64,000 nucleotides of DNA from Jannaschia pohangensis. GTDB taxonomy: Bacteria > Pseudomonadota > Alphaproteobacteria > Rhodobacterales > Rhodobacteraceae. The first letter of the stretch is position 1. Each line of letters starts with the position of its first letter. Positions 1-64,000 of this stretch are shown here, piece by piece. The position numbers and the translations under genes were made by a program. Location: the NCBI RefSeq assembly GCF_900113875.1, contig NZ_FORA01000002.1, positions 372,001 to 436,000 of the forward strand, written 5' to 3'. The notes below the pieces were generated by a model. The model was not told the DNA's origin and did not search any database. It saw only the letters and a program-made list of their open reading frames with translations.

Positions 1-1032
1 CTGAAAGACCGGTTCGGGCAGGATGGCCGCACGCTCGGTCCGGGTCGCACCACTGTCCTGCGCCGCCAGATCCGGCAGCGACCAGACCTGCTTGTCCACC
101 GACGAAAACCATCCCGCCTTTTGGGACAGGACCCGCTCGGAAACCAAGGTCTCCAGCGTCCAGGCCAGCGCCCAATCCTGCCCGGCGGGCGCGCGCGCCG
201 CGGCCATCACCTCGCCCAGCCCCTCGGTCTGGAGCGTATAGGCCGAGGAATACATCGGCCCCACCGTCAGCCGGGTCAGGCGCTTGGGGTGAATGTCCTC
301 GAAATCGTCGTCGAACCCCTTGGCCACGGTCAGCAGTTTCAACTCCGGCAAGGCCTGCGCCATCAGGTGGCCCTGCACCCGCTCCCACCGGGCGAAATCG
401 GCGGACAGGGGCCTGCGCCCTGCGTCTTCCGCCTCCATGATCCAGATCACCGGCAGGTTGCGCTGACCGTCCCAGGCCGACCAGTCGATCGACACCCGCA
501 TGGGATCACCTGCCGCACCCCGAAGCTGCGCATCGTTGCGCGGCCAGAACATGTCCCCCTGCAACAGCTCGTCGTGATAAAGCCGCTGCGACATGGCGTA
601 TTGCAGGTCGGTCGGAATGCGCCGCTCACCCACGATGGCGGCGATCATCGCCTCCTTCAGGGTGTCGGGGTCGGGGATGCGCTGCAGATGGCCAACCGAT
701 TGCGCGGCGTCCGAGGCCATCGACAACAGCTCCTGCAGGACCGGAAAGCCGCTGGCCGACCGGTCCACGGTCAGGCTGCCCAGAAAGACGCCCGTATCCC
801 GCCCCGTCATCAGGTACTTGTGGCTCAGCGCGCGGAAGGTGTGGTTCAGGCCCGACAGATGCGCGGCCACCGCGTCCAGCTCCAGACGGGTCAACCGCCC
901 GCTCTGCTCCATCTCGGCGGCGACGCGCGGCAGGTGGCTCAGGATCGTCTCGAACTTCGCGAAATAGCGCCGTGCCTGACGGTTTTCCTGCAGGACTGCG
1001 TGGTCACGGACAAGGTCTTGCTTGAGCGTCAT
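1..1032 (-). CDS. Uncharacterised large soluble protein, 3' end beyond window
   Basis: Reading leftward from an ATG at 1032, the frame stays open for 344 codons to the window edge, so the C-terminus is missing. It lies four bases after the stop of the upstream gene, as the last visible member of a leftward operon. No signal peptide or membrane segment is visible. The N-terminal ~120 residues look helical and polar (starting MTLKQDLVRDHAVLQ); a middle part (about 180-230) contains several Trp residues, including the runs DMFWPRND and SIDWSAWDG. I recognise no family. Its neighbours are two membrane proteins and a coiled-coil protein, so a role in a membrane-associated complex is an inference only. 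Confidence 0.75.
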   Translation of the reverse strand, partial: MTLKQDLVRDHAVLQENRQARRYFAKFETILSHLPRVAAEMEQSGRLTRLELDAVAAHLSGLNHTFRALSHKYLMTGRDTGVFLGSLTVDRSASGFPVLQELLSMASDAAQSVGHLQRIPDPDTLKEAMIAAIVGERRIPTDLQYAMSQRLYHDELLQGDMFWPRNDAQLRGAAGDPMRVSIDWSAWDGQRNLPVIWIMEAEDAGRRPLSADFARWERVQGHLMAQALPELKLLTVAKGFDDDFEDIHPKRLTRLTVGPMYSSAYTLQTEGLGEVMAAARAPAGQDWALAWTLETLVSERVLSQKAGWFSSVDKQVWSLPDLAAQDSGATRTERAAILPEPVFQ

Positions 1033-1036
1033 CGTC

Positions 1037-1534
1037 TCAGAAACTCTGCAATCGCAGAAGGCCGGTGCCGTCCTGCAGGCGGTAAAGGATGATCTGGTCC
1101 CGGCCCGTCGTCTCTTCGGTCCGCCCGGTGACGGCACCATGGGACGCGATGTCGAGATGCCAATATGTCTCGATCAGCCGATCCAGCACGCCCGCTTCAT
1201 GGTCCAGGGTCGGCCCCATCTCGATCGCGCCCATCGCCGCCGCGGGAATCAAGGCCACCGCGCTCAGGTCGCTGTTGAAGGCGGATTTCAACTCGCCGTA
1301 GCCCGCGAATTCCACGCCCGCCAGGGCCCCTCCGAAAACTTCCGCTGCGGCCCGCTCGGTATAGCCGCGATTGGCCTGCGACGCGGGGTCGATGTCCGTT
1401 GCGGACGGGAAGGCGAGGAACAACGGCAGGACCGCCGCAATGATCGCCGACGCCATGGCCCCGAGGACGACAAGAACCCAGACCCACCACCGCTTGTAGA
1501 GCGGCCTGCGGGGTTTAATCACGTCACCGCTCAT
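1037..1534 (-). CDS. Uncharacterised single-pass membrane protein, 165 aa
   Basis: The ATG at 1534 overlaps the stop of the preceding gene in an ATGA quartet, which supports this start over the longer open frame. The protein has a short basic N-terminus (KPRRPLYKR), one strong membrane helix at about residues 16-42, and about 120 residues outside, giving an N-in/C-out topology by the positive-inside rule. The outer part is rich in Ala, Gly and acidic residues and has no motif I recognise. It sits in the middle of a four-gene leftward operon of unknown function. Confidence 0.75.
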   Translation of the reverse strand: MSGDVIKPRRPLYKRWWVWVLVVLGAMASAIIAAVLPLFLAFPSATDIDPASQANRGYTERAAAEVFGGALAGVEFAGYGELKSAFNSDLSAVALIPAAAMGAIEMGPTLDHEAGVLDRLIETYWHLDIASHGAVTGRTEETTGRDQIILYRLQDGTGLLRLQSF

Positions 1535-2295
1535 GGCGCGGCCCCGGTCGGCCAAGCAAGCCAGAGCGCGGCGCAAAAGCAAAGACCCGAAAGCCCCGCC
1601 AACCGCAGCCAGAGCCGCCGCGATATCGCGGGCCGGGGGAACAGCGGGGCACCGCGCGGGCGGGTCGCCCAGAGAACCATCGCCTCGGCCCGCGCATCCA
1701 CCGCGTCATGGGCCCGAATACGCCACGCCCGATGCGGGATCGCCGCGGCGCCCAGATGTCCAAAGGCAAAGACCGCCTCGATCACCGGATCCCCGATGGT
1801 CAAGACAAGCCACCAGACCGCCCCGAGGATCAGGCCCAGCAGGATCGGCGCGAACATGGCGAAGCTCAGCCCCTGCATCACCGCCTCGAAGACATCGACC
1901 CGATGCACGCCGATGGCCCAGATCACCCCCATCGCGCTGAAAACCGCCATCGTCGCCAGAATGCCGCGCCCGGTCACGATCGGCGCCCCCTCATCCACGA
2001 GCGACGGTGCCGGTGGCCCCGAAACCGGCCCCAGCCTTTCGATCCGCGCCTCCAGCGTCGGCGCAATCGCCAGACCGCCCCTGCGGGCAGAGGGTGTCCG
2101 CCTGCGCAGGATGAAGGCCACATGGCTCACCTCCCGCAGCGCCGCAAATGCGAAGAGAGCCCCGCCAACGACCGGAAAGAACCAGCCGATGCATCCGCAG
2201 ATGACGCTCCACGTCAGCAACCGGACAGCCACGCCATCCCACCCGTCCGACAGATAGCGGCCGATGCCCCGAGCCGGTTGCGCCGCGCCGTTCAT
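1531..2295 (-). CDS. Uncharacterised multi-pass membrane protein, 254 aa
   Basis: Hydrophobic stretches lie at about residues 26-53, 112-130, 144-168 and 229-248, so four or five membrane helices are likely, with an arginine-rich loop (RRRTPSARR) after the first. I chose the ATG at 2295 because a GAGG ribosome site stands about nine bases upstream; an in-frame ATG at 2316 would overlap the preceding gene slightly. The gene follows the coiled-coil gene closely and overlaps the next gene by ATGA. No known family recognised. Confidence 0.72.
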   Translation of the reverse strand: MNGAAQPARGIGRYLSDGWDGVAVRLLTWSVICGCIGWFFPVVGGALFAFAALREVSHVAFILRRRTPSARRGGLAIAPTLEARIERLGPVSGPPAPSLVDEGAPIVTGRGILATMAVFSAMGVIWAIGVHRVDVFEAVMQGLSFAMFAPILLGLILGAVWWLVLTIGDPVIEAVFAFGHLGAAAIPHRAWRIRAHDAVDARAEAMVLWATRPRGAPLFPRPAISRRLWLRLAGLSGLCFCAALWLAWPTGAAP

Positions 2296-2305
2296 CGCCA
2301 GGGCC

Positions 2306-3376
2306 TCAGCCCCCATAGAGGTTCTTGTCGTGCTTCTCGACGATGGCGCTGAACCGGCGGGCGAACCGCTCGTCGGCCTTGGCCTTGGCTTCCAGCACAT
2401 CCCGCGCGAAGACCATGTGATCCTCATGCGCTTCCAGCATCTCGGCCATCCGCGTGTTGGTTGCGGCCCCGATGGCCGCCATGGCCTGCTGCGCTTCCTG
2501 GTCCGTCTTCACGCCGATCTCGTTGATGCGGTGCGCCACGTCCTGCTGCTGCGCGGTCTTGAGCGACTTGGACAGCGCGTCATAGAGCACGACCCGCTGC
2601 TTGGTGTCGGTCTGCAGCTTGTTGATCAGCACCATCTGCGTCGCCGCCTGGTTCTGAAGACTGTCGACCCAGGTCTTGCCCTTCTCGATATAGCGCTCCA
2701 GCGTCTGGCTGCGCGCCAATGCGACCTGCTCCTGCTGGACCAGTTCGTTGTGACGGGTGTTCGCCTCGGCCAGATCGCTCTCCAGCTGGGTGCGCACGCT
2801 CGCGTCCTGCTCCACGCTGATCTTGTTCTCCAACTCGATCAGGCGCGGATCCATCGCCGTGATCTCCGCCCGGATCGTCTCCAGCTCGGCCACGGCCGCC
2901 TCGCGCTCCTCAAGGGTCAGCGACAGGTTCCCCTCGACCTTGGTCTTCTGGTCGTTGAGCATCGCCAACTGGCTTTCCAGTAGCTTGGTGATCGTGTCCG
3001 ACTTGGAAATCAGGTCCTGCAACTTGTCGTCGATCGAGGCGGAGCGCAGACGCTCCTGTCGCATCGCCTCGGATTTGCCGCGCGCGAAGATGCCGATAAA
3101 GCTCTCCATGCCGGTCTTGGACCGCATCTCGTCGAAATCCTTGGAGAAGCCCGCCGTCACATCGTCCAGCCCCATGATGAGCTCGGCGATATTGGCGTTC
3201 ATCAGGTCGGTATGGGCGTGCACCTCCTGAAGGGTCGCATTCTCCACGTCGATGGAAATGCCCTGATCCAGCTTGGACCGCGCCGCTTCAATCCTGCTCG
3301 TCACTTCTGTAATCTTCGTCTGGGCTTCGGCCACCTGTGCCTGGCTTTCCCGTACCTGCGCGTCAAAATCGGCCAC
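2306..3376 (-). CDS. Coiled-coil protein, 356 aa, first gene of unknown operon
   Basis: Nearly the whole protein is predicted coiled coil: long runs of Glu, Gln, Lys and Ala with hydrophobic residues at heptad spacing (about residues 1-35, 100-215, 225-345). No signal peptide. The GTG at 3376 is chosen because it is preceded by a strong GGGGAGG site at about nine bases; the longer open frame upstream would run into the divergent deacylase gene. The layout (long helices, a central ERYIEKGK block, C-terminal helices) reminds me faintly of TelA-like proteins, but I cannot support that assignment. It heads the leftward set with two membrane proteins, suggesting a cytoplasmic scaffold. Confidence 0.75.
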   Translation of the reverse strand: MADFDAQVRESQAQVAEAQTKITEVTSRIEAARSKLDQGISIDVENATLQEVHAHTDLMNANIAELIMGLDDVTAGFSKDFDEMRSKTGMESFIGIFARGKSEAMRQERLRSASIDDKLQDLISKSDTITKLLESQLAMLNDQKTKVEGNLSLTLEEREAAVAELETIRAEITAMDPRLIELENKISVEQDASVRTQLESDLAEANTRHNELVQQEQVALARSQTLERYIEKGKTWVDSLQNQAATQMVLINKLQTDTKQRVVLYDALSKSLKTAQQQDVAHRINEIGVKTDQEAQQAMAAIGAATNTRMAEMLEAHEDHMVFARDVLEAKAKADERFARRFSAIVEKHDKNLYGG

Positions 3377-3507
3377 CGGCGGCGTCCTCCCCTTCTTGGT
3401 CAAAACCTGTGTGTCATCGACATATGGGAACGATCTTGGCGGTTTGGAGTGGTATCGCAAGGCCTTTCCGGCAACTGTGTCCCCGCAAACACGACAAGGC
3501 CGGGCAA

Positions 3508-4776
3508 ATGGATCAATTGCAAAGCGAAATCGAGGCAAGGACCGACGATCTTGTTTCCCTGACGCAGGACCTGATCCGCATCCCGACGCTGAATCCCCCC
3601 GGCCTGCACTATCGCGACATCTGTTCGCTGGTGGGCGAACGCATGGGCGCGCAGGGCTGGCAGGTGGAGATGGTCCGGGCCGAAGGCGCCTTGGGCGACA
3701 GCTTCAAGCACCCCCGCTGGAACGTCATCTGCCGGCTGGAGGGCAAGCGGCCCGGCGACTGCCTGCATTTCAACAGCCATCACGACGTGGTCGCCGTGGG
3801 CGACGGCTGGACCTTCGATCCCTTCGCCGCAACCCTGTCAGACGGGCGCATCTACGGGCGCGGCGCCTGCGACATGAAGGGCGGCCTCGCCACCTCGATT
3901 ATCGCCGCCGAGGCCTTTGCGGCCACCCACCCCGACTTCGCCGGCGCCATCGAGATCAGCGCCACCGCCGACGAGGAATCGGGCGGCTTCGGCGGCGTCG
4001 CCTACCTGGCCGAAAAGGGTTTCTTCGACCCCGCCCGCGTCCAGCACGTCATCATCCCGGAACCCCTCAACAAGGACCGCATCTGCCTTGGTCACCGGGG
4101 CGTCTGGTGGGCCGAGATCGAGACGAAGGGCCACATTGCTCACGGCTCCATGCCCTTCCTCGGCGATTGCGCCGTCCGCCACATGGGCGCCGTCCTCGAC
4201 GAGATGGAGGCGACGCTCTTCCCCCTGCTGGCGGGCAAGCGCACCGCCATGCCCGTCGTCCCCGAAGGCGCGCGGCAATCCACCCTCAACCTCAATTCCA
4301 TCCACGGCGGCGAGCCGGTGCAGGACGCCGACTATACCGGCCTGCCCTCTCCCTGCGTGCCCGACCGCTGCGTCCTGACCATCGACCGCCGCTTCCTGAT
4401 CGAGGAGGACATCGCGGAGGTGAAACGCGAAATCACCGCCATGATGGAACGTGTCCGCGCCCGCCGCCCCGACTTCCGCTACGAGATCCGCGATCTCTTC
4501 GAAGTCATGCCCACCATGACCCCCGAAGACGCCCCCATCGTGCAGGTGGTGCAGGACGCGGTGCAGGACATCCTGGGCAAATCCGCCGAATACGTCGTCT
4601 CGCCCGGCACCTACGACCAGAAACACATCGACCGCATCGGGCGGCTGAAGAACTGCATCGCCTACGGCCCCGGCATCCTCGACCTCGCCCACCAGCCCGA
4701 CGAATGGATTGGCGTGCAGGACATGGTCGACAGCGCCAAGGTCATGGCACTGGCGCTTCGTCGATTGTTGGGGTGA
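3508..4776 (+). CDS. ArgE/DapE-family M20 metallodeacylase, 422 aa
   Basis: Two-metal amidohydrolase of peptidase family M20; members remove acetyl, succinyl or formyl groups from amino acids or related amines in the cytoplasm. Visible metal-site residues: H91-x-D93 (in NSHHDVV), D122 (in GRGACDMKGG) and E156-E157 (in TADEESGG); a late His stands in KHIDR. Length is normal. The ATG at 3508 gives the usual N-terminus; an upstream in-frame start would extend into the divergent gene. The substrate cannot be read from sequence: ArgE-like, DapE-like or formylpyrimidine deformylase activities are all possible. The last ~107 bases (from 4669) recur twice downstream, see the repeat entries, so this gene's 3' end appears to be a recombination point. 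Confidence 0.88.
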   Translation: MDQLQSEIEARTDDLVSLTQDLIRIPTLNPPGLHYRDICSLVGERMGAQGWQVEMVRAEGALGDSFKHPRWNVICRLEGKRPGDCLHFNSHHDVVAVGDGWTFDPFAATLSDGRIYGRGACDMKGGLATSIIAAEAFAATHPDFAGAIEISATADEESGGFGGVAYLAEKGFFDPARVQHVIIPEPLNKDRICLGHRGVWWAEIETKGHIAHGSMPFLGDCAVRHMGAVLDEMEATLFPLLAGKRTAMPVVPEGARQSTLNLNSIHGGEPVQDADYTGLPSPCVPDRCVLTIDRRFLIEEDIAEVKREITAMMERVRARRPDFRYEIRDLFEVMPTMTPEDAPIVQVVQDAVQDILGKSAEYVVSPGTYDQKHIDRIGRLKNCIAYGPGILDLAHQPDEWIGVQDMVDSAKVMALALRRLLG

Positions 4777-4805
4777 GGCGGGAGGTCGGCTGTTCGGACT
4801 TTGCT
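4669..4805 (+). repeat. M20 deacylase tail, copy A (native)
   Basis: Genuine 3' end of the deacylase, coding for GILDLAHQPDEWIG...ALRRLLG and the stop at 4774-4776, plus roughly 25 bases after the stop. The same segment returns at 5584-5722 and 6341-6425. Confidence 0.85.
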
Positions 4806-4823
4806 GCCGTTTGTTCGAACGTA

Positions 4824-5462
4824 TCAGATGTTAGGCTTGTAGGTCGCCAGCTTCGCGCCGAACCCGATAAAAACAACGCCCGTAATGCCTTTAAGCCACC
4901 GCTGAAAATTACCGCTTCTGGCGATCGAAGTGAGGCGAGACATCAAAAGAACCATCGCACCGAACCAAATCCCATTAATCATCGAATGGATGAAAACCAG
5001 CATGAATGATGCGGTCGCAGTCGTCTCGCCTAACGTGATGAATTGCGGGAATGCGGCCAGATAGAACATTGACACCTTAGGATTGAGCGCATTGGTCAGT
5101 AAGCCTTCTATATATGCCTTAAACAACGTTCGCCTTCTCTCGGCAGGCTTCACTTCGCCTGTGGTTTCAATGCCTTGCCAAGCGGAAACGAGTGCTTTGA
5201 CGCCGATCCAACACAGATAGGCCGCGCCAAGAAATTTCACGATGGAAAATGCGGTTGCCGACTGGACCAATATGATCGAGAGGCCAAGTATCGCCATCGC
5301 TCCGTGAAGATAAAAGCCAGTGACGAACCCTGCAACGTTGGCAAACCCTGCCGCTCGCCCGGACGTCGGAACGGTCTTGGCGATCAAAACCCCATTTGGT
5401 CCAGGAGACATCACGAGCAGGCTTGCGACAAATGCAAATGCGACGATTTCGGACAACTCCAT
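4824..5462 (-). CDS. LysE/RhtB-family amino-acid exporter, 212 aa, on inserted segment
   Basis: Inner-membrane exporter of the LysE/RhtB family, which pumps amino acids or their derivatives out of the cell. The family signature SPGPNG follows the first helix at about residues 19-24, and about six hydrophobic segments are visible (roughly 5-23, 40-62, 67-90, 120-140, 150-172, 186-205). Full family length. It stands tail-to-tail with the deacylase and back-to-back with repeat copy B. A hand count over bases 4861-4920 gives 47% GC, far below neighbouring genes, and codon use is correspondingly AT-richer, indicating acquisition from elsewhere. A second, unrelated-looking LysE gene with local GC content lies at 30761-31357. 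Confidence 0.88.
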   Translation of the reverse strand: MELSEIVAFAFVASLLVMSPGPNGVLIAKTVPTSGRAAGFANVAGFVTGFYLHGAMAILGLSIILVQSATAFSIVKFLGAAYLCWIGVKALVSAWQGIETTGEVKPAERRRTLFKAYIEGLLTNALNPKVSMFYLAAFPQFITLGETTATASFMLVFIHSMINGIWFGAMVLLMSRLTSIARSGNFQRWLKGITGVVFIGFGAKLATYKPNI

Positions 5463-5530
5463 GAGCGTGTCTCCTTAATTTTCTCGTCAAGGATCGCCGA
5501 ATTTCTGCGATCGCACAATACGTTAAAATG

Positions 5531-5722
5531 GGATCGAAACCCAACCTTCGCCACCCAATCCACCCAGAATCCCACAGCTACATCCCGGCATCCTCGACCT
5601 CGCCCACCAACCCGACCAATGGATCGGCGTGCAGGACATGGTCGACATCGCCAAGGTCATGGCCATGGCGCTTCGCCGATTGTTGGGGTGAGGCGGAATG
5701 TTGGATGTGCGGACGGAGCGGC
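5531..5722 (+). repeat. M20 deacylase tail, copy B, with 50-base leader
   Basis: From 5584 this matches the deacylase 3' end through an in-frame TGA at 5689-5691 and ~30 bases beyond; it would encode GILDLAHQPDQWIG...ALRRLLG. The preceding ~50 bases (5531-5583, containing CCTTCGCCACCCAATCCACC) are absent from the real gene but shared with copy C. There is no start or catalytic part, so this is a gene fragment rather than a gene. Confidence 0.85.
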
Positions 5723-5749
5723 CTATCGCGATTGTGACTCAGATGGCAG

Positions 5750-6226
5750 CTAGACAGTGAAAGCCACGGAAGCCCATTCCGCTCCATCAAACGAAACGGT
5801 TTGCTTCTTGGTAATGTCTGGGATCACGGTTTGCCAAAATTCGGTCGCAGGCTTGTTGTCGTTACCCCATGAAATCTCCCAGTCACCGGGGTGTCTTTCC
5901 AAAACTGCAAACAGGGCAGAGCGGCCTGCTCCCTTAAGCTGGTAGGGTCGCAAGATACAGAATTCCGCCATGAACCAGCAGGGAGTTCTTTCCCTTATCG
6001 GGCAATGGCTTATGACCATGCAAAAACCAGCAATCTCACCGTTCACCAGGATGAGGTAAGGATATTCCCAGAATTGATCAAGAAAGTCGTATTCGTACCG
6101 CCCCTGAGCATTTAAAGGAAATTTAGACTGCGCCGCCATATCGTACAGATAGAGCTGAATCAGGTTTTCAATCACCGGTTTCTGCGCGTCGTTGGCTGCA
6201 AACAGTTCGACTGTTTGATCAGCCAT
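5750..6226 (-). CDS. GNAT-family N-acetyltransferase, 158 aa, on inserted segment
   Basis: Predicted cytoplasmic acetyl-CoA-dependent acyltransferase. The fold is suggested by a central strand pair (YLILVNGEIAGFCMV), a conserved AEFCILRPYQLKGAGRSALF region resembling the acetyl-CoA pyrophosphate loop (Q/K-x-x-G-x-G-R), and a C-terminal NDNKPATEFWQTV block. Substrate unknown. It lies between deacylase-tail copies B and C and points leftward. Bases 6061-6120 are 42% GC by hand count, so it is compositionally foreign like the LysE gene. It may be a passenger gene carried in by recombination. Confidence 0.78.
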   Translation of the reverse strand: MADQTVELFAANDAQKPVIENLIQLYLYDMAAQSKFPLNAQGRYEYDFLDQFWEYPYLILVNGEIAGFCMVISHCPIRERTPCWFMAEFCILRPYQLKGAGRSALFAVLERHPGDWEISWGNDNKPATEFWQTVIPDITKKQTVSFDGAEWASVAFTV

Positions 6227-6287
6227 TTAGAACCTCATCAAAGAAGTTTTTCATACATTGGTTGCATTGCAGAAAATATGCAAATTG

Positions 6288-6425
6288 GCATCAAACCCGA
6301 CCTTCGCCACCCAATCCACCCGGCATCCCACAACTATATCCCCGCCATCCTCGACCTCGCCCACCAACCCGACGAGTGGATCGGCGTGCGGGACATGATC
6401 GACGCCGCCCTGGTCATGGCCCTGC
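6288..6425 (+). repeat. M20 deacylase tail, copy C, truncated
   Basis: Shares the leader of copy B (CCTTCGCCACCCAATCCACC at 6301-6320) and then the deacylase tail from about 6341, coding for ILDLAHQPDEWIGVRDMIDAA in one frame. Relative to copy B it carries a one-base insertion near 6341, and similarity is lost at about 6425, before the normal stop. It is therefore a decayed fragment. Confidence 0.82.
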
Positions 6426-6461
6426 CGCGCCGTCCGGGCGGCGCGGGGCGCCGCGCGGGCG

Positions 6462-6866
6462 TCAGGCCGGGTCGCCCTCCCTGACCCGGGCCGCCAGGTC
6501 CTCGAACACCGTCACGATGTCCTCGGGCGAAGCGCGTTCCGGAACGCCCTGCGCAATCTCGTCCTCGGTCCAGATCCAGGATTTCGCGGGATCATGCAGC
6601 ATCGCCCAATCGCCGAAGATCCGCTCGGTGACCTGTCGCCGAACCAGCTGCCGCACCCCCGCGTGGCGATCATCGCGCAGGATGCGGGCATAGGCCGCCG
6701 ACACCATCCGGTCAGGTCCCTCCAGCAGTTGCAGATAGGTGTCGTGCCGACAGACCAGCGCCCCGGTGATCCCGTCGCGGGTGTTGTTGGTGCGCGCATC
6801 CAGAAGGATGCCCCCCAGAATGCCATCGTCGTAACCGAAGGGCTGGGAAATATAGACAAGTTGCAT
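6462..6866 (-). CDS. Short BLUF-domain blue-light photoreceptor, 134 aa
   Basis: BLUF proteins bind FAD and sense blue light. The signature residues are all at the right places: Y5 (in QLVYISQ), N28 and the GITG turn at 32-35, Q46 (in YLQLLEGP), and W87-x-M89 (in GDWAMLHDP); the Tyr-Gln and Gln-Trp distances match those of AppA/PixD-type domains. Beyond the ~95-residue BLUF core there are only ~40 residues, so no EAL or other output domain is fused and the signal must pass to a partner protein. The start ATG has no clear ribosome site. It stands immediately beyond deacylase-tail copy C, and the region upstream holds the iteron element at 7106-7138. Confidence 0.92.
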   Translation of the reverse strand: MQLVYISQPFGYDDGILGGILLDARTNNTRDGITGALVCRHDTYLQLLEGPDRMVSAAYARILRDDRHAGVRQLVRRQVTERIFGDWAMLHDPAKSWIWTEDEIAQGVPERASPEDIVTVFEDLAARVREGDPA

Positions 6867-7213
6867 GAGGGTCGTGATGGCCGTCGCTCCCGCTGGACCC
6901 GGGGCGGGGCTGGGACCGGAACCGGACCTGTCGCGCCGCTGCGGGATGCGGAGACCCTAGCCCCTTGCCGCATCGGTGTCATTCCTCGAATCGCGGCGGG
7001 GTCGAACGCCCGCCATCGCGATGCCGCCGCCCCGGACGAATAGGCGCCGTGGTCGCGCAGGGTGCGGCGGAACATTTAAGATCGGGTAAAGCCGTGCGGT
7101 TTGTCTGTACGGAGGGTGTACAGGGGGTGTACCGGGGGTGACAGCCGTAACCCCTTGATCGTGAACGTCCCGTTCCGACGGCATCACGCTCCGAAAGTTT
7201 TTTTCATCCCGCA
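6867..7213. other. 347-base intergenic region between BLUF and IMPACT genes
   Basis: Divergent promoter region for the BLUF gene and the IMPACT-family gene. No credible reading frame was found. The only structured element is the iteron triplet at 7106-7138; the rest shows nothing I can interpret. Confidence 0.6.
7099..7147 (+). repeat. 11-bp iteron triplet, copy 1
   Basis: Three head-to-tail 11-mers, TGTACGGAGGG, TGTACAGGGGG and TGTACCGGGGG (7106-7138), followed by TGACAGCCGT and preceded by GTTTGTC. One repeat per helical turn would place each GTAC core on one face of the DNA. It lies 67 bases upstream of the IMPACT-family gene. A near-identical 47-base block exists at 36001-36047. Confidence 0.85.
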
Positions 7214-7561
7214 ATGAAAACCCTCTCACTCGACATCAACGACCGCGGCAGCCGCTATGCCGTCACCGGCGCCCCCGCGACGTCGGCCGAGGCGGCGAGG
7301 GCAGTGGTCACGGCCCTCTGCCGCGACAAGAAATTCGCCCGCGCCACCCACAACAGCTGGGCGCTGATCTGTGCCGACGGCCCCGTCAAGACCGACGATG
7401 GCGAGGCCGGGGCGGGCATGGTCATCCTGCGCATGCTCGAGCGCGCGGGTCTGCGCGACCACGTCGTCATCGTCACCCGCTGGTACGGTGGCAAGCCCCT
7501 GGGCGGAGACCGGTTCCGCCACGTCCAGACCGCCGTTCGCAGCTATCTGGAAACGCTCTGA
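7214..7561 (+). CDS. IMPACT/UPF0029-family protein, single domain, 115 aa
   Basis: The conserved core of the IMPACT N-terminal family is plain: KKFARATHNSWAL, DDGEAGAG, VVIVTRWYGGKPLGGDRFRHVQ. In E. coli YigZ and eukaryotic IMPACT this domain is joined to a second domain and total length is about 200; here only the first is present, ending soon after the RWYGG block. Related proteins influence translation stress control, but the role of the bacterial short form is unknown. The gene follows the iteron element and precedes a base-excision glycosylase gene. Confidence 0.85.
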   Translation: MKTLSLDINDRGSRYAVTGAPATSAEAARAVVTALCRDKKFARATHNSWALICADGPVKTDDGEAGAGMVILRMLERAGLRDHVVIVTRWYGGKPLGGDRFRHVQTAVRSYLETL

Positions 7562-7599
7562 AAATCGACTTTCCGGCGTGTCGCCCTAGGTTCGCCCGC

Positions 7600-8238
7600 A
7601 TGCTGACCGATGCTCAATGCCTTGATCTCATGTCCCGCCTCGGGGCCGCCTTTCCCGACGCCCGTGCGCCCGACTCCAAGGGCGGCGGCGATCCGTTCCG
7701 GTCGGTGGTGTCCTGCATGCTCTCGGCCCAGAGCCTCGATCGCAACACCGCCGCCGCCAGCCGAGCACTCTTTGCCCTGGCCGCCACGCCCGAGGGGATC
7801 CTGGCGCTGTCCGAAGACCAGATCGCCACCGCGATCCGCCCCTGCGGCCTCTACAACGTAAAGACCCGGAACCTGCGCCGGATGTGCCGCGCCCTGATCG
7901 ACGATCACGGCGGCACGGTGCCCCGCACCCGCGCGGGCCTGATGTCCCTGCCCGGCGTGGGCCGCAAATGCGCCGACATCGTGCTCAGCTTCACCTTCGG
8001 CGAGGCCGTGGTCGCCGTCGATACCCATGTGCACCGGGTTTGCAACCGCACCGGCCTCGCGTCCGGAAAGACCGAGGAGCAGACCGCCAAATCCCTCGAT
8101 ATCCGCATCCCCGATGCCTTCCGTCGCAGGGGTCACGTCCTGATCCTCGCGCATGGAAAACAGGTCTGCAAAAGCCGCGCGCCGCGCTGCGACACCTGCA
8201 TTCTCGCCGACCTCTGCGAGGGGCGAACGAAAACGTGA
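7600..8238 (+). CDS. nth: Endonuclease III-family DNA glycosylase/AP lyase, 212 aa
   Basis: Base-excision repair enzyme for oxidised pyrimidines. The helix-hairpin-helix motif LPGVGRKCADIVL (117-129) contains the catalytic Lys K123, the catalytic Asp is D141 in VAVDTH, and a [4Fe-4S] loop with the exact C-x6-C-x2-C-x5-C spacing is formed by C190, C197, C200 and C206. Length fits the family. Sequence around the N-terminus is divergent from typical Nth, so it could be a second, specialised paralogue, with the main nth gene elsewhere. Confidence 0.88.
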   Translation: MLTDAQCLDLMSRLGAAFPDARAPDSKGGGDPFRSVVSCMLSAQSLDRNTAAASRALFALAATPEGILALSEDQIATAIRPCGLYNVKTRNLRRMCRALIDDHGGTVPRTRAGLMSLPGVGRKCADIVLSFTFGEAVVAVDTHVHRVCNRTGLASGKTEEQTAKSLDIRIPDAFRRRGHVLILAHGKQVCKSRAPRCDTCILADLCEGRTKT

Positions 8239-8269
8239 GTTGATCTGCGGGGCATGGTCGGCCCACACT

Positions 8270-8287
8270 TCCCTTGATCAAAAGGGA
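8270..8287 (+). promoter_or_regulatory. Inverted repeat covering the ribosome site of the next gene
   Basis: TCCCTT, loop GATCAA, AAGGGA. The right arm is the Shine-Dalgarno sequence AAGGGAG of the gene starting at 8295, so an mRNA hairpin of six pairs would hide it. Seen in sequence; any regulatory role is inference. Confidence 0.5.
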
Positions 8288-8294
8288 GCCACCG

Positions 8295-8735
8295 ATGCGA
8301 TTTCTGATCCCCCTGCTACTGCTGGCCCAGCCCCTCTCTGCGCAGGAACGTGTGCAGCTGACCGGCGAAGTCATCGACACCTGGTGCTATTTCTCGGGCG
8401 TCATGGGCGGGCCTGATTCCGTGGTGGGTTCGGCCCATCACACCTGCGCGCTCTGGTGTTCGGCGGGCGGCATCCCGGTCGGCCTTCTGGCCCCCGACGG
8501 TCAGGTCTATATGGTGCTCAAGATGGCGGGCGACGCCACGACCAACGGCGGCGACACCAATCTGCACGTGGCGTCCCACACCCTCGACGTCGACGGGATG
8601 CTCTATCGCCGCGACGGGCTCAATTACATCGTGGTCGAGACGGTGACCGCCGATCAGGACATCATCAACGCAACCCACGAGGATTTCGGCGTGATCCCCG
8701 GTTTCGCCATTCCCGAAGACGAAGCCGCCCGATGA
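8295..8735 (+). CDS. Secreted cysteine/histidine-containing protein, 146 aa, SCO operon
   Basis: A signal peptide (MRFLIPLLLLAQPLSA, cleavage near residue 16) sends the protein to the periplasm. The mature part has C31 and a cluster H48-H49-T-C51-x3-C55 (HHTCALWC) that could bind a metal or form disulfides, followed by a beta-rich region with repeated GGDT/DVDG turns. I do not recognise a named family. The start at 8295 has the GGGAG site at seven bases. It overlaps the next gene by ATGA and is in an operon with a SCO-family copper/thiol protein, which makes a role in copper handling or respiratory-enzyme maturation plausible but unproven. Confidence 0.78.
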   Translation: MRFLIPLLLLAQPLSAQERVQLTGEVIDTWCYFSGVMGGPDSVVGSAHHTCALWCSAGGIPVGLLAPDGQVYMVLKMAGDATTNGGDTNLHVASHTLDVDGMLYRRDGLNYIVVETVTADQDIINATHEDFGVIPGFAIPEDEAAR

Positions 8736-9313
8736 TCCGCCCCCTGTTTCTTGCGGCCCTTCTGGCCGCCCCGATTGCCGCTCAAGCGCAGGATTTCGCC
8801 GCCGGATCCGAGGCGAAGACATGGAACCTCTATGCCGAGGAGCCCGCCCGCTTCACCGCCCGCGTCACCGATCCGCTGTGCGAATTGACGGGCGATTGCG
8901 CCGCCGATTGCGGCGCAGGCAGCCGACAGCTCGTCCTGATTCGCGAGGCGGATGATGCGATGATCTTCCCGCTCAAGAACAAGCAACCGGCCTTTACCGG
9001 CGCGGTGAACGAACTTGCCCCGTTCTGCCAGCAGGTGATCGAGGTCGACGGCCTGATGCTCAACGACCCGGACATCGGGGCGGTGAATGTCTACCTCGTC
9101 CAGCGGCTCAAGCCCGAGGGCGGGGATTGGCGCAACGCGGACCAATGGACGAAGGACTGGGCCGAGGCGAACCCGAACGCCCTGCGTCCCGACGGCGAGG
9201 CCAAGGGTCCCTGGTTCCGCCGCGACCCCCGAATCCGCTCGGAGATCGAGGCCGAGGGCTATCTGGGTCTGGGCCTCGAAGTGGACGGCCCCTTCATCGC
9301 GGATTGGTTCTGA
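8732..9313 (+). CDS. Secreted protein of unknown function, 193 aa, SCO operon
   Basis: Signal peptide MIRPLFLAALLAAPIAAQAQ then a mature domain of about 170 residues. Cysteines at 50, 56, 60 and 99 (CELTGDCAADCG, then FCQQ) could form two disulfides or a metal site. It starts within an ATGA overlap with the previous gene and its stop overlaps the ATG of the SCO gene by one base, so the three are translated together. No family recognised; a partner of the SCO protein in the periplasm is the natural inference. Confidence 0.78.
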   Translation: MIRPLFLAALLAAPIAAQAQDFAAGSEAKTWNLYAEEPARFTARVTDPLCELTGDCAADCGAGSRQLVLIREADDAMIFPLKNKQPAFTGAVNELAPFCQQVIEVDGLMLNDPDIGAVNVYLVQRLKPEGGDWRNADQWTKDWAEANPNALRPDGEAKGPWFRRDPRIRSEIEAEGYLGLGLEVDGPFIADWF

Positions 9314-9909
9314 TGCGCCTGGCCTGGGCCGTTCTGGCCGCCATCCTGGCCAGCGCACCCCTCTCCGCCGGGGAGGCCCCGAAACCGACACTGAACGCGG
9401 CCCTGCCCGACTCGCTCTTTCCGACGAACTTCGGCGGGGCCTACCGTCTGACCGATCATCACGGTCGCACCCGGACCGAAGCGGACCCCGACGGCAACCT
9501 GCAACTGGTGTTCTTCGGCTATGCCACCTGCGAGGCGATCTGCACCGTGGCGCTGCCGATCATGTCGGAGATGGCCGCCGATCTTGCGGCACAGGGCATC
9601 GGGGTTACCCCAATCGTCATCACCGTCGACCCGGAGGTCGATACCGTCGACTCCATGGGCCCGGCCCTTGCCGCGCACGCCCCGGGCCTTCTGGGCCTCA
9701 CCGGTAGCGCCGACGATCTGGCCGCCACCCGCGCCCTGTTCCATGTAGAGGCCGAGCCCCTTTTCGTCGACCCGCTCGGCCAGACGATCTATGCCCACGG
9801 CTCCCATATCTACGTCATGGATGCGCGGGGCGGCTTTCTCACCCTGCTGCCCCCGGTCCTGTCGACCGAACGGATGGTGGAGATCGTCGCGGGCTATGCC
9901 GCCGGTTGA
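9313..9909 (+). CDS. SCO1/SenC-family copper/thiol-redox protein, 198 aa
   Basis: Periplasmic thioredoxin-fold protein. A signal peptide (residues 1-20) is followed by the copper/redox motif C73-EAI-C77 in FFGYATCEAIC, and the third ligand is probably H165 in GSHIYVMD, giving the CxxxC...H set of SCO proteins that supply copper to the CuA site of cytochrome oxidase or nitrous oxide reductase. The start ATG overlaps the preceding stop (TGATG). No oxidase or nos genes are in the window, so its target cannot be told from context. Confidence 0.9.
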   Translation: MRLAWAVLAAILASAPLSAGEAPKPTLNAALPDSLFPTNFGGAYRLTDHHGRTRTEADPDGNLQLVFFGYATCEAICTVALPIMSEMAADLAAQGIGVTPIVITVDPEVDTVDSMGPALAAHAPGLLGLTGSADDLAATRALFHVEAEPLFVDPLGQTIYAHGSHIYVMDARGGFLTLLPPVLSTERMVEIVAGYAAG

Positions 9910-9971
9910 TCTCTTGAATACGCGCCGCTCTGCTGCCTAAGCTGTCGCCAGACAACCGGGAGGGAGCCCCC

Positions 9972-11429
9972 ATGTTCATCCGATCCGCCGCCGCCATTCT
10001 GGCGCTGACCACTGCCGCCGCCATGGCGCAGCAGACAGACATCACCATCGGCATGCAGCTCGAGCCGCCCAACCTCGACCCGACCGGGGGCGCCGCCGCC
10101 GCCATCGACGAGGTGGTCTATGCCAACGTCTTCGAAGGGCTGACCCGCTTCGGCCCCGATGGCGCGGTGCTTCCGGCCCTCGCCTCCGCCTGGCAGGTGT
10201 CCGAAGACGGCACGGTCTGGACCTTCACCCTGCGCGACGGCGTGACCTTCCACGACGGCACGACGATGGATGCCGAAGACGTGGTCTTCTCGCTCGACCG
10301 CGCACGCGCCGAAGACTCGACCAATGCGCAAAAGGCCCTGTTCGCCGGCATCGAAAGCGTCGAGGCGACTGACCCGGGCACTGTGACCATCACCCTGTCG
10401 GCCCCGAACGGGAACCTTGGCTTCAACCTGGCCTGGGGCGATGCCGTGATCGTCGCGCCCGAATCCGCCGAGACGAATGCAACCAACCCCGTCGGCACCG
10501 GCCCCTTCACCTTCACCGACTGGGTGCAGGGCGACCGGGTGGAGCTGACCCGCAACCCGTCCTATTGGGGTCCGGCCCCGGCGCTCGAGACAGCGACGTT
10601 CAAGTTCATCTCGGACCCGAACGCGGCCTTCGCGGCGATGATGGCGGGCGACATCGACGCCTTCCCGAACTTTCCCGCCCCCGAAACCCTGGCCAGTTTC
10701 GAGGCCGATCCGCGCTTTTCGGTCATCGTCGGCTCCACCGAGGGCGAGACGATCCTGGGCATGAACAACGCCACCCTGTCGGACATCCGGCTGCGCCAGG
10801 CGATCAGCTTTGCGATCGACCGGCAGGCCATCATCGACGGCGCGATGTTCGGCTTCGGCACGCCCATCGGCTCGCATTTCGCGCCGCACAACCCCGATTA
10901 CGTCGACCTGACCGATGCCGCGGCCTATGACCCCGACCGGGCCCGCGCCCTGGTTGCCGAAATCGGCGAGGTGCCGACCCTGCGCCTCATGCTGCCGCCC
11001 CCGGCCTACGCCCGTCGCGGCGGCGAGATCATCGCCAGCCAGTTGCGCGAAGTAGGGATCGAGACCGAGATCACCAACCTCGAATGGGCCCAATGGCTGG
11101 AGCAGGTGTTCAAGGGCAAGGATTTCGACCTGACCATCGTGAGCCACACCGAACCCGCCGACATCAACATCTATGCCCGGCCCGATTACTACTTCCAGTA
11201 CGACAACGCCGACTTCCAGGCGCTGATGGAGAAAATCGGGACGACGACCGACGGGGCCGAGCGCAGCGCCCTTCTGAAGGACGCGCAGAAAAAGATCTCG
11301 GACGATTTCGTCAACGCCTACCTGTTCCAGCTGGCCAAGACCGGCGTCGCAAATGCGAACATCGCGGGCCTGTGGGAAAACGCGCCGACGCAGGCGAACG
11401 ACCTGACCGGCGTCAGCTGGACCCAGTGA
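9972..11429 (+). CDS. ABC transporter periplasmic binding protein, family 5 (peptide/opine type), 485 aa
   Basis: Signal peptide MFIRSAAAILALTTAAAMA, then the family-5 signature: EPPNLDPTGG near the mature N-terminus, VYANVFEGLTRFGPDG, and the DGVTFHDGTTMDAEDVVFSLDRA block. Family-5 proteins capture oligopeptides, nickel, opines or similar ligands for import. Length is normal and a GGGAG site precedes the ATG. The permease and ATPase genes that usually follow are absent: a strong terminator comes directly after the stop. It must therefore share a transporter encoded elsewhere or act as a stand-alone sensor/chaperone. Confidence 0.9.
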   Translation: MFIRSAAAILALTTAAAMAQQTDITIGMQLEPPNLDPTGGAAAAIDEVVYANVFEGLTRFGPDGAVLPALASAWQVSEDGTVWTFTLRDGVTFHDGTTMDAEDVVFSLDRARAEDSTNAQKALFAGIESVEATDPGTVTITLSAPNGNLGFNLAWGDAVIVAPESAETNATNPVGTGPFTFTDWVQGDRVELTRNPSYWGPAPALETATFKFISDPNAAFAAMMAGDIDAFPNFPAPETLASFEADPRFSVIVGSTEGETILGMNNATLSDIRLRQAISFAIDRQAIIDGAMFGFGTPIGSHFAPHNPDYVDLTDAAAYDPDRARALVAEIGEVPTLRLMLPPPAYARRGGEIIASQLREVGIETEITNLEWAQWLEQVFKGKDFDLTIVSHTEPADINIYARPDYYFQYDNADFQALMEKIGTTTDGAERSALLKDAQKKISDDFVNAYLFQLAKTGVANANIAGLWENAPTQANDLTGVSWTQ

Positions 11430-11436
11430 TCGCAGC

Positions 11437-11461
11437 GGGGGGCGGAAGCGCCCCCCTTTTT
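11437..11461 (+). terminator. Rho-independent terminator after binding-protein gene
   Basis: Stem GGGGGGCG / CGCCCCCC with a GAAG tetraloop followed by five T. It also abuts the stop of the convergent gene. Confidence 0.9.
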
Positions 11462-12270
11462 CAATGCAGATCGGCGCGGAAATCCGTCGCCGTCAGGGCC
11501 ACATGCGCCTCCAGAGGCGGGCGCAGCGCATAGGCCCGGACCCCGCGCCGGAAGTTCCACAACCGAACCAGATGCCAGGTGTCGCGGTTGTCCTCGGCCA
11601 CGGCCAATTCGTTTCGGGTGATGTGAAACGGCGTCCGCTCCCATCCGTTCGTCGTCTTGACCTCGATCAGGCGGTCGCGGCCATCGACCTCGAAACTGCG
11701 CACGTCATAGCCCGCGCCATCGCCTTGGTCGCGCGCGGTCCATTCGACCCGCGCGGCCAGGTCGGGCCGCCCCCGGTCGGTCAGGGCCGCGCGTTCATGG
11801 GCCACCACGGCGGCCTCCCCGGCCTGCCCAAGGGCGCGATTGGCGGCGTCGCGGTCGGCCATGCCCAGACGGATCGACACCTCCAGCCGCTTGGCATCCT
11901 CGACCGAGGGCGGCGCGTTCCGCCGGTGCGGGGCGGGCGCGATGAAGAAACCGCCCGCTTCCGCCATCCCGCCAGTCGGTTGATGCAGCGGCACCTCCGA
12001 GAATTGCGCCAGATAGCGCCCCACGGCATCGGCCAGCGACAGCTGGATGTTGTGTCTGGGGGGAAGGCCACCAACCCAATCCATCCCGATGGTATCAAGA
12101 ACCGAAGACACGTTCTGAAACTTGAACTCGACGGCCTTGGCACTGCGGGAAATCTGCCGTGCCACGTCGCGATAGACGGCCGACTTCACCAAATCGCCAT
12201 CGGCCCGCAGTGCGAAATACGCGGCCACGGTCGCGTCGTTCTCTGCATCGCTCCAGGGATCACCGGCCAT
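11461..12270 (-). CDS. DUF3883-domain protein, PD-(D/E)xK nuclease-like, about 269 aa
   Basis: The C-terminal ~110 residues carry the DUF3883 pattern: GAGYDVRSFEVDG, then RLIEVKTT, then PFHITRNELAVAEDN and WHLVRLWNF. The Asp of GYD with the E-x-K of IEVKTT matches a PD-(D/E)xK nuclease site. DUF3883 domains are common in restriction-like and defence proteins. The N-terminal half (DDAENDATVAAYFAL-like helix, RSAKAVEFKFQNVSSVL) resembles helical segments found beside such nucleases. Start is uncertain: ATG 12270 or GTG 12285, neither with a good ribosome site. No methylase or helicase partner is adjacent, so it stands alone between a transporter gene and ribF. Confidence 0.75.
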   Translation of the reverse strand: MAGDPWSDAENDATVAAYFALRADGDLVKSAVYRDVARQISRSAKAVEFKFQNVSSVLDTIGMDWVGGLPPRHNIQLSLADAVGRYLAQFSEVPLHQPTGGMAEAGGFFIAPAPHRRNAPPSVEDAKRLEVSIRLGMADRDAANRALGQAGEAAVVAHERAALTDRGRPDLAARVEWTARDQGDGAGYDVRSFEVDGRDRLIEVKTTNGWERTPFHITRNELAVAEDNRDTWHLVRLWNFRRGVRAYALRPPLEAHVALTATDFRADLH

Positions 12271-12369
12271 GGCCGTTGATGGCACAGCCCGAACGCCGGG
12301 ACCAGGTGGCCCGACATGTGACGGCCCGTCGCGTCTTGCGCCCGCCTGCCCTGCAAGCTAGCCGAAGGC

Positions 12370-13302
12370 ATGCGGATTTTCCGGGATCATCGCCATATTC
12401 CAGCGGACGCGCGGGGAGCCTCGGCGGCAGTCGGGAACTTCGACGGCGTCCACCTGGGGCACCAGCACGTCCTCGACCGCGCGCGCCGCGACGGGGTGCC
12501 CCTCGCCGTCGTCACATTCGAGCCGCACCCGCGCGAGGTCTTTGCCCCGGACGCCCCGCCCTTCCGCCTGACCTCCCCCGAGGCGCGGGCCAACCGGCTG
12601 GCGAAACTGGGCGTGGACCTTTTGTTCGAACTGCCGTTCGACCGGATCATGCCGCTCACCGCCGAGGCCTTCATGGCCGATGTGCTGGCCGGCGGCCTGG
12701 GCCTGTCGCATGTGGTGACCGGGGCCGATTTCCGCTTCGGCAAGGGCCGGGCGGGGGACGTGGCCACCCTGCGCGACGGCGGCGCACGCCTCGGGTTCGA
12801 CGTCTCGACCGCCGACCTTCTGGGCGGGTCCGAACCCGTCTCCTCCACCGCGATCCGCACCGCCTTGACCGAAGGCCGCCCCGGCGACGCGCGGGCCATG
12901 CTGGGCCATTGGCACCGGATCGAAGGCCCCGTCCTCCACGGCGAAAAGCGCGGGCGCGACCTGGGCTATCCGACCGCGAACCAGTCGGTCGACGGCCTGC
13001 ACCTACCGCGTCTGGGCGTCTATGCCGTCTTCGTCGACGTTCTGTCGGGGCCGCACGCCGGCACCTATCACGGCGTCGCGTCCCTGGGGGTGCGCCCGAT
13101 GTTCGGGGAGAATACCCCCAACCTCGAAACCTTCCTCTTCGACTTCACGGGCGACCTCTACGGCACACCGATATCCACTGCGCTGGTGGAATTCCTGCGC
13201 CCCGAAATGACCTTCGACGGCCTGCCCGGCCTCATCGCCCAGATGGACGACGACAGCGCCCGCGCCCGCGCCATCCTGCGCGGCGAGGTTGCCCATGGCT
13301 GA
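12370..13302 (+). CDS. ribF: Bifunctional riboflavin kinase/FAD synthetase, 310 aa
   Basis: Makes FMN and then FAD from riboflavin. The N-terminal FMN adenylyltransferase domain shows GNFDGVHLGHQHVL (about 22-35, HxGH-type nucleotide site) and the SSTAIR motif near 158; the C-terminal riboflavin kinase domain (about 180-305) has GRDLGYPTAN and the GVASLGVRPMFG block. Full length. It overlaps the following cysteine-cluster gene by eight bases. Confidence 0.95.
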   Translation: MRIFRDHRHIPADARGASAAVGNFDGVHLGHQHVLDRARRDGVPLAVVTFEPHPREVFAPDAPPFRLTSPEARANRLAKLGVDLLFELPFDRIMPLTAEAFMADVLAGGLGLSHVVTGADFRFGKGRAGDVATLRDGGARLGFDVSTADLLGGSEPVSSTAIRTALTEGRPGDARAMLGHWHRIEGPVLHGEKRGRDLGYPTANQSVDGLHLPRLGVYAVFVDVLSGPHAGTYHGVASLGVRPMFGENTPNLETFLFDFTGDLYGTPISTALVEFLRPEMTFDGLPGLIAQMDDDSARARAILRGEVAHG

Positions 13303-13771
13303 CCCCATCGACCGCAGCGGCCTGCGCCCCGCGTTCTGGACCCGGCCCTTGGGCGATCTTTCGACCCCCGAATGGGAAGCGCTCTGCGACGGCTGCGGCA
13401 AATGCTGCCTCAACAAGCTGGAGGACGACGAGACCGGCGAAGTCATCCTGACCCGCGTCGCCTGCCGCCTGTTCGACGACAGCACCTGCCGCTGTTCCAA
13501 CTATGAAAGCCGGCTGTCCCATGTGCCCGAATGCGTGGTCCTGACCCCCGAGAGCCTGCCCGCAGCCGCCTATTTCATGCCCGAAACCTGCGCCTATCGC
13601 CGCCTGCACGAGGGGCGCAGCCTGCCCCATTGGCACCCCCTGCTGACCGGTGACCCGGACAGCCCCCACAAGGCCGGCGCCTCGCTCATGGATGAGACGG
13701 TGAGCGAGACGTTGATCCACGAAGACGACTGGGAAAACTTTCTCGTCGAGGAGCCTTTGGGAAATGCCTGA
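13295..13771 (+). CDS. YcgN/UPF0260-type cysteine-cluster protein, 158 aa
   Basis: Zinc- or iron-binding cysteine-cluster protein of the YkgJ/YcgN group: CDGCGKCC near residue 32, then C at TRVACRLF, STCRCSNY and VPECVVLTPE, then ETCAYRRL. Family length matches. The ATG at 13295 lies inside the end of ribF; the eight-base overlap indicates coupled translation. The biochemical function of the family is not established. Confidence 0.88.
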   Translation: MADPIDRSGLRPAFWTRPLGDLSTPEWEALCDGCGKCCLNKLEDDETGEVILTRVACRLFDDSTCRCSNYESRLSHVPECVVLTPESLPAAAYFMPETCAYRRLHEGRSLPHWHPLLTGDPDSPHKAGASLMDETVSETLIHEDDWENFLVEEPLGNA

Positions 13772-14792
13772 ACTCAACCTCAACTTCGCCTCCGACAACA
13801 CCGGCCCGGTCGCTCGCCCGGTGATGGAAGCCATGGTCGCCGCCAATTCCGGGGGCGCGATGCCCTATGGCAACGACCCCTGGATGCCGCAGGTGACCGA
13901 CCGCCTGCGCGCCCTCTTCGACTGGCCCGAGGCCGAGGTGGTGCTGGTCACCGTCGGCACGGCGGCCAATGCGCTGGCGCTGGCGGGGATTGTGCACCCC
14001 TGGCAGAGCATCCTCTGCCACCCGATCGCCCATATCGACGAGGACGAATGCGGCGCGCCCGAGTTCTACACCGCCGGGGCCAAGCTGGTGCATGTGGCGG
14101 GCGACAACGGGCGTATCGACCCCAAGGCGCTGGCCCGCAAGATCGCCGGGACCGGCGGGTCGGTCCACAACGTCCAGAAGGGAGCGCTGAGCCTGACGAA
14201 CGTGACCGAGGCCGGGACGCTCTATTCGCTTGAGGAGTTGGCGGCGCTGACGACCCTCGCCCGGGACGCGGGCATCGCCACCCATCTGGACGGCGCGCGC
14301 TTCGCCAATGCCTGCGCCGCACTCGGCTGCTCGGCTGCAGACATGGTGCGGGGCTTCGACATGGTCAGCTTCGGCGGCACCAAGAACGGCTGCATGGGGG
14401 TCGAGGCCGTCGTGATGCGTGACCCTGCCCATGCCCGTGAACTGCACCTGCGGCGCAAGCGGGCCGGCCATCTGTGGTCCAAGCACCGCTTCCTGTCGGC
14501 GCAGATGCTGGCCTATCTGACCGACGATCTGTGGCTGACGAACGCCTGCGCCGCCAATGCCGCCGGTCAGCGTCTGGCCGCTGGCCTGCGCGACATCGGC
14601 GCGGTGATGGCATGGGAGCCGCAGGCGAACATGATCTTCTGCCGTCTGCCGCGCGCAGCCCATGACCGCGCGCAGAAAGAGGCGCAATACTACGTCATGG
14701 ACGATACGGATGCGCCGCTCTGCCGCCTGGTCTGCGACTTCACCAAGACAGATGCCGAGGTGGACCGCCTGCTGGAATTGCTGGCGGGCTGA
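13764..14792 (+). CDS. ltaE: Low-specificity L-threonine aldolase, 342 aa
   Basis: PLP-dependent enzyme splitting threonine/allo-threonine to glycine and acetaldehyde. SDNTGP stands at the N-terminus, THLDGARF at 173-180 binds the cofactor, and K207 in FGGTKNGCMG is the Schiff-base Lys. Length is typical. The gene overlaps the previous one by eight bases, completing a ribF-ycgN-ltaE run. Confidence 0.93.
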   Translation: MPELNLNFASDNTGPVARPVMEAMVAANSGGAMPYGNDPWMPQVTDRLRALFDWPEAEVVLVTVGTAANALALAGIVHPWQSILCHPIAHIDEDECGAPEFYTAGAKLVHVAGDNGRIDPKALARKIAGTGGSVHNVQKGALSLTNVTEAGTLYSLEELAALTTLARDAGIATHLDGARFANACAALGCSAADMVRGFDMVSFGGTKNGCMGVEAVVMRDPAHARELHLRRKRAGHLWSKHRFLSAQMLAYLTDDLWLTNACAANAAGQRLAAGLRDIGAVMAWEPQANMIFCRLPRAAHDRAQKEAQYYVMDDTDAPLCRLVCDFTKTDAEVDRLLELLAG

Positions 14793-14807
14793 CCCGCCAG
14801 ACCGACC

Positions 14808-15056
14808 TCAGGCCTTTTTCTTGCGCTCCATCGCGTCGAGACGGGCCTTCAGGGCGTCATTCTCCTCGCGGGCCTTCTGGGCCATGGCGCGCACGGCGTC
14901 GAACTCCTCGCGGGTGACGAAATCGCGGTCCGCCATCCAGCGGTCCAGCATCGACTTCATCGCCGTCTCGGCTTCGGCCTTGGCGCCCTGGGCCACGCCC
15001 ATTGCGTTGGTCATCAATTGGCCGATGTCGTCCATGATACGGTTACGGGTCTGCAT
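14808..15056 (-). CDS. ubiK: Ubiquinone-biosynthesis accessory factor UbiK (BMFP family), 82 aa
   Basis: Small helical protein of the BMFP family, which forms a trimeric coiled coil on the membrane and assists ubiquinone synthesis. The MADRDFVTREEFDAVRAMAQKAR block followed by a Leu/Lys-rich coiled coil ending in ERKKKA is diagnostic. The ATG at 15056 has a GGAGG site at ten bases; a longer frame exists but lacks support. It diverges from lgt across a 95-base gap, an arrangement I associate with Rhodobacterales. Confidence 0.9.
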   Translation of the reverse strand: MQTRNRIMDDIGQLMTNAMGVAQGAKAEAETAMKSMLDRWMADRDFVTREEFDAVRAMAQKAREENDALKARLDAMERKKKA

Positions 15057-15151
15057 TTTTCGGGCCTCCGGGCTGTTCCCAACCGATATGGGGCCAAGTC
15101 GTCCGAGTCTCAAGGATTGACCGTGTCGCGGGGGCCGGGCATTGCAGGCGG

Positions 15152-16039
15152 ATGTTGTTCGCTCTCCCCTTTCCCGACATCTCGCCCGACATCTTCCGCC
15201 TGTCGCTTGGCGGGTTCGAGATCGCGCCGAAATGGTACGCCGCCGCCTATATCCTGGGAATCCTCGGGGGCTGGCTCATGGCGCGCTGGCTGGTGACGCG
15301 GTCGGCGCTCTGGCCTGCGGGCGTCACGCCGATGACCCGCACCCAGGTCGAGGATGTGATGACCTGGGTCACCCTTGGCATCGTCCTGGGCGGGCGGCTT
15401 GGCTATGTGGTGTTCTATCAACCGGCCTACTACCTTCAGAACCCGCTCGAGGCGCTGATGCTCTGGCAGGGCGGCATGTCCTTCCACGGCGGGATGATCG
15501 GCACCGGGCTGGCCGTGCTGATCTTTGCCTGGCGTCACGGCATTGCGCCCCTCGCCATCGTGGACATCGCGGCTCTCTGCACGCCCCTCGGCCTCGGTCT
15601 GGGCCGGGTGGCGAACTTCATCAACGCCGAACTCTGGGGCCGCCCGTCGGACGCGCCCTGGGCCGTGATCTTTCCGGGCAATGCCGCGCAGGCCTGCGCC
15701 AACGTGGGCGAGTTCTGCGCCCGCCACCCGAGCCAGCTCTACGAGGCGATCCTCGAAGGCGCGGTCCTTCTGGTCCTGCTCTGGGTCGTCGCCCTGCGCG
15801 GCGGGCTTCGGGTGCCGGGCCTTGTCTTCGGACTGTTTCTTCTGGGCTACGGCGCGGCGCGGACCTTCGTGGAATACTTCCGTCAGGCCGATGCGCAATA
15901 CATAACCCCCGAAAATCCGCTCGGCCATGTGATCGGCGGCGCGGACTTCGGCCTGACCATGGGGCAGCTTCTGTCGCTGCCGATGGTGGCCGCGGGTCTG
16001 ATCGTGATCTTCCTGGCGCTGCGCCTGCGCAAGGCATGA
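15152..16039 (+). CDS. lgt: Prolipoprotein diacylglyceryl transferase, 295 aa
   Basis: Inner-membrane enzyme that transfers diacylglycerol to the lipobox Cys of prelipoproteins, the first step of lipoprotein maturation. About seven membrane helices. Signature blocks: WQGGMSFHGGMIG (about 109-121, with the essential His), GLGLGRVANFINAELWGRP (about 147-165, with the phosphatidylglycerol-binding Arg) and HPSQLYEA. First gene of the lgt-midA-pgeF operon, joined by ATGA to the next. Confidence 0.96.
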   Translation: MLFALPFPDISPDIFRLSLGGFEIAPKWYAAAYILGILGGWLMARWLVTRSALWPAGVTPMTRTQVEDVMTWVTLGIVLGGRLGYVVFYQPAYYLQNPLEALMLWQGGMSFHGGMIGTGLAVLIFAWRHGIAPLAIVDIAALCTPLGLGLGRVANFINAELWGRPSDAPWAVIFPGNAAQACANVGEFCARHPSQLYEAILEGAVLLVLLWVVALRGGLRVPGLVFGLFLLGYGAARTFVEYFRQADAQYITPENPLGHVIGGADFGLTMGQLLSLPMVAAGLIVIFLALRLRKA

Positions 16040-17097
16040 CCGGCGCGCTGCGCGACCACCTGCTGCACCGCATCCGCACCACGGGGCCGATGACGGTGGC
16101 CGACTACATGGCCGACTGCCTGCTGCATCCGACGATGGGCTATTACACCACGCGCGATCCTTTCGGCGCGGCGGGCGACTTCACCACCGCCCCCGAGATC
16201 AGCCAGATGTTCGGCGAAATGCTCGGCCTGTGTCTGGCCCAGACCTGGCAGGATCAGGGATCACCCGCGCGCTTTGCCCTGGCCGAGCTTGGACCGGGGC
16301 GCGGAACGCTGATGGCCGACATCCTGCGGGTGGGCCGCGCCGTCCCGGGCTTCACCGCCGCCGCACGGGTCCACCTGGTCGAGGCCTCGCCGACCCTGCG
16401 CGACGTTCAGGCCCGGACACTCGCCGGTCACACCCCGATCTGGCACGCCGGCGTCGACGACCTGCCCGACGACCTGCCGCTCTTCCTTGTGGCCAATGAA
16501 TTTCTCGACGCCCTGCCGATCCGCCAATACGTCCGCGCAGTGACCGGCTGGCACGAACGGTTGGTGAGCGCGGCGGACGAAGCGCTGACCTTCGCCCTCT
16601 CCCCTCCGATGCCGGTGCCGGAACTGGACCCCCACAGCGTACAGCCCGGCACCATGGTCGAACGCTGCCCCGCCCTGCCCGCCGTGGTGGGCGCCGTGGC
16701 CGCGCGCGTCGCCCGGGGCGGGGCCGCGATCTTCGTCGACTACGGCCATTGGGACAGCCGGGGCGACACGCTTCAGGCGCTGCGCGACCACGCGTTCGAC
16801 GATCCGCTGGCCCATCCCGGTCAGGCCGACCTGACCGCCCACGTCGATTTCGCCGCGATTGCCGCTGCCGCCCCGCCCTGCGAGGCCTCGCCCATGGTGA
16901 CCCAGGGCCTGCTGCTGGAACGTCTGGGCATCACCGCGCGCGCGCAGGCCCTGGCGCGCGGCCTCACTGGCCCGGCACTCGACACCCATGTCGCGGCGCA
17001 TCGACGCTTGACGCACCCGGCCGAGATGGGTGACCTGTTCAAGGCACTGGCGCTCGTCCCTCCGGGCGCGGCCATGCCGCCGGGGTTCGCTGCATGA
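16036..17097 (+). CDS. MidA/NDUFAF7-family SAM-dependent protein methyltransferase, 353 aa
   Basis: The family includes mitochondrial NDUFAF7, which symmetrically dimethylates an Arg of a complex I subunit; the bacterial role is less certain. Visible blocks: TVADYMADCLLHPTMGYY, DFTTAPEISQMFGE and the SAM site LAELGPGRGTLMADILR (about 78-94), then LFLVANEFLDALPIRQ. The long in-frame extension upstream of 16036 overlaps lgt in another frame and is rejected because ATGA coupling to lgt fixes the start. Confidence 0.92.
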   Translation: MTGALRDHLLHRIRTTGPMTVADYMADCLLHPTMGYYTTRDPFGAAGDFTTAPEISQMFGEMLGLCLAQTWQDQGSPARFALAELGPGRGTLMADILRVGRAVPGFTAAARVHLVEASPTLRDVQARTLAGHTPIWHAGVDDLPDDLPLFLVANEFLDALPIRQYVRAVTGWHERLVSAADEALTFALSPPMPVPELDPHSVQPGTMVERCPALPAVVGAVAARVARGGAAIFVDYGHWDSRGDTLQALRDHAFDDPLAHPGQADLTAHVDFAAIAAAAPPCEASPMVTQGLLLERLGITARAQALARGLTGPALDTHVAAHRRLTHPAEMGDLFKALALVPPGAAMPPGFAA

Positions 17098-17837
17098 CGC
17101 TGGAGATCATCACAACCGACCTGCTGGCCGACGTCCGCCACGGCTTCTTCACGCGCAGGGGTGGCGCGTCGTCCGGCATTTTCGAGGGGCTGAACTGCGG
17201 CACCGGATCCTCGGATCAGGCCGAAGCGGTCGAGATGAACCGCGCCCGCGTATCGCAGGCGATGGACGGCCCGCTGCGCGCCGTTCATCAGGTGCATTCC
17301 CCCGACGTGGTCACGGTGACCGGCCCCCTGCCCACGCCGACGCCGCGCGCCGACGCCATGGTGACCGCGACGCCCGGCGAATGCCTGACCATCCTGACCG
17401 CCGATTGCCAGCCGGTCCTGTTCCATTCGCCCGATGGCGTCATCGGCGCGGCCCATGCGGGCTGGCGCGGCGCGCGGGCCGGCGTTCTCGAGGCGACGGT
17501 CGACGCGATGGAAGCGCTCGGGGCCACCCCCGGCAGCATCCGCGCCGTCATCGGCCCCTCCATCAGTCAGCGCGCCTACGAAGTCGGCCCCGAGTTCATG
17601 GAAAGCTTCATCGACGAAGACCCCGCCACCGCGCGCTTCTTCGCCAATGGCAACGGCGACCGGATGCTGTTCGATCTACCGGGTTATGGCCTGTCCCGCC
17701 TGCGCAGCCGCGACGTGCTGGCCGAATGGACCGGCCATTGCACCTTTTCGGACGAACAGCGCTTTTATTCCTATCGGCGGACCACCCACCGGGGCGAGGC
17801 CGACTATGGCCGCCTGATCGCCGCCATCCGACTTTAG
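17094..17837 (+). CDS. pgeF: Peptidoglycan editing factor PgeF (multicopper-oxidase-fold, YfiH/DUF152), 247 aa
   Basis: Hydrolyses wrongly incorporated residues from peptidoglycan precursors and related purine-nucleoside phosphorolysis is reported for family members. Conserved blocks: HGFFTRRGGAS, VHQVHS, LTADCQPVLF and AAHAGWRG, containing the Cys/His metal ligands. ATGA overlap with the methyltransferase places it in the same operon. Length is normal. Confidence 0.94.
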   Translation: MTLEIITTDLLADVRHGFFTRRGGASSGIFEGLNCGTGSSDQAEAVEMNRARVSQAMDGPLRAVHQVHSPDVVTVTGPLPTPTPRADAMVTATPGECLTILTADCQPVLFHSPDGVIGAAHAGWRGARAGVLEATVDAMEALGATPGSIRAVIGPSISQRAYEVGPEFMESFIDEDPATARFFANGNGDRMLFDLPGYGLSRLRSRDVLAEWTGHCTFSDEQRFYSYRRTTHRGEADYGRLIAAIRL

Positions 17838-17936
17838 ACACAATCGTGCCGCCGAAAGACCCCCGTCGGGTCGCCGTGCTGCCGCGCCCGCCTGCGACCT
17901 TGATCTCAGTTAATTCGGCTGATCGAGGAGCAGGCC

Positions 17937-18065
17937 ATGTCCCGCAAAATCTGGATGGATCGGACTATCGAAGCCGCCCGCGAGGCTGATATCCGCATGC
18001 CGTGGTCGCGCAAGCCCGCGCCGCAACCGGCACCCGAGCCGTTGCCCCTGCGCGCCAAGGCCTGA
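17937..18065 (+). CDS. Small basic protein, 42 aa
   Basis: ATG at 17937 with a GAGGAG ribosome site seven bases upstream; sequence begins MSRKIWMDRTIEAAREADIR and ends in a Pro-rich basic tail with PAPEPLPLRAKA. It has the coding bias of neighbouring genes (third positions almost all G or C). I believe similar ~40-residue proteins with a MPW motif occur in Rhodobacterales, but have no function to propose. It lies 99 bases after pgeF and is followed by two GC hairpins. Confidence 0.68.
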   Translation: MSRKIWMDRTIEAAREADIRMPWSRKPAPQPAPEPLPLRAKA

Positions 18066-18087
18066 CGCCCCAAACGACATTCCCACA

Positions 18088-18160
18088 GGCCGGACCCTTG
18101 GAATCGCGGGATCCGGCCGAGACCGGACGCGGCCTAGTCTGCCAATGGGGCCGCGTCCGG
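18088..18160. other. Two consecutive GC-rich hairpins in intergenic region
   Basis: First: GGCCGGACCC (18088-18097) against GGGATCCGGCC (18108-18118), with one bulged base. Second: CCGGACGCGGCC (18123-18134) against GGCCGCGTCCGG (18149-18160), twelve perfect pairs with a 14-base loop. Neither is followed by a T run on either strand. They lie between the 42-aa gene and the convergent PLP decarboxylase and probably end transcription or protect 3' ends. Confidence 0.6.
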
Positions 18161-18173
18161 CGAAATCCCGACT

Positions 18174-19565
18174 TCAGACCGCCGCCACTGCCGCTTCCAG
18201 CGCGTGGATCGATGCCGTAACGTCTGCCATTGTCGTGCGGTGGTTCACGATCGCCGCCCGCAGGCAGCTTTGCCCCGCGACCATCGTCGTCGAGAACACC
18301 GCCTCTCCGGAGATCTGCAATTGCGCCGCCAGCGCCGCCGCATCGCCGCGCCGGGGTCGGATCACGCAGAGGTTCGACACCACCGGCGCCGCCAGATCCA
18401 GCAGGTCCGAGGCCTCGGCCATCTCCCCCATCCGCGCGGCCTGTCGGCAATTGTCGGTGATCTGCGCGCCCAGGGCCGCGACGCCCAGACCCTGCACCGT
18501 CGCCCAGACCTTGAGCGCCGAAAATCCGCGCGACAGCTCTAGCCCGTAATCCGTCGCCCACCAGTCGCCGCCCGCAAGCCCCGCACCGCCGGCGGCCAGG
18601 TATTCGGGCCGCTCCCGGAAGGTCGCCAGATGCAGCGCCTCGTCCCGGATCAGGACCGCGCCCGCCGAATAAGGCACCGCCATCCATTTGTGAAAATCCA
18701 TCGCGATGCTGTCGGCCCGCTCGATCCCGGCGGACAGGTCGCGCCACGGCGCATCGGCCAGCCGCGTCCAGAACCCGAAGGCGGCGTCGGCGTGGAACCA
18801 GAGACCCTCGGCCCGGGCGACATCGGCCACACCCGCCAGGTCGTCATAGGTGCCCAGGTTAACCGATCCCGCCGTTCCGACCACGGCCAGCGGATGCCGC
18901 CCCGCGGCCCGGTCCGCCGCAATCGCCGCCCGCAAGGCATCAAGGTCCATGCGCCCGCCCGGGGCCGCGACCTGCACGATGGCATCGGCCCCGTGGCCCA
19001 TGACCTCCAGCGCCTTCTTGACGCAGGAATGCCCGCCCATCGCGATATAGACCCGCATTGGGGGCAGGCCGCCGATCCCGCTCTGGCGCACCTGCGGCAA
19101 GGCCCGCATCCGCGCACAAGACAGCGCCAGGATCGTCGCCTGCGACGTGCCCGACGTCATCAGGCCGGACCCCTCGGGCCAACCGGCCACCCCGCGCAGC
19201 CAGTCAAGGACCGCCCGCTCCACATAGGCCCCGCCCTGATCGCGCCCGCCAAGGTTGGCGTTCATCGTCGCGGCGATCATCTCGGCGGCGACACCCGTCG
19301 CCGTGCCCGTGCCGTGAACCCAGCCCCAGAAGCGCGGGTGGGTGTTGCCCGTGGCATAGGGCATCACGTCGCGCAGGATGCGGTCCAGAACGCCCGGATC
19401 GGCCGCGTCGCGAATCGCGACACGGGCGGCCATATCGGCGGGCGGTTCCTGCCACGGCAGGTCGCGCGCCGCGCGCAGACGGTCCACGCAGGCCTCTGCC
19501 GTGCGGTGCAGATCGGCGGCGAAGGCGTCCCAGTCCGAGGGGTCGAGGCGATGGCCTTCGGTCAT
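18174..19565 (-). CDS. PLP-dependent group II decarboxylase (aromatic amino-acid decarboxylase type), 463 aa
   Basis: Fold-type I PLP enzyme that decarboxylates an amino acid. Visible: HPRFWGWVHG near 77, GGHS with H179 stacking on the cofactor, HADAAFG with D260, and the Schiff-base lysine K293 in DFHKWM. Family members act on tyrosine, tryptophan, glutamate, cysteine sulfinate or aspartate, and substrate cannot be chosen here. Its ATG overlaps the stop of the ThDP enzyme gene (ATGA), so the two are translationally coupled and probably act in one pathway. Confidence 0.9.
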   Translation of the reverse strand: MTEGHRLDPSDWDAFAADLHRTAEACVDRLRAARDLPWQEPPADMAARVAIRDAADPGVLDRILRDVMPYATGNTHPRFWGWVHGTGTATGVAAEMIAATMNANLGGRDQGGAYVERAVLDWLRGVAGWPEGSGLMTSGTSQATILALSCARMRALPQVRQSGIGGLPPMRVYIAMGGHSCVKKALEVMGHGADAIVQVAAPGGRMDLDALRAAIAADRAAGRHPLAVVGTAGSVNLGTYDDLAGVADVARAEGLWFHADAAFGFWTRLADAPWRDLSAGIERADSIAMDFHKWMAVPYSAGAVLIRDEALHLATFRERPEYLAAGGAGLAGGDWWATDYGLELSRGFSALKVWATVQGLGVAALGAQITDNCRQAARMGEMAEASDLLDLAAPVVSNLCVIRPRRGDAAALAAQLQISGEAVFSTTMVAGQSCLRAAIVNHRTTMADVTASIHALEAAVAAV

Positions 19566-21193
19566 GTCCGCATCTCCGAAAGGGATGTGCCCGTCGACAG
19601 CATGTCGGGGTCCAGTTTCAACTCGATCACCGCGAGCGTGCCACAGGCCAGTGCGGCCTCAAGCGCGGGGGCGAAATTCGCCTGCGTCTCGACGACCCAC
19701 CCCTGCCCGCCATAGGCCCGCGCCAGGGCCGCAAAATCCGGATTGACCAGTTCGGTGCCCGACACGCGGCCCGGATAATGCCGCTCCTGATGCATCCGGA
19801 TCGTTCCATAGCGGCCATTGTTGGCGACGATGACCACCGGGGTCGCGCCGTGCTGGATCGCCGTCGACATCTCGTTGCAGGTCATCTGGAAGCACCCGTC
19901 GCCCGCAAGGCAGATCACCGCCCGTCCCGGCGCATGGATCGACGCCGCCACCGCCGCCGGAAAGCCGTAGCCCATGGAGCCGGAGGTGGGCGCCAGCTGT
20001 GTGCCGAACCGTTTCCAGCGATAGTAGCGGTGCAGGAAGGCCGCGTAATTGCCCGCCCCATTGGTCAGGATCGCATCCTCGGGCAGCACCCGGTCCAGAT
20101 GGGCGATCACCTGCTCCAGCTTCACCGCGCCCGGCGTCGGCTTCGGGGTAATCCAGGCCTCGTATTCGGCCCGCGCCTCTGCCTGCTGCGCGTGCCAGCC
20201 GGGCAGATCATCATCGCGGGCGAAGAGCGCCATCGCCACGTCGGGCGCGCGCGCCACGATGGGGTCGACCGCCGTCCAGACCCGGTTCAACTCGTCGGCA
20301 CCGGGATGCACATGGATGATCGCGGGCCGGTCCCGGACCGGGTCCAGCACCTCGTAGCCGCCGGTGGCGATATCCCCGAGCCGGGTGCCAAGCGCCAGGA
20401 TCAGGTCGGCCTCTTTCAGCCGCGCCATCAGCCTGGGGTTCGGGCCGACGTTCAGGTCGCCCACATAGCTGGCCGACCGGTTGTCGATCCGGTCCTGCCG
20501 CCGGAACGCGACCGCCACCGGCAGGCCATGGCGCTCCGCCCAATCCTGCAGGCAATCCCCCGCCGCAGGCGACCACTGCGACCCGCCCACGACCACCAGG
20601 GGGCGCTTGGCCGCCCGCAGACGCTCCACCAAATCCTCCAGATCGGGAACGGCAGGCGTCGGCACGACCACGGCGGGCCGGTTGGGCACATCGGCCATCG
20701 CCGACAGCATGTCTTCGGGCAGGGCCAGCACCACCGGACCCGGCCGCCCGGACCGGGCCACGGAAAACGCCCGCGCGATATATTCGGGCAGCCGCTCGGT
20801 CTGGTCCACCTCGGCCACCCATTTCACGAGGCCGCCGAACAGGGCGCGGTAATCGACCTCCTGAAACGCCTCCCGGTCCCGATGTCCGCGCGCGATCTGA
20901 CCCACGAAACAGACCAGCGGCGTCGAATCCTGCATGGCGATGTGCAGCCCGGCGCTCGCGTTCGTGGCCCCCGGACCGCGGGTGACAAAAACGACTCCCG
21001 GCTCTCCGGTCAGCTTGGCGGTCGCCTCGGCCATCATCGCCGCCCCGCCCTCCTGCCGACAGACGATGTTGCGAATGCCGCTGTCGTACAGACCATCCAG
21101 CGCGGCAAGGAAGCTCTCTCCGGGGACCGAGAACACCCGGCGAACCCCCTGAAGATGCAGTTGATCGGTCAAAATCTGGCCGCCGTGCCGCAT
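19562..21193 (-). CDS. Thiamine-diphosphate-dependent enzyme, acetolactate-synthase-like, 543 aa
   Basis: Three-domain ThDP enzyme. E48 in CRQEGGAAMMAEA is the cofactor-activating Glu, the middle domain (about 185-320) has the VVVGGSQW nucleotide-type turn, and the C-terminal domain carries the GDG...NN magnesium/ThDP motif (AGDGCFQM to VANNGRY). It is more like the stand-alone 'acetolactate synthase-like/benzoylformate decarboxylase-like' group than biosynthetic IlvB, and no small subunit gene adjoins. An AAGGGAGG site eight bases before the ATG at 21193 fixes the start. First gene of a two-gene operon with the PLP decarboxylase. Confidence 0.88.
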   Translation of the reverse strand: MRHGGQILTDQLHLQGVRRVFSVPGESFLAALDGLYDSGIRNIVCRQEGGAAMMAEATAKLTGEPGVVFVTRGPGATNASAGLHIAMQDSTPLVCFVGQIARGHRDREAFQEVDYRALFGGLVKWVAEVDQTERLPEYIARAFSVARSGRPGPVVLALPEDMLSAMADVPNRPAVVVPTPAVPDLEDLVERLRAAKRPLVVVGGSQWSPAAGDCLQDWAERHGLPVAVAFRRQDRIDNRSASYVGDLNVGPNPRLMARLKEADLILALGTRLGDIATGGYEVLDPVRDRPAIIHVHPGADELNRVWTAVDPIVARAPDVAMALFARDDDLPGWHAQQAEARAEYEAWITPKPTPGAVKLEQVIAHLDRVLPEDAILTNGAGNYAAFLHRYYRWKRFGTQLAPTSGSMGYGFPAAVAASIHAPGRAVICLAGDGCFQMTCNEMSTAIQHGATPVVIVANNGRYGTIRMHQERHYPGRVSGTELVNPDFAALARAYGGQGWVVETQANFAPALEAALACGTLAVIELKLDPDMLSTGTSLSEMRT

Positions 21194-21246
21194 CGCGCTA
21201 CACCTCCCTTGTCGCCCTCGGGCAGTCGAATATGAAAGGTCAGTCA

Positions 21247-21774
21247 ATGTCCACCGCTCTCGGTCTCTGCGGATCGCTCCGCGCCGCCTCCTTCAACCGC
21301 CAGCTGATGCAGGAGGCCGGCCGCATGTTCGGCGGCCTGACCGAAGGCGATCTGCGCCTGCCGCTCTATGATGGCGACCTCGAGGCCGAGAAGGGCATTC
21401 CCACCGAAGTGACCACCTTGGCCGACAAGATCGCGGGCGCATCGGCGGTTATCATCGCGACGCCGGAATACAACAAGGCCCCGTCCGGTGTCTTCAAGAA
21501 TGCGCTCGACTGGGTCAGCCGGGTGCCCGGCGGCGTCTGGAAGGACAAGCCCGTCGCCCTAATGTCGGCCACCGCCGGCCGCGCCGGGGGCGAGCGGGCG
21601 CAATTCGCCCTGCGCCTCTGGATGATGCCGTTCGGGGCGGATGTCCTGACCGGGCCCGAGGTTCTGGTGGGACAGGCGCAGGATCAGTTCCGGGACGGTC
21701 GGCTCATCAACGAGATCAACCTCAAGATGCTGGAGCAACTGATGGACAACCTGCGCGTCAAAGCAGGCTCCTGA
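21247..21774 (+). CDS. NADPH-dependent FMN reductase family protein, 175 aa
   Basis: Flavodoxin-fold quinone/azo/FMN reductase. LCGSLRAASFNRQL at the N-terminus forms the phosphate loop, and ATPEYNKAPSGVFKNALDW is the family signature. ATG at 21247 with an AAAGG site; an in-frame ATG 15 bases upstream is less well placed. It diverges from the ThDP gene across only 53 bases, so their promoters must overlap. Its end overlaps the convergent TauE gene by 17 bases. Confidence 0.9.
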   Translation: MSTALGLCGSLRAASFNRQLMQEAGRMFGGLTEGDLRLPLYDGDLEAEKGIPTEVTTLADKIAGASAVIIATPEYNKAPSGVFKNALDWVSRVPGGVWKDKPVALMSATAGRAGGERAQFALRLWMMPFGADVLTGPEVLVGQAQDQFRDGRLINEINLKMLEQLMDNLRVKAGS

Positions 21775-22492
21775 CGATCAGGACGGAGGCCGCCGTCGCG
21801 GCCAGCCCCAGGGCCCAGGGCCGGATCGACCTGCGTCCGACCCGCGCCGCAAAGGGCCGCACCGCCCAAAGTGTCAGCGGCACCGCCGGGGCCAGCGTCG
21901 CGGCAAAGACCACATGCCGCGTCCCGATGACCCCCGCGACCGCCAGCGCCGTAATCGACACCGCCATCCCGAAGGCGAAGAAGACGTTCTGGGTCGCCGC
22001 CGACCGCCGCGCCTCGGTGTTGGCATAGAGGATGGCCATCGGCGGCGCGCCGATCCCCGTCAGGGTGCCCATGATCCCCGCGACCGTGCCCGCCCCGAAC
22101 AGCGTGCCGTCCCGGATCGGCAGGCGCAGGCCCGCCAGCGACAGCAGGACCGCCACCCAGACGATGCCCCCGATCACCAGCGGCAGGGCGGGTGTGCCGA
22201 CCACCCGCGTGGCAACCCAGGCGGCGAGCACTGCGCCCAGGGCACGCCCCGCGAACCCCGGCGGCAGATCGCGCCCCACCACCGCCGAACGGTCCGCGAG
22301 GAACGATCCCGCCCCCACCAGCAAGCCGACCAGAAGGACCGACCCCGGCAGATAGGCGGGCGCGACCAGCGCCAGCATCGGCGACGCGACCATTCCGAAC
22401 CCCTGCCCCGCCAGCCGCTGGATCGCCGTGCCCAGGATCACGGCCAGCAGACAGGGCAGCCAGACCGCCACGGTCGGCAAGAGGTCAGTCAA
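21758..22492 (-). CDS. TauE/SafE-family membrane transporter, 244 aa
   Basis: Eight or so hydrophobic helices with the family-typical AIQRLAGQGFGMVASPML near the N-terminus and GTLTGIGAPPMAI in the middle repeat. Members export sulfite, sulfoacetate or other small organic anions. It overlaps the VOC gene upstream by eight bases, so both are in one leftward unit. The substrate is not indicated. Confidence 0.88.
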   Translation of the reverse strand: MTDLLPTVAVWLPCLLAVILGTAIQRLAGQGFGMVASPMLALVAPAYLPGSVLLVGLLVGAGSFLADRSAVVGRDLPPGFAGRALGAVLAAWVATRVVGTPALPLVIGGIVWVAVLLSLAGLRLPIRDGTLFGAGTVAGIMGTLTGIGAPPMAILYANTEARRSAATQNVFFAFGMAVSITALAVAGVIGTRHVVFAATLAPAVPLTLWAVRPFAARVGRRSIRPWALGLAATAASVLIVRSLL

Positions 22493-22877
22493 GCCTGGAA
22501 ACCTCGATCAGGTTGCCATCCGGGTCGCGCAGATAGATCGAGGTGATGGGCCCCTGCGCCCCGGTCCGTGCCACCGGGCCCGCCTCGACCGCCACGCCCC
22601 GGGCGGCCAGATGGACCTGCCAGTCGCTCAGTGCCGCCTCGGTCAGAAAGCACAGATCGGCGGTGCCCGGCCCCGGGCGCGCGGCCTTCGGCTCCCATTC
22701 CGCCCCGGCCTGGTGGAGGTTGATCTTCTGTCGCCCGAAGGCCAGCGCCACGCGCCGCGACCCGTCAGCCGGATGAAAGACCTGTGCTTCCATCCCCAGG
22801 ACCGCCGCATACCACTCCGCCGTGGCCGTCACATCCGCCACGGTCAGAACCAGATGATCGAGCGATGTCACCTGCAT
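22485..22877 (-). CDS. VOC (glyoxalase/extradiol dioxygenase fold) family protein, 130 aa
   Basis: Single VOC module: starts SLDHLVLTVADVTATAEWY (first metal-ligand His at H8) and ends SIYLRDPDGNLIEVSR (Glu ligand), with KINLHQAG in the middle. Length is that of a one-module protein acting as a dimer. Possible roles are lyase, thiol transferase or binding protein. It is the first gene of a two-gene unit with the TauE transporter. Confidence 0.88.
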   Translation of the reverse strand: MQVTSLDHLVLTVADVTATAEWYAAVLGMEAQVFHPADGSRRVALAFGRQKINLHQAGAEWEPKAARPGPGTADLCFLTEAALSDWQVHLAARGVAVEAGPVARTGAQGPITSIYLRDPDGNLIEVSRLD

Positions 22878-22913
22878 CTTGCCAAGTCCCCCGGCGTTCC
22901 CCTTGATGGTCCC

Positions 22914-23708
22914 ATGTCGCAAGCGCCAAGCCAGACCGTCAAGGATGTCATGGACCCGGCCCGTGCCGCCGCCATGGCCGCCGCCCTGAACCGCGCCGCG
23001 CCGTCGGGCGATCTGCCGCCCTTCTGGCACCATGCCTACTTCTGGGACATTCAGCCCGCCGATCACCTTGGCCGCGACGGTCATTTCCGCACCGGCACGG
23101 GTCTCATTCCCGACCTCGGGCTGCCGCGCCGGATGTGGGCGGGCGGGCGGCTCGAATGGCACGCGTCCTTGGTGACGGGCACGCCCGCGACGCGCCTGAC
23201 CACCCTCGGCCCCGTCACCCGCAAGTCGGGACGCAGCGGTGCCCTGGGCCTCGTCACCCTGCATCACCGGATCACCCAGGGCGACCGGCTGTGCCTGACC
23301 GAGGACCAATCGCTGGTCTACCGCGAAGACCCGCAGCCCGGCGCGCCGCGTCCCGTCCCCGCACAAGCCGACAGTGCCCCCGTCGAGGAGACGCGCAGCT
23401 TCGGGGCGATGGCGCTGTTTCGCTATTCCGCCGTCACCTTCAACGGCCACCGCATCCACTATGACGCGGCCTATGCCCGGGATGTGGAGGGGCACGCGGG
23501 CCTTGTCGTCCACGGGCCGATCCTGGCCGAGGGGCTGATCGACCTCGCCACCCGGCATCTCGGGCCGCTGGCGGGCTTCGACTATCGTGCCCTGGCCCCC
23601 GTTGTCGCGGACGAGACGGTCACCTTCTGCCTTGCCGGGCACCGGGCCTTCGTGCGGGGCAGTGACGGGCGCCTCTGCATGGACGCGACCGTGCGCCCCG
23701 CGACCTAG
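22914..23708 (+). CDS. HTD2/MaoC-like acyl-CoA hydratase (mesaconyl-C4-CoA hydratase type), 264 aa
   Basis: Resembles the beta-hydroxyacyl dehydratase group that includes 3-methylfumaryl-CoA (mesaconyl-C4-CoA) hydratase and itaconyl-CoA hydratase: GLPRRMWAGGRLEWH in the N-terminal hot-dog half, then FRYSAVTFNGHRIHYD (catalytic His in the second half) and GLVVHGPILAEGLIDL. An alternative ATG at 22950 is possible. No CoA-transferase or lyase gene is next to it, so the pathway is not shown by context. It converges on the aminotransferase gene with a four-base overlap. Confidence 0.82.
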   Translation: MSQAPSQTVKDVMDPARAAAMAAALNRAAPSGDLPPFWHHAYFWDIQPADHLGRDGHFRTGTGLIPDLGLPRRMWAGGRLEWHASLVTGTPATRLTTLGPVTRKSGRSGALGLVTLHHRITQGDRLCLTEDQSLVYREDPQPGAPRPVPAQADSAPVEETRSFGAMALFRYSAVTFNGHRIHYDAAYARDVEGHAGLVVHGPILAEGLIDLATRHLGPLAGFDYRALAPVVADETVTFCLAGHRAFVRGSDGRLCMDATVRPAT

Positions 23709-24889
23709 ACGCCCGCGGCGACGATGGCATCCGCCAGAAGCGGCACCGTCGCGGCGTTCAGCCCCGCGATGTTCATCCGCGAATCGCCCACCATGTAGAT
23801 GCCGTGGTCGCGCCGCATCGCCTCCACCTGCTCGGGCGTGGCCCCAAGCAGCGAGAACATGCCCCGGTGCGCCGCCAGAAATCCGAACCGGTCCGACCCG
23901 ACCCGGTCGCGCAGCGCCGTCGCCAGCGACTCGCGCAGGGACAGCATGCCCCGGCGCACCTCCTCCAGCTCACCGGCCCAATCGGCGCGCAGCTCCGCGT
24001 CGGTCAGGATCATCGTCACCACACGCGCGCCATGGTCCGGCGGAAAGCTGAAGTTCAGCCGGTTGAGCGCGGACATCGCGCCCTGGGTGACCTTCAGTTG
24101 CGCGGGCGAGGCGGCGATGGCCATCAACAGGCCCGTCCGCTCGCGGTAGATGCCGAAGTTCTTGGAACACGACGCGGCGACCAGCGCCTCGGGCACCCGT
24201 GTCAGCAACGCGCGCATTCCGGCGGCATCCGCCTCGAGACCGTCCCCGAACCCCTGATAGGCGATGTCGACGAAGGGCACCGCCCCGCGCGCGGCCAGCA
24301 GGTCCGCGACCGTCGTCCATTGATCCAGCGTCAGGTTCGCCCCCGTCGGGTTGTGGCAGCAGCCGTGCAGCATGACGACATCGCCCACCGCCACGCCCGC
24401 CAGATCGGCCATCATCCCGTCGAAATCCACGCCACCGGTGCCTGCGTCGAAATAGCGATAATCCGACACCGGCACGCCCAGGTACTTCGCGATCGCCGGA
24501 TGGTTTGGCCAGGTCGGGTCCGACAGCCACAGCCGCGCCGTGGGCGACGCCATCCGCACCAACTCCAAACCCTGCCGGATCGCCCCTGTCCCGCCCGGCG
24601 TCGCCACGCAGGCCAGCCGATCCGCCGCCCGGGCCGGGCCCAGAACCAGCGTCGACAGCGCCTCGGCAAAGGCCGGATCGCCCGCAAGGCCGGTATAGAC
24701 CTTGGTCGACTGCGTATCGACCAGTTGCCGTTCGGCGGCCTTGACGGCGCGCATCACGGGCGTGTTGCCGCCCGCGTCCTTGTAGACGCCGACGCCGAGG
24801 TCGATCTTGCTGTCGCGCGGGTCTTCGCGGTAGGCGGCCATCAGCGCCAGGATCTTGTCGGGGGCCTGCGGGGTCAGGGCGTTCAACAT
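23705..24889 (-). CDS. Aromatic amino acid/aspartate aminotransferase, class I, 394 aa
   Basis: Fold-type I PLP aminotransferase of the TyrB/AspC subgroup: KIDLGVGVYKD near 28-38, CCHNPTGANL with N180, VDIAYQGFGDGL with D208, and Schiff-base K243 in SCSKNFGIYRERTG. It transfers amino groups between aromatic or dicarboxylic amino acids and 2-oxoacids. It follows the sulfurtransferase gene with one base between stop and start, which suggests co-expression. Confidence 0.93.
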   Translation of the reverse strand: MLNALTPQAPDKILALMAAYREDPRDSKIDLGVGVYKDAGGNTPVMRAVKAAERQLVDTQSTKVYTGLAGDPAFAEALSTLVLGPARAADRLACVATPGGTGAIRQGLELVRMASPTARLWLSDPTWPNHPAIAKYLGVPVSDYRYFDAGTGGVDFDGMMADLAGVAVGDVVMLHGCCHNPTGANLTLDQWTTVADLLAARGAVPFVDIAYQGFGDGLEADAAGMRALLTRVPEALVAASCSKNFGIYRERTGLLMAIAASPAQLKVTQGAMSALNRLNFSFPPDHGARVVTMILTDAELRADWAGELEEVRRGMLSLRESLATALRDRVGSDRFGFLAAHRGMFSLLGATPEQVEAMRRDHGIYMVGDSRMNIAGLNAATVPLLADAIVAAGV

Positions 24890-24890
24890 G

Positions 24891-25760
24891 TCAGCGGGCC
24901 TCTCCGGTTTCGATTTTCAGGTCGGGATACATGCCCCATTCGGACCATGACCCGTCATACAATGCGTGATCCCCGTGGCCCAGACGCGCAAGGCCCAGGT
25001 TCAGGATCGCCGCCGTCACCCCGCTTCCGCAGGTGGTGATGACCGGCTTGTCCAGGTCGACCCCGGCGGCGATGAAGGCCTGCGCCAGATCGGCCCCGTC
25101 CTTCATGGTGCCATCGGGCCGGAACAGCGTCGCATAGGGCACGTTGCGCGATCCCGGGATGTGACCCGCCCGCAGGCCGGGGCGCGGCTCGGCGGCGTCA
25201 CCCCGGAACCGGGCGGCCGACCGGGCGTCGACGACCTGCGTCTGGCCCAGCTTGGTCGTCTGCGCCACTTCGGTCACGTCGCGGATCAGGTGCGGCGCCT
25301 GCGTCACCGTCATGTGCCGGTCGCGGATGGTCGGCAGGTCGGTCACGATCCGCCGCCCCTCGTCCCGCCACTTGGCAAGCCCGCCGTCCAGCACCGCTGC
25401 CTTCTGGCCGAACAGCCGGAACAGCCACCAGATCCGCGCCGCCGAGAACACGCCGCCCGCAGCGCCGTCATAGATCACCACCGTATGACCGTCGCCCACG
25501 CCCATCTTGCGCATCCGGGACATGAATTTCTCGGCCGGCGGCGCCATGTGCGGCAACTCCGAACGGGCATCGCTCACATCGTCGATATCAAGGAACCGCG
25601 CCCCCGGAATATGGCCCGCTTCATACTCGGCCCGCGCATCCCGCCCCATGTCCGGCAGGTACCACGAGGCGTCGATGATCCGCAGGTCCGGCGACGTCAG
25701 CCGCGCCGCAAGCCACTGGGTCGACACAAGCGTCGTCGGGTCGTCGATCATCGCAGTCAT
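24891..25760 (-). CDS. sseA: 3-mercaptopyruvate/thiosulfate sulfurtransferase, 289 aa
   Basis: Two rhodanese domains; the C-terminal one carries the active loop C244-GSGVTA, which is the mercaptopyruvate sulfurtransferase form, while the N-terminal domain lacks the Cys. It moves sulfur from 3-mercaptopyruvate to acceptors in cysteine catabolism. Its place directly before an aspartate/aromatic aminotransferase fits: transamination of cysteine gives mercaptopyruvate. The start could be M1 or M4. Confidence 0.93.
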   Translation of the reverse strand: MTAMIDDPTTLVSTQWLAARLTSPDLRIIDASWYLPDMGRDARAEYEAGHIPGARFLDIDDVSDARSELPHMAPPAEKFMSRMRKMGVGDGHTVVIYDGAAGGVFSAARIWWLFRLFGQKAAVLDGGLAKWRDEGRRIVTDLPTIRDRHMTVTQAPHLIRDVTEVAQTTKLGQTQVVDARSAARFRGDAAEPRPGLRAGHIPGSRNVPYATLFRPDGTMKDGADLAQAFIAAGVDLDKPVITTCGSGVTAAILNLGLARLGHGDHALYDGSWSEWGMYPDLKIETGEAR

Positions 25761-25938
25761 CCAATCGGGGGTCCGTCGGCAGGCGGCTTACGCCCGCGCG
25801 GCGCGCGTTGCAACGTCGCAGCGGTGACCCGTGGCGGCAAATCGGGCTTGCCATGTGCCGCATCGGGCATTAGAGGGCGGCGTTCACACATGGGCGGACA
25901 CCCTTGGAGGCCGCCCGAAGACATATTGGAGATACATC

Positions 25939-26589
25939 ATGGCTGGTGAGATTCCGGATCTCGTGGCTCATGCCCGGACGGGGACAGGCAAGGGGGCCGC
26001 TCGTCAATCCCGCCGCAACGGCATGGTGCCGGGCGTCGTTTACGGCGGTGGCGCCGAGCCGATGGCGATCGAACTGCCCTTCAACGATCTTCTGGCCAAA
26101 CTGCGCGCCGGCCGTTTCCGCGCCCAGCTGTGGAACCTGAAGGTCGAAGGCCAGGAAGACGTCCGCGTCATCTGCCGCGACGTGCAGCGTCATGTCGTCA
26201 AGGACCTGCCGACCCATGTCGACCTGATGCGCCTGCGTCGGACCTCGCTGGTCAACCTCTACATCCCCGTCGAGTTCATCAACGAGGACAAGGCCCCCGG
26301 CATCAAGAAGGGCGGCGTCCTGACGGTCGTGCGCGCGGAAGTCGAGCTGCGGGTCACCGCGGGCGACATCCCCGAGAAGATCACCGTGGACATGTCCGGC
26401 CTCGAGATCGGCGACACCGTCACCATTTCGTCGGTCACCCTGCCCGAGGGCGCCAAGCCCACGATCGACCGCGATTTCGTCATCGCCAACCTCCAGGCCC
26501 CGTCGGGTCTGCGTTCGGCCGGCTCCGATGACGACGAAGACGACGCGGCCGAGGCCACCGAGGTCGAGGCGACTCCGACCGAAGAATAA
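25939..26589 (+). CDS. rplY: 50S ribosomal protein L25 (TL5/CTC form), 216 aa
   Basis: Binds 5S rRNA. The N-terminal L25 domain ([25 protein letters not shown]) is followed by the C-terminal TL5 beta domain, and the tail is acidic ([20 protein letters not shown]), as in other alphaproteobacteria. ATG 25939 follows a GGAG site; upstream in-frame starts lie in the leader. The leader has a possible hairpin, GGGCGGC at about 25874 with GCCGCCC at about 25909. A terminator follows. Confidence 0.95.
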
Positions 26590-26624
26590 GCCGCAGAGGC
26601 AGCTTTCACGGACAGTGAACGACA

Positions 26625-26654
26625 GGGCGCACCGGGCAACCGGCGCGCCCTTTT
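26625..26654 (+). terminator. Rho-independent terminator of rplY
   Basis: GGGCGC-ACCGG, loop GCAA, CCGGC-GCGCCC, then TTTT. Confidence 0.88.
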
Positions 26655-26666
26655 GCCATTCCGGCC

Positions 26667-27653
26667 CTAGACCTGCGGCCTGCCCCCCGCCGCCGCATAG
26701 GCGGCATCGATCACCGCCTGGGTGCCCCGCGCATCCTCCAGCTTCCAGGGGAACGCCGCCTCGCCCCGGATCGCCGCGCCGAAGGCCGCGACCTGCCGGA
26801 CGTATTGGTTCGCTCCGGGCCAGCGCTCCACCCGCGTCACCCCGGTCTTGTCGCGCAGCGTCAATTCCGCGGGGCCGAAGATCGAAGGATTGAACGGCGC
26901 CGTCAGCCGCATCAACCCGGCGTCGCCATGGAACGTCATCACCTGTTCGGGCAAAAGCCGCATCGAATTGACCCAGTGGGCCGTGAACCCCGGAAACCGC
27001 GCCGACACCCGCGCCAGCACATCGCAGCCGTCTTCCCAATCGATGTCCGCATGGGTGATCGCCTCGGGCTCCGCCCCGGTCGCCCAGCGGGTCGAGCCAT
27101 AGGTATAGACCCCGATATCCGGAAGTGCGCCGCCGCCCAGCCGCGCATCGTTGCGCAGGTTCCCCGGATCGCCCGAGTTGTCATAGGTGAACACGCCCTC
27201 CACATGGCGCAGCCGCCCGATGGCTCCCTCGGCCAGAAGCGCGCGCAGCCTTTGCCACTGCGGATGGTGGACGATCATGTAGCCTTCGGTGCACTGCAAT
27301 CCGCTGCGGTCGCGGGCCGCGATCAGGGGCGCAATCGCCTCCACCGACATCGCCACCGGCTTCTCCACCAGGACGTGCTTGCCCGCCGCCAGCGCCTTCA
27401 TCGCCCATTCCACGTGCATCGTATGGGGCAGCGGCACATAGACCGCGTCGATCCCGTCATCCGCCAGAAGCGCGTCGTAACCGTCGTGAACGCGCAATCC
27501 CGGCGCCATTGCGGCAAAGGGCGCGGCCTTGTTGGGCGTGCGGCTGGCCACGGCGGCCAGAACATGGCCGGGTGTCGCGTGGATTGCGGGGCCCATCTGC
27601 TCGCGGGCGAACTTCGCGGCCCCCAGAATGCCCCACCGGATCGGATTGTTCAT
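26667..27653 (-). CDS. Gfo/Idh/MocA-family NAD(P)-dependent oxidoreductase, 328 aa
   Basis: N-terminal Rossmann fold with RWGILGAAKFAR (6-17) and the family EKPVAM motif near 98, whose Lys is the usual catalytic residue; the C-terminal alpha/beta domain contains GGGALPDIGVYTYG. Substrates in the family are sugars, inositols and their derivatives. It is a lone gene, convergent with rplY, so no pathway is indicated. Confidence 0.92.
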   Translation of the reverse strand: MNNPIRWGILGAAKFAREQMGPAIHATPGHVLAAVASRTPNKAAPFAAMAPGLRVHDGYDALLADDGIDAVYVPLPHTMHVEWAMKALAAGKHVLVEKPVAMSVEAIAPLIAARDRSGLQCTEGYMIVHHPQWQRLRALLAEGAIGRLRHVEGVFTYDNSGDPGNLRNDARLGGGALPDIGVYTYGSTRWATGAEPEAITHADIDWEDGCDVLARVSARFPGFTAHWVNSMRLLPEQVMTFHGDAGLMRLTAPFNPSIFGPAELTLRDKTGVTRVERWPGANQYVRQVAAFGAAIRGEAAFPWKLEDARGTQAVIDAAYAAAGGRPQV

Positions 27654-27834
27654 GACGCCCTCCCTGACGGCTTTGCCGCGCAGGGTCGCGCCTCAGGCAG
27701 CCAAGGACAAGCCCTCGCATCCAGTCGGGTCATGGCCGTGCCACAGCCCATCGCCGCCCGCCGAAACACCCGGCATTCCGAGACGGACGAGAGACCGGAC
27801 CGCACGCCCCAAAAAAATCATCCGCCCCGTCGGG

Positions 27835-28194
27835 TCAGGCCCGTCGGGTCAGGATCGGGGCGAAGCCGCCAAAGATCACCCTTTTCCCGTCGAATGGCAT
27901 CTCGGCCATCTCCGGTGCGAAATCCGGCGACATCATCGCGGCGTTGGCCGCGTCATGGGTCGCCTTGTCGGGCCATTCGACCCAGGACATCACGACCGTC
28001 TCGTCGGGCTTGCACTGCACCGCCATCGGGAAGGACGTGACCTCGCCCTCGGGCACGTCATCGCCCCAGGTCTCGACCATGCCGAGCGCGCCCATGGGCT
28101 TGAAGATGAGATCCCAGGCCTCCTCGGCGTGGGCGATATAGGCGTCGCGCTTGGCCGTCGGAACGGCTGCGACGAAGGCGGAGAAATAGCTCAT
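27835..28194 (-). CDS. DUF1428 (YbaA-like) protein, 119 aa
   Basis: Dimeric alpha-beta-barrel type small protein of unknown function: YFSAFVAAVPTAKRDAYIAHAEEAW at the N-terminus and MPFDGKRVIFGGFAPIL at the C-terminus are characteristic. ATG 28194 has an AGGAG site; the longer open frame is unsupported. It lies downstream of the rpoH terminator. Confidence 0.88.
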   Translation of the reverse strand: MSYFSAFVAAVPTAKRDAYIAHAEEAWDLIFKPMGALGMVETWGDDVPEGEVTSFPMAVQCKPDETVVMSWVEWPDKATHDAANAAMMSPDFAPEMAEMPFDGKRVIFGGFAPILTRRA

Positions 28195-28267
28195 CGGGCA
28201 CTCCTGTGCGTGGGTGACCGAGTCTACCACATCCGCACCGCGCGCCCAAACGCCGTCCGAACCACAC

Positions 28268-28306
28268 AAAAAAGGCCGACCCCACCGTCACGCGGCGGGA
28301 TCGGCC
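28268..28306 (-). terminator. Rho-independent terminator of rpoH
   Basis: Leftward: GGCCGA...TCGGCC stem with internal GC pairs, followed by a run of six T on the minus strand. Confidence 0.85.
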
Positions 28307-28324
28307 CCTGTCTTCGCGGCACCG

Positions 28325-29221
28325 CTAGGCCGGGACCATGCCCTTTTCGGCGGCCAGCTCACGCACCCGGGTCGACAGCTTCTCGAAGGCGCGCACCTCG
28401 ATCTGGCGGATCCGCTCGCGGCTGACGCCGTACTTCTCGGACAGGTCTTCCAGCGTGACGGTCTCCTCGTTCAACCGGCGCTCGGTCAGGATGTCCTTCT
28501 CGCGCTCGTTGAGCACATCCATCGCTTCGGTCATCAGCGAGATCCGCGTCTGATACTCGTCCCTCTCGGCGTAGTCGCCGGCCTGGTCCGCGTCGTCATC
28601 GGCCAGCCAGTCCTGCCACTGGGTCGAACTGTCGCCATCCGATCCGACCATGACGTTGAGCGAGGCATCGCCGCCCGACATGCGCCGGTTCATCGACGTC
28701 ACCTCCGCCTCGGTCACGCCCAGATCCTTGGCGATCCGCTGCACGTTCTCGGGGCGCAGATCGCCCTCTTCCAGCGCGCCGATCCGGTTCTTGGCCTTGC
28801 GCAGGTTGAAGAACAGCTTCTTCTGCGCGCTCGTCGTGCCCAGTTTCACCATCGACCAGGACCGCAGGACATATTCCTGAATCGCGGCGCGGATCCACCA
28901 CATGGCATAGGTCGCCAGGCGAAAGCCCTTCTCGGGGTCGAACTTCTTGACCGCCTGCATCAGGCCCACATTCGCCTCCGAAATGACCTCGGCCTGCGGC
29001 AGGCCATAGCCGCGATACCCCATGGCGATCTTCGCGGCGAGGCGCAGGTGCGACGTCACCATCTTGTGCGCCGCCTCCGTGTCCCCTTCCTCGACCCACC
29101 GCTTGGCGAGCATGTATTCCTCTTCGGGCTCCAGCATCGGAAACTTGCGGATTTCCTGCATGTAGCGGTTGAGCCCCTGCTCCGGCGAGGGTGCGGGAAG
29201 ATTTGTATATGTCGCAGCCAT
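28325..29221 (-). CDS. rpoH: RNA polymerase heat-shock sigma factor RpoH, 298 aa
   Basis: Group 3-like sigma-70 factor that directs heat-shock and, in Rhodobacterales, oxidative-stress promoters. Region 2 is clear (HLRLAAKIAMGYRGYGLP, DPEKGFRLATYAMWWIRAAIQ), then the RpoH-specific QKKLFFNLRKAKNRI box (about 132-146) and region 4 with SEKYGVSRERIRQIE. Length is typical. Rhodobacterales often have two rpoH genes; which one this is cannot be decided. The GAGGGAGG ribosome site is followed upstream by a perfect palindrome (29238-29252). Confidence 0.96.
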   Translation of the reverse strand: MAATYTNLPAPSPEQGLNRYMQEIRKFPMLEPEEEYMLAKRWVEEGDTEAAHKMVTSHLRLAAKIAMGYRGYGLPQAEVISEANVGLMQAVKKFDPEKGFRLATYAMWWIRAAIQEYVLRSWSMVKLGTTSAQKKLFFNLRKAKNRIGALEEGDLRPENVQRIAKDLGVTEAEVTSMNRRMSGGDASLNVMVGSDGDSSTQWQDWLADDDADQAGDYAERDEYQTRISLMTEAMDVLNEREKDILTERRLNEETVTLEDLSEKYGVSRERIRQIEVRAFEKLSTRVRELAAEKGMVPA

Positions 29222-29237
29222 CTCAGGCCTCCCTCAT

Positions 29238-29252
29238 GTTAATGGGATTAAC
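29238..29252 (-). promoter_or_regulatory. Perfect palindrome next to the rpoH ribosome site
   Basis: GTTAAT-CCC-ATTAAC on the rpoH strand, ending two to three bases before the GAGGGAGG site. It could be an operator or a weak, AU-rich mRNA hairpin. Spacing rules out a standard CtrA box (five, not seven, bases between TTAA halves). Confidence 0.45.
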
Positions 29253-29456
29253 ACCCGTTTCTTCCAAGTTGGGCATTCCCCGGCGTCAGTTCAAGATCCA
29301 TCCGGTCACAGACCCGTCATTGCGCTGATCTTGACGTCGGATTCCTCTCTATACCCTGCGCAAACGCTGGAACAGGGCTGAGACGACCCCCTCTCTGTGC
29401 CCTGTCGCACGGAAAGTTTAAGAATTGATGAACCCCGGATCGGACGAAAACGACCA

Positions 29457-30476
29457 TCAGCCCCGCAAACGGGCCAGCAGCGCCTCGAAATCCTCGGGCA
29501 CGGGCGACTGGAACGACATCTCGTCCCCGCTGACCGGATGCACGAAGCCCAGCGTTTCGGCGTGCAGCGCCTGCCGCGGGAACTCCTGCACCGCCTCGGC
29601 CGCCGGGTGGTCGCGGGGCAGACGCCGGTGCCCGCCATAGGTCGGATCGCCCACCAGAGCATGTCCGGCATGGGCCATATGTACCCGGATCTGATGGGTC
29701 CGCCCCGTCTCCAGCCAGCATTCCACCAGCGCCGCATGCCCGAACCGCTCCAGCGTGCGCACCCGCGTCACCGCATGTCGCCCGCCGTCCCAGCACACCG
29801 CCTGCCGCTGCCGGTCCGTGCGGTGCCGGGCCAGGCGCGTGGTGATCTTGAGGATGTCGCCCCCCTCCCACGATACACCCTTGGTGCCGCGCAGCCGGGG
29901 GTCGCCCGCATCCGGCACCCCGTGGCAGACGGCCAGATAGCGGCGATTGACGCTGTGCGCCTCGAACTGCGCGGCAAGCCCGTGATGCGCCGCATCCGAC
30001 TTGGCCACCACCAGCAGGCCAGAGGTATCCTTGTCGATCCGGTGGACGATACCGGGCCGCTTCTCGCCACCGACGCCGGACAATTGTCCGCCGAAATGAT
30101 GCAGCAGGCCGTTGACCAGCGTGCCCCCCGGCGATCCGGGGGCCGGGTGGACGACCATGCCCGCGGGCTTGTCGATGACGATCAGGTCGGCGTCCTCGTG
30201 CACGACGACCAGATCCAGCGCCTCGGGCCGCGTTTCGGGATCGTCGGCCAGGGGCACGGTGACCGTGATCTCGTCGCCCTCCGCCACCCTGTCGCGCGCC
30301 CCCGCCACGCCGCCGTTGCAGGTCACGCGTCGCTCCTCGATCAGGCGGGCAAGGCGCGACCGGGACAAATGGGCATCCGCTGGCACGTCGCGCGCGATTG
30401 CCTTATCGAGGCGCGGCGGCGGATTGGCCGCGATCAGGAAGCTGACGACCTGCGAGGAGATGGGCGTGTCGGACAT
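29457..30476 (-). CDS. rluD: RluA/RluD-family 23S rRNA pseudouridine synthase, 339 aa
   Basis: N-terminal S4-like RNA-binding domain (PPPRLDKAIARDV...SRSRLARLIEERRV, about 20-85) and catalytic domain with the Asp in HRIDKDTSGLLVVAK and the GRTHQIRVHMAHAGHALVGD motif. Family and length fit RluD, but RluC cannot be ruled out. The start ATG at 30476 shares its bases with the start region of a divergent gene; an upstream extension would run antisense through that gene and is rejected. Confidence 0.92.
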   Translation of the reverse strand: MSDTPISSQVVSFLIAANPPPRLDKAIARDVPADAHLSRSRLARLIEERRVTCNGGVAGARDRVAEGDEITVTVPLADDPETRPEALDLVVVHEDADLIVIDKPAGMVVHPAPGSPGGTLVNGLLHHFGGQLSGVGGEKRPGIVHRIDKDTSGLLVVAKSDAAHHGLAAQFEAHSVNRRYLAVCHGVPDAGDPRLRGTKGVSWEGGDILKITTRLARHRTDRQRQAVCWDGGRHAVTRVRTLERFGHAALVECWLETGRTHQIRVHMAHAGHALVGDPTYGGHRRLPRDHPAAEAVQEFPRQALHAETLGFVHPVSGDEMSFQSPVPEDFEALLARLRG

Positions 30477-30753
30477 GGAACCCCAATTGCCGGCCGATCT
30501 GCGCTTTCTGAAGGCGCTTGTCACGGTGCTGACGGCGGTAATGATCCTGGGCGTGATAACCATCGTCGCCGTGCTTGTCACGCGGCTGCCCGGGGCCGCC
30601 GTCGATGCCCCCGAGGCGCTGGCCATCCCGCCGGGCACAACCATCGTCGCCGTCACCCGCGCGCCGTCGTTCTTTCTGGTGACGACCGACGACGACCGCC
30701 TTCTGGTCTTCGACGTCGACGGCAGCTTCCGGCGCGAGGTCTCGCTCGACTAG
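30466..30753 (+). CDS. Small membrane protein with C-terminal periplasmic beta region (DUF6476-like), 95 aa
   Basis: One membrane helix at about residues 17-39 (FLKALVTVLTAVMILGVI...) and a ~50-residue outer part with alternating hydrophobic residues (FFLVTTDDDRLLVFDVDG). Three in-frame starts compete: ATG 30460, GTG 30466, ATG 30475. GTG 30466 has the GAGGAG site at six bases and is preferred. With any of them the gene overlaps or abuts the divergent rluD start. Function unknown; similar small proteins occur beside rluD in Rhodobacterales, to my recollection. Confidence 0.72.
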   Translation: MSDMEPQLPADLRFLKALVTVLTAVMILGVITIVAVLVTRLPGAAVDAPEALAIPPGTTIVAVTRAPSFFLVTTDDDRLLVFDVDGSFRREVSLD

Positions 30754-30760
30754 GGCGGTT

Positions 30761-31357
30761 TCAAAGCAGCGGCGCCAGGCTGGGCCAGAGGCTCGCCACC
30801 AGCAGGGCCGCCATCGTCCAGTTGAATGCCCTGAGCCGCCCCGGCGACGTCAGGAACCGGCGCATCTGCACCCCCATGACCAGCCAGAGCGAGATCGACG
30901 GCAAGTTGACCACCGTGAAGACCGTCGCCACCGGCACCACCGCCCAGGGCCCGCCCGCCGTGTAAAGCGTCACCGCCGTCAGGGCCATCGTCCAGGCCTT
31001 CGGGTTCACCCACTGGAACGCCGCCGCCTGTCCGAAGGTCATGGGCTGTCCCTCTGCCGTCCTGCGGTCGGGGGGTGCGGCATTGGCGATCTTCCAGGCC
31101 AGCCACAGCAGGTAGACGACCGACACCACCGCCAGAGCCGTCTTCGCGACCGGCCAGCGCACAAAGATCTGCGCAAGACCCAACCCCACCAGCACGATCA
31201 TCACCCCGAACCCCAGCGAGATGCCAAGCGCATGGGGCACCGACCGGACCACCCCGAAGTTCGCGCCCGACGCCATAATCATAAGGTTGTTGGGCCCCGG
31301 CGTGACCGAGGAGACGAAGGCAAAGGCCACAAGACCGAGGAAGAGATCGTATGTCAT
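30761..31357 (-). CDS. LysE-family amino-acid exporter, 198 aa
   Basis: SVTPGPNNLMIMASG at about 16-30 is the LysE/RhtB signature and six hydrophobic segments follow. Probably exports an amino acid. It is divergent from an Lrp/AsnC regulator across 73 bases, the classical arrangement in which the regulator senses the amino acid and controls the exporter. Local GC content is normal, unlike the LysE gene at 4824-5462. Confidence 0.9.
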   Translation of the reverse strand: MTYDLFLGLVAFAFVSSVTPGPNNLMIMASGANFGVVRSVPHALGISLGFGVMIVLVGLGLAQIFVRWPVAKTALAVVSVVYLLWLAWKIANAAPPDRRTAEGQPMTFGQAAAFQWVNPKAWTMALTAVTLYTAGGPWAVVPVATVFTVVNLPSISLWLVMGVQMRRFLTSPGRLRAFNWTMAALLVASLWPSLAPLL

Positions 31358-31430
31358 ACGCCACACTCTCCCCCATCTGACCCGACAAGTCCTTGCGAAA
31401 ATCGCGCCGCTTGCCCATAATTCGCAAGAC

Positions 31431-31883
31431 ATGCCCAGCCATGATAAAATTGACGACAGGATCTTGCGCCACCTCACCCACGACGGCCGGATCACCAATC
31501 AGGCCCTCTCGGACGCCGTGGGCCTGTCGCCCTCGGCCACGCTGCGGCGGGTGCAGGCGATGGAGGCGATGGGCCTGATCAAGGGCTACCGCGCCGTCAT
31601 CGACCCCGAAAAGGCGGGCATCGGTTTCACCGCCTATATCGCCGTCGGCCTGAACGACCACACCAAGGCGGGGCAGGAATCCTTCGAGCAAGCCGTCGCA
31701 ACCGCCCCCGAAGTCCGCGAATGCCACAATATCACCGGCAATGTGGAATACCTGCTGCGGGTCGAGGCGCGGGACCTCATCGCCTACAAGCACTTCCATA
31801 CCGAGGTTCTGGGCGTCCTGCCCCAGGTCGCGCGCCTGACCACCTATGTGGTAATGGGCTCCCCCAAGGACGAACGCGGCTGA
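31431..31883 (+). CDS. Lrp/AsnC-family transcriptional regulator, 150 aa
   Basis: N-terminal helix-turn-helix (KIDDRILRHLTHDGRITNQALSDAVGLSPSATLRRVQAME, split over residues 5-44) and C-terminal RAM/effector domain (GFTAYIAVGLNDH to YVVMGS). The ATG at 31431 begins at the normal family N-terminus. Probably controls the divergent LysE exporter in response to an amino acid. Confidence 0.92.
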   Translation: MPSHDKIDDRILRHLTHDGRITNQALSDAVGLSPSATLRRVQAMEAMGLIKGYRAVIDPEKAGIGFTAYIAVGLNDHTKAGQESFEQAVATAPEVRECHNITGNVEYLLRVEARDLIAYKHFHTEVLGVLPQVARLTTYVVMGSPKDERG

Positions 31884-31887
31884 CGGC

Positions 31888-32310
31888 TCAGGGCAGGAAC
31901 AGGCTCATCCCCGCGCCCTGCCCCGCATTCGGTCGCGCCGCGAACCCGAAGCCCGCATAGAACTCTTCCAGACCCGTCGCCGCCATCAGGCCCACCGATA
32001 TGCCCGATGAATGGGTCGCCCGCAGCCGCTCCAGCAGATCGCCGACAAGTCGCCGCGCGATCCCTTGACCGCGCCAGTCAGGGTGCACGATCACATCCTG
32101 AAGATAGAAATACAGCGCCCCGTCCCCGATCACCCGGCCAAGGCCCACCAAGGCCCAGTCCGACCGACACGTCAGGGTCAGCACACCGCCCGCCAGCGCC
32201 CGGCGCGCCTGTTCCCCTCCGATCTCGCCCCAGCCACAGGCCGCCCGAAACGCAGCGAACTCTTCGGCCGACGGCGCCGTCCATGCAAATCGCAAAGCGC
32301 TGTCCGTCAT
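31888..32310 (-). CDS. GNAT-family N-acetyltransferase, 140 aa
   Basis: The acetyl-CoA motif is complete: LQDVIVHPDWRGQGIARRLVGDLL (about 66-89, V-x-P-x-x-R-G-x-G-I/L), and the C-terminal GLEEFYAGFGFAARP is typical. Substrate unknown. Convergent with the Lrp gene (four bases between stops). Confidence 0.88.
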   Translation of the reverse strand: MTDSALRFAWTAPSAEEFAAFRAACGWGEIGGEQARRALAGGVLTLTCRSDWALVGLGRVIGDGALYFYLQDVIVHPDWRGQGIARRLVGDLLERLRATHSSGISVGLMAATGLEEFYAGFGFAARPNAGQGAGMSLFLP

Positions 32311-32413
32311 GTCTGGCTCCGCCTGTCCGGCCCTGTCCGGCACGTCCCTGCGGACACCACCGACCACAGAAGACTACCCGCCGGACGCCACTGGACCCCT
32401 GCGACACAAAGGA

Positions 32414-32442
32414 CCGTCATATCCCTGTCACGAATCCGTCAC
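32414..32442 (+). promoter_or_regulatory. Pho box with three half-sites upstream of phoX
   Basis: Direct repeats every 11 bases: CCGTCAT (32414), CTGTCAC (32425) and CCGTCAC (32436), matching the PhoB consensus CTGTCAT-N4-CTGTCAT. A -10-like TAAGAT lies at 32450-32455, eight bases after the last half-site, which is the usual geometry for PhoB-dependent promoters. Confidence 0.82.
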
Positions 32443-32534
32443 CGGCGTGTAAGATAGCCCCCATAACACCCCGCTCGAACGGGGTGCGGCTGGGGGCCGC
32501 TTCCGCATGTTCGCCACATGAAGGAGAGATTGCC

Positions 32535-34424
32535 ATGAAAGACCTCGATCACCTGAGCGCCGACGACTGGGACGAAGCCAAGTTCCCGCGTCCCCATACC
32601 TGCGACTTCGACGCCGTCGTCGAATCCGCCCTCAGCCGCCGTGGCTTCCTGTCGGGCGTCGTGGCTTTCGGCTCGGGCGCCGCCGCCCTGGGCACCGGCA
32701 TCGCGGGCAGCCTTCTGTCCTCGACCTCCGCCGCCCGCGCACAGGGTGCCACCTTCCCGTTCGAAGCCCTGCCGATCCACACCGATGCCACCGTCCACGT
32801 GCCCGGCGGCTACGAATGGGACGTGCTGGTCCGTTGGGGCGACCCGCTCTTTTCGGATGCCGAGGCCTTCGATCCGACCACCGGCATCACCCTCGCCTCC
32901 TCCGACCGGGTCTTCGGCGAGAATACCGACGGGATGGAGGCCTTCACGGTCGATGGCCGCCAACTCATCGCCGTGAACCACGAATACGCCAATATCGACA
33001 CGAACCTGCCGTGGAAGGGCGACAACGCCTTCACCGCCGATGACGTCACCATCCTGCAGCACATCCAGGGCGTCACCGTCATGGAAGTGGCCGAAGGGGC
33101 GGATGGCTGGGCTGTCGTCGTCGACAGCCCCTACAACCGCCGCATCCACCATAACACGCCGATGCGGATCGCGGGACCGGCCGCCGGTCACCCGCTGATG
33201 CGCACCTCCGCCGACCCGGACGGGGTGCTGGCGCTCGGCACGATGAACAACTGCGGCTCGGGCAAGACGCCGTGGGGCACCTATCTGACCTGCGAAGAGA
33301 ACTTCAACGGCTACTTCGGAGCCTCCGATCCGGCCTCGGTCGAAACCCCGGGTCTCAAGCGTTACGGCGTCGCCGCCGAGGGCCGCTATGGCTACGAGCT
33401 GCACAATGCCCGCTTCGACGTCACCCAGGAACCCAACGAGCCGCACCGCTTCGGCTGGATCGTCGAAATCGATCCCGCCGACCCCGACAGCACGCCCGTC
33501 AAGCGCACCGCCCTGGGCCGCTTCAAGCACGAGAATGCCGCCTGCGCGATCGCTCCGAGCGGTCAGGTCGTCGTCTATCTGGGCGATGACGAGCGGGGCG
33601 AATACCTCTATCGCTACGTCTCGAACGGCACCTATACGCCGGGCGGGCCGACCGAGGGCCTGCTGGACGACGGCAAGCTCTATGCCGCGAAGTTCAACGA
33701 CGATCTGACCGGCGACTGGGTCGAACTGACCCCCGAAGCGACGGGAATGGAAGCGGCCGAGATCCTCGTACATACGCGCATGGCCGCCTCGGCCGTGGGT
33801 GCCACCACCATGGACCGCCCCGAATGGGTCGCCGTGAACCCGGTTGCGGCGCAGGCCTATGTCGCACTCACGAACAACCGCAATCGCGGTGTGGGCAAGA
33901 CCAATGCCGGCGGCGATCCGCTGGAGGTCAACGGCCCGAACCCGCGCGCGGAAAACAACTATGGCCAGATCGTCCGCTGGATGCCCGCGGGCGACGACCA
34001 TGCCGCGGATCAGTTCGCCTGGGATCTCTACGTCATGGCGGGCAATCCCGTCGTGGGTCAGGGGCCCTACGCCGGGTCCGAGAACGTGACCGAGGGCAAT
34101 CTCTTCAACTCGCCCGACGGGATGATGTTCGACACCACCGGCATGCTCTGGATCCAGACCGATGGCGACGACAGCAACGAAGGCCCCTTCACCGGCATGG
34201 GCAACAACCAGATGCTGGCGGGCGATCCGGCGAGCGGCGAAATTCGTCGCTTCCTGACCGGCCCGAAAGGGTCCGAGGTGACGGGCCTGACCTGGGCCGC
34301 CGACCTCAAGACGATGTTCGTCGGAATCCAGCACCCCGACGCGCCATTCCCCGATGGCGAAGGTTCCCTCCCCCGCTCGTCCATCGTGACGGTCAAGCGG
34401 ACGGACGGGGCGCTGGTCGGCTGA
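32535..34424 (+). CDS. phoX: Tat-exported alkaline phosphatase PhoX, 629 aa
   Basis: Calcium/iron-dependent phosphomonoesterase for organic phosphate in the periplasm, common in marine bacteria. The twin-arginine signal SRRGFLSG is at about 34-41 after a long polar n-region, ending at ARAQ. The DUF839 beta-propeller body contains NHEYANID, GTYLTCEENFNGYFG (metal-ligand Glu/Cys area) and GRFKHENAAC. AAGGAGAG ribosome site precedes the ATG. Control by phosphate is shown by the adjoining Pho box; a terminator follows. Confidence 0.94.
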   Translation: MKDLDHLSADDWDEAKFPRPHTCDFDAVVESALSRRGFLSGVVAFGSGAAALGTGIAGSLLSSTSAARAQGATFPFEALPIHTDATVHVPGGYEWDVLVRWGDPLFSDAEAFDPTTGITLASSDRVFGENTDGMEAFTVDGRQLIAVNHEYANIDTNLPWKGDNAFTADDVTILQHIQGVTVMEVAEGADGWAVVVDSPYNRRIHHNTPMRIAGPAAGHPLMRTSADPDGVLALGTMNNCGSGKTPWGTYLTCEENFNGYFGASDPASVETPGLKRYGVAAEGRYGYELHNARFDVTQEPNEPHRFGWIVEIDPADPDSTPVKRTALGRFKHENAACAIAPSGQVVVYLGDDERGEYLYRYVSNGTYTPGGPTEGLLDDGKLYAAKFNDDLTGDWVELTPEATGMEAAEILVHTRMAASAVGATTMDRPEWVAVNPVAAQAYVALTNNRNRGVGKTNAGGDPLEVNGPNPRAENNYGQIVRWMPAGDDHAADQFAWDLYVMAGNPVVGQGPYAGSENVTEGNLFNSPDGMMFDTTGMLWIQTDGDDSNEGPFTGMGNNQMLAGDPASGEIRRFLTGPKGSEVTGLTWAADLKTMFVGIQHPDAPFPDGEGSLPRSSIVTVKRTDGALVG

Positions 34425-34448
34425 CCCCGCAGCCACACGACGAATCCT

Positions 34449-34477
34449 GGGCGCGCCGGCAACGGCGCGCCCTTTTT
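34449..34477 (+). terminator. Rho-independent terminator of phoX
   Basis: GGGCGCGCCG, loop GCAA, CGGCGCGCCC, then TTTTT. Confidence 0.9.
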
Positions 34478-34500
34478 CTTTCGCGATTTCTGCCGAGCCG

Positions 34501-35721
34501 TTACCGCATGGCGCGCAGCGTGCGGGGGATGATCTCATACAACTCCCGCGCCGGAAGGCCCAAGGCGCTCTTCTCGGCGATCCACTTGCTTGTCGACGGG
34601 CCCGCGACCTCGTTGCTGATTGCACTGATCATCTCGTCGCTGAAGGTCAGTTCGATGATCTGCTTGTCCAGAAGCGCCGTATCCCAGGCCGCCATTGTCG
34701 AGCTGTTGTAGTTGTCGATGAAATGCTCCAGCGCCTCGTCCACCGACGACAGCAGCGCGATGCGGCTCGATGCCGGGAGCGTGTCCAGCGCCCGTTTGCT
34801 CACCACGATGGGGCAGTTTGCCGTCCCGGGGTTGAGGTTCGATGTCCACCAGACGGCGTTGTCCACGGTCTTGAAGGCCATGTGGGCGTGGGGCGCAAAG
34901 GCCACCGCATTGATTTCGCCATTGGTGAGCGCCGCGTTCACCTGCGGTGCCGGCAGGTTGACCGACGCCGCGCCCAGGGCCTGAACGGCTGCGCCGGTGC
35001 CGCCAGTGGCGCGGATCGTCATCTTCTCGAACGCCTCGATCGTCGTCGGCGGAGAGCCGACACCGATGATGTTGTATTGCGGTTGCGGGGTCGGCATCAG
35101 AAGCGTGGCGTTCCAGCGGGCAAGGTCCGCAATGACGGCCGGATGCTCATAAACGGCGCGCGAAACCGCCAGCTCCTCCCGAAGGGTCGACACCCCGAGG
35201 AACGGGAGTTCCAGCACCGTGATCGACGGGTTCTTGTCGGGATGGTAGCCCGCGCAGAACTGCGCCATCTCGAAGTCACCGGCGGCAATACCGTCAAGGT
35301 TCTCTCTGCTGGGCGCCAGCCCGCCATAGGACAGGTTCAGGGTCAGTTGTCCGCCCGTCTTCTCGTCCACCAGCTCGGCCAGCTTTTCCACATGCTCGGT
35401 GAAGGCGCGACGGTTTCCCCAGAGCGACACGTCCCAGACCACCGGCCCTGTCACGATGGACGCCTGGATGACCGGACAGGCCTCACCGATACATTCGAGG
35501 CCGGCGGCGCGAAGGCTCACTGTCCCCAGGCTGGTATCGATGGTGTAGACGTCGTCCTCGAAGGAGATCAGGTCTCCCGAGATATTGATCGAACTGCTGG
35601 TCGTGGACCGCAGCGTGATTTCCTGCGCGCTTGCCTGAAACGGCGTGAACAGCGCGATGCCAAGCGAACACGCCGAGACGACCAGGGACGTGCGCACTGC
35701 AGATTTTGGTTTCTTTTCCAT
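34501..35721 (-). CDS. TRAP-type (DctP) solute-binding protein with extra N-terminal domain, 406 aa
   Basis: Signal peptide at 1-31 (ending FQASAQ). Residues ~33-85 form a small beta domain (ITLRSTTSSSINISGDLISF, SLGTVSLRAAGLECIGEACP with a Cys pair) that I associate with phosphate-binding/OmpA proteins of Rhodobacterales, not with TRAP proteins. From ~95 on it is a DctP-type protein: LNLSYGGLAPSRENLDGI, then MTIRATGG containing the carboxylate-binding Arg, and the C-terminal helices. Typical DctP proteins are ~330 aa, so the fusion explains the extra length. No DctQ/DctM membrane genes adjoin. ATG 35721 has an AAGAGG site. Confidence 0.83.
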   Translation of the reverse strand: MEKKPKSAVRTSLVVSACSLGIALFTPFQASAQEITLRSTTSSSINISGDLISFEDDVYTIDTSLGTVSLRAAGLECIGEACPVIQASIVTGPVVWDVSLWGNRRAFTEHVEKLAELVDEKTGGQLTLNLSYGGLAPSRENLDGIAAGDFEMAQFCAGYHPDKNPSITVLELPFLGVSTLREELAVSRAVYEHPAVIADLARWNATLLMPTPQPQYNIIGVGSPPTTIEAFEKMTIRATGGTGAAVQALGAASVNLPAPQVNAALTNGEINAVAFAPHAHMAFKTVDNAVWWTSNLNPGTANCPIVVSKRALDTLPASSRIALLSSVDEALEHFIDNYNSSTMAAWDTALLDKQIIELTFSDEMISAISNEVAGPSTSKWIAEKSALGLPARELYEIIPRTLRAMR

Positions 35722-36080
35722 TCGAGCCTCTTGTTTGCATCCTGCCCGGAGCCCCAATGGCGCGCAGTCGGATTTGTCTGTCGGTTCAACACTCCTGAAA
35801 TCGTCAACAATGATTGGATAGCCGACAAATTGGGCAGGAATTTGCTCAAACACCGTCACAATGCTGGCCGGTATCGGGTCGCGCGGGGCGGTCCGGCGCA
35901 CCCGTTCAGTGACGTTCGACAGGCGCCGGACACCCGGCGCGCCATAACCGCGAACACGGGCCGTTGCGCGCGACGACCCCGGCGACCGCAGGGGGTGCCT
36001 GTTTGTCTGTACGGGGGGTGTACGCGGGGTGTACCGGGGGTGACAGGCGTTTCAGCCATGAAAACAAAGGTTCTGCGCGC
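35722..36080. other. 359-base intergenic region with iteron element
   Basis: Between the end of the glycosyltransferase gene and the start of the TRAP binding-protein gene, both leftward. It holds iteron copy 2 at 36001-36047 and must hold the promoter of the binding-protein gene. No reading frame is supported. Confidence 0.6.
36001..36047 (+). repeat. 11-bp iteron triplet, copy 2
   Basis: TGTACGGGGGG, TGTACGCGGGG and TGTACCGGGGG at 36008-36040, preceded by GTTTGTC and followed by TGACAGGCGT. It differs from copy 1 (7099-7147) at only a few positions while the flanks are unrelated. Here it is read against the direction of both adjoining genes. Confidence 0.85.
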
Positions 36081-37073
36081 TCACTGCGGGAATTTGCCCG
36101 ATTTCGTTTCCGTGCCGCGACCGTGTCCTGCTCGCATCAGTCGCGCCCGCCGGACGGCCGCTTTTCCGACTTGCAAAGACCTGCTGCCCGCCCGACGGAC
36201 AACCAGCGACAGCATCCCGGCCGGGTCCAGAACCGCCACTTTCAAAAAGGCTCTGCACAGCTCCCACGGCATCCGCGCCGACCGTCTGGACAGGCAGTAG
36301 TTCACGAATCCCGACTGGATCTGGCGGGCCGTCAGAAGACCCTCCTCCCGACAAATCGCGAACCATTCCAATGATGCGCGGATGTTTCCTCGCTTCTGAC
36401 TGATGCGGCCAAACCGGTCGCCGATGTCATACCAGGACAGCGATGACGGCACGTACCGAAGCGCAATCTCAGCCTGCTCCAGCCGCAGCACGAAGTCCCA
36501 ATCCTGGTGCCGACGCAGCCCGGGACGAAACCGCACGGCCCGCGCGACATCCCGGGGCACGACCAGGGTCGACGTCTGAAGCGCACCCCTTTCGCAGAGC
36601 AGGAAATCCGCAAGGCTCCGTCCGTCCGCAGGCCCCTCCGCATTGTGATCCCCGATCAACACGCCGCCATTGCCGATCAGCAGGCAATTGCTGGCCGAAA
36701 ACACCCGCGCCGACCCATCGGCATGCTCGAAATGGCACATCTGCGTCTGCAGTTTTTCGGGTAGCCACAGGTCATCGGCGTCCAGAAACGCAACCACCGC
36801 AAATTCCGCCAGATCAATTCCGGTGTTGCGCGCGGACGGCGCCCCCAGATTTCTGGAATGCCGGACGATACGCAGGGGACACGGCAGGTCGGGCAACCCG
36901 GACTCATCTATGCAATCGTCCGAGAAATCGTCGACGATGATGACCTCTGACGGCGGCAAGACCAGCGCAGCAACGCCGGACAAAGCCCGCGGCAATGTCT
37001 TCGCATTGTTGAAATACGGGATGACGACCGAGACGGAAGCCCTTGGTGATCCACCCTGATTCATTTCTATCAC
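36081..37073 (-). CDS. Family 2 glycosyltransferase, about 330 aa
   Basis: GT-A fold inverting glycosyltransferase: SVVIPYFNNAKTLPRAL at ~14-30, VIIVDDFSDDC, the nucleotide/metal motif FLDADDLWLPEKL near 95-107, and the acceptor-side HQDWDFVLRLEQ. It adds a sugar to an unknown acceptor, probably for surface polysaccharide. It is a lone gene, without other polysaccharide genes nearby. GTG 37073 or ATG 37064 could be the start; neither has a good ribosome site. Confidence 0.88.
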   Translation of the reverse strand: MIEMNQGGSPRASVSVVIPYFNNAKTLPRALSGVAALVLPPSEVIIVDDFSDDCIDESGLPDLPCPLRIVRHSRNLGAPSARNTGIDLAEFAVVAFLDADDLWLPEKLQTQMCHFEHADGSARVFSASNCLLIGNGGVLIGDHNAEGPADGRSLADFLLCERGALQTSTLVVPRDVARAVRFRPGLRRHQDWDFVLRLEQAEIALRYVPSSLSWYDIGDRFGRISQKRGNIRASLEWFAICREEGLLTARQIQSGFVNYCLSRRSARMPWELCRAFLKVAVLDPAGMLSLVVRRAGSRSLQVGKAAVRRARLMRAGHGRGTETKSGKFPQ

Positions 37074-37276
37074 GTCCGATCTTCACGATTTACAACAAGC
37101 GGCTTTGGACACGGACGTCTCACCAACCCATGTCGAAATTTTTGCCATCTGGCAGCATCATTGCGGCGAAACACGGCGATACAACGCGCTAGACCGGCAC
37201 AGGACCGACAAGGCGAGACTGCGGCGCGCCCGCCACAACGTTCCGTCAACACGCCGCGGCGGATACATCGCCACCC

Positions 37277-37834
37277 TCATTTCAACCCGGCCACCGTGTC
37301 GTGCCGGTGACAGGTCAGCACGTGGTCGTTCACCATCCCCGTCGCCTGCATCCAGGCATAGACGATCGTCGGGCCGCAGAACTTGAAACCCGCCGCCTTC
37401 AGGTCCTTCGACATCCGCACCGACACCGGCGTCAACGCAGGCACATCCGCCAGCGTTGCGGGCCGGTTCTGCAGAGGTGTCCCATCCACGTAAGCCCAGC
37501 ACCACGCGCTGAAATCCTCGATCTCCAGATAGGCGCGGGCATTCCCGATGGTGGCCTCGATCTTGCCCCGATGCCGCACGATTCCCGGGTCGCCCAGCAA
37601 CCGCGTCACCTCCGCCTCGCCCCAGGTCGCGATGACCTGCGGGTCGAAACCCTCGAAGGCCGCCCGAAAGGCCTCGCGCTTCTTCAGGATGGTGATCCAG
37701 CTCAGCCCGGCCTGAAATCCGTCCAGGATCAGCTTCTCCCAAAGCGCCCGCCCGTCCCGTTCCGGCACGCCCCATTCGGTGTCGTGATAGTCGCGGTAAA
37801 TCTCCTCCGACCCCACCCAACCACATCGTTCCAT
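37277..37834 (-). CDS. tag: DNA-3-methyladenine glycosylase I, 185 aa
   Basis: Removes 3-methyladenine from alkylated DNA. The N-terminus MERCGWVG supplies C4, H17 is in DYHDTEWG, and the C-terminal CHRH completes the zinc site typical of Tag; GFQAGLSWITILKKREAFR (about 39-57) is the helix-hairpin-helix region. The ATG at 37834 has an AGGGA site; longer starts are unsupported. A second alkylation-repair gene, ada, lies at 54210. Confidence 0.94.
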   Translation of the reverse strand: MERCGWVGSEEIYRDYHDTEWGVPERDGRALWEKLILDGFQAGLSWITILKKREAFRAAFEGFDPQVIATWGEAEVTRLLGDPGIVRHRGKIEATIGNARAYLEIEDFSAWCWAYVDGTPLQNRPATLADVPALTPVSVRMSKDLKAAGFKFCGPTIVYAWMQATGMVNDHVLTCHRHDTVAGLK

Positions 37835-37974
37835 TGGAGTTTCCCTCATGATCCATTCGTATTTGAAGGATTTTTCGCGCCATATCGACCGGAAAAAGCC
37901 CCTGTCCGTCCTCCCGTTTAACGAAGCCTGAACCATCCCCGTGCCATCCCCGACTCGGACAACAAGGATGACCG

Positions 37975-38808
37975 ATGGCACGACGATCCTTCTCTGAACC
38001 GGGCACGGAAGACCCGTTGACCTACGCCGTCAACGAACGCGACAAGTCGATCTTGTCGATGGTGCGGTCCGCGCTCGCGACGGGCAACACCATGCTGGCC
38101 TTTCAACCCGTCATCGGGTCCGTCACCGGCGAACCGGCCTTCTACGAAGGATTGATCCGCATCCTTGACGACAGCGGGCGCATCATTCCTGCCAATCAGT
38201 TCATGGATGTCGTCGAAACCCAGGAACTGGGCCGCGAAATCGACTGCGCCGCCCTGCGCAACGGCCTCGGCGCGCTGGCCCGCCATCCGTCGCTGCGCCT
38301 GTCGATCAACATGTCCGCCCGCTCCATCGGCTATCCGAAATGGACCCAGATCCTCAAACGCTTCCTGACCCGGGACGAGACGATCGGCGAACGCCTGATC
38401 CTCGAAATTACCGAAAGCTCGGCCATGCAGGTGCCCGAACTGGTCAAGACTTTCATGGCCGACCTGCAGGACAAGGGCATCACCTTTGCGCTCGACGACT
38501 TCGGCGCGGGCCAGACATCCTTCCGCTATCTCAAGGAGTTCTACTTCGACATCATCAAGATCGACGGCCACTTCGTCCATGACTGCGACTCCGATCCCGA
38601 CAATCAGTGCATCCTGAACGCTCTGATCACCATCGGGCAGCAGTTCGACATGTTCACCGTCGCCGAACGCGTCGAAACCCGGGGCGAGGCGCAGTTCCTG
38701 GTCGATGCGGGCATCGACTGCATGCAGGGCTATTATTACGGCGCGCCCGAAGTGCGCCCCTCCTGGTTCCTTCCGGCCAAGGCCGCGGGAATACGACAGG
38801 CCGGATGA
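37975..38808 (+). CDS. Stand-alone EAL-domain cyclic-di-GMP phosphodiesterase, 277 aa
   Basis: Hydrolyses cyclic-di-GMP to pGpG. The family's catalytic and metal residues are all present: E58 (motif EGL instead of EAL), N112, E144, D174-D175 (in LDDFGAGQTS), K195, E231 and Q251. There is no GGDEF, PAS, receiver or membrane segment, only a ~35-residue N-terminal extension, so regulation must come through partners or expression. Predicted cytoplasmic and active. Confidence 0.92.
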   Translation: MARRSFSEPGTEDPLTYAVNERDKSILSMVRSALATGNTMLAFQPVIGSVTGEPAFYEGLIRILDDSGRIIPANQFMDVVETQELGREIDCAALRNGLGALARHPSLRLSINMSARSIGYPKWTQILKRFLTRDETIGERLILEITESSAMQVPELVKTFMADLQDKGITFALDDFGAGQTSFRYLKEFYFDIIKIDGHFVHDCDSDPDNQCILNALITIGQQFDMFTVAERVETRGEAQFLVDAGIDCMQGYYYGAPEVRPSWFLPAKAAGIRQAG

Positions 38809-38958
38809 CGGTCACGCAATGCGGGCAAAGCCGCTCTTCGCTCAGAGCATTTGCCCAACCGGCTCGGGCGCGCTAATCCCAAGACATCTCTTGCAGCCGG
38901 GGTCTGTCACTCCGGGGCCTTACGCCCCCCTCCGGACTGCACCGGAAAGGATGTCAGA

Positions 38959-40134
38959 ATGACCAAAGTCGTGATCGCCTCCGCCGCCCGCACCCCGGTC
39001 GGCAGTTTCCTCGGCAGCTTTGCCAACACGCCCGCCCACGATCTGGGCGCCGCAGTGATCGAGGCCGTGGTGGCCCGCGCGGGTGTCGACAAGTCGGAGA
39101 TTTCCGAGACGATCCTGGGCCAGGTCCTGACCGCAGGACAGGGCCAGAACCCCGCCCGCCAGGCCCATATCAACGCCGGCCTGCCGCAGGAAGCGGCCGC
39201 CTGGGGCATCAATCAGGTCTGCGGTTCGGGCCTGCGGGCCGTCGCACTCGGCGCGCAGCACATCATGCTCGGCGACAGTCACATCGTCGTGGCCGGCGGC
39301 CAGGAGAGCATGTCCCTGTCGATGCACGCCCAGGCGATTCGCGCCGGACAGAAGATGGGCGACATGAAACTGGTCGACACCATGATCAAGGACGGCCTCT
39401 GGGACGCGTTCAACAACTACCACATGGGCCAGACCGCCGAGAACGTCGCCGAAAAATGGCAGATCAGCCGCGAAGCCCAGGACGAATTCGCCGTCGCCTC
39501 CCAGAACAAGGCCGAGGCCGCGCAAAAGGCGGGCAGGTTCGCCGACGAGATCACCGCCTTCACCGTCAAGGGCCGCAAGGGCGATACCGTCGTCGATCAG
39601 GACGAATACATCCGCCACGGCGCGACCATGGACGCGATGCAGAAACTGCGCCCCGCCTTCACCAAGGACGGCACCGTGACCGCCGCCAACGCCTCGGGCC
39701 TCAACGACGGGGCCGCCGCAACGCTGCTCATGTCCGCGGACGAGGCCGAAAAGCGCGGCATCGAACCGCTCGCCCGCATCGTCAGCTATGCGACCGCCGG
39801 TCTCGACCCGTCGATCATGGGCGTGGGTCCGATCTATGCGTCGCGCAAGGCGCTGGAAAAGGCCGGCTGGAAGGTCGACGACCTCGACCTGGTCGAGGCG
39901 AACGAGGCCTTCGCCGCCCAGGCCTGCGCCGTGAACAAGGACATGGGGTGGGATCCGTCCATCGTGAACGTGAACGGCGGCGCCATCGCCATCGGTCACC
40001 CCATCGGCGCTTCGGGCTGCCGCGTGCTCAACACCCTTTTGTTCGAGATGAAGCGCCGCAATGCCAAGAAGGGCCTCGCCACGCTCTGCATCGGCGGCGG
40101 CATGGGCGTCGCCCTCTGCGTCGAGCGTCCCTGA
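38959..40134 (+). CDS. phaA: Acetyl-CoA C-acetyltransferase (beta-ketothiolase), 391 aa
   Basis: Condenses two acetyl-CoA to acetoacetyl-CoA. Active-site Cys C88 in [11 protein letters not shown], the NEAFAAQ loop, the [15 protein letters not shown] motif with catalytic His, and CIGGGMG with the second Cys near the C-terminus. Length typical. ATG 38959 has an AAAGGA site. With phaB it forms the start of polyhydroxybutyrate synthesis; a patatin gene lies between them. Confidence 0.95.
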
Positions 40135-40168
40135 CGGAACGGGGCCGGGCTCCGGCCCGGTCCTTGCG

Positions 40169-41014
40169 ATGACCGACGCGCCCTATCCTTACCGGCAACT
40201 GGTGTTTTCCGGCGGCGGCCTGCGGTGCTTCTGGCACGGCGGGTTCCTCGAGGCATTCACCGAGACACGCGCCCTCCGCCCCGACCGCATCACCGGCAGT
40301 TCGGGGGGCGCGCTGTCGGCGGCGGCGTGGGTTCTGGGGGCCGAGCGTCGGTTGCGCGACATGTTCGCCGACGCGATGGCCGGGCTCGACTCGAACGTCA
40401 CCCTCGACGATCTGGGCTCTGACGACGGGCGCTCGGTCCACCAGCGTACTTATGATGCCATTCTCGACAAACTGCTCGACGCATCGGCGTTGGCCCGCAT
40501 CGCCGAAGGTCCCGCCTTCCAGATCAACGTCGCGACCCCCGGCACCTCCCGCGCGCCGACTGCCCGGGCCCTGTTGGGCGGAACGATCTATCAAGCGGAA
40601 CAGCTGCTCTCGCCCACACCACGTCCCCGCCTGTCGACCCTTGCCGGGATGGAGCAGCGCCTGATCGACGCGCGACAGGCGGCGCAGAACGGAACCCTGG
40701 CCGACCTGATCCGCATGGCCGCGACCGTGCCGCCCGCGTTCCGCCCCGACGACTGGAACGGCGAGACGATCTTCGATGGCGGCATGGTCGACAAGGCCCC
40801 CATGCCCGACCCTGACGACGGCCCGACCCTTGTCCTGCTGACCAAGCGGTTTCATGCGCTGCCCGACGACGAAAATGGCCGGATCACCTTCGTGGAGCCG
40901 GGCGAGGACATTCTGCCGGGCCGCAAACTCGATTTCACCGACCCCGGCCTTCTTGTCGAAGCCTGGGATCAGGGCCGCGACGATGGACGCCGCTGGCGAA
41001 ACAAAATAGCCTGA
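40169..41014 (+). CDS. Patatin-like phospholipase/esterase within PHB cluster, 281 aa
   Basis: Ser-Asp dyad hydrolase: oxyanion-hole GGGLR at 15-19, nucleophile S45 in GSSGG, and catalytic D203 in FDGGMVDKAP. No signal peptide, so it acts inside the cell. Patatin-fold enzymes act as lipases, and at least some are associated with PHB granules; the location between phaA and phaB, with 34 and 22 base gaps, suggests a role in storage-polymer or membrane-lipid turnover, but that is inference. Confidence 0.88.
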   Translation: MTDAPYPYRQLVFSGGGLRCFWHGGFLEAFTETRALRPDRITGSSGGALSAAAWVLGAERRLRDMFADAMAGLDSNVTLDDLGSDDGRSVHQRTYDAILDKLLDASALARIAEGPAFQINVATPGTSRAPTARALLGGTIYQAEQLLSPTPRPRLSTLAGMEQRLIDARQAAQNGTLADLIRMAATVPPAFRPDDWNGETIFDGGMVDKAPMPDPDDGPTLVLLTKRFHALPDDENGRITFVEPGEDILPGRKLDFTDPGLLVEAWDQGRDDGRRWRNKIA

Positions 41015-41036
41015 ATTTCACAGAGGAGGAGACACA

Positions 41037-41762
41037 ATGACTCGCATCGCACTCGTCACCGGGGGGTCGCGCGGAATCGGCGCGGCCATTTCCGAGGCGC
41101 TCAAGGCCCAGGGCTGCACCGTCGCCGCGACCTATGCCGGCAACGACGAGAAGGCCGCGGCCTTCACCAAGGAAACCGGCATCAAGACCTACAAGTGGAA
41201 CGTCGGCGATTACGAGGCCTGCAAGGCCGGGATCGCCCAGATCGAGGCCGACCTCGGCCCCGTCGACATCCTGGTCAACAACGCGGGCATCACCCGCGAC
41301 GCGCCCTTCCACAAGATGACGCCACAGCATTGGCACGAGGTCATGGACACCAACCTGAACGGCGTCTTCAACATGACCCACAACGTCTGGAACGGCATGC
41401 GGGAGCGCAAGTTCGGGCGCATCGTTACCATCAGCTCGATCAACGGGCAAAAGGGCCAGTTCGCTCAGGCCAACTATGCCGCCACCAAGGCCGCCGACAT
41501 CGGCTTTACCAAGGCGCTGGCTCAGGAAGGTGCGCGCGCCGGAATCACCGTGAACGTCGTGGCCCCCGGCTACATCAACACCGAAATGATGAGCACGATC
41601 CCCGAAAAGGTGATGAACGAGGTGATCCTGCCGCAGATCCCCGTCGGTCGCCTGGGCGAGGCGTCGGAAATCGCGCGCGCCGTGGCCTTCCTTGCGTCGG
41701 ACGACGCGGGCTTCATCACCGGCTCGACCCTGTCGGCCAACGGCGGCCAGTACATGAGCTGA
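41037..41762 (+). CDS. phaB: Acetoacetyl-CoA reductase, 241 aa
   Basis: NADPH-dependent short-chain dehydrogenase forming (R)-3-hydroxybutyryl-CoA. GGSRGIG at 9-15 binds the cofactor; S134, Y147 and K151 form the active site (TISSINGQ and NYAATKAA). The length and GQANY context match PhaB. It has a strong AGGAGGAG ribosome site. PHB synthase phaC is not in the window. Confidence 0.96.
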   Translation: MTRIALVTGGSRGIGAAISEALKAQGCTVAATYAGNDEKAAAFTKETGIKTYKWNVGDYEACKAGIAQIEADLGPVDILVNNAGITRDAPFHKMTPQHWHEVMDTNLNGVFNMTHNVWNGMRERKFGRIVTISSINGQKGQFAQANYAATKAADIGFTKALAQEGARAGITVNVVAPGYINTEMMSTIPEKVMNEVILPQIPVGRLGEASEIARAVAFLASDDAGFITGSTLSANGGQYMS

Positions 41763-41781
41763 GGCGCATCGCCGTCACATG

Positions 41782-41820
41782 AAAAGGCCCGGTCCCAAAT
41801 CCATGGGGCCGGGCCTTTTT
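41782..41820 (+). terminator. Rho-independent terminator after phaB
   Basis: AAAAGGCCCGG ... CCGGGCCTTTTT; the matching A and T runs make it usable in both directions, also for the leftward 46-aa gene. Confidence 0.9.
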
Positions 41821-41834
41821 GTCGGCGACGTCGA

Positions 41835-41975
41835 TCAGGCCGCGCGCATCCCGCGCAGCGGACGGGCCGATGGCAGGCGGAAGAAGCTGAACATCGCGCG
41901 GAAGGCTTCGGCACGCTCACGGCGGGCGCGGGCAAAGGCTTCGTCATAGGTGGTGGAGGTATGCGTCTCGAACAT
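41835..41975 (-). CDS. Small arginine-rich protein (DUF1127-like), 46 aa
   Basis: ATG 41975 with AAGGA eight bases upstream. The protein runs MFETHTSTTYDEAFARARRE, then RAEAFRAMFSFFRLP and a basic tail ending RGMRAA. The R-x-x-R-A-x-A-x-R-x-M-F pattern resembles the short Arg-rich DUF1127 group, some of which bind RNA and affect sRNA/mRNA turnover. It ends in the shared terminator and is divergent from a LysR regulator. Confidence 0.7.
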   Translation of the reverse strand: MFETHTSTTYDEAFARARRERAEAFRAMFSFFRLPSARPLRGMRAA

Positions 41976-42087
41976 ATCGGGTATTCCTTATGGTAAAGTG
42001 TCTCTTGTTGATCTCAATATGATGATCCCGATCACAACTTACAAACGAGACTTTCCAAACCATCGGACAAGTATTACTTAACTGACT
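41976..42087. promoter_or_regulatory. Divergent promoter region between 46-aa gene and LysR regulator
   Basis: Contains the dyads TTGATCTCAA (42017-42026 area) and TGAT-N7-ATCA shortly after, flanked by TTGTTGATC and GATCACAA. Such dyads are typical of LysR-type operators. Positions are read by eye. Confidence 0.4.
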
Positions 42088-43029
42088 ATGACGGATCGCC
42101 TGCCCCCGCTGACCGCCCTACGCGCCTTCGAGGCCGCCGCCCGCCACCTGTCGTTTCAGGCGGCTGCGGGCGAATTGAACGTGACCCCGGCGGCCCTGTC
42201 GTTTCAGATCAAGTCGCTGGAGGATCATCTGGGCGCGCCGCTCTTCCGTCGCCTGAACCGCCGGGTGGAGCTGACCGAGGCCGGGGCGGCCCTTGCCCCG
42301 CATGCCTCCGAGGGGTTCCAGTCGCTCAGCGTCGGGTGGCGCGCGGCCAAGCGCACGCTCGACAGCGGGATCCTGACCGTTACGGCCGGCCCCGCCTTCA
42401 CCTCGAAATGGCTGGCGCCCCGTCTGTTCAACTTCGCCGGGCGCCATCCGGAAATCGAACTGCGCTTTGCGGCGACCTTGCGGATGCTGGACTTTCGCAC
42501 CGACGACATCGACATCGCGATCCGCTTCGGCCCCGACGACGATGCCCGCGACGACGGTCTTTACCGCGCGCTGACGATCGAGGAATGGGTGACGCCGATG
42601 ATGCACCCCGACCTGGCCGCGCGCTTCCCGACACCCCAAAGCCTTCTGGACGCCAATATCATCTTTGACGATTCCCTCGCCTTTCTGAAGAATTCAGTCG
42701 ATTGGTCCGACTGGCTCGGGGTTCACGATCTGGACGCCTCGGGCCTGCACGGCACGCATTTCAGTCAGGCCGACCACGCCATCGACGCCGCCCAATCAGG
42801 GGCCGGTGTCGTTCTGGGGCGCGTCACCCTGGGCGAGGCCGCGTTGCGGCAAGGCCAGCTGGTCGCGCCGTTTCCCACGGCGCTCATGCCTCGCGCCAGC
42901 TTCCGCGTGCTATGTCCGCTCGGGGCCGAGACCCGCCCCGCCACCCGCGCCTTCCTCGACTGGCTGGCCGAAGAGGCGGCGCGTCTGATCGACCACCGCA
43001 CGGGCCGCGACATGATCCGGATGCCCTGA
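42088..43029 (+). CDS. LysR-family transcriptional regulator, GcvA-like, 313 aa
   Basis: N-terminal winged helix-turn-helix (LPPLTALRAFEAAARHLSF, AAGELNVTPAALSFQIKSLE) with the LPPL start typical of the GcvA group, and a periplasmic-binding-protein-like effector domain from ~95. It probably controls the divergent small gene; its effector is not evident. Confidence 0.92.
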   Translation: MTDRLPPLTALRAFEAAARHLSFQAAAGELNVTPAALSFQIKSLEDHLGAPLFRRLNRRVELTEAGAALAPHASEGFQSLSVGWRAAKRTLDSGILTVTAGPAFTSKWLAPRLFNFAGRHPEIELRFAATLRMLDFRTDDIDIAIRFGPDDDARDDGLYRALTIEEWVTPMMHPDLAARFPTPQSLLDANIIFDDSLAFLKNSVDWSDWLGVHDLDASGLHGTHFSQADHAIDAAQSGAGVVLGRVTLGEAALRQGQLVAPFPTALMPRASFRVLCPLGAETRPATRAFLDWLAEEAARLIDHRTGRDMIRMP

Positions 43030-43052
43030 CCGGCCACCCGCTGCGCGCAACG

Positions 43053-43078
43053 AAAAAGGCCCGCCGGTCGGGCGGGCC
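43053..43078 (-). terminator. Rho-independent terminator of ydcH
   Basis: Leftward reading: GGCCCGCC, loop of five, GGCGGGCC, followed by five T. Confidence 0.85.
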
Positions 43079-43101
43079 ATCGTGTCGGATCAGGGTCGAG
43101 G

Positions 43102-43278
43102 TCAGTGCGACGCAGCGCTCGTCAGCTTTTCGATCTGCTGCTTGATCGCCAGTTTGCGCTTCTTCATCTCGGTCAGAGCGATGCTGTCGATGGCGGGGCT
43201 GCGCGCCTCCTCCTCGACCTGTCGAGAAAGGACATCATGCTTCTTCCGCAGTTCCGTCAGATGGGACGTGAGCGACAT
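43102..43278 (-). CDS. YdcH/DUF465-family small helical protein, 58 aa
   Basis: Short coiled-coil protein: MSLTSHLTELRKKHDVLSR then ALTEMKKRKLAIKQQIEKL is the family pattern. Function is not established. ATG 43278 has a GAGGAG site. A Pho-box-like direct repeat stands 44-61 bases upstream. Confidence 0.88.
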   Translation of the reverse strand: MSLTSHLTELRKKHDVLSRQVEEEARSPAIDSIALTEMKKRKLAIKQQIEKLTSAASH

Positions 43279-43321
43279 GGACTTCTCCTCTGATGTTTTG
43301 GGTGAGATCAGTGCACCACAA

Positions 43322-43339
43322 GTGTCATGCACCTGTCAC
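43322..43339 (+). promoter_or_regulatory. Pho-box-like direct repeat
   Basis: GTGTCAT, GCAC, CTGTCAC: the 7-4-7 geometry of a PhoB site. The repeat orientation points right, away from the leftward ydcH gene and toward the 3' end of the methylase gene, so it may be fortuitous or act as a repressor site. Confidence 0.4.
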
Positions 43340-43382
43340 GTCTTTTGATGTCACCTCGGCGGAATGTTGCAGCGCATTTGAA

Positions 43383-44129
43383 TTAGCTTAACGGGAGCGC
43401 CTCTGCGTGCCGCAGCACGGCCTGGGCCGCGTCGGTATGGCTGTCACGGTCGCCCGTATGCGCCGCGCCCTCGTGCAGCACGAAGGGCGGCAACAGGCGA
43501 AGGGGCGCGCGCGCGCCCTTGCGACCTTGAAGAATGACGCGATTTGCGGGGGTTCCGGCCCGCCCGGCAATCGGCAGGACGATCAGCCCGCCAAGACGCT
43601 CGGCCATCGGCGTCAGGACATCCGCCAGGCGGTCGGCGCGCAGGATGAAGGTGACGCTTCCCTTCATCGTGACCCGGCGACAGGCCGCCTGTGCCCAAAG
43701 ACTGACCGCGCCTGCCTCCGTTTCGCGCAGTGCTGTCTCGCGCGAGGTGTCCTGCGCCGCCGACCCCGCCCCGGCGGGAAAGTAGGGCGGATTGCAGATC
43801 ACGTGATCGAAGGAGCGTTTGAGGGTCGGAAGACTGTCGAAGATATCGCCCGTCACCACATCAGCCGGACCGTTGCGCCGGGCAAGGTCCGCCGTGGCTC
43901 CATCCCGCTCCACCCCGGTCAGCGACAGGCCCGGAATACGGGCGGCGAGACAATACATCGCAGCGCCCACACCGCACCCCAAATCGAGCACGCTTTGCCC
44001 CGCCACCGCCGGACAGGCCGCCGCCACAAGCACCGCGTCAGAGCCCGCGCGAAACCCCCGGGCCGGTTGCCAAAGCTGCAAACGCCCGCCCAGAAAGGCG
44101 TCGCGGGTCAGCGCGGGCGCGTCATTCAT
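43383..44129 (-). CDS. TrmN6-like methyltransferase (tRNA1Val adenine-N6 type), 248 aa
   Basis: Class I SAM methyltransferase: VLDLGCGVGAA near 47-57 binds SAM, and CNPPYFPAG near 110-118 is the N6-adenine catalytic motif. The N-terminal DAFLGGRLQLWQPARGFRAGSDAVLVAAA matches the TrmN6/YfiC family. Overlaps the upstream DUF2007 gene by ATGA. Confidence 0.9.
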   Translation of the reverse strand: MNDAPALTRDAFLGGRLQLWQPARGFRAGSDAVLVAAACPAVAGQSVLDLGCGVGAAMYCLAARIPGLSLTGVERDGATADLARRNGPADVVTGDIFDSLPTLKRSFDHVICNPPYFPAGAGSAAQDTSRETALRETEAGAVSLWAQAACRRVTMKGSVTFILRADRLADVLTPMAERLGGLIVLPIAGRAGTPANRVILQGRKGARAPLRLLPPFVLHEGAAHTGDRDSHTDAAQAVLRHAEALPLS

Positions 44130-44341
44130 TCGGTGACGGCGATGTCGTTGTCGCGCATCGCGGCCCGCGCCATGAACAGGTCACGGTCGGCCACCATCAT
44201 GCGACGGGGCAGAATGCCGATGGATCCTTCGAGCGCGGAGATATTTGCATCCAGCACGAAGCACTCTATACCCTCGCCGTCCAGCAGGGCCGTGGCGAAG
44301 GCGATGACCGTAGGGTCGTTGGTGCGCAACAGTTCTTTCAT
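44126..44341 (-). CDS. DUF2007 small signal-transducing-type protein, 71 aa
   Basis: Single DUF2007 domain: MKELLRTNDPTVIAFATALL, GIECFVLDANIS, and ILPRRMMVADRD. The domain is thought to bind ligands or partners but has no fixed function. Translation is coupled to the methylase gene by ATGA. The promoter faces the polyprenyl synthase gene across 48 bases. Confidence 0.88.
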   Translation of the reverse strand: MKELLRTNDPTVIAFATALLDGEGIECFVLDANISALEGSIGILPRRMMVADRDLFMARAAMRDNDIAVTE

Positions 44342-44389
44342 GTCTGGACAGCTAGGGGCGACGGCCCCCCTTGTCGAGATAGGGACCGC

Positions 44390-45382
44390 ATGACCGACGC
44401 CACCGCGATCAAGCCGCACGAGAGACTCGCCGCCGCCCTGTCGGACGACATGGAGGCCGTGGGCACCCTGATCCGCACCCGGATGGCCAGCGAACATGCC
44501 CCCCGCATCCCCGAGGTCACCGCCCATCTGGTCGAGGCCGGGGGCAAGCGGGTGCGTCCCCTTCTGACCCTCGCGGCGGCGCGGCTGTGCGGATACGACG
44601 GCGGCGATCACATCAAGCTGGCCGCGACGGTGGAGTTCATCCACACCGCGACGCTGCTGCACGACGACGTGGTCGACGAGAGCGCGCAGCGGCGCGGGCG
44701 TCCGACGGCGAACCTGCTGTGGGACAATCAGTCGAGCGTTCTGGTCGGCGATTACCTGTTCGCGCGGTCGTTCCAGCTGATGGTCGAATGCGGATCGCTT
44801 CGCATCCTCGACATCCTGGCCGGAGCGGCGGCAACGATTGCCGAGGGCGAGGTCCTGCAACTGACCGCCGCGCGCAATCTGGCGACCACGGAAGAGACCT
44901 ATATCAAGGTGGTGCGCGGCAAGACCGCCGCCCTGTTCGAGGCGGCCTGCAAGGTGGGAGGTGTCGTGGCGGATGCGTCCGAAGATCACGTCGCGGCGCT
45001 GGCCGAATTCGGCGACGCGCTTGGCGTGTCGTTTCAGATCGTCGACGACTGGCTGGATTATGGCGGGGCGGGCGAAGGGATCGGCAAGAACCTGGGCGAC
45101 GATTTCCGCGAGGGCAAATTGACCCTGCCCGTCATCCGCGCCGTAGCACGGGGCGACGCGGAGGAGCGGGCCTTCTGGAAGGCGGCACTTGAGCAAGGGA
45201 AGGCCGACGACCTGGACCGGGCGCGCGCCATCCTGGCGCGGCATGGCACGCTGGAGGAGACCCGGCTGGAGGCGCTGGCCTGGCGCGACCGGGCGAAGGC
45301 GGCCTTGATGCGCCTGCCCGAAAGCGAGTTGCGCGGGATGTTGGCCGATCTGGCGGACTACGTGGTGGCGCGGGCCAACTGA
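44390..45382 (+). CDS. ispB: Long-chain polyprenyl diphosphate synthase (ubiquinone side chain), 330 aa
   Basis: Trans-prenyltransferase with both aspartate-rich motifs: DDVVD at 92-96 (in LLHDDVVDES) and DDWLD in SFQIVDDWLDYG, plus GGKRVRPLL at 51-59. Small residues before the first motif (HTATLLH) permit a long product, so octa- or decaprenyl diphosphate for ubiquinone is likely; Rhodobacterales usually make UQ-10. Confidence 0.92.
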   Translation: MTDATAIKPHERLAAALSDDMEAVGTLIRTRMASEHAPRIPEVTAHLVEAGGKRVRPLLTLAAARLCGYDGGDHIKLAATVEFIHTATLLHDDVVDESAQRRGRPTANLLWDNQSSVLVGDYLFARSFQLMVECGSLRILDILAGAAATIAEGEVLQLTAARNLATTEETYIKVVRGKTAALFEAACKVGGVVADASEDHVAALAEFGDALGVSFQIVDDWLDYGGAGEGIGKNLGDDFREGKLTLPVIRAVARGDAEERAFWKAALEQGKADDLDRARAILARHGTLEETRLEALAWRDRAKAALMRLPESELRGMLADLADYVVARAN

Positions 45383-45387
45383 GGCTC

Positions 45388-45456
45388 GGGTTACCCCGCA
45401 CGTGGGGTTACCCATGGGTAACCGTAAACAACTGATTAACTTAATTTTTCGTTAAC
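45388..45456. other. Nested palindromes and CtrA-like box between convergent genes
   Basis: GGTTACCCATGGGTAACC at 45406-45423 is an 18-base perfect palindrome, overlapping a larger imperfect hairpin (GGGTTACCCC against GGGGTTACCC, 45388-45413). At 45441-45456 stands TTAA-N7-TTAAC, which equals the CtrA consensus, but it lies downstream of both convergent genes. Most likely a bidirectional terminator region. Confidence 0.5.
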
Positions 45457-45464
45457 GGCGCGAC

Positions 45465-46265
45465 CTAGAACAGGCTGCAGGCCTGCACCCACCAGCCGCC
45501 GCGCGCCATGCTTTGGGCCGCGTCCTCGGCCGCGATCCGGCTGGGCCAAAGACCGAAGCATGTGGCCCCCGACCCCGACATCCGGGCCAGGGACGCGCCC
45601 GCCTGCCGCAGGGCGGACAGCACATCCGCGATGCCCGGTGCTATGGCAAGGGCCGGGGTTTCAAGGTCGTTGCGTTGCGCCGACAGCCAGTCCGTCAACG
45701 CCGTCGCATCGGGCCAGTGGGGCAGATCACCGTGGCCCGCGTTGTCGGCGGTCGCCATACGGGCAAAGACCGCGCCCGTGGGCACCGCAAGGCCGGGGTT
45801 GACCAGAACGCCGTGCAGACGCGGCAGGGTCACCGGGTCGACCGCGCCGCCGATGCCGCGCATCCGGGCCGCGCGCGCGCCCATGCAGACGGGAACATCG
45901 GCCCCGAGGGTCAGCAGCGCCGCGACCCCGGGATCGGCCCCGACGAGGCGCAGGGCGGCGGCGGCATCCGAGGACCCGCCGCCGATGCCTGCAGGGTGGG
46001 GCAGCGCCTTGGTCAGGGTGACGGCGCGGGGCTGACCGGCCAGGGCCAGCGCGCGGCGGATCAGGTTCGTGTCGTCGGTGGGGACGCCGGCGGCGAAGGG
46101 GCCGGTCACCCGCAACGCGTCACCGGGCGAGACCGAAAGGCCATCGCCCACATCGGCGAAGGCCACCAGCGAGTCGAGCAGGTGATAGCCGTCGGCGCGC
46201 CGCCCCGTCACATGCAGCGTCAGGTTGACCTTGGCGGGCGCAAAGCCCCGAAGGGCCTCGCTCAC
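45465..46265 (-). CDS. ispE: 4-diphosphocytidyl-2-C-methyl-D-erythritol kinase, 266 aa
   Basis: GHMP kinase of the MEP isoprenoid pathway. APAKVNLTLHVTGRRADGYH at ~9-28 and the ATP loop PAGIGGGSSDAAAA near 91-104 are diagnostic; MSGSGATCFG is the third motif. The GTG start at 46265 overlaps the stop of the TPR gene (GTGA), so the two are coupled. Convergent with the polyprenyl synthase, another isoprenoid gene. Confidence 0.95.
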   Translation of the reverse strand: MSEALRGFAPAKVNLTLHVTGRRADGYHLLDSLVAFADVGDGLSVSPGDALRVTGPFAAGVPTDDTNLIRRALALAGQPRAVTLTKALPHPAGIGGGSSDAAAALRLVGADPGVAALLTLGADVPVCMGARAARMRGIGGAVDPVTLPRLHGVLVNPGLAVPTGAVFARMATADNAGHGDLPHWPDATALTDWLSAQRNDLETPALAIAPGIADVLSALRQAGASLARMSGSGATCFGLWPSRIAAEDAAQSMARGGWWVQACSLF

Positions 46266-47941
46266 TCGTTTGCCGCCTCGATCGGGCCTGCGCCGCCCTC
46301 TTCCTCGAGCACGACGTCGAGGCCGACTTCCAGCTTGCGGCGAATGCGGTCCTCCTGCTCTTCGGGGTCGAGGCTGAGGGCGCGCTTCCACTGGAATTCC
46401 GCCTCGCGCTGGCGGCCCACGGTCCAGAGCACGTCGCCCAGATGGTCGTTGATGAGCGGATCGAGCGGGCGCAGTTCCACGGCCCGCTCCATCGGGGCGA
46501 CCGCCTCTTCGTAGCGACCGAGGCGATAGAGGACCCACCCGAGGGAGTCGGTGATGTAGCCGTCGTCGGGCCGCCCCGCGACCGCGCGTTCGATCATGTC
46601 GAGCGCCTCGTCCAGCTTCATCCGCTGCTCCACCAGGCCATAGCCCAGGTAGTTCAGCACGTTCGGGTCTTCGGGGTTCAACTCCAGCGCGCGACGGAAG
46701 TCGGACTCGGCCCCCTCCCAATCGCCGGTCCGTTCGCGGGCGATGCCGCGGGCATAGTACAGGAACCAGTCGCGGGGCGTGATCTCGCCCTGCATCTCGA
46801 TGGTGCGATCATAGCCCGCGGCGGCTTCCTCGAAGCGCTCAAGCCTGCGCAGCGCATCGGAATAGGCCAGCCAGACGGAGGGTTCGTCGCCGTGGGAGCG
46901 GGTAAGGGCCTGGAACACCTCGAGTGCGGCTTCGGTCTTGTCGGCGGACAGCAGCACCTCGCCCCGGGCGATTTCCGCCCCGAAGAAGGACGGATCGTCA
47001 GAGGGCACGGTAGCCAGGACGTCGTTGGCCAGATCGTATTGGCCCTGCTGCTCCAACAGATTGGAGACAAGGATAAGGCCGTCGACATGGTCGGGGCGCA
47101 GCGCGACGGCCGCCCGGGCGTTGAGCAGGGTGAAGGTGGTCGAGCTTTCGCCCACCAGAAGGGCGGCAAGGGTGAAATAGGCCTCGGCCGCGCCGTCGGT
47201 CGCGCTCCGGACCATGTCGAAGGGCACGGGCGCGCCCGCGTCGAGGCGGCGGGCCAAATCCTCCAGCATGGGGCTGTTGGTCGCCTCATTGGCCTGGGTC
47301 AGCAATTCGCGGGCATCGTCGGCGCGGTCCAGTTGGACCAGCACCTGCACGTGGGCGGCGATCATCCGGGTGTTGGCGCTGAGCGGGCCATGGGCGCGCC
47401 CCGAGAAGATCTCGTCCGCACCCTCGTAATCGCCGGCCAGCGCCAGGGCGAGAGCCTTGTGCTGATAGGCGAAGGTGGCAAAACCCTCGGCCTCGGCCAT
47501 CGTGTCGAAGGCGGCAAGGGCCTCGTTCATCTCGCCCGCGCCGGCGGCGATCCAGGCGGCGAGCAACCCGTCCAGAAGCGCGCCCCCGACGCCGTCCTCT
47601 TCGAGCAGGGCCGGAGCCTCGGAGAAGTTGCCGTCGCGCAGGAGCGTGACCATTCGGGCGCTGTCGCTGAACTGGCTGGGCTGGCCTGCGGCGGCCAAGG
47701 CATCGGCGGCCTCGACCGCCTTGTCGAAACGCCCGAGGACCGAGAAGATGATGACGGCGTTCTCCAGGACACCGGCCGTCGCCTCGTCGCGCCGCATGAG
47801 CCGGGCGTAATACTCGCCCGCCGCCGCATAGTCGTTGGAATAGCCGGCGATCCGCGCCGCGAGATACGGCCCCGCGATCCCCTGGGCCGTGGCGGCCATG
47901 GGTGTCAGGAGCGTGGCGGCCAGCAAAAGCGATCGAAACAT
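46262..47941 (-). CDS. Exported tetratricopeptide-repeat protein, 559 aa
   Basis: Signal peptide MFRSLLLAATLLTPMAATAQ, then at least ten helix-turn-helix repeats; the clearest TPRs are in the last 170 residues (ARGIARERTGDWEGAESDFR, LNYLGYGLVEQRMKLDEAL, LGWVLYRLGRYEEAVAPMER). Probably periplasmic scaffold. The homologous gene next to ispE in related bacteria is also a large TPR protein as I recall; no function is known. ATG 47941 with AAAGGGG; a TTG one codon earlier is possible. Confidence 0.88.
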   Translation of the reverse strand: MFRSLLLAATLLTPMAATAQGIAGPYLAARIAGYSNDYAAAGEYYARLMRRDEATAGVLENAVIIFSVLGRFDKAVEAADALAAAGQPSQFSDSARMVTLLRDGNFSEAPALLEEDGVGGALLDGLLAAWIAAGAGEMNEALAAFDTMAEAEGFATFAYQHKALALALAGDYEGADEIFSGRAHGPLSANTRMIAAHVQVLVQLDRADDARELLTQANEATNSPMLEDLARRLDAGAPVPFDMVRSATDGAAEAYFTLAALLVGESSTTFTLLNARAAVALRPDHVDGLILVSNLLEQQGQYDLANDVLATVPSDDPSFFGAEIARGEVLLSADKTEAALEVFQALTRSHGDEPSVWLAYSDALRRLERFEEAAAGYDRTIEMQGEITPRDWFLYYARGIARERTGDWEGAESDFRRALELNPEDPNVLNYLGYGLVEQRMKLDEALDMIERAVAGRPDDGYITDSLGWVLYRLGRYEEAVAPMERAVELRPLDPLINDHLGDVLWTVGRQREAEFQWKRALSLDPEEQEDRIRRKLEVGLDVVLEEEGGAGPIEAANE

Positions 47942-48065
47942 CAAGAACCCCTTTCAGGCGGGTCTTCGCATGGGTTTCGATCAAGCTAGGGGTGCAAGCG
48001 CTCGGATGCAACGCGCGCCCTGCCGCAAGGCGCACGTCTTTCAAGGATGTGACCGCCGTGGAGCG

Positions 48066-49715
48066 TCACATGTTGGGGTAATTCGGCCCGTCGCCACCCT
48101 GCGGCGTGGTCCAGACGATGTTCTGACTGGGGTCCTTGATGTCGCAGGTCTTGCAGTGAACGCAGTTCTGGAAGTTGATCTGGAACCGGGTATCAGCGCC
48201 CTCGCCCACGAATTCGTAGACCCCCGCCGGGCAATATCGCGCCGACGGACCGGCGTATTTTGGCAGGTTCACCTTCACCGGCACATCCGCATCCTTGAGG
48301 GTCAGATGCGCGGGCTGGCTTTCTTCGTGGTTGGTGAAGCTGAAGGCGACGTTGGTCAGCCGGTCGAAAGACAGCACGCCATCGGGCTTGGGATAGTCGA
48401 TGGGCTTGTGCTTGGAGGCCTCTTCGGTGGCGGCGGCGTCGGTCTTTCCGTGGTGCATCGCGCCAAGCGGGTTCCAGCCGGTCACGTTGGCCACCCACAT
48501 GTCGGCCCCGCCCGCCATGAGCGATGCGATCAGCCCGTGCTTGGACCAGAGCGGTTTGACGTTCTGGACGCGCTTGAGATCCTTGGCGATCGGACCGGTG
48601 CGGACCAGCGCCTCGTAGCCGTCCAGAAGGTCGCCACCCCGCCCGGCCTGGATCGCGGCAAAGGCGGCTTCGGCGGCGGCGATGCCCGACAGCATGGCGT
48701 TGTGGTTGCCCTTGATGCGCGGCACGTTGACCATGCCTGCGGCACAGCCCAGAAGCGCGCCGCCCGGGAATTCCAGTTTCGGCATCGACTGCCAGCCGCC
48801 TTCGGTGATGGCACGCGCGCCGTAGGCCACGCGCTTGCCGCCCTCGAGCAGGTCGGCGACCATCGGGTGATGCTTGAACCGCTGGAATTCCATGTAGGGG
48901 AACAGGTGCGGGTTGCGGTAATTCAGGTGGACGACAAAGCCCACGTAGACCTGGTTGTTGTCGAGGTGATAGATGAACGACCCGCCGCCCGCGTTCTTGC
49001 CAAGCGGCCAGCCCATGGTGTGAACGACCTTGCCGGGGCGATGCTTTTCGGGGTCGATCTCCCAGATTTCCTTCATGCCGAGGCCGTATTTCTGCGGCTC
49101 GCTCTTGGCGTCCAACTCGTATTTGGCGATGACCTGCTTGGACAGGCTGCCGCGCACGCCTTCGCCCAGGAAGACGTATTTGCCGTGCAGCTCCATCCCC
49201 GGCTCATAGTTGGGGCCGTGGGTGCCGTCGGGGTTCTTGCCGAATTCGCCGGCCACGACGCCCCTGACTTCGCCGTTGTCGCCGTAAACCAGTTCGGAGC
49301 AGGACATGCCCGGGAAGACTTCGACGCCAAGCGCCTCGGCCTGTTCGGCCATCCAGCGGCAGACGTTGCCCATGGAGACGATGTAATTGCCGTGGTTGTT
49401 CATCAGGGGCGGCATGACCGCATTGGGGACGCGAACCTTCCCCGCCTCGCCCAGAATATAGAATGCATCGGAGGTCACGGGCACGGTGATCGGCGCGCCC
49501 TTTTCCTTCCAGTCGGGGATCAGCTGATCGATGCCCGCAGTGTCCAGAACCGCTCCCGACAGGATGTGCGCCCCCACTTCGGAGCCCTTTTCCAGAACCA
49601 CGACCGACAGATCCGCGTCCAGCTGCTTGAGCCGGATCGCAGCCGACAGGCCGGCAGGTCCGGCGCCCACAATGACGACATCGTAATCCATCGTTTCGCG
49701 TGTCGTATCGGTCAT
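48066..49715 (-). CDS. Electron transfer flavoprotein-ubiquinone oxidoreductase, 549 aa
   Basis: Passes electrons from ETF (fatty-acid and amino-acid oxidation) to the ubiquinone pool at the inner membrane. FAD site IVGAGPAGLSAAI at 15-27, ubiquinone-binding/membrane region in the middle, and a C-terminal [4Fe-4S] ferredoxin-like loop CVHCKTCDIKDPSQNI with the fourth Cys earlier in ARYCPAG. Full length. The ETF subunit genes are not in the window. Confidence 0.96.
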   Translation of the reverse strand: MTDTTRETMDYDVVIVGAGPAGLSAAIRLKQLDADLSVVVLEKGSEVGAHILSGAVLDTAGIDQLIPDWKEKGAPITVPVTSDAFYILGEAGKVRVPNAVMPPLMNNHGNYIVSMGNVCRWMAEQAEALGVEVFPGMSCSELVYGDNGEVRGVVAGEFGKNPDGTHGPNYEPGMELHGKYVFLGEGVRGSLSKQVIAKYELDAKSEPQKYGLGMKEIWEIDPEKHRPGKVVHTMGWPLGKNAGGGSFIYHLDNNQVYVGFVVHLNYRNPHLFPYMEFQRFKHHPMVADLLEGGKRVAYGARAITEGGWQSMPKLEFPGGALLGCAAGMVNVPRIKGNHNAMLSGIAAAEAAFAAIQAGRGGDLLDGYEALVRTGPIAKDLKRVQNVKPLWSKHGLIASLMAGGADMWVANVTGWNPLGAMHHGKTDAAATEEASKHKPIDYPKPDGVLSFDRLTNVAFSFTNHEESQPAHLTLKDADVPVKVNLPKYAGPSARYCPAGVYEFVGEGADTRFQINFQNCVHCKTCDIKDPSQNIVWTTPQGGDGPNYPNM

Positions 49716-49926
49716 CGGTGCCGTTCCTTCCGGGATGTGAAAAAGCCTGCCTTCATATGCGGGTGGCCGCCAGACAGGTCAATCGCCGCGCAACATAGTG
49801 TCGCAGCGTTTCCGGGCGGTTCGCGCCCCCTGCGGCATCGTGGACGCGGCGGGCCCCGCGTCTGGGCAGTTTCCACCGGCCACCGGGTCGGATAAGGGAA
49901 CGCGACCCTGAATCCCGGAGGCCGAC

Positions 49927-50235
49927 ATGAAACCGATCCGCATCATCTGGCTTCTGCTCTGCGTGGCGGGCGTGATCCTGCCCATGCGGTATTTCCTGCC
50001 CTGGCTGTCGGCCAACGACTGGGACCTGGGCGCGATGATCGACGCCTGGCATGTGAACGACGCGGCCAGCGGGCTTGTCTGGGATCTGACGGTGGCGGCC
50101 ATCACCCTGACGGTCTGGATCGTCTGGGAATGCTGGAGCACGAAGCGCTGGCTCGGCCTTGTCGCCATTCCCGCCACCTATTTCGTCGGCGTGTCGCTTG
50201 GCCTGCCGCTCTACCTGTTTCTGCGGAGCCGTTGA
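49927..50235 (+). CDS. DUF2834-family small membrane protein, 102 aa
   Basis: Three hydrophobic segments (about 4-25, 50-68, 75-98) with acidic middle loop; sequence RIIWLLLCVAGVILPMRYFLPWL is typical of the family. Function unknown. GGAGG site seven bases before ATG; its stop overlaps the ATG of lysA (TGATG). Confidence 0.85.
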   Translation: MKPIRIIWLLLCVAGVILPMRYFLPWLSANDWDLGAMIDAWHVNDAASGLVWDLTVAAITLTVWIVWECWSTKRWLGLVAIPATYFVGVSLGLPLYLFLRSR

Positions 50236-51503
50236 TGGACCACTTCCTGTATCGCGACGGTGTGCTGCACGCCGAAGACGTGCCCTTGACCGAGATTGCG
50301 CGGCATGTCGGCACCCCGGCCTATGTCTATTCCGCCGCCACCCTGCTGCGGCATTTCAAGCTGTTCGACGATGCACTGGCCTGGGGGCCGCATCTGGTCT
50401 GCTATGCGGTCAAGGCGGCGAGCAATGTCGCCATCCTGAAACTGCTGGGTGATGCGGGCGCGGGGATGGATGTCGTGTCGGAGGGCGAATACCGCCGCGC
50501 CCGCGCCGCGGGCGTGCCAGGCGACCGGATCGTGTTTTCCGGCATCGGCAAGACCGAGACCGAAATGCGCCACGTGCTTGCGGGCGGCGTGCGCCAGATC
50601 AATCTCGAGAGCGAGCCCGAGATGCGCCTTCTGTCGCGCATCGCCACCGAGATGGGCGTGACCGTGCCCGTGACCGTGCGCGTGAACCCGGACGTGGACG
50701 CCAAGACCCACGAGAAGATCGCCACCGGCAAGTCCGAGAACAAGTTCGGCATCCCGATCGCCAAGGCCCGCGCCGTCTATGCCGAGATCGCGACGCTGCC
50801 CGGGCTGCGGGTGGTGGGGATCGACGTGCATATCGGCTCGCAACTGGTCGACCTCGACCCCTTTCGGCAGGCGTACCGCAAGGTGGCCGACCTGACCGAA
50901 GCGCTGCGCGCGGACGGGCACAGCATCGAGCGGCTGGATCTGGGCGGGGGCCTTGGCATTCCCTATGCGCGGTCGAACCTCGCCCCGCCGGTGCCGCAGG
51001 AATACGGGCAGGTCATCCAGGAGGAAGTCGGGCACCTCGGCTGCGAGATCGAGATCGAGCCGGGGCGGCTGATCGCGGGCAATGCGGGCATCCTGATGAC
51101 GCAGACCATTTTCATCAAGGAGGGCGAGGGCCGCGATTTCCTGATCGTGGATGCCGCAATGAACGACCTGATCCGCCCGGCGATGTACGGCGCGCATCAC
51201 GACATCGTCCCGGTCATCGAACCCGCGCCGGGCGCCGAGCAGCAGCCCTATGACATCGTCGGGCCGGTCTGCGAAAGCGGCGACACCTTCGCCAAGGGCC
51301 GCCATATGCCGCAGGTCGGGTCAGGCGACCTGATCGCGTTCCGGTCGGCAGGGGCCTATGGCTCTGTTATGGCAAGCGAATACAACTCCCGCCCGCTGGT
51401 CCCCGAGGTGCTGGTCCAGGGCGATCACTACGCGGTGATCCGCGCTCGCCCCACCTTTGACGAGATGATTTCGAGAGATACCATTCCCGAATGGCTCGAC
51501 TGA
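50235..51503 (+). CDS. lysA: Diaminopimelate decarboxylase, 422 aa
   Basis: Last step of lysine synthesis. Alanine-racemase-like barrel with Schiff-base K60 in CYAVKAASN, the glycine-rich PLP loop LDLGGGLGIPY, EPGRLI and the C-terminal CESGDTF. In many Rhodobacterales argH precedes lysA in this neighbourhood; here no argH is present and ETF-QO lies there instead. Coupled to DUF2834 and followed closely by the TIGR02302 gene. Confidence 0.95.
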   Translation: MDHFLYRDGVLHAEDVPLTEIARHVGTPAYVYSAATLLRHFKLFDDALAWGPHLVCYAVKAASNVAILKLLGDAGAGMDVVSEGEYRRARAAGVPGDRIVFSGIGKTETEMRHVLAGGVRQINLESEPEMRLLSRIATEMGVTVPVTVRVNPDVDAKTHEKIATGKSENKFGIPIAKARAVYAEIATLPGLRVVGIDVHIGSQLVDLDPFRQAYRKVADLTEALRADGHSIERLDLGGGLGIPYARSNLAPPVPQEYGQVIQEEVGHLGCEIEIEPGRLIAGNAGILMTQTIFIKEGEGRDFLIVDAAMNDLIRPAMYGAHHDIVPVIEPAPGAEQQPYDIVGPVCESGDTFAKGRHMPQVGSGDLIAFRSAGAYGSVMASEYNSRPLVPEVLVQGDHYAVIRARPTFDEMISRDTIPEWLD

Positions 51504-51542
51504 CACTAGGTTGAGGGAAACGACCACATCAAGGGGACCCCG

Positions 51543-54140
51543 GTGGCCGACAAACGACCCGACGTGACGCGCCAGCTCTGGCTGACCCGGATGGGCCTTT
51601 GGGCCGAACGGATCACCCGTGCGTTCTGGCCTGCGTGGACGGCGGGGTTCGCCGCGCTGGCGGTCTGGGCGTCGGGGCTCATGCCGGATGCGGCGGAATT
51701 GCTGGCCGTTGTGGGCCTTGGCATTCTTGCGCTGGTCCTGGCCGGTTTGGGTCTGCGCGGCTTTCGGGCGCCCACGGCGGGCGAAGCGCGGACGCGGCTG
51801 GACGCCACCCTGCCGGGTCAACCGCTGGCCACTCTGGACGACGACATGGCCATCGGGGCGGGCGATGCCGGGGCGGCGGATGTCTGGGCCGCGCATCGGC
51901 GGCGCATGGCCGAACGGCTGGCGGGTGCGAAACCCGTGCCCCCCGACCTGCGCGTGTCGCGGCGCGATCCCTATGCGCTGCGCTACATGGCCGTGCTGCT
52001 GGCCGCCGTCGCGCTGATGTTCGGCACGCTCTGGCGCGCGCCGGTGATGCCCGACCTGCCCGGTGTCGCCGAGCAGGTCGCCGCCGGTCCCGCTTGGGAA
52101 GGCTGGCTCGAGCCGCCGCGCCACACCGGTCTGCCGACGCTCTACCTCAACGATATCGCGCCCGGACCCGTCGAAGTGCCGCAGGGCACGCGAGTCATCA
52201 TGCGCCTTTATGGCGAAGTGGGCGCGCTGTCGGTCACCGAAACCGTGTCGGGGCGCGACGTGGTCGACCCGTCCGAAGCACTGCAGGAATTCACCGTCAC
52301 CCAGTCGGGCACGCTGACCGTCGACGGGGTCGAGGATGCGCCGCTCTGGACCTTGACGGCGACGCCGGATGCAATGCCCGAAGTCTCGCTGAACGGCGAA
52401 GCGGTTTACGAGCATCCCGATCAGATCCTGATCCCATGGCAGGCCCGGGACGATTTCGGGATCACCTTTGGCGAAGTGACGCTGGCCCTCGACCCCGAGG
52501 CGTCGGACCGCGCCCATGGCCTGGCGATCGAGCCGGAACCCCGCGACTCCGAGACATTCGACCTGGCCCTGCCGATCTCGGGCGACCGGACGGAGATCGA
52601 GGAAATCTTCCGCGAGGATCTGACCCGTCACCCGCTGGCCGGGATGCCCGTCACCGTCACCCTGCTGGTGCGCGACGCCGCCGGGCAGGAGGGGACACAT
52701 CTGGGCACGATGATCCTGCCGGGGCGCGCGTTCTATGATCCGGTCGCCGCCGCCCTGATCGAGCAGCGCCGCGATCTGAACTGGTCCCGCGCCAACCGCG
52801 ACCGCGTCGCGCGCCTGCTGAGGTCGGTGACGTGGAAGGCGGACGGGACGTGGAACAACCCGACCGCCTATCTGATCACCCGGATGGCGATCCGGCGGCT
52901 GGACGAAGGTCCGCTGACCATCGAGAGCCGGGACGAGATTGCCGAAATGCTCTGGCAGGCCGCCGTGCGGATCGAGGACGGGTCGCTCGACTCCGCCCTA
53001 GCCCGTCTGCGGGAGGCCCAGGAGCGGCTGAGCGAGGCGATCCGTCAGGGGGCCTCGCCCGAGGAAATCCAGCGCCTGATGGCCGAGATGCGGCAGGCGA
53101 TGGACGACTATACCCGCCAGTTGGCGCAACAGGGTCAGCAGGGCCAGCAACAGCAGCAGGCTCAGGGCGAGACGCAGGAAATCACGCCGGACATGCTCGA
53201 CCAGATGATGCAGCGCATCGAAGAGTTGATGGCGCAGGGCCGCACCGCCGAGGCGCAGGAATTGCTGCGACAGCTTCAGGAAATGATGGAGAACATGCAG
53301 GTGACCCAAGGCCAGGGCGGCGGTCAGGGCGAGCCGGGCGAGGGTCAGCAGGCCATGGACGAGCTGCGCGAATCCCTGCGCGACCAGCAGGAGCTGAGCG
53401 ACGAGGCCTTCCGTGAATTGCAGGAGCAGTTCGGCGAGCAGGGGCAGCAGGGCCAACAAGGGCAGCAGGGCCAGCAAGGACAACAAGGCCAGCAGGGTCA
53501 GGGTCAACAGGACGGCCAGGGCCAGCAATCCGGTCCCGGCCAACCCGGCCAGCAGGGTGAAGGTCGCCCCTCCGATCAGCCCGGACAGGGCGGCGGCGGA
53601 CGCGAGCAGGGTCAGGCACAGGGTCAGGGCGGCAGCCTTGCGGATCGTCAGCAGGCGCTCCGTCAGGGCATCGACGCCCTGCGGCGTGGCCTGCCCGGAG
53701 CCGGAACCGAAGCGGGCGACGCCGCCCGTGACGCCCTGGGCCGCGCCGAAGACGCCATGCGCGACGCCGAGGAAGACCTGGCCGACGGCAACCTGGGCGG
53801 CGCCCTCGACGACCAGAGCCGGGCGATGGATGCGCTGCGCGACGGGATGCAGGAGTTGGGCCGCGCCCTTGCCGGCGATCGCGCGCCCGAAGGCGAGCAG
53901 CAGCAGGGCGGCGCAGACGGACAGGGTCAGCCCCGCGGCGCGCGCGGCATCGACCGCGACCCGCTCGGGCGGCAATCCGGTCAGGGCAGCCAGCTTGGCA
54001 CCGGGGAAAACATGCTCGACGGTCCGGACGCACAACGCCGCGCGCGCGACCTGATGGACGAGATTCGCCGCCGCTCCGGCGAGCGGGAACGCCCGCAGCT
54101 GGAACTCGACTACCTGCGGCGCCTGCTCGATCGGTTCTGA
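51543..54140 (+). CDS. TIGR02302-family membrane protein with Gln/Gly-rich repeats, 865 aa
   Basis: Large alphaproteobacterial protein of unknown function. Two hydrophobic hairpins at about 28-75 and 140-160, a periplasmic-looking beta region (~180-400), then long helical segments rich in Gln (about 495-690). Two low-complexity stretches are built from QQG units (about 524-545 and 640-665), followed by Gly/Gln-rich sequence and charged C-terminal helices. The GTG start has an AAGGGGA site. The DNA under 53130-53170 and 53440-53520 is a short CAG/CAA-rich repeat that may vary in length between strains. Located right after lysA, its usual place. Confidence 0.92.
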   Translation: MADKRPDVTRQLWLTRMGLWAERITRAFWPAWTAGFAALAVWASGLMPDAAELLAVVGLGILALVLAGLGLRGFRAPTAGEARTRLDATLPGQPLATLDDDMAIGAGDAGAADVWAAHRRRMAERLAGAKPVPPDLRVSRRDPYALRYMAVLLAAVALMFGTLWRAPVMPDLPGVAEQVAAGPAWEGWLEPPRHTGLPTLYLNDIAPGPVEVPQGTRVIMRLYGEVGALSVTETVSGRDVVDPSEALQEFTVTQSGTLTVDGVEDAPLWTLTATPDAMPEVSLNGEAVYEHPDQILIPWQARDDFGITFGEVTLALDPEASDRAHGLAIEPEPRDSETFDLALPISGDRTEIEEIFREDLTRHPLAGMPVTVTLLVRDAAGQEGTHLGTMILPGRAFYDPVAAALIEQRRDLNWSRANRDRVARLLRSVTWKADGTWNNPTAYLITRMAIRRLDEGPLTIESRDEIAEMLWQAAVRIEDGSLDSALARLREAQERLSEAIRQGASPEEIQRLMAEMRQAMDDYTRQLAQQGQQGQQQQQAQGETQEITPDMLDQMMQRIEELMAQGRTAEAQELLRQLQEMMENMQVTQGQGGGQGEPGEGQQAMDELRESLRDQQELSDEAFRELQEQFGEQGQQGQQGQQGQQGQQGQQGQGQQDGQGQQSGPGQPGQQGEGRPSDQPGQGGGGREQGQAQGQGGSLADRQQALRQGIDALRRGLPGAGTEAGDAARDALGRAEDAMRDAEEDLADGNLGGALDDQSRAMDALRDGMQELGRALAGDRAPEGEQQQGGADGQGQPRGARGIDRDPLGRQSGQGSQLGTGENMLDGPDAQRRARDLMDEIRRRSGERERPQLELDYLRRLLDRF

Positions 54141-54209
54141 CGTCCGACATTCCGAAATAGACGCCCGATTTCCGGCGGCACGCGCCGTCGGGCCGGGCTA
54201 TTCAGGCCC

Positions 54210-55277
54210 ATGCTGTTCGACCTGCCCGATGATGATACCCTGTACCGCGCCCTGATCGCGCGGGACGACCGCTTTGACGGACAGGCCTTCGTCTGCGTCG
54301 CGACAACCGGCATCTTCTGTCGGCTGACCTGCCCCGCGCGTAAACCGAGGCGCGAGAATTGCACCTTTCACCCAAGGACCGCCGATTGCCTGAGCGCCGG
54401 TTTCCGCCCCTGCAAGCGGTGCCATCCGCTGGCCCCCGTGGCGCAGGCCGATCCCGCCGTGACCCGCCTTCTGGCCGCCGTCGACGCCGACCCCGACCGC
54501 CGGTGGACCGAGACGGCCGTGGCCCGCATGGGGTTCGATCCGTCGACGGTGCGGCGCGCGTTTCAGCGGCATTTCGCCATGACCTTCCTGCAACTGGCGC
54601 GACAACGGCGCGTGTCATTGGGGGTTTCGGCGCTGGCGGACGGCGACCGGGTCATCGCCGCGCAACATGCGGCGGGGTTCGAATCGCCCGCCGCCTTCCG
54701 CGTGGCCTTTGCGCGATTGCTGGGATGCGCGCCCGGGGCGCTGTCGTCCGACCCGCTGCTCTGGGCCGACTGGATCGCCACGCCGCTGGGCGACATGGTG
54801 GCGGTGTCCAGCCGGACGCATCTGCACCTTCTGGAGTTCGTGGACCGCCCCGCCTTGCCCGCCGAATTGCGACGCCTGCGCACGGCGACGAAGGGCGCGC
54901 TCGGGTTGGGACCCACCGATCCGACGCGGCAACTGCGCGGCGAATTGGCCGCCTTTTTCGAGGGACGGAGTGCGAGGTTCGAAACACCGCTCCATCTGGA
55001 CGGCAGCGCGTTTGCCCGGATCGTCTGGGACGCCCTGCGCGCGATTCCGGCAGGCGAGACCCGGAGTTATTCCCGCCTTGCCCGCGACATTGGCCGACCC
55101 GAGGCCGTGCGCGCCGTGGCCCGCGCGAACGGCACCAACCAGATCGCGCTGCTCGTGCCCTGTCACCGGGTGATCGGGGCGGATGGCGCGCTGACCGGAT
55201 ACGGTGGCGGGCTTTGGCGCAAGCAGCGGTTGCTTGAAATCGAAGCGCAATATCTCTCTGAAGGACGCCCCGAATGA
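54210..55277 (+). CDS. ada: Ada: methylphosphotriester sensor/AraC activator fused to O6-methylguanine methyltransferase, 355 aa
   Basis: N-terminal zinc domain with C37, C41, C68 and C71 (TTGIFCRLTC, CKRCHP); the first Cys accepts methyl groups from phosphotriesters and turns the protein into an activator. AraC-type helix-turn-helix at ~90-175 and the C-terminal methyltransferase domain with C318 in PCHRV. Normal length for Ada. It repairs DNA and induces its own operon; the coupled downstream lyase gene would then be co-induced. Confidence 0.95.
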   Translation: MLFDLPDDDTLYRALIARDDRFDGQAFVCVATTGIFCRLTCPARKPRRENCTFHPRTADCLSAGFRPCKRCHPLAPVAQADPAVTRLLAAVDADPDRRWTETAVARMGFDPSTVRRAFQRHFAMTFLQLARQRRVSLGVSALADGDRVIAAQHAAGFESPAAFRVAFARLLGCAPGALSSDPLLWADWIATPLGDMVAVSSRTHLHLLEFVDRPALPAELRRLRTATKGALGLGPTDPTRQLRGELAAFFEGRSARFETPLHLDGSAFARIVWDALRAIPAGETRSYSRLARDIGRPEAVRAVARANGTNQIALLVPCHRVIGADGALTGYGGGLWRKQRLLEIEAQYLSEGRPE

Positions 55278-56017
55278 CCAAAATGACCGACAGGATCGCC
55301 CGCCTGCACGCCCTGCACCGGCGCGGTGATCCGCTGATCCTCTGCAATGTCTGGGACGCGGGCAGTGCCACCGCCGTGGCGCGTGTCGGCGCCAGGGCCA
55401 TCGCGACCAGCAGTTGGGCCGTCGCCGCAGCCCGCGGGTTGCCCGATGGGCAGGCCGTCACGTTTGACGCGCTGATCGCCCTGACCGAAACACTGGCCGC
55501 GGCGACGGACCTGCCGGTCAGCGTCGACGTTGAGGCGGGATACGGTGACACGTCCGATGCGGTGGCCGCGAATGTGATGCGGGTGGAGGGGGGCGGGGCC
55601 AGCGGCGTCAACCTGGAGGATCAGGTGATAGACGGCCCGGGCCTGATCGGGATCGCGGCGCAGCTCGCACGGATCGCCGCCATCCGCAACCGGGGCGTCA
55701 AACTGTTCCTGAACGCCCGCACCGATGTCGTGTTGAAAGCCGCAAAGGATACGGTCCACGCCGACCTGTTGCCCGAAGTGATCGCTCGGGGGCAGGCCTA
55801 TGCGGCGGCGGGCGCCGATGGGTTCTTCGTGCCCGGGCTGACCGCGCCCGACCTGGTGGCGCGGGTCTGCGATGCGGTCGCCTTGCCGGTCAACGTGATG
55901 GTGACGGAACTGACGGCGGATCTGTCCCCCCTGACGGGCGTCGGCGTTGCGCGGATCAGCCGGGGCCCCGGCCCCTATCTTGCGGCGATGGCAACGCTGG
56001 AGAAGATGGCATCCTAG
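55274..56017 (+). CDS. Isocitrate lyase/PEP-mutase superfamily protein, 247 aa
   Basis: Mg-dependent TIM-barrel C-C or P-C lyase/mutase type. D85-x-E87-AGYGD holds metal ligands, LNARTDVVL and a C-terminal RISRGPGPY are family marks. The catalytic KKCGH loop of true isocitrate lyase is absent, so it belongs to the oxaloacetate-hydrolase/methylisocitrate-lyase-like group of unknown substrate. Overlaps ada by ATGA. Its stop and that of the convergent zinc-ribbon gene share one CTAG. Confidence 0.88.
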   Translation: MTKMTDRIARLHALHRRGDPLILCNVWDAGSATAVARVGARAIATSSWAVAAARGLPDGQAVTFDALIALTETLAAATDLPVSVDVEAGYGDTSDAVAANVMRVEGGGASGVNLEDQVIDGPGLIGIAAQLARIAAIRNRGVKLFLNARTDVVLKAAKDTVHADLLPEVIARGQAYAAAGADGFFVPGLTAPDLVARVCDAVALPVNVMVTELTADLSPLTGVGVARISRGPGPYLAAMATLEKMAS

Positions 56018-56949
56018 GGATCGGGCGAGATCGAATCCGTCAACGCCTCGACCCCGGAGGCAAGCGAGACGCGCTGCGCATCGACCCAGGCCACGTAGTT
56101 GGTCAGGATGTCGCCGAGTTGCGGCGCGGCGGCCGCGATCTGATCGGCGAAGACATAGACCGCGATCAGGATCACGATCACCAGGAAGGCCACGACGAAC
56201 CCGATCCGGAAGCCGGACATGCGCTTCTGCCGGGGTTCCACTTCCTCGGCGTCGTCGACCTCGCCCGCTTCTGCGGCGGCTTCGGCGGCGCGCTCATCGG
56301 GGCGCAGGGACGAATTGATCTCTTCGATATCGGGCAGCAGTTCCTTGCGCGCCGCACGGGCCGACAAGGGGGCGGCGGCGGCGGCCAGCGCTTCGCCCGC
56401 CGATCCATCGGAGGATGTGTCGGAGGCCCCGTCGGAGGCCGGATTGGCCGCGCGGAGGGTTTCGGCGATGACATCCGCGATGTCGTCGTCCGATTGCTCG
56501 TCATTGGACTGGGGCAGGACTGTCGATTGACGACGGCCTCGCGCGCGCTCCGCCGCACTGTTCAGACGGGAACGTTCGGCCGCGGCAACGGCGCGCGGAT
56601 CGCCTTCGTCCATGATCTCTGCGTCGGGCACGCCGGTCGAGGTCTGCTTGGCACCGGAGCGCAGACGCTCGGCGCGTTCCCGTTCCTCGCGCAGGATGTC
56701 GAGGGTTTCGGCATCGGGTGTGGGCCGTTGGGGCCTGGCGGCGCGGGCGTTGGCATTCGCATCCGCTTCTTCGCGCGGGAGGGGACGGCTGGGGCGGCGG
56801 CGCTCGCCCGGTGGCAGTGCCTCACGGCCCCGGCCTTCCTGAAACCAGGTGGTCCCGCAATTCGAACATTGCACATCCCGACCTTCCGCGGGGATCATGT
56901 CCTGGCCGACTTCGTATTTGGCTTGGCAATTGGGGCAGGTGATGCGCAT
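56014..56949 (-). CDS. Zinc-ribbon (MJ0042-type) single-pass membrane protein, 311 aa
   Basis: MRITCPNCQAKYEV...DVQCSNCGTTW at the N-terminus is a two-CxxC zinc ribbon. A long charged, Ala/Glu/Arg-rich disordered region (about 40-230) follows, then one membrane helix at ~235-260 and a short outer tail. ATG 56949 is preferred because MRITCPNC is the usual family start; 56967 is possible. It diverges from ftsE, a neighbourhood common in Rhodobacterales, but its job is unknown. Confidence 0.88.
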   Translation of the reverse strand: MRITCPNCQAKYEVGQDMIPAEGRDVQCSNCGTTWFQEGRGREALPPGERRRPSRPLPREEADANANARAARPQRPTPDAETLDILREERERAERLRSGAKQTSTGVPDAEIMDEGDPRAVAAAERSRLNSAAERARGRRQSTVLPQSNDEQSDDDIADVIAETLRAANPASDGASDTSSDGSAGEALAAAAAPLSARAARKELLPDIEEINSSLRPDERAAEAAAEAGEVDDAEEVEPRQKRMSGFRIGFVVAFLVIVILIAVYVFADQIAAAAPQLGDILTNYVAWVDAQRVSLASGVEALTDSISPDP

Positions 56950-57094
56950 TCGCTGCTGTCTCGTCATTCTTTCCGGCGGCGGAACAATTCCCATTACCGC
57001 GCCCGATTGACAACAAAGTGTCAACCCTGAGGGAGGACCACCCGGCGCGATTTGTGACCTTTGGGCATAGATCAACGCGGATTGCGTCGAAATC

Positions 57095-57814
57095 ATGGCT
57101 GGGGCACAAGCGCCGGAACGCAACGGGGACCACTTCGTGATCGAGCTTCAGGGCGCAGGATATTCCTATGACGGAACCGGATTGCTCAGCGATCTGACCA
57201 CGGCCTTTGCGCCGGGCTCGTTCCAGTTCCTGACCGGGCCGTCCGGCGCGGGCAAGTCGACCCTGCTCAAACTCTGCTACGGCGAGCTGAAACCGACCAA
57301 GGGCGCGGTCCTGCTGGACGGGCGCGACAGCCGACAGGTTGGCCGCGACGGCCTGGCGCGGCTCAGGCGGCGGATCGGCGTGGTGCATCAGGATTGCCAG
57401 TTCGTCGATCATCTGACGGTGCGCGACAATGTCGCCCTGCCGCTGACGGTGGCGGGGCGCGATCCTGCGGCGGAGGCCACGAACCTGGATCAACTGCTGG
57501 GCTGGGTCGGGCTGGCCAACAGGGCCAATGCCACGCCGCCGCAATTGTCCGGAGGGGAGCGTCAGCGCGCGGCCCTGGCCCGCGCGATCATCATGGACCC
57601 CGATGTCATCATCGCCGACGAGCCGACGGGCAACATCGATTGGGAGATGTCGCAGCGCCTGCTGGCCCTGCTGGCCGAGCTGAACAAACTGGGCAAGACC
57701 ATCCTTGTCGCGACGCACGATCTGGCGCTGATCCGGGCGGCCAAGCCGCTGGTGGCGGCGCGCGTCCTGCGGCTGGCCGGTGGCACGCTGACCACGGCGG
57801 GGGCCGAATTGTGA
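57095..57814 (+). CDS. ftsE: Cell-division ABC transporter ATPase FtsE, 239 aa
   Basis: Cytoplasmic ATPase that with FtsX drives peptidoglycan-hydrolase activation at the septum. Walker A GPSGAGKST, Q-loop VVHQDCQFV, signature LSGGERQRAALA, Walker B VIIADEPTGN and switch His in ATHD. Stop overlaps the GTG start of ftsX. Confidence 0.94.
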   Translation: MAGAQAPERNGDHFVIELQGAGYSYDGTGLLSDLTTAFAPGSFQFLTGPSGAGKSTLLKLCYGELKPTKGAVLLDGRDSRQVGRDGLARLRRRIGVVHQDCQFVDHLTVRDNVALPLTVAGRDPAAEATNLDQLLGWVGLANRANATPPQLSGGERQRAALARAIIMDPDVIIADEPTGNIDWEMSQRLLALLAELNKLGKTILVATHDLALIRAAKPLVAARVLRLAGGTLTTAGAEL

Positions 57815-58734
57815 GCCGCCTGCGCCTTCTTCTCAACCGGCTGGTCACCCATCTGATGGACCGGATGTTCGGCGACTGGCAGGCCGACCGCGTGGTCCCG
57901 CCCACGGGCCAGACCGTCTGGCTGACCGTCTTCGCCGCCGCCACGATGGCCTATCTGGCGGTCTTCGCAATGGCGCTCGCGCTGGCGACCGGGCGACTTG
58001 CCGCGACCTGGGAGGCGGACCTGGCGCAGGCCGTGACCATCCGCATCACCGCACCAGACGCGCAGGCCGATGCGCAGGTGGCCGCCGTACTGACCCTGCT
58101 CGGCACGACCGAAGGGGTCGAGACGGCGCGCGCGCTGGATGCCGACGACCAGAAGGCGCTGCTGGCCCCCTGGCTTGGCACGGACCTGCCGCTCGACCGT
58201 TTGCCGCTGCCGCGTCTGGTCGAGGTGGTGCAGGACGGCGATCTGGACGTCGAGGGCCTGCGCCTGCGCCTGGTGGCCGAGGTGCCGGGCGCCGTTCTGG
58301 ACGACCACGGCCGCTGGCGCGAGCCGCTGGTGCGGGCGGCGGGCGGGCTGCGCACCCTGGGCTGGTCGGCCCTGGCCTTGATCGCCGCGACGCTGGCCGC
58401 CGTGGTGACGCTGGCCGCGCAATCGGCCCTGTCGGCCAATGCGCAGATCATCCGGGTTCTGCGTCTGATCGGGGCGCAGGATGCCTATGTCGCGCGCGCC
58501 TTCACCCGCCGCTTCACCCTGCGCGCCGCCGCCGGGGCGGCCTTCGGCACGGTCGCGGGGCTTGTCACCATCGCCTTCCTGCCCGAGGCGGAAACGGCGG
58601 GCGGCTTTCTGACCGGCCTCGGCTATCGCGGTGTGGGCTGGCTGATGCCGGTGCTGATCCCTTTCTTTGCGGGCCTCATGGCCTTTTTTGCCACCCGCCG
58701 TGCGGCCTTCCGCGCGCTGGTCCGTTTCGAATAG
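57811..58734 (+). CDS. ftsX: Cell-division membrane protein FtsX, 307 aa
   Basis: Four membrane segments: one at ~37-60, then an outer domain (~62-175) that in other bacteria contacts hydrolase activators, then three helices (~180-202, 228-255, 270-295). Residues 210-225 (ANAQIIRVLRLIGAQDAYVA) are the conserved coupling region. GTG start in GTGA overlap with ftsE. Confidence 0.93.
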   Translation: MSRLRLLLNRLVTHLMDRMFGDWQADRVVPPTGQTVWLTVFAAATMAYLAVFAMALALATGRLAATWEADLAQAVTIRITAPDAQADAQVAAVLTLLGTTEGVETARALDADDQKALLAPWLGTDLPLDRLPLPRLVEVVQDGDLDVEGLRLRLVAEVPGAVLDDHGRWREPLVRAAGGLRTLGWSALALIAATLAAVVTLAAQSALSANAQIIRVLRLIGAQDAYVARAFTRRFTLRAAAGAAFGTVAGLVTIAFLPEAETAGGFLTGLGYRGVGWLMPVLIPFFAGLMAFFATRRAAFRALVRFE

Positions 58735-58743
58735 GAGCCCGCG

Positions 58744-59529
58744 ATGCAGCACGTCAAATCGATGTTCTTCAACCTGCTGATGTATATCTGGATGCCGATC
58801 TGCGGGCTGCTCTATGCGCCCTGGGCCATCGCCTCGCCCGAGGGGGCGCGGGCCGGTTGCGACGCCTATGCGAGCACGACGCTCCGGATGCTGGCCGCCA
58901 TCACGGGCCTGCGCACCGAGATCCGGGGCGAGGTGCCGACGGGCGGGTGTCTGGTGGCGGCCAAGCACCAGTCGTTCCTCGATATCATCCTGATCTGGAA
59001 CCCCCTGAGCCGTCCGTTCTTCATCATGAAATCGATCCTGCGCTTTGCGCCGGTCTTGGGCGTCTATGCGTTGCGGCTTGGCTGCATCCCCGTGCATCGC
59101 GGCAAGCGGACCGAGGCGATCCGCCTGATGCTGGCCGAAGTGAAGTCGGGCAAGCGCGATGGCGGCCAACTGCTGATCTATCCGCAGGGCACGCGCGTGG
59201 CCCCGGGTGTCAAGGCGCCCTACAAGGTGGGGACTTTCGCGCTTTATGAGTTGCTGGGTCAGCCCTGCGTGCCCGTGGCAACCAATGTCGGTGTCTTCTG
59301 GCCCAAGCGCGGCATCCTGCGCAAACCGGGGCTGGCGGTGGCCGAGTTTCTGGAGCCGATCCCCCCGGGGCTGGACCGGGCGACCTTCATGGGCCTGCTG
59401 GAAGAGCGGATCGAGACCGCGTCCAACCGTCTGATGGAAGAGGCGGGCTTTCCCGTCGCCGCCGACCCGCAGGCCATGGGCGACCCGGTGGACGCAGCCG
59501 TGCGCGACGTGGCCAAGACCGACCGCTAG
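58744..59529 (+). CDS. plsC: 1-acyl-sn-glycerol-3-phosphate acyltransferase, 261 aa
   Basis: Makes phosphatidic acid at the inner membrane. H75-QSFL-D80 is the catalytic HX4D motif and [10 protein letters not shown] the glycerophosphate-binding EGTR-like motif; an N-terminal membrane-binding helix is at 8-30. Starts nine bases after ftsX, so likely the same transcript. Confidence 0.93.
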
Positions 59530-59536
59530 GTCCCCC

Positions 59537-60988
59537 GTGGCACGGGCCATCATGATCCAGGGCGCGGGGTCCAACGTCGGCAAGTCGATGCTGGTCGCGG
59601 GCCTATGCCGCCATTTCGCGCGGCAAGGCCTGCGCGTGCGCCCCTTCAAGCCGCAGAACATGTCCAACAACGCCGCCGTCACCGCCGACGGGGGCGAGAT
59701 CGGGCGGGCGCAGGCGCTTCAGGCGCGGGCCTGCGGGGTGGAGCCGATGGTCGACATGAACCCCGTCCTTCTGAAACCCGAGAGCGAGACGGGCAGTCAG
59801 GTCATCGTGCAGGGCAAGCGCCTGACGACGGTCCGGGCGCGGGACTACGCGGCACTCAAACCGCAACTGCTGACCGCCTGTCTCGACAGTTTTCACCGAC
59901 TGGCCCACGACGCCGATCTGGTTGTGATCGAGGGGGCAGGCAGTCCGGCGGAAATCAACCTGCGCGCGGGCGACATTGCCAATATGGGCTTTGCCGAGGC
60001 CGCTGATGTGCCCGTCATTCTGGCCGGTGATATCGACCGGGGCGGCGTCATCGCACAGCTGGTGGGCACCAAGGCGGTGCTGGACCCCGCCGATGCCGCG
60101 CGGATCAAGGGCTTCCTCGTCAACAAGTTCCGCGGCGACGTGACCCTGTTCGACGACGGGATGACGGCGATTGCGGATCATACGGGATGGGCGCCCCTGG
60201 GTGTGGTCCCGTGGTTCGACGCGGCCTGGCGCCTGCCAGCCGAAGACATCCTCGACATCCGGTCGGCGCGGCGCGACGGGGCGTTTCGCATCGCGGTGCC
60301 GAAACTTGGCCGGATCGCGAATTTCGACGACCTCGACCCGCTGAGCGCCGATCCCGCCCTGTCGGTCGAGGTCATCGCCCCCGGCACGCCCCTGCCCGTC
60401 TGCGACTTGATCCTGATCCCGGGATCGAAGTCGACGATTGCCGATCTGGCGGCGTTTCGGGCCAACGGGTGGGACATCGACCTGATGGCGCATCACCGGC
60501 GCGGCGGTCACACGTTGGGGATTTGCGGCGGCTATCAGATGCTGGGCCGGACCATCGCCGACCCGGGCGGGATCGAGGGGCCACCCTGCGAAGTGCCCGG
60601 CCTGGGCCTGCTGGATGTGGCCACGGTGATGCAGCCGATGAAACACCTGTCGCGCGTCTCGGCCCGCGACCGCGACAGCGGGGCCGACGTGTCGGGCTAT
60701 GAGATCCACCTGGGCGAGACGACAGGCCCCGATACGCGGAACGGCTGGCTGCTGCGCGACGGCGTGGCGATCGGGGCGGCCAGTGGCGACGGACGGGTGC
60801 GCGGTTGCTATCTGCACGGCCTGTTCGAAGGGGATGCCTTTCGCGCCGCCTTCCTCGCCCGGTTGGGCGCGCAGGCTTCCGCGATGGACTATGGCGCGGG
60901 GGTCGAGGCGACGCTGGATGCGTTGGCCGACCATCTGAATCGCGCCCTCGATCTGGCGGCATTTCATCGCCTCGCCGAACCAATCTGA
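59537..60988 (+). CDS. cobQ: Cobyric acid synthase, 483 aa
   Basis: Amidates four side chains of adenosylcobyrinic a,c-diamide in cobalamin synthesis. N-terminal dethiobiotin-synthetase-like domain ([20 protein letters not shown]) and C-terminal glutaminase domain with nucleophile Cys in [12 protein letters not shown] and the late His. Only eight bases separate it from plsC. No other cobalamin gene or B12 riboswitch is present in the window. Confidence 0.95.
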
Positions 60989-61060
60989 CGGCGGAACGTT
61001 GCCGAGCGCGCAGAGCGTGATAGTCTTCGGCAAACTGCGCCATTGTTTCAGGAGATTCCC

Positions 61061-61852
61061 ATGCTTCGCGCCCTTGCCGTTATCGCTTCCCTCGCCGCCA
61101 CGCCGGCCCTTGCCGCCACCTGCGGCAACGACGCCGGAGGATGGGAGAGCTGGAAACAGCAATTCGCCCAGGAAGCCAGCGCCGCAGGCATCGGGCAGCG
61201 CGGCCTTCAGGCCCTGTCGGGCGCGCGCTATGCCACCCGCACAATCGCCGCCGACCGCAACCAGCGCGGCGTGCGCTATGCACTCAACGACTTCATCCGC
61301 ATCCGCCTGGGCAGCCTCGACAGCTTTGCCTCGCAGGCGACCCGTCGGCTGGATCAGAACCGCGCCTTCTTCCAGTCGCTGGAGCAGCGGTATGGCGTGC
61401 CCGCCGGCATCCTGCTGGCGATCCACGGGATGGAGACGGGCTTCGGCAACAACATGGGGAACGAGAATGTCGTCTCCTCGATCTTGACGGTGGCCTATGA
61501 CTGCCGCCGGTCGGATTTCTTCACGCCTCATGCGCTGGCCGCGTTGCAGATGGTCGACCGCGGAATGCTGGCCGTGGGCCAGAACGGCGCCGCCCACGGC
61601 GAGCTTGGGCATACCCAGTTCCTGCCGGGCAATGCGCTGCGCTACGGCCAAGACGGCAATGGCGACGGGCGGGTCGATTTCTACAACATGGCGGATGCCA
61701 TGGCCTCGACCGCCAACTTCCTGCGTCAGAAGGGCTGGCAGCCGGGTCAGCCGTTCAGCGAAGGCACGCCGAACTTCCGCGTGTTGAACGAATGGAACGC
61801 GGCGACCGTCTATCAGCAGGCCATCGCCCTGTCGGCGGAACGCATCCGCTGA
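61061..61852 (+). CDS. Lytic murein transglycosylase (MltB-like, SLT_2), 263 aa
   Basis: Exported by a signal peptide (MLRALAVIASLAATPALA). ILLAIHGMETGFGNN near 118-132 contains the catalytic Glu; GELGHTQFLPGNALRYG and the DGRVDFYNMADAMASTANFL block are typical of the MltB family. It lacks the C-terminal peptidoglycan-binding domain of longer members and has no lipobox. Cleaves glycan strands in the periplasm. AGGAG site before ATG. Confidence 0.92.
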   Translation: MLRALAVIASLAATPALAATCGNDAGGWESWKQQFAQEASAAGIGQRGLQALSGARYATRTIAADRNQRGVRYALNDFIRIRLGSLDSFASQATRRLDQNRAFFQSLEQRYGVPAGILLAIHGMETGFGNNMGNENVVSSILTVAYDCRRSDFFTPHALAALQMVDRGMLAVGQNGAAHGELGHTQFLPGNALRYGQDGNGDGRVDFYNMADAMASTANFLRQKGWQPGQPFSEGTPNFRVLNEWNAATVYQQAIALSAERIR

Positions 61853-61879
61853 TCCTTCGGGGCACTGGAACGGATTTGA

Positions 61880-61903
61880 GGGGGCGGTCATCCGCCCCCT
61901 TTT
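61880..61903 (+). terminator. Rho-independent terminator after transglycosylase gene
   Basis: GGGGGCGG, loop TCAT, CCGCCCCC, TTTT. Confidence 0.92.
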
Positions 61904-61943
61904 CATATCTGCCAAGGGCGGCATTGGTCTTGCGTTCTGGGAA

Positions 61944-61966
61944 ATTGGTTATATTATCTTACCAAT
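61944..61966 (+). promoter_or_regulatory. Inverted repeat, candidate operator of glcDE
   Basis: ATTGGT-N11-ACCAAT, 28 bases before glcD; another ATTGGT stands at 61923-61928, 21 bases upstream (two helical turns). The half-site matches the TTGGT/ACCAA type bound by FadR-subfamily GntR regulators such as PdhR and GlcC, although those usually have a shorter spacer. Confidence 0.5.
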
Positions 61967-61990
61967 CTTGGCCGCCGGAGGAGATCGCCC

Positions 61991-63430
61991 ATGGAAATGC
62001 CCAAAGTCGACCCGTTCATCCTGGCCAAGAAGGCAACTCTGGTCGCCCGCCTGTCCGAGGTGTTGCCCGCCGATGCCGTCATCCACGACATCGAGGAAAC
62101 CCGCGCCTATGAATGCGACGCGCTGACGGCCTATCGGTGCCCGCCGTTGGCCGCCGTTCTGCCGCGCAATACTCGCGAAGTGGCCGACGTGCTGCGCATC
62201 TGTCACGATCTGGGCGTGCCGGTGGTGCCGCGCGGATCGGGCACCTCGCTGGCTGGGGGCGCGCTGCCGACGGCGGATTGCGTCATCCTGGGTGTGGCGC
62301 GGATGAACGATGTGCTGGAGGTCGATTACGACGACCGCATCATCCGGGTGCAGACCGGACGCACCAACCTGAGCGTCACCGGCGCGGTCGAGGCGGACGG
62401 GTTCTTCTATGCCCCCGACCCGTCGTCGCAGCTGGCCTGCGCCATCGCGGGCAACATCGCGATGAATTCGGGCGGGGCGCATTGCCTGAAATACGGGGTG
62501 ACGACCAACAACCTTCTGGGCGTCACCATCGTGCAGATGGACGGTACCGTGGTCGAGATCGGCGGCGCGCATATGGATGCGGCGGGTCTGGACCTGCTTG
62601 GCGTCATCTGTGGGTCCGAAGGCCAGCTTGGCGTCGTGACCGAGGCGACGTTGCGCATCTTGCCCAAGCCCGAGGGCGCGCGGCCCGTCCTTATCGGCTT
62701 TGATTCGCTCGAGGTGGCGGGAGCCTGTGTCGCCGACATCATCAAGGCGGGCGTCCTGCCGGTGGCCATCGAATTCATGGACCGGATCATCATCCGGATC
62801 GTCGAGGATTATGCCCACGCGGGCTATCCCGATTGCGAGGCCCTTCTGATCGTCGAGGTCGAGGGGTCGGAGGCCGAGATCGACGAACAGCTGGCCCTGA
62901 TCGAGGCGATTGCCCGCAGGCATGACCCCGTCGAACTGCGCCAGAGCCAATCGTCGGACGAAGCCGCCAAGATCTGGCTGGGGCGCAAGTCGGCCTTTGG
63001 CGCGACAGGCCGGATCAGCGACTACATGTGCCTCGACGGGACCATCCCGGTGAGCGAGCTGCCCCGGGTCCTGGCCGGGATCACCGCGCTGTCGCAGAAA
63101 TACGGCCTGCGCGTCGGCAACGTGTTCCACGCGGGCGACGGCAACATGCACCCGCTGATCATGTACGACGCCAACAAGCCGGGCGATCTGGAGCTTTGCG
63201 AAGACATGGGGGCCGAGATCCTGAAGCTCTGCGTCGAGGTGGGCGGTTGCCTGACCGGCGAGCATGGCGTCGGCATCGAAAAGCGCGACCTGATGGGGCA
63301 TCAGTTCACCGCCGAGGACATGGAGGCGCAGATGCGCGTCAAGGATGTCTTCGACCCGAAGTGGTTGCTGAACCCCGCCAAGGTGTTCCCGCTGGCCACC
63401 ACGCAATCGCGCCGCGCGACGGTCGCCTGA
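61991..63430 (+). CDS. glcD: Glycolate oxidase FAD subunit GlcD, 479 aa
   Basis: FAD-linked oxidase (vanillyl-alcohol-oxidase fold) taking electrons from glycolate/2-hydroxyacids. FAD-binding VVPRGSGTSLAGGALP near 77-92 and GGLCMN-equivalent GNIAMNSGGAHCLKYG near 156-171; C-terminal GDGNMHPLIMYD and GEHGVGIEKRDLM are typical of GlcD. GGAGG site before ATG. First gene of glcDE(F). Confidence 0.94.
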   Translation: MEMPKVDPFILAKKATLVARLSEVLPADAVIHDIEETRAYECDALTAYRCPPLAAVLPRNTREVADVLRICHDLGVPVVPRGSGTSLAGGALPTADCVILGVARMNDVLEVDYDDRIIRVQTGRTNLSVTGAVEADGFFYAPDPSSQLACAIAGNIAMNSGGAHCLKYGVTTNNLLGVTIVQMDGTVVEIGGAHMDAAGLDLLGVICGSEGQLGVVTEATLRILPKPEGARPVLIGFDSLEVAGACVADIIKAGVLPVAIEFMDRIIIRIVEDYAHAGYPDCEALLIVEVEGSEAEIDEQLALIEAIARRHDPVELRQSQSSDEAAKIWLGRKSAFGATGRISDYMCLDGTIPVSELPRVLAGITALSQKYGLRVGNVFHAGDGNMHPLIMYDANKPGDLELCEDMGAEILKLCVEVGGCLTGEHGVGIEKRDLMGHQFTAEDMEAQMRVKDVFDPKWLLNPAKVFPLATTQSRRATVA

Positions 63431-63466
63431 CGCAGAAATCCGTCCATGGGACAGGAAGGGGACGCG

Positions 63467-64000
63467 GTGCTGACACCCACGACCGAAGAAGACCTGGCCG
63501 ACATCGTGCGCGGCGCGAACGGACCCTTGTCGGTGCGCGGCGGCGGCACGCGCGGCCCCCTGCCTGAAGGCGAGGCGGTGACGACCACGGGCCTGACCGG
63601 CATCACGCTCTATGAGCCGGGTGCGCTGACCATCGTGGCCCGCGCGGGAACCCCGATGGAGGAGATCGAGGCCGCCCTCGCGTCCGAGAACCAGCGCCTT
63701 CCGTTCGAGCCGATGGACCACCGCGTCCTTCTGGGCACCACTGGCACGCCGACCATCGGCGGGGCGGTTGCGATGAATGTGTCCGGGCCGCGCCGGGTGC
63801 AGGCCGGAGCCTGCCGGGACAGCCTGATCGGTGTGCGCTTCGTCGATGGCACCGGGACCATCGTCAAGAACGGCGGGCGGGTGATGAAGAACGTGACCGG
63901 CTATGATCTGGTGAAACTGCTGGCCGGATCGCGGGGCAGTCTCGGGGTGCTGACCGAGGTCAGTTTCAAGGTTCTGCCTTCCGCCGCGACCGAAGCCACA
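63467..64000 (+). CDS. glcE: Glycolate oxidase subunit GlcE, 3' end beyond window
   Basis: Second FAD-binding subunit of glycolate oxidase. LSVRGGGTRGPLP, GTTGTPTIGGAVAMNVSGPRR and VKNVTGYDLVKLLAGSRGSLG match GlcE; 178 codons are visible and the frame is open to the edge. GTG 63467 has AGGAAGGGG at a good distance; ATG 63446 is the alternative. Confidence 0.9.
   Translation, partial: MLTPTTEEDLADIVRGANGPLSVRGGGTRGPLPEGEAVTTTGLTGITLYEPGALTIVARAGTPMEEIEAALASENQRLPFEPMDHRVLLGTTGTPTIGGAVAMNVSGPRRVQAGACRDSLIGVRFVDGTGTIVKNGGRVMKNVTGYDLVKLLAGSRGSLGVLTEVSFKVLPSAATEAT

Follow-up and report, generated by a model that had tools for sequence, protein, structure and literature searches.

Two single genes between repeated copies of a deacylase gene's 3' end in Jannaschia pohangensis: a local trace of gene acquisition

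Behind an intact deacylase gene of Jannaschia pohangensis, the 3' end of that gene occurs twice more, and each interval between copies is occupied by a single gene of unusual composition. This arrangement raises the question of how foreign genes came to be lined up behind a conserved gene, and whether ordinary recombination or a dedicated gene-collecting system put them there. The locus was analysed within a window of 64,000 nt, by which we mean the whole stretch of DNA under study (contig NZ_FORA01000002.1 of assembly GCF_900113875.1, positions 372,001 to 436,000). Its order is M20 gene with tail A, 54-nt arm, LysE gene, leader, tail B, 54-nt arm, GNAT gene, leader, tail C and BLUF gene, and the individual features are as follows, with positions counted from the start of the window.

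3508..4776, plus strand: M20 deacylase gene, ArgE/DapE-like, PRK13013 family, intact (PF01546, 6.6e-37; NCBIfam NF009558, 784.9 bits against a cut-off of 428); the start at 3508 is one choice, in-frame starts also lying upstream
4669..4776, plus strand: copy A, the native M20 3' tail, with the 21-nt invariant run at 4674-4694
4777..4830, plus strand: post-stop arm of copy A, identical to the B arm at 33 of 54 nt; its last bases overlap the stop codon of LysE
4824..5462, minus strand: LysE-type translocator gene, passenger 1 (PF01810, 1.1e-33; GC 0.516, GC3 0.60)
5510..5588, plus strand: leader of copy B, ~79 nt; its homologue precedes copy C, and the M20 gene lacks it
5584..5691, plus strand: copy B of the M20 tail, with the 21-nt run at 5589-5609; it resembles C on its left flank and A on its right
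5692..5745, plus strand: post-stop arm of copy B, homologous to the A arm
5750..6226, minus strand: GNAT acetyltransferase gene, passenger 2 (PF00583, 7.7e-06, above cut-off; GC 0.495, GC3 0.56)
6266..6345, plus strand: leader of copy C, homologous to the leader of copy B
6341..6435, plus strand: copy C of the M20 tail, with the 21-nt run at 6346-6366; 85% identical to A over 95 nt
6462..6866, minus strand: BLUF photoreceptor-domain gene downstream of copy C (PF04940, 8.5e-24; GC 0.649, GC3 0.79, host-like)
7214..8238, plus strand: two genes that we take to be YigZ-like and Nth-like, conserved neighbours after M20 in several relatives

An earlier note on this DNA, made from the letters alone, had reported that the M20 tail recurs at 5584 and 6341, and two methods agree with it. 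A mechanical repeat search returned a 140-nt family at 4669, 5584 and 6341, in which B and C are 89% and 67% identical to copy A, together with a second family that is confined to B and C and spans the leader (78% over 80 nt). Self-BLAST of the whole 64-kb window on its plus strand (E <= 1e-6), restricted to pairs of 70 nt or more spaced by 250-4000 nt, returned three direct-repeat pairs, all of them at the tail locus: A/B (131 nt, 90.8% identity, E 2e-46), B/C (148 nt, 86.5%, E 2e-42) and A/C (95 nt, 85.3%, E 4e-24). Judged by these alignments, a chance origin of the tail repeats is ruled out. The homology of copy C to A stops before the stop codon (alignment end 4762/6434), and protein searches of the whole genome found the tail at these three places alone. 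Given that the copies differ by 9-15%, and that the window is part of a 790-kb contig in a 3.73-Mb genome, an assembly duplicate is unlikely.

Copies B and C are fronted by a common leader that the M20 gene lacks. This absence had been noted before and stands; the length then given, ~50 nt, has to be raised to 65-80 nt (86% identity over 65 nt, 78% over 80 nt), and windowed identities place the fading of the homology at ~5510/6266, ~40-50 nt upstream of each passenger's start. Scanning 4600-6900 for sigma-70-like promoters gave no match, in the leader or elsewhere, and Rfam gave none at E <= 1 between 3000 and 9000. Two features go beyond the earlier account. One is a ~54-nt homology behind the stop codons of A and B: 33 of 54 nt are identical, and none of 20,000 segments drawn at random from the window exceeded 27. 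Given that the leaders and the arms are each homologous, both inserts (915 and 757 nt) share the same two ends around unrelated genes. The other is a run of 21 nt at the leader/tail border, identical in A, B and C (starts 4674, 5589 and 6346). Of the first 78 columns, 12 vary; when these were shuffled, a left-hand run of this length arose in 335 of 20,000 trials, a post hoc test of a run picked after it had been noticed. Away from it, the identity of A and C falls over successive ungapped 30-nt blocks (27, 24 and 17 of 30), the last value being exaggerated by a gap that the gapped alignment puts in C near its end.

Copy B has two faces. Of its 18 diagnostic sites between 5633 and the stop codon, 16 are A-like, and the four diagnostic sites at 5588-5625 alternate between A-like and C-like, so that an exact switch point cannot be placed in B. 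The best single switch fits 30 of 40 sites on the left and 37 of 49 on the right (10 and 12 unexplained), the left-hand count being trivial because A is not homologous to the leader. B is a hybrid, a duplicated homologous segment that lies between two inserts, which is a feature of the products of single or unequal crossovers. The leader might also have been the upstream part of an intact second deacylase now lost, an origin that the earlier note had set against the cassette idea. The leader showed no similarity (E <= 0.01) to M20 sequence upstream of the tail, whether in this gene or in the orthologue regions of 18 genus genomes, and this origin is further disfavoured by a one-base difference in frame between copies B and C.

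Each insert contains a single leftward gene, and both genes are AT-richer than their surroundings, as had been claimed: GC3 is 0.60 for LysE and 0.56 for GNAT versus 0.79-0.89 in the eight other genes measured. Relatives of the GNAT gene are rare, occurring in 7 of 394 family genomes at E <= 1e-10 (own genome included); LysE was found at E <= 1e-30 in 3 of 20 genus genomes (own included), in the other two off the contig of M20. Read by eye, six loci with passenger homologues, namely both LysE matches and four of the six GNAT matches outside the own genome, displayed no tail or leader ends around them. A phage origin of the inserts was rejected, there being no DNA match in phages, and so was a plasmid origin, the plasmid matches consisting of two LysE family genes (68-69%) and nine Azospirillum records that match the M20 tail copies. 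Among viral contigs, GNAT had no match and LysE no confirmed relative.

The M20 orthologue is present in 19 of 20 genus genomes, own included (G001 holds remote paralogues only), and we read the 18 other orthologue regions over ~10 kb behind M20, or 4.2 kb in G011. None of the 18 has a tail repeat or leader (blastn, E <= 0.01) or a LysE, GNAT or BLUF gene (tblastn, E <= 1e-4) behind M20; the nearest species by M20 (G014, 89% identity) has neither tail copies nor any of the three genes there. A gene order shared by close relatives, named in the earlier note as evidence against cassettes, was seen in 0 of the 18 regions. The usual followers of M20 in relatives are, as we assume, YigZ, Nth, a small secreted protein, a SCO-like protein and a solute-binding protein. 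In seven of the 18 genus genomes, M20 is separated from the next usual follower by 0.4-8 kb of additional DNA, and the interval is therefore variable. The content of three of these seven was checked: thiamine-phosphate synthase and NMT1 in G014, CheB-CheR-PAS-kinase in G013 and a hydrolase in G008. Tail copies are absent from the inserts of the other genus genomes.

How closely the three tails belong together was judged over 75 nt, of which 71 are identical between A and B, 66 between B and C and 65 between A and C. Tail A matches the orthologue of G018 at 67 of 75 nt and is thus nearer to it than to C, so a common lineage of the copies rests on B and the 21-nt run. The best relative of C among the orthologues reaches 61; for the 75-nt tail, scores across the 18 orthologues peak at 69, with a median of 59. 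The exact 21-nt run was found in none of the 18 orthologue regions, searched in gene orientation.

Beyond the genus, a 70-nt leader query against 394 family genomes, with the two best candidates scored per genome, gave no convincing match outside the window. The best match elsewhere (G323, E 3.7e-6 over 47 nt) lies in a 3-kb locus without M20. An exact 20-mer of the leader occurs at 13 genome_contigs loci of varied organisms, none with M20 in the piece read, which we treat as chance, and in no viral contig. These searches bear on the idea that the leader belongs to an intergenic repeat dispersed in the family (62-nt consensus, observed in the genus), copies of which brought the inserts together. 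In its left half the leader does resemble copies at G323, G005 and G000:C6, and a motif at G000:C6:14583 is matched by the arm behind the stop codon of A (31 nt, 90%). However, a profile of 17 copies gives leader C 7.0 bits (E 3.7) and leaves leader B unlisted, and the 32 nt adjoining the tail have no convincing match in any other family genome, which makes this origin highly improbable.

The tail itself, used as a query, matches 200 of 394 family genomes, own included, and a linked extra copy is present in three of these 200: the own genome (G000), G374 and G059 (G038 has two tail matches on different contigs and was not counted as linked). In G059 the extra copy is decayed (210 nt, 82.9%) and lies beyond a CHRD-domain gene, with tandem repeats after it; G374 has an exact 315-nt tandem duplication of the tail that runs into the next gene. 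The latter is a plain duplication of the M20 end and lends some credit to another history, in which tail, gene and leader were duplicated long ago within the clone by unequal crossing over and one passenger was then replaced. Such a course would yield identical ends on both units, and the divergence of A/B (90.8%) and B/C (86.5%) is similar in size; yet the later replacement would need borders near the stop codon and just upstream of the start, and the LysE and GNAT genes are unrelated, their comparison giving no trace of a common ancestral gene. We regard this history as rather doubtful.

As a control, 295 genomes were searched for the end of a solute-binding gene; there were matches in 179, two of them with a second match (on separate contigs in G158, at an unlisted position in G143). 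Against this single control gene, the difference in linked copies is not significant (Fisher p 0.63 with G143 counted, 0.25 with none counted; without the own genome, 1.0 or 0.50), and for this reason we claim no hot spot at the M20 tail. Repeated cassette addition, as proposed earlier, is not borne out: the leader is not convincing elsewhere (394 genomes, two candidates each), and linked tail copies are not significantly commoner than in the control. Of the wider proposal that cassettes were joined at the 3' end of a gene, the layout stands and is strengthened by the post-stop homology of A and B, whereas nothing found here points to a recurrent cassette system. Likewise, no convincing recurrence of leader or arms that would indicate a shared gene-collecting machinery was found in the family, genome_contigs or viral searches.

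Neither insert contains an integrase gene, and the window holds no relative of the genome's own tyrosine recombinases, in line with the earlier observation that no integrase is visible. The genome has seven PF00589 matches, six above cut-off, the nearest ~88 kb away on the same contig. With these six as queries, so that relatives of these alone were sought (the L283 query being incomplete), we searched 60 family loci behind M20, each of up to 5 kb (five pieces were shorter, one of them 0.4 kb). L224 alone has a tyrosine recombinase relative, ~4.8 kb away and with two matches; none was found in the 18 genus regions behind M20.

These results have to be set against known systems in which DNA accumulates in series at the end of a gene. 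ICESt1 is reportedly an example of such accretion. According to PMC5704250, CIMEs or integrated elements accrete in tandem at the 3' end of a gene, in the order attL-element-chimeric attI-element-attR. The locus of J. pohangensis resembles the accretion described there in its intact target gene, displaced gene ends, chimeric middle site, common arms and different cargo. It would then be a tandem array of two tiny CIME-like elements, with A as attL, B as chimeric attI and C as attR, the 21-nt run as core, the leader as left arm and the element-borne gene end plus 54 nt as right arm; a recombinase acting in trans, lost or encoded elsewhere, would have put single-gene circles into the M20 3' end, restoring that end each time. 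The left arm common to B and C, the right arm and right half of the tail common to A and B, and the divergence of A and C that grows away from a run located at the arm border all agree with such an array, as does the published order of sites (PMC5704250).

Unlike the elements described there (PMC5704250), the inserts here are shorter than 1 kb and comprise one gene, with no integrase, mobilisation or other element gene, and a second instance of the same arms was not found in our searches. Of the traits that define a CIME, attL and attR sites with common arms and a core are found at the level of sequence; derivation from an ICE or IME is not, given one gene per insert and no relative element with the same arms in the searches. 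Inserts of merely 915 and 757 nt, a leader that is nowhere else convincing, the lack of an integrase in the inserts and of one like the genome's own in the window, and a recombinase relative at one of 60 family loci (L224) and 0 of 18 genus regions also count against the array, which we consider unlikely.

Homologous recombination offers further precedents. Merodiploids, according to PMC3784515, form by unequal crossing over during transformation, between repeats that are IS fragments, and their duplications measure ~100-900 kb. There as here, unequal crossover between repeats sets segments in tandem, but the repeat at the M20 locus would be a 107-nt gene end and the segments are below 1 kb (PMC3784515). 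Homology-facilitated illegitimate or single-crossover integration, as outlined in PMC3240628, can add foreign DNA through one-sided homology or a circle; in contrast to this, a single leader/tail joint is common to B and C, which leaves room for no more than one illegitimate joint. The anatomy of the locus also equals the product of unequal crossing over or of serial single-crossover integration in short homology.

We favour, at a probability of roughly 0.5, RecA-type homologous recombination in the 3' end of M20 between related strains with different passengers, through which two single-gene inserts would have been gained behind the intact gene without an integrase of their own. The earlier note had closed with the same suggestion, an exchange between strains by homology. 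DNA of a related strain, bearing an M20 tail and a foreign gene, may first have integrated through the homologous tail and left the displaced tail (C) behind a new leader. Strains of the lineage would then have come to hold different passengers, LysE and GNAT, between the same ends. Finally, as the anatomy suggests, two such loci would have crossed over unequally within the tail, placing the inserts in series and creating copy B with one flank of each kind; a second circle, integrated by single crossover, would give the same series. The crossover between two alleles is what we infer.

Recombination without a dedicated recombinase is preferred for want of a linked tyrosine recombinase, and because our searches showed the arms nowhere else, each insert is a single gene and G059 holds a different tail-duplicating insertion. 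This preference has a cost. Homologous recombination does not explain why the same leader and arm surround two different genes, and the invariant 21-nt run at the border would fit a site-specific core better; on both points, a site-specific process gives the better explanation.

Integron gene cassettes are likewise single genes with common ends, arranged in series. The repeat at the M20 locus differs from theirs in being the 3' end of a gene. Minimal mobile cassettes of one gene, which would bear a copy of the 3' end of a host gene as attachment site, accumulate serially behind the intact gene and depend on a recombinase encoded elsewhere, seem quite improbable to us; if real, they would amount to an integron-like storage site built from an ordinary metabolic gene.

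Of the papers returned by one literature search, none names Rhodobacteraceae, and we do not claim that the phenomenon is new to the literature. The trace of gene acquisition at this locus is real, well preserved and unusual locally, and known mechanisms are sufficient for it; it has the look of DNA that a single bacterial lineage took up at a single place by ordinary recombination. As a local fossil it is clear: single foreign genes have come to lie behind a conserved gene, no genes of a mobile element are visible, and the products of recombination can still be read in common arms, a two-faced middle copy and displaced tails. Should sister strains prove to carry other passengers between these arms, the 3' ends of ordinary genes would become possible collectors of cassettes.

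The variable interval behind the M20 deacylase gene is occupied in another species of the genus (G013) by a CheB-CheR-PAS-HWE kinase gene, the product of which comprises 1305 aa (locus L041:4333-8250).

The end of the M20 gene is also duplicated in two other genomes of the family. In G059 (contig C11, L217:2054-5650), the M20 gene is followed by a CHRD-domain gene, a decayed copy of the M20 tail and, beyond it, tandem repeats of ~135 nt each that contain a run of N. G374 (contig C11, L214:1479-2107) carries an exact tandem duplication of 315 nt, the unit of which consists of the M20 gene end together with part of the sequence behind it.

A dispersed repeat of ~62 nt yielded matches at E <= 0.1 in 15 of the 20 genus genomes (own genome, G000, included); Rfam returned no matching family at E <= 0.5 for the five loci scanned. 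Three copies serve as examples, and further members exist:

G000:C6:1277364-1277429, repeat member (locus L158)
G000:C15:238704-238763, repeat member (locus L174)
G017:C60:5006-5071, repeat member in another genus genome (locus L159)

Within the post-stop arm behind the native M20 tail, a 31-nt motif around GCGGACNTTGCTGCCGTT (window 4781-4811) is 90% identical to G000:C6:14583-14613, and its 19-nt version, allowing <=1 mismatch, is present in 4/20 genus genomes, again counting the own genome.
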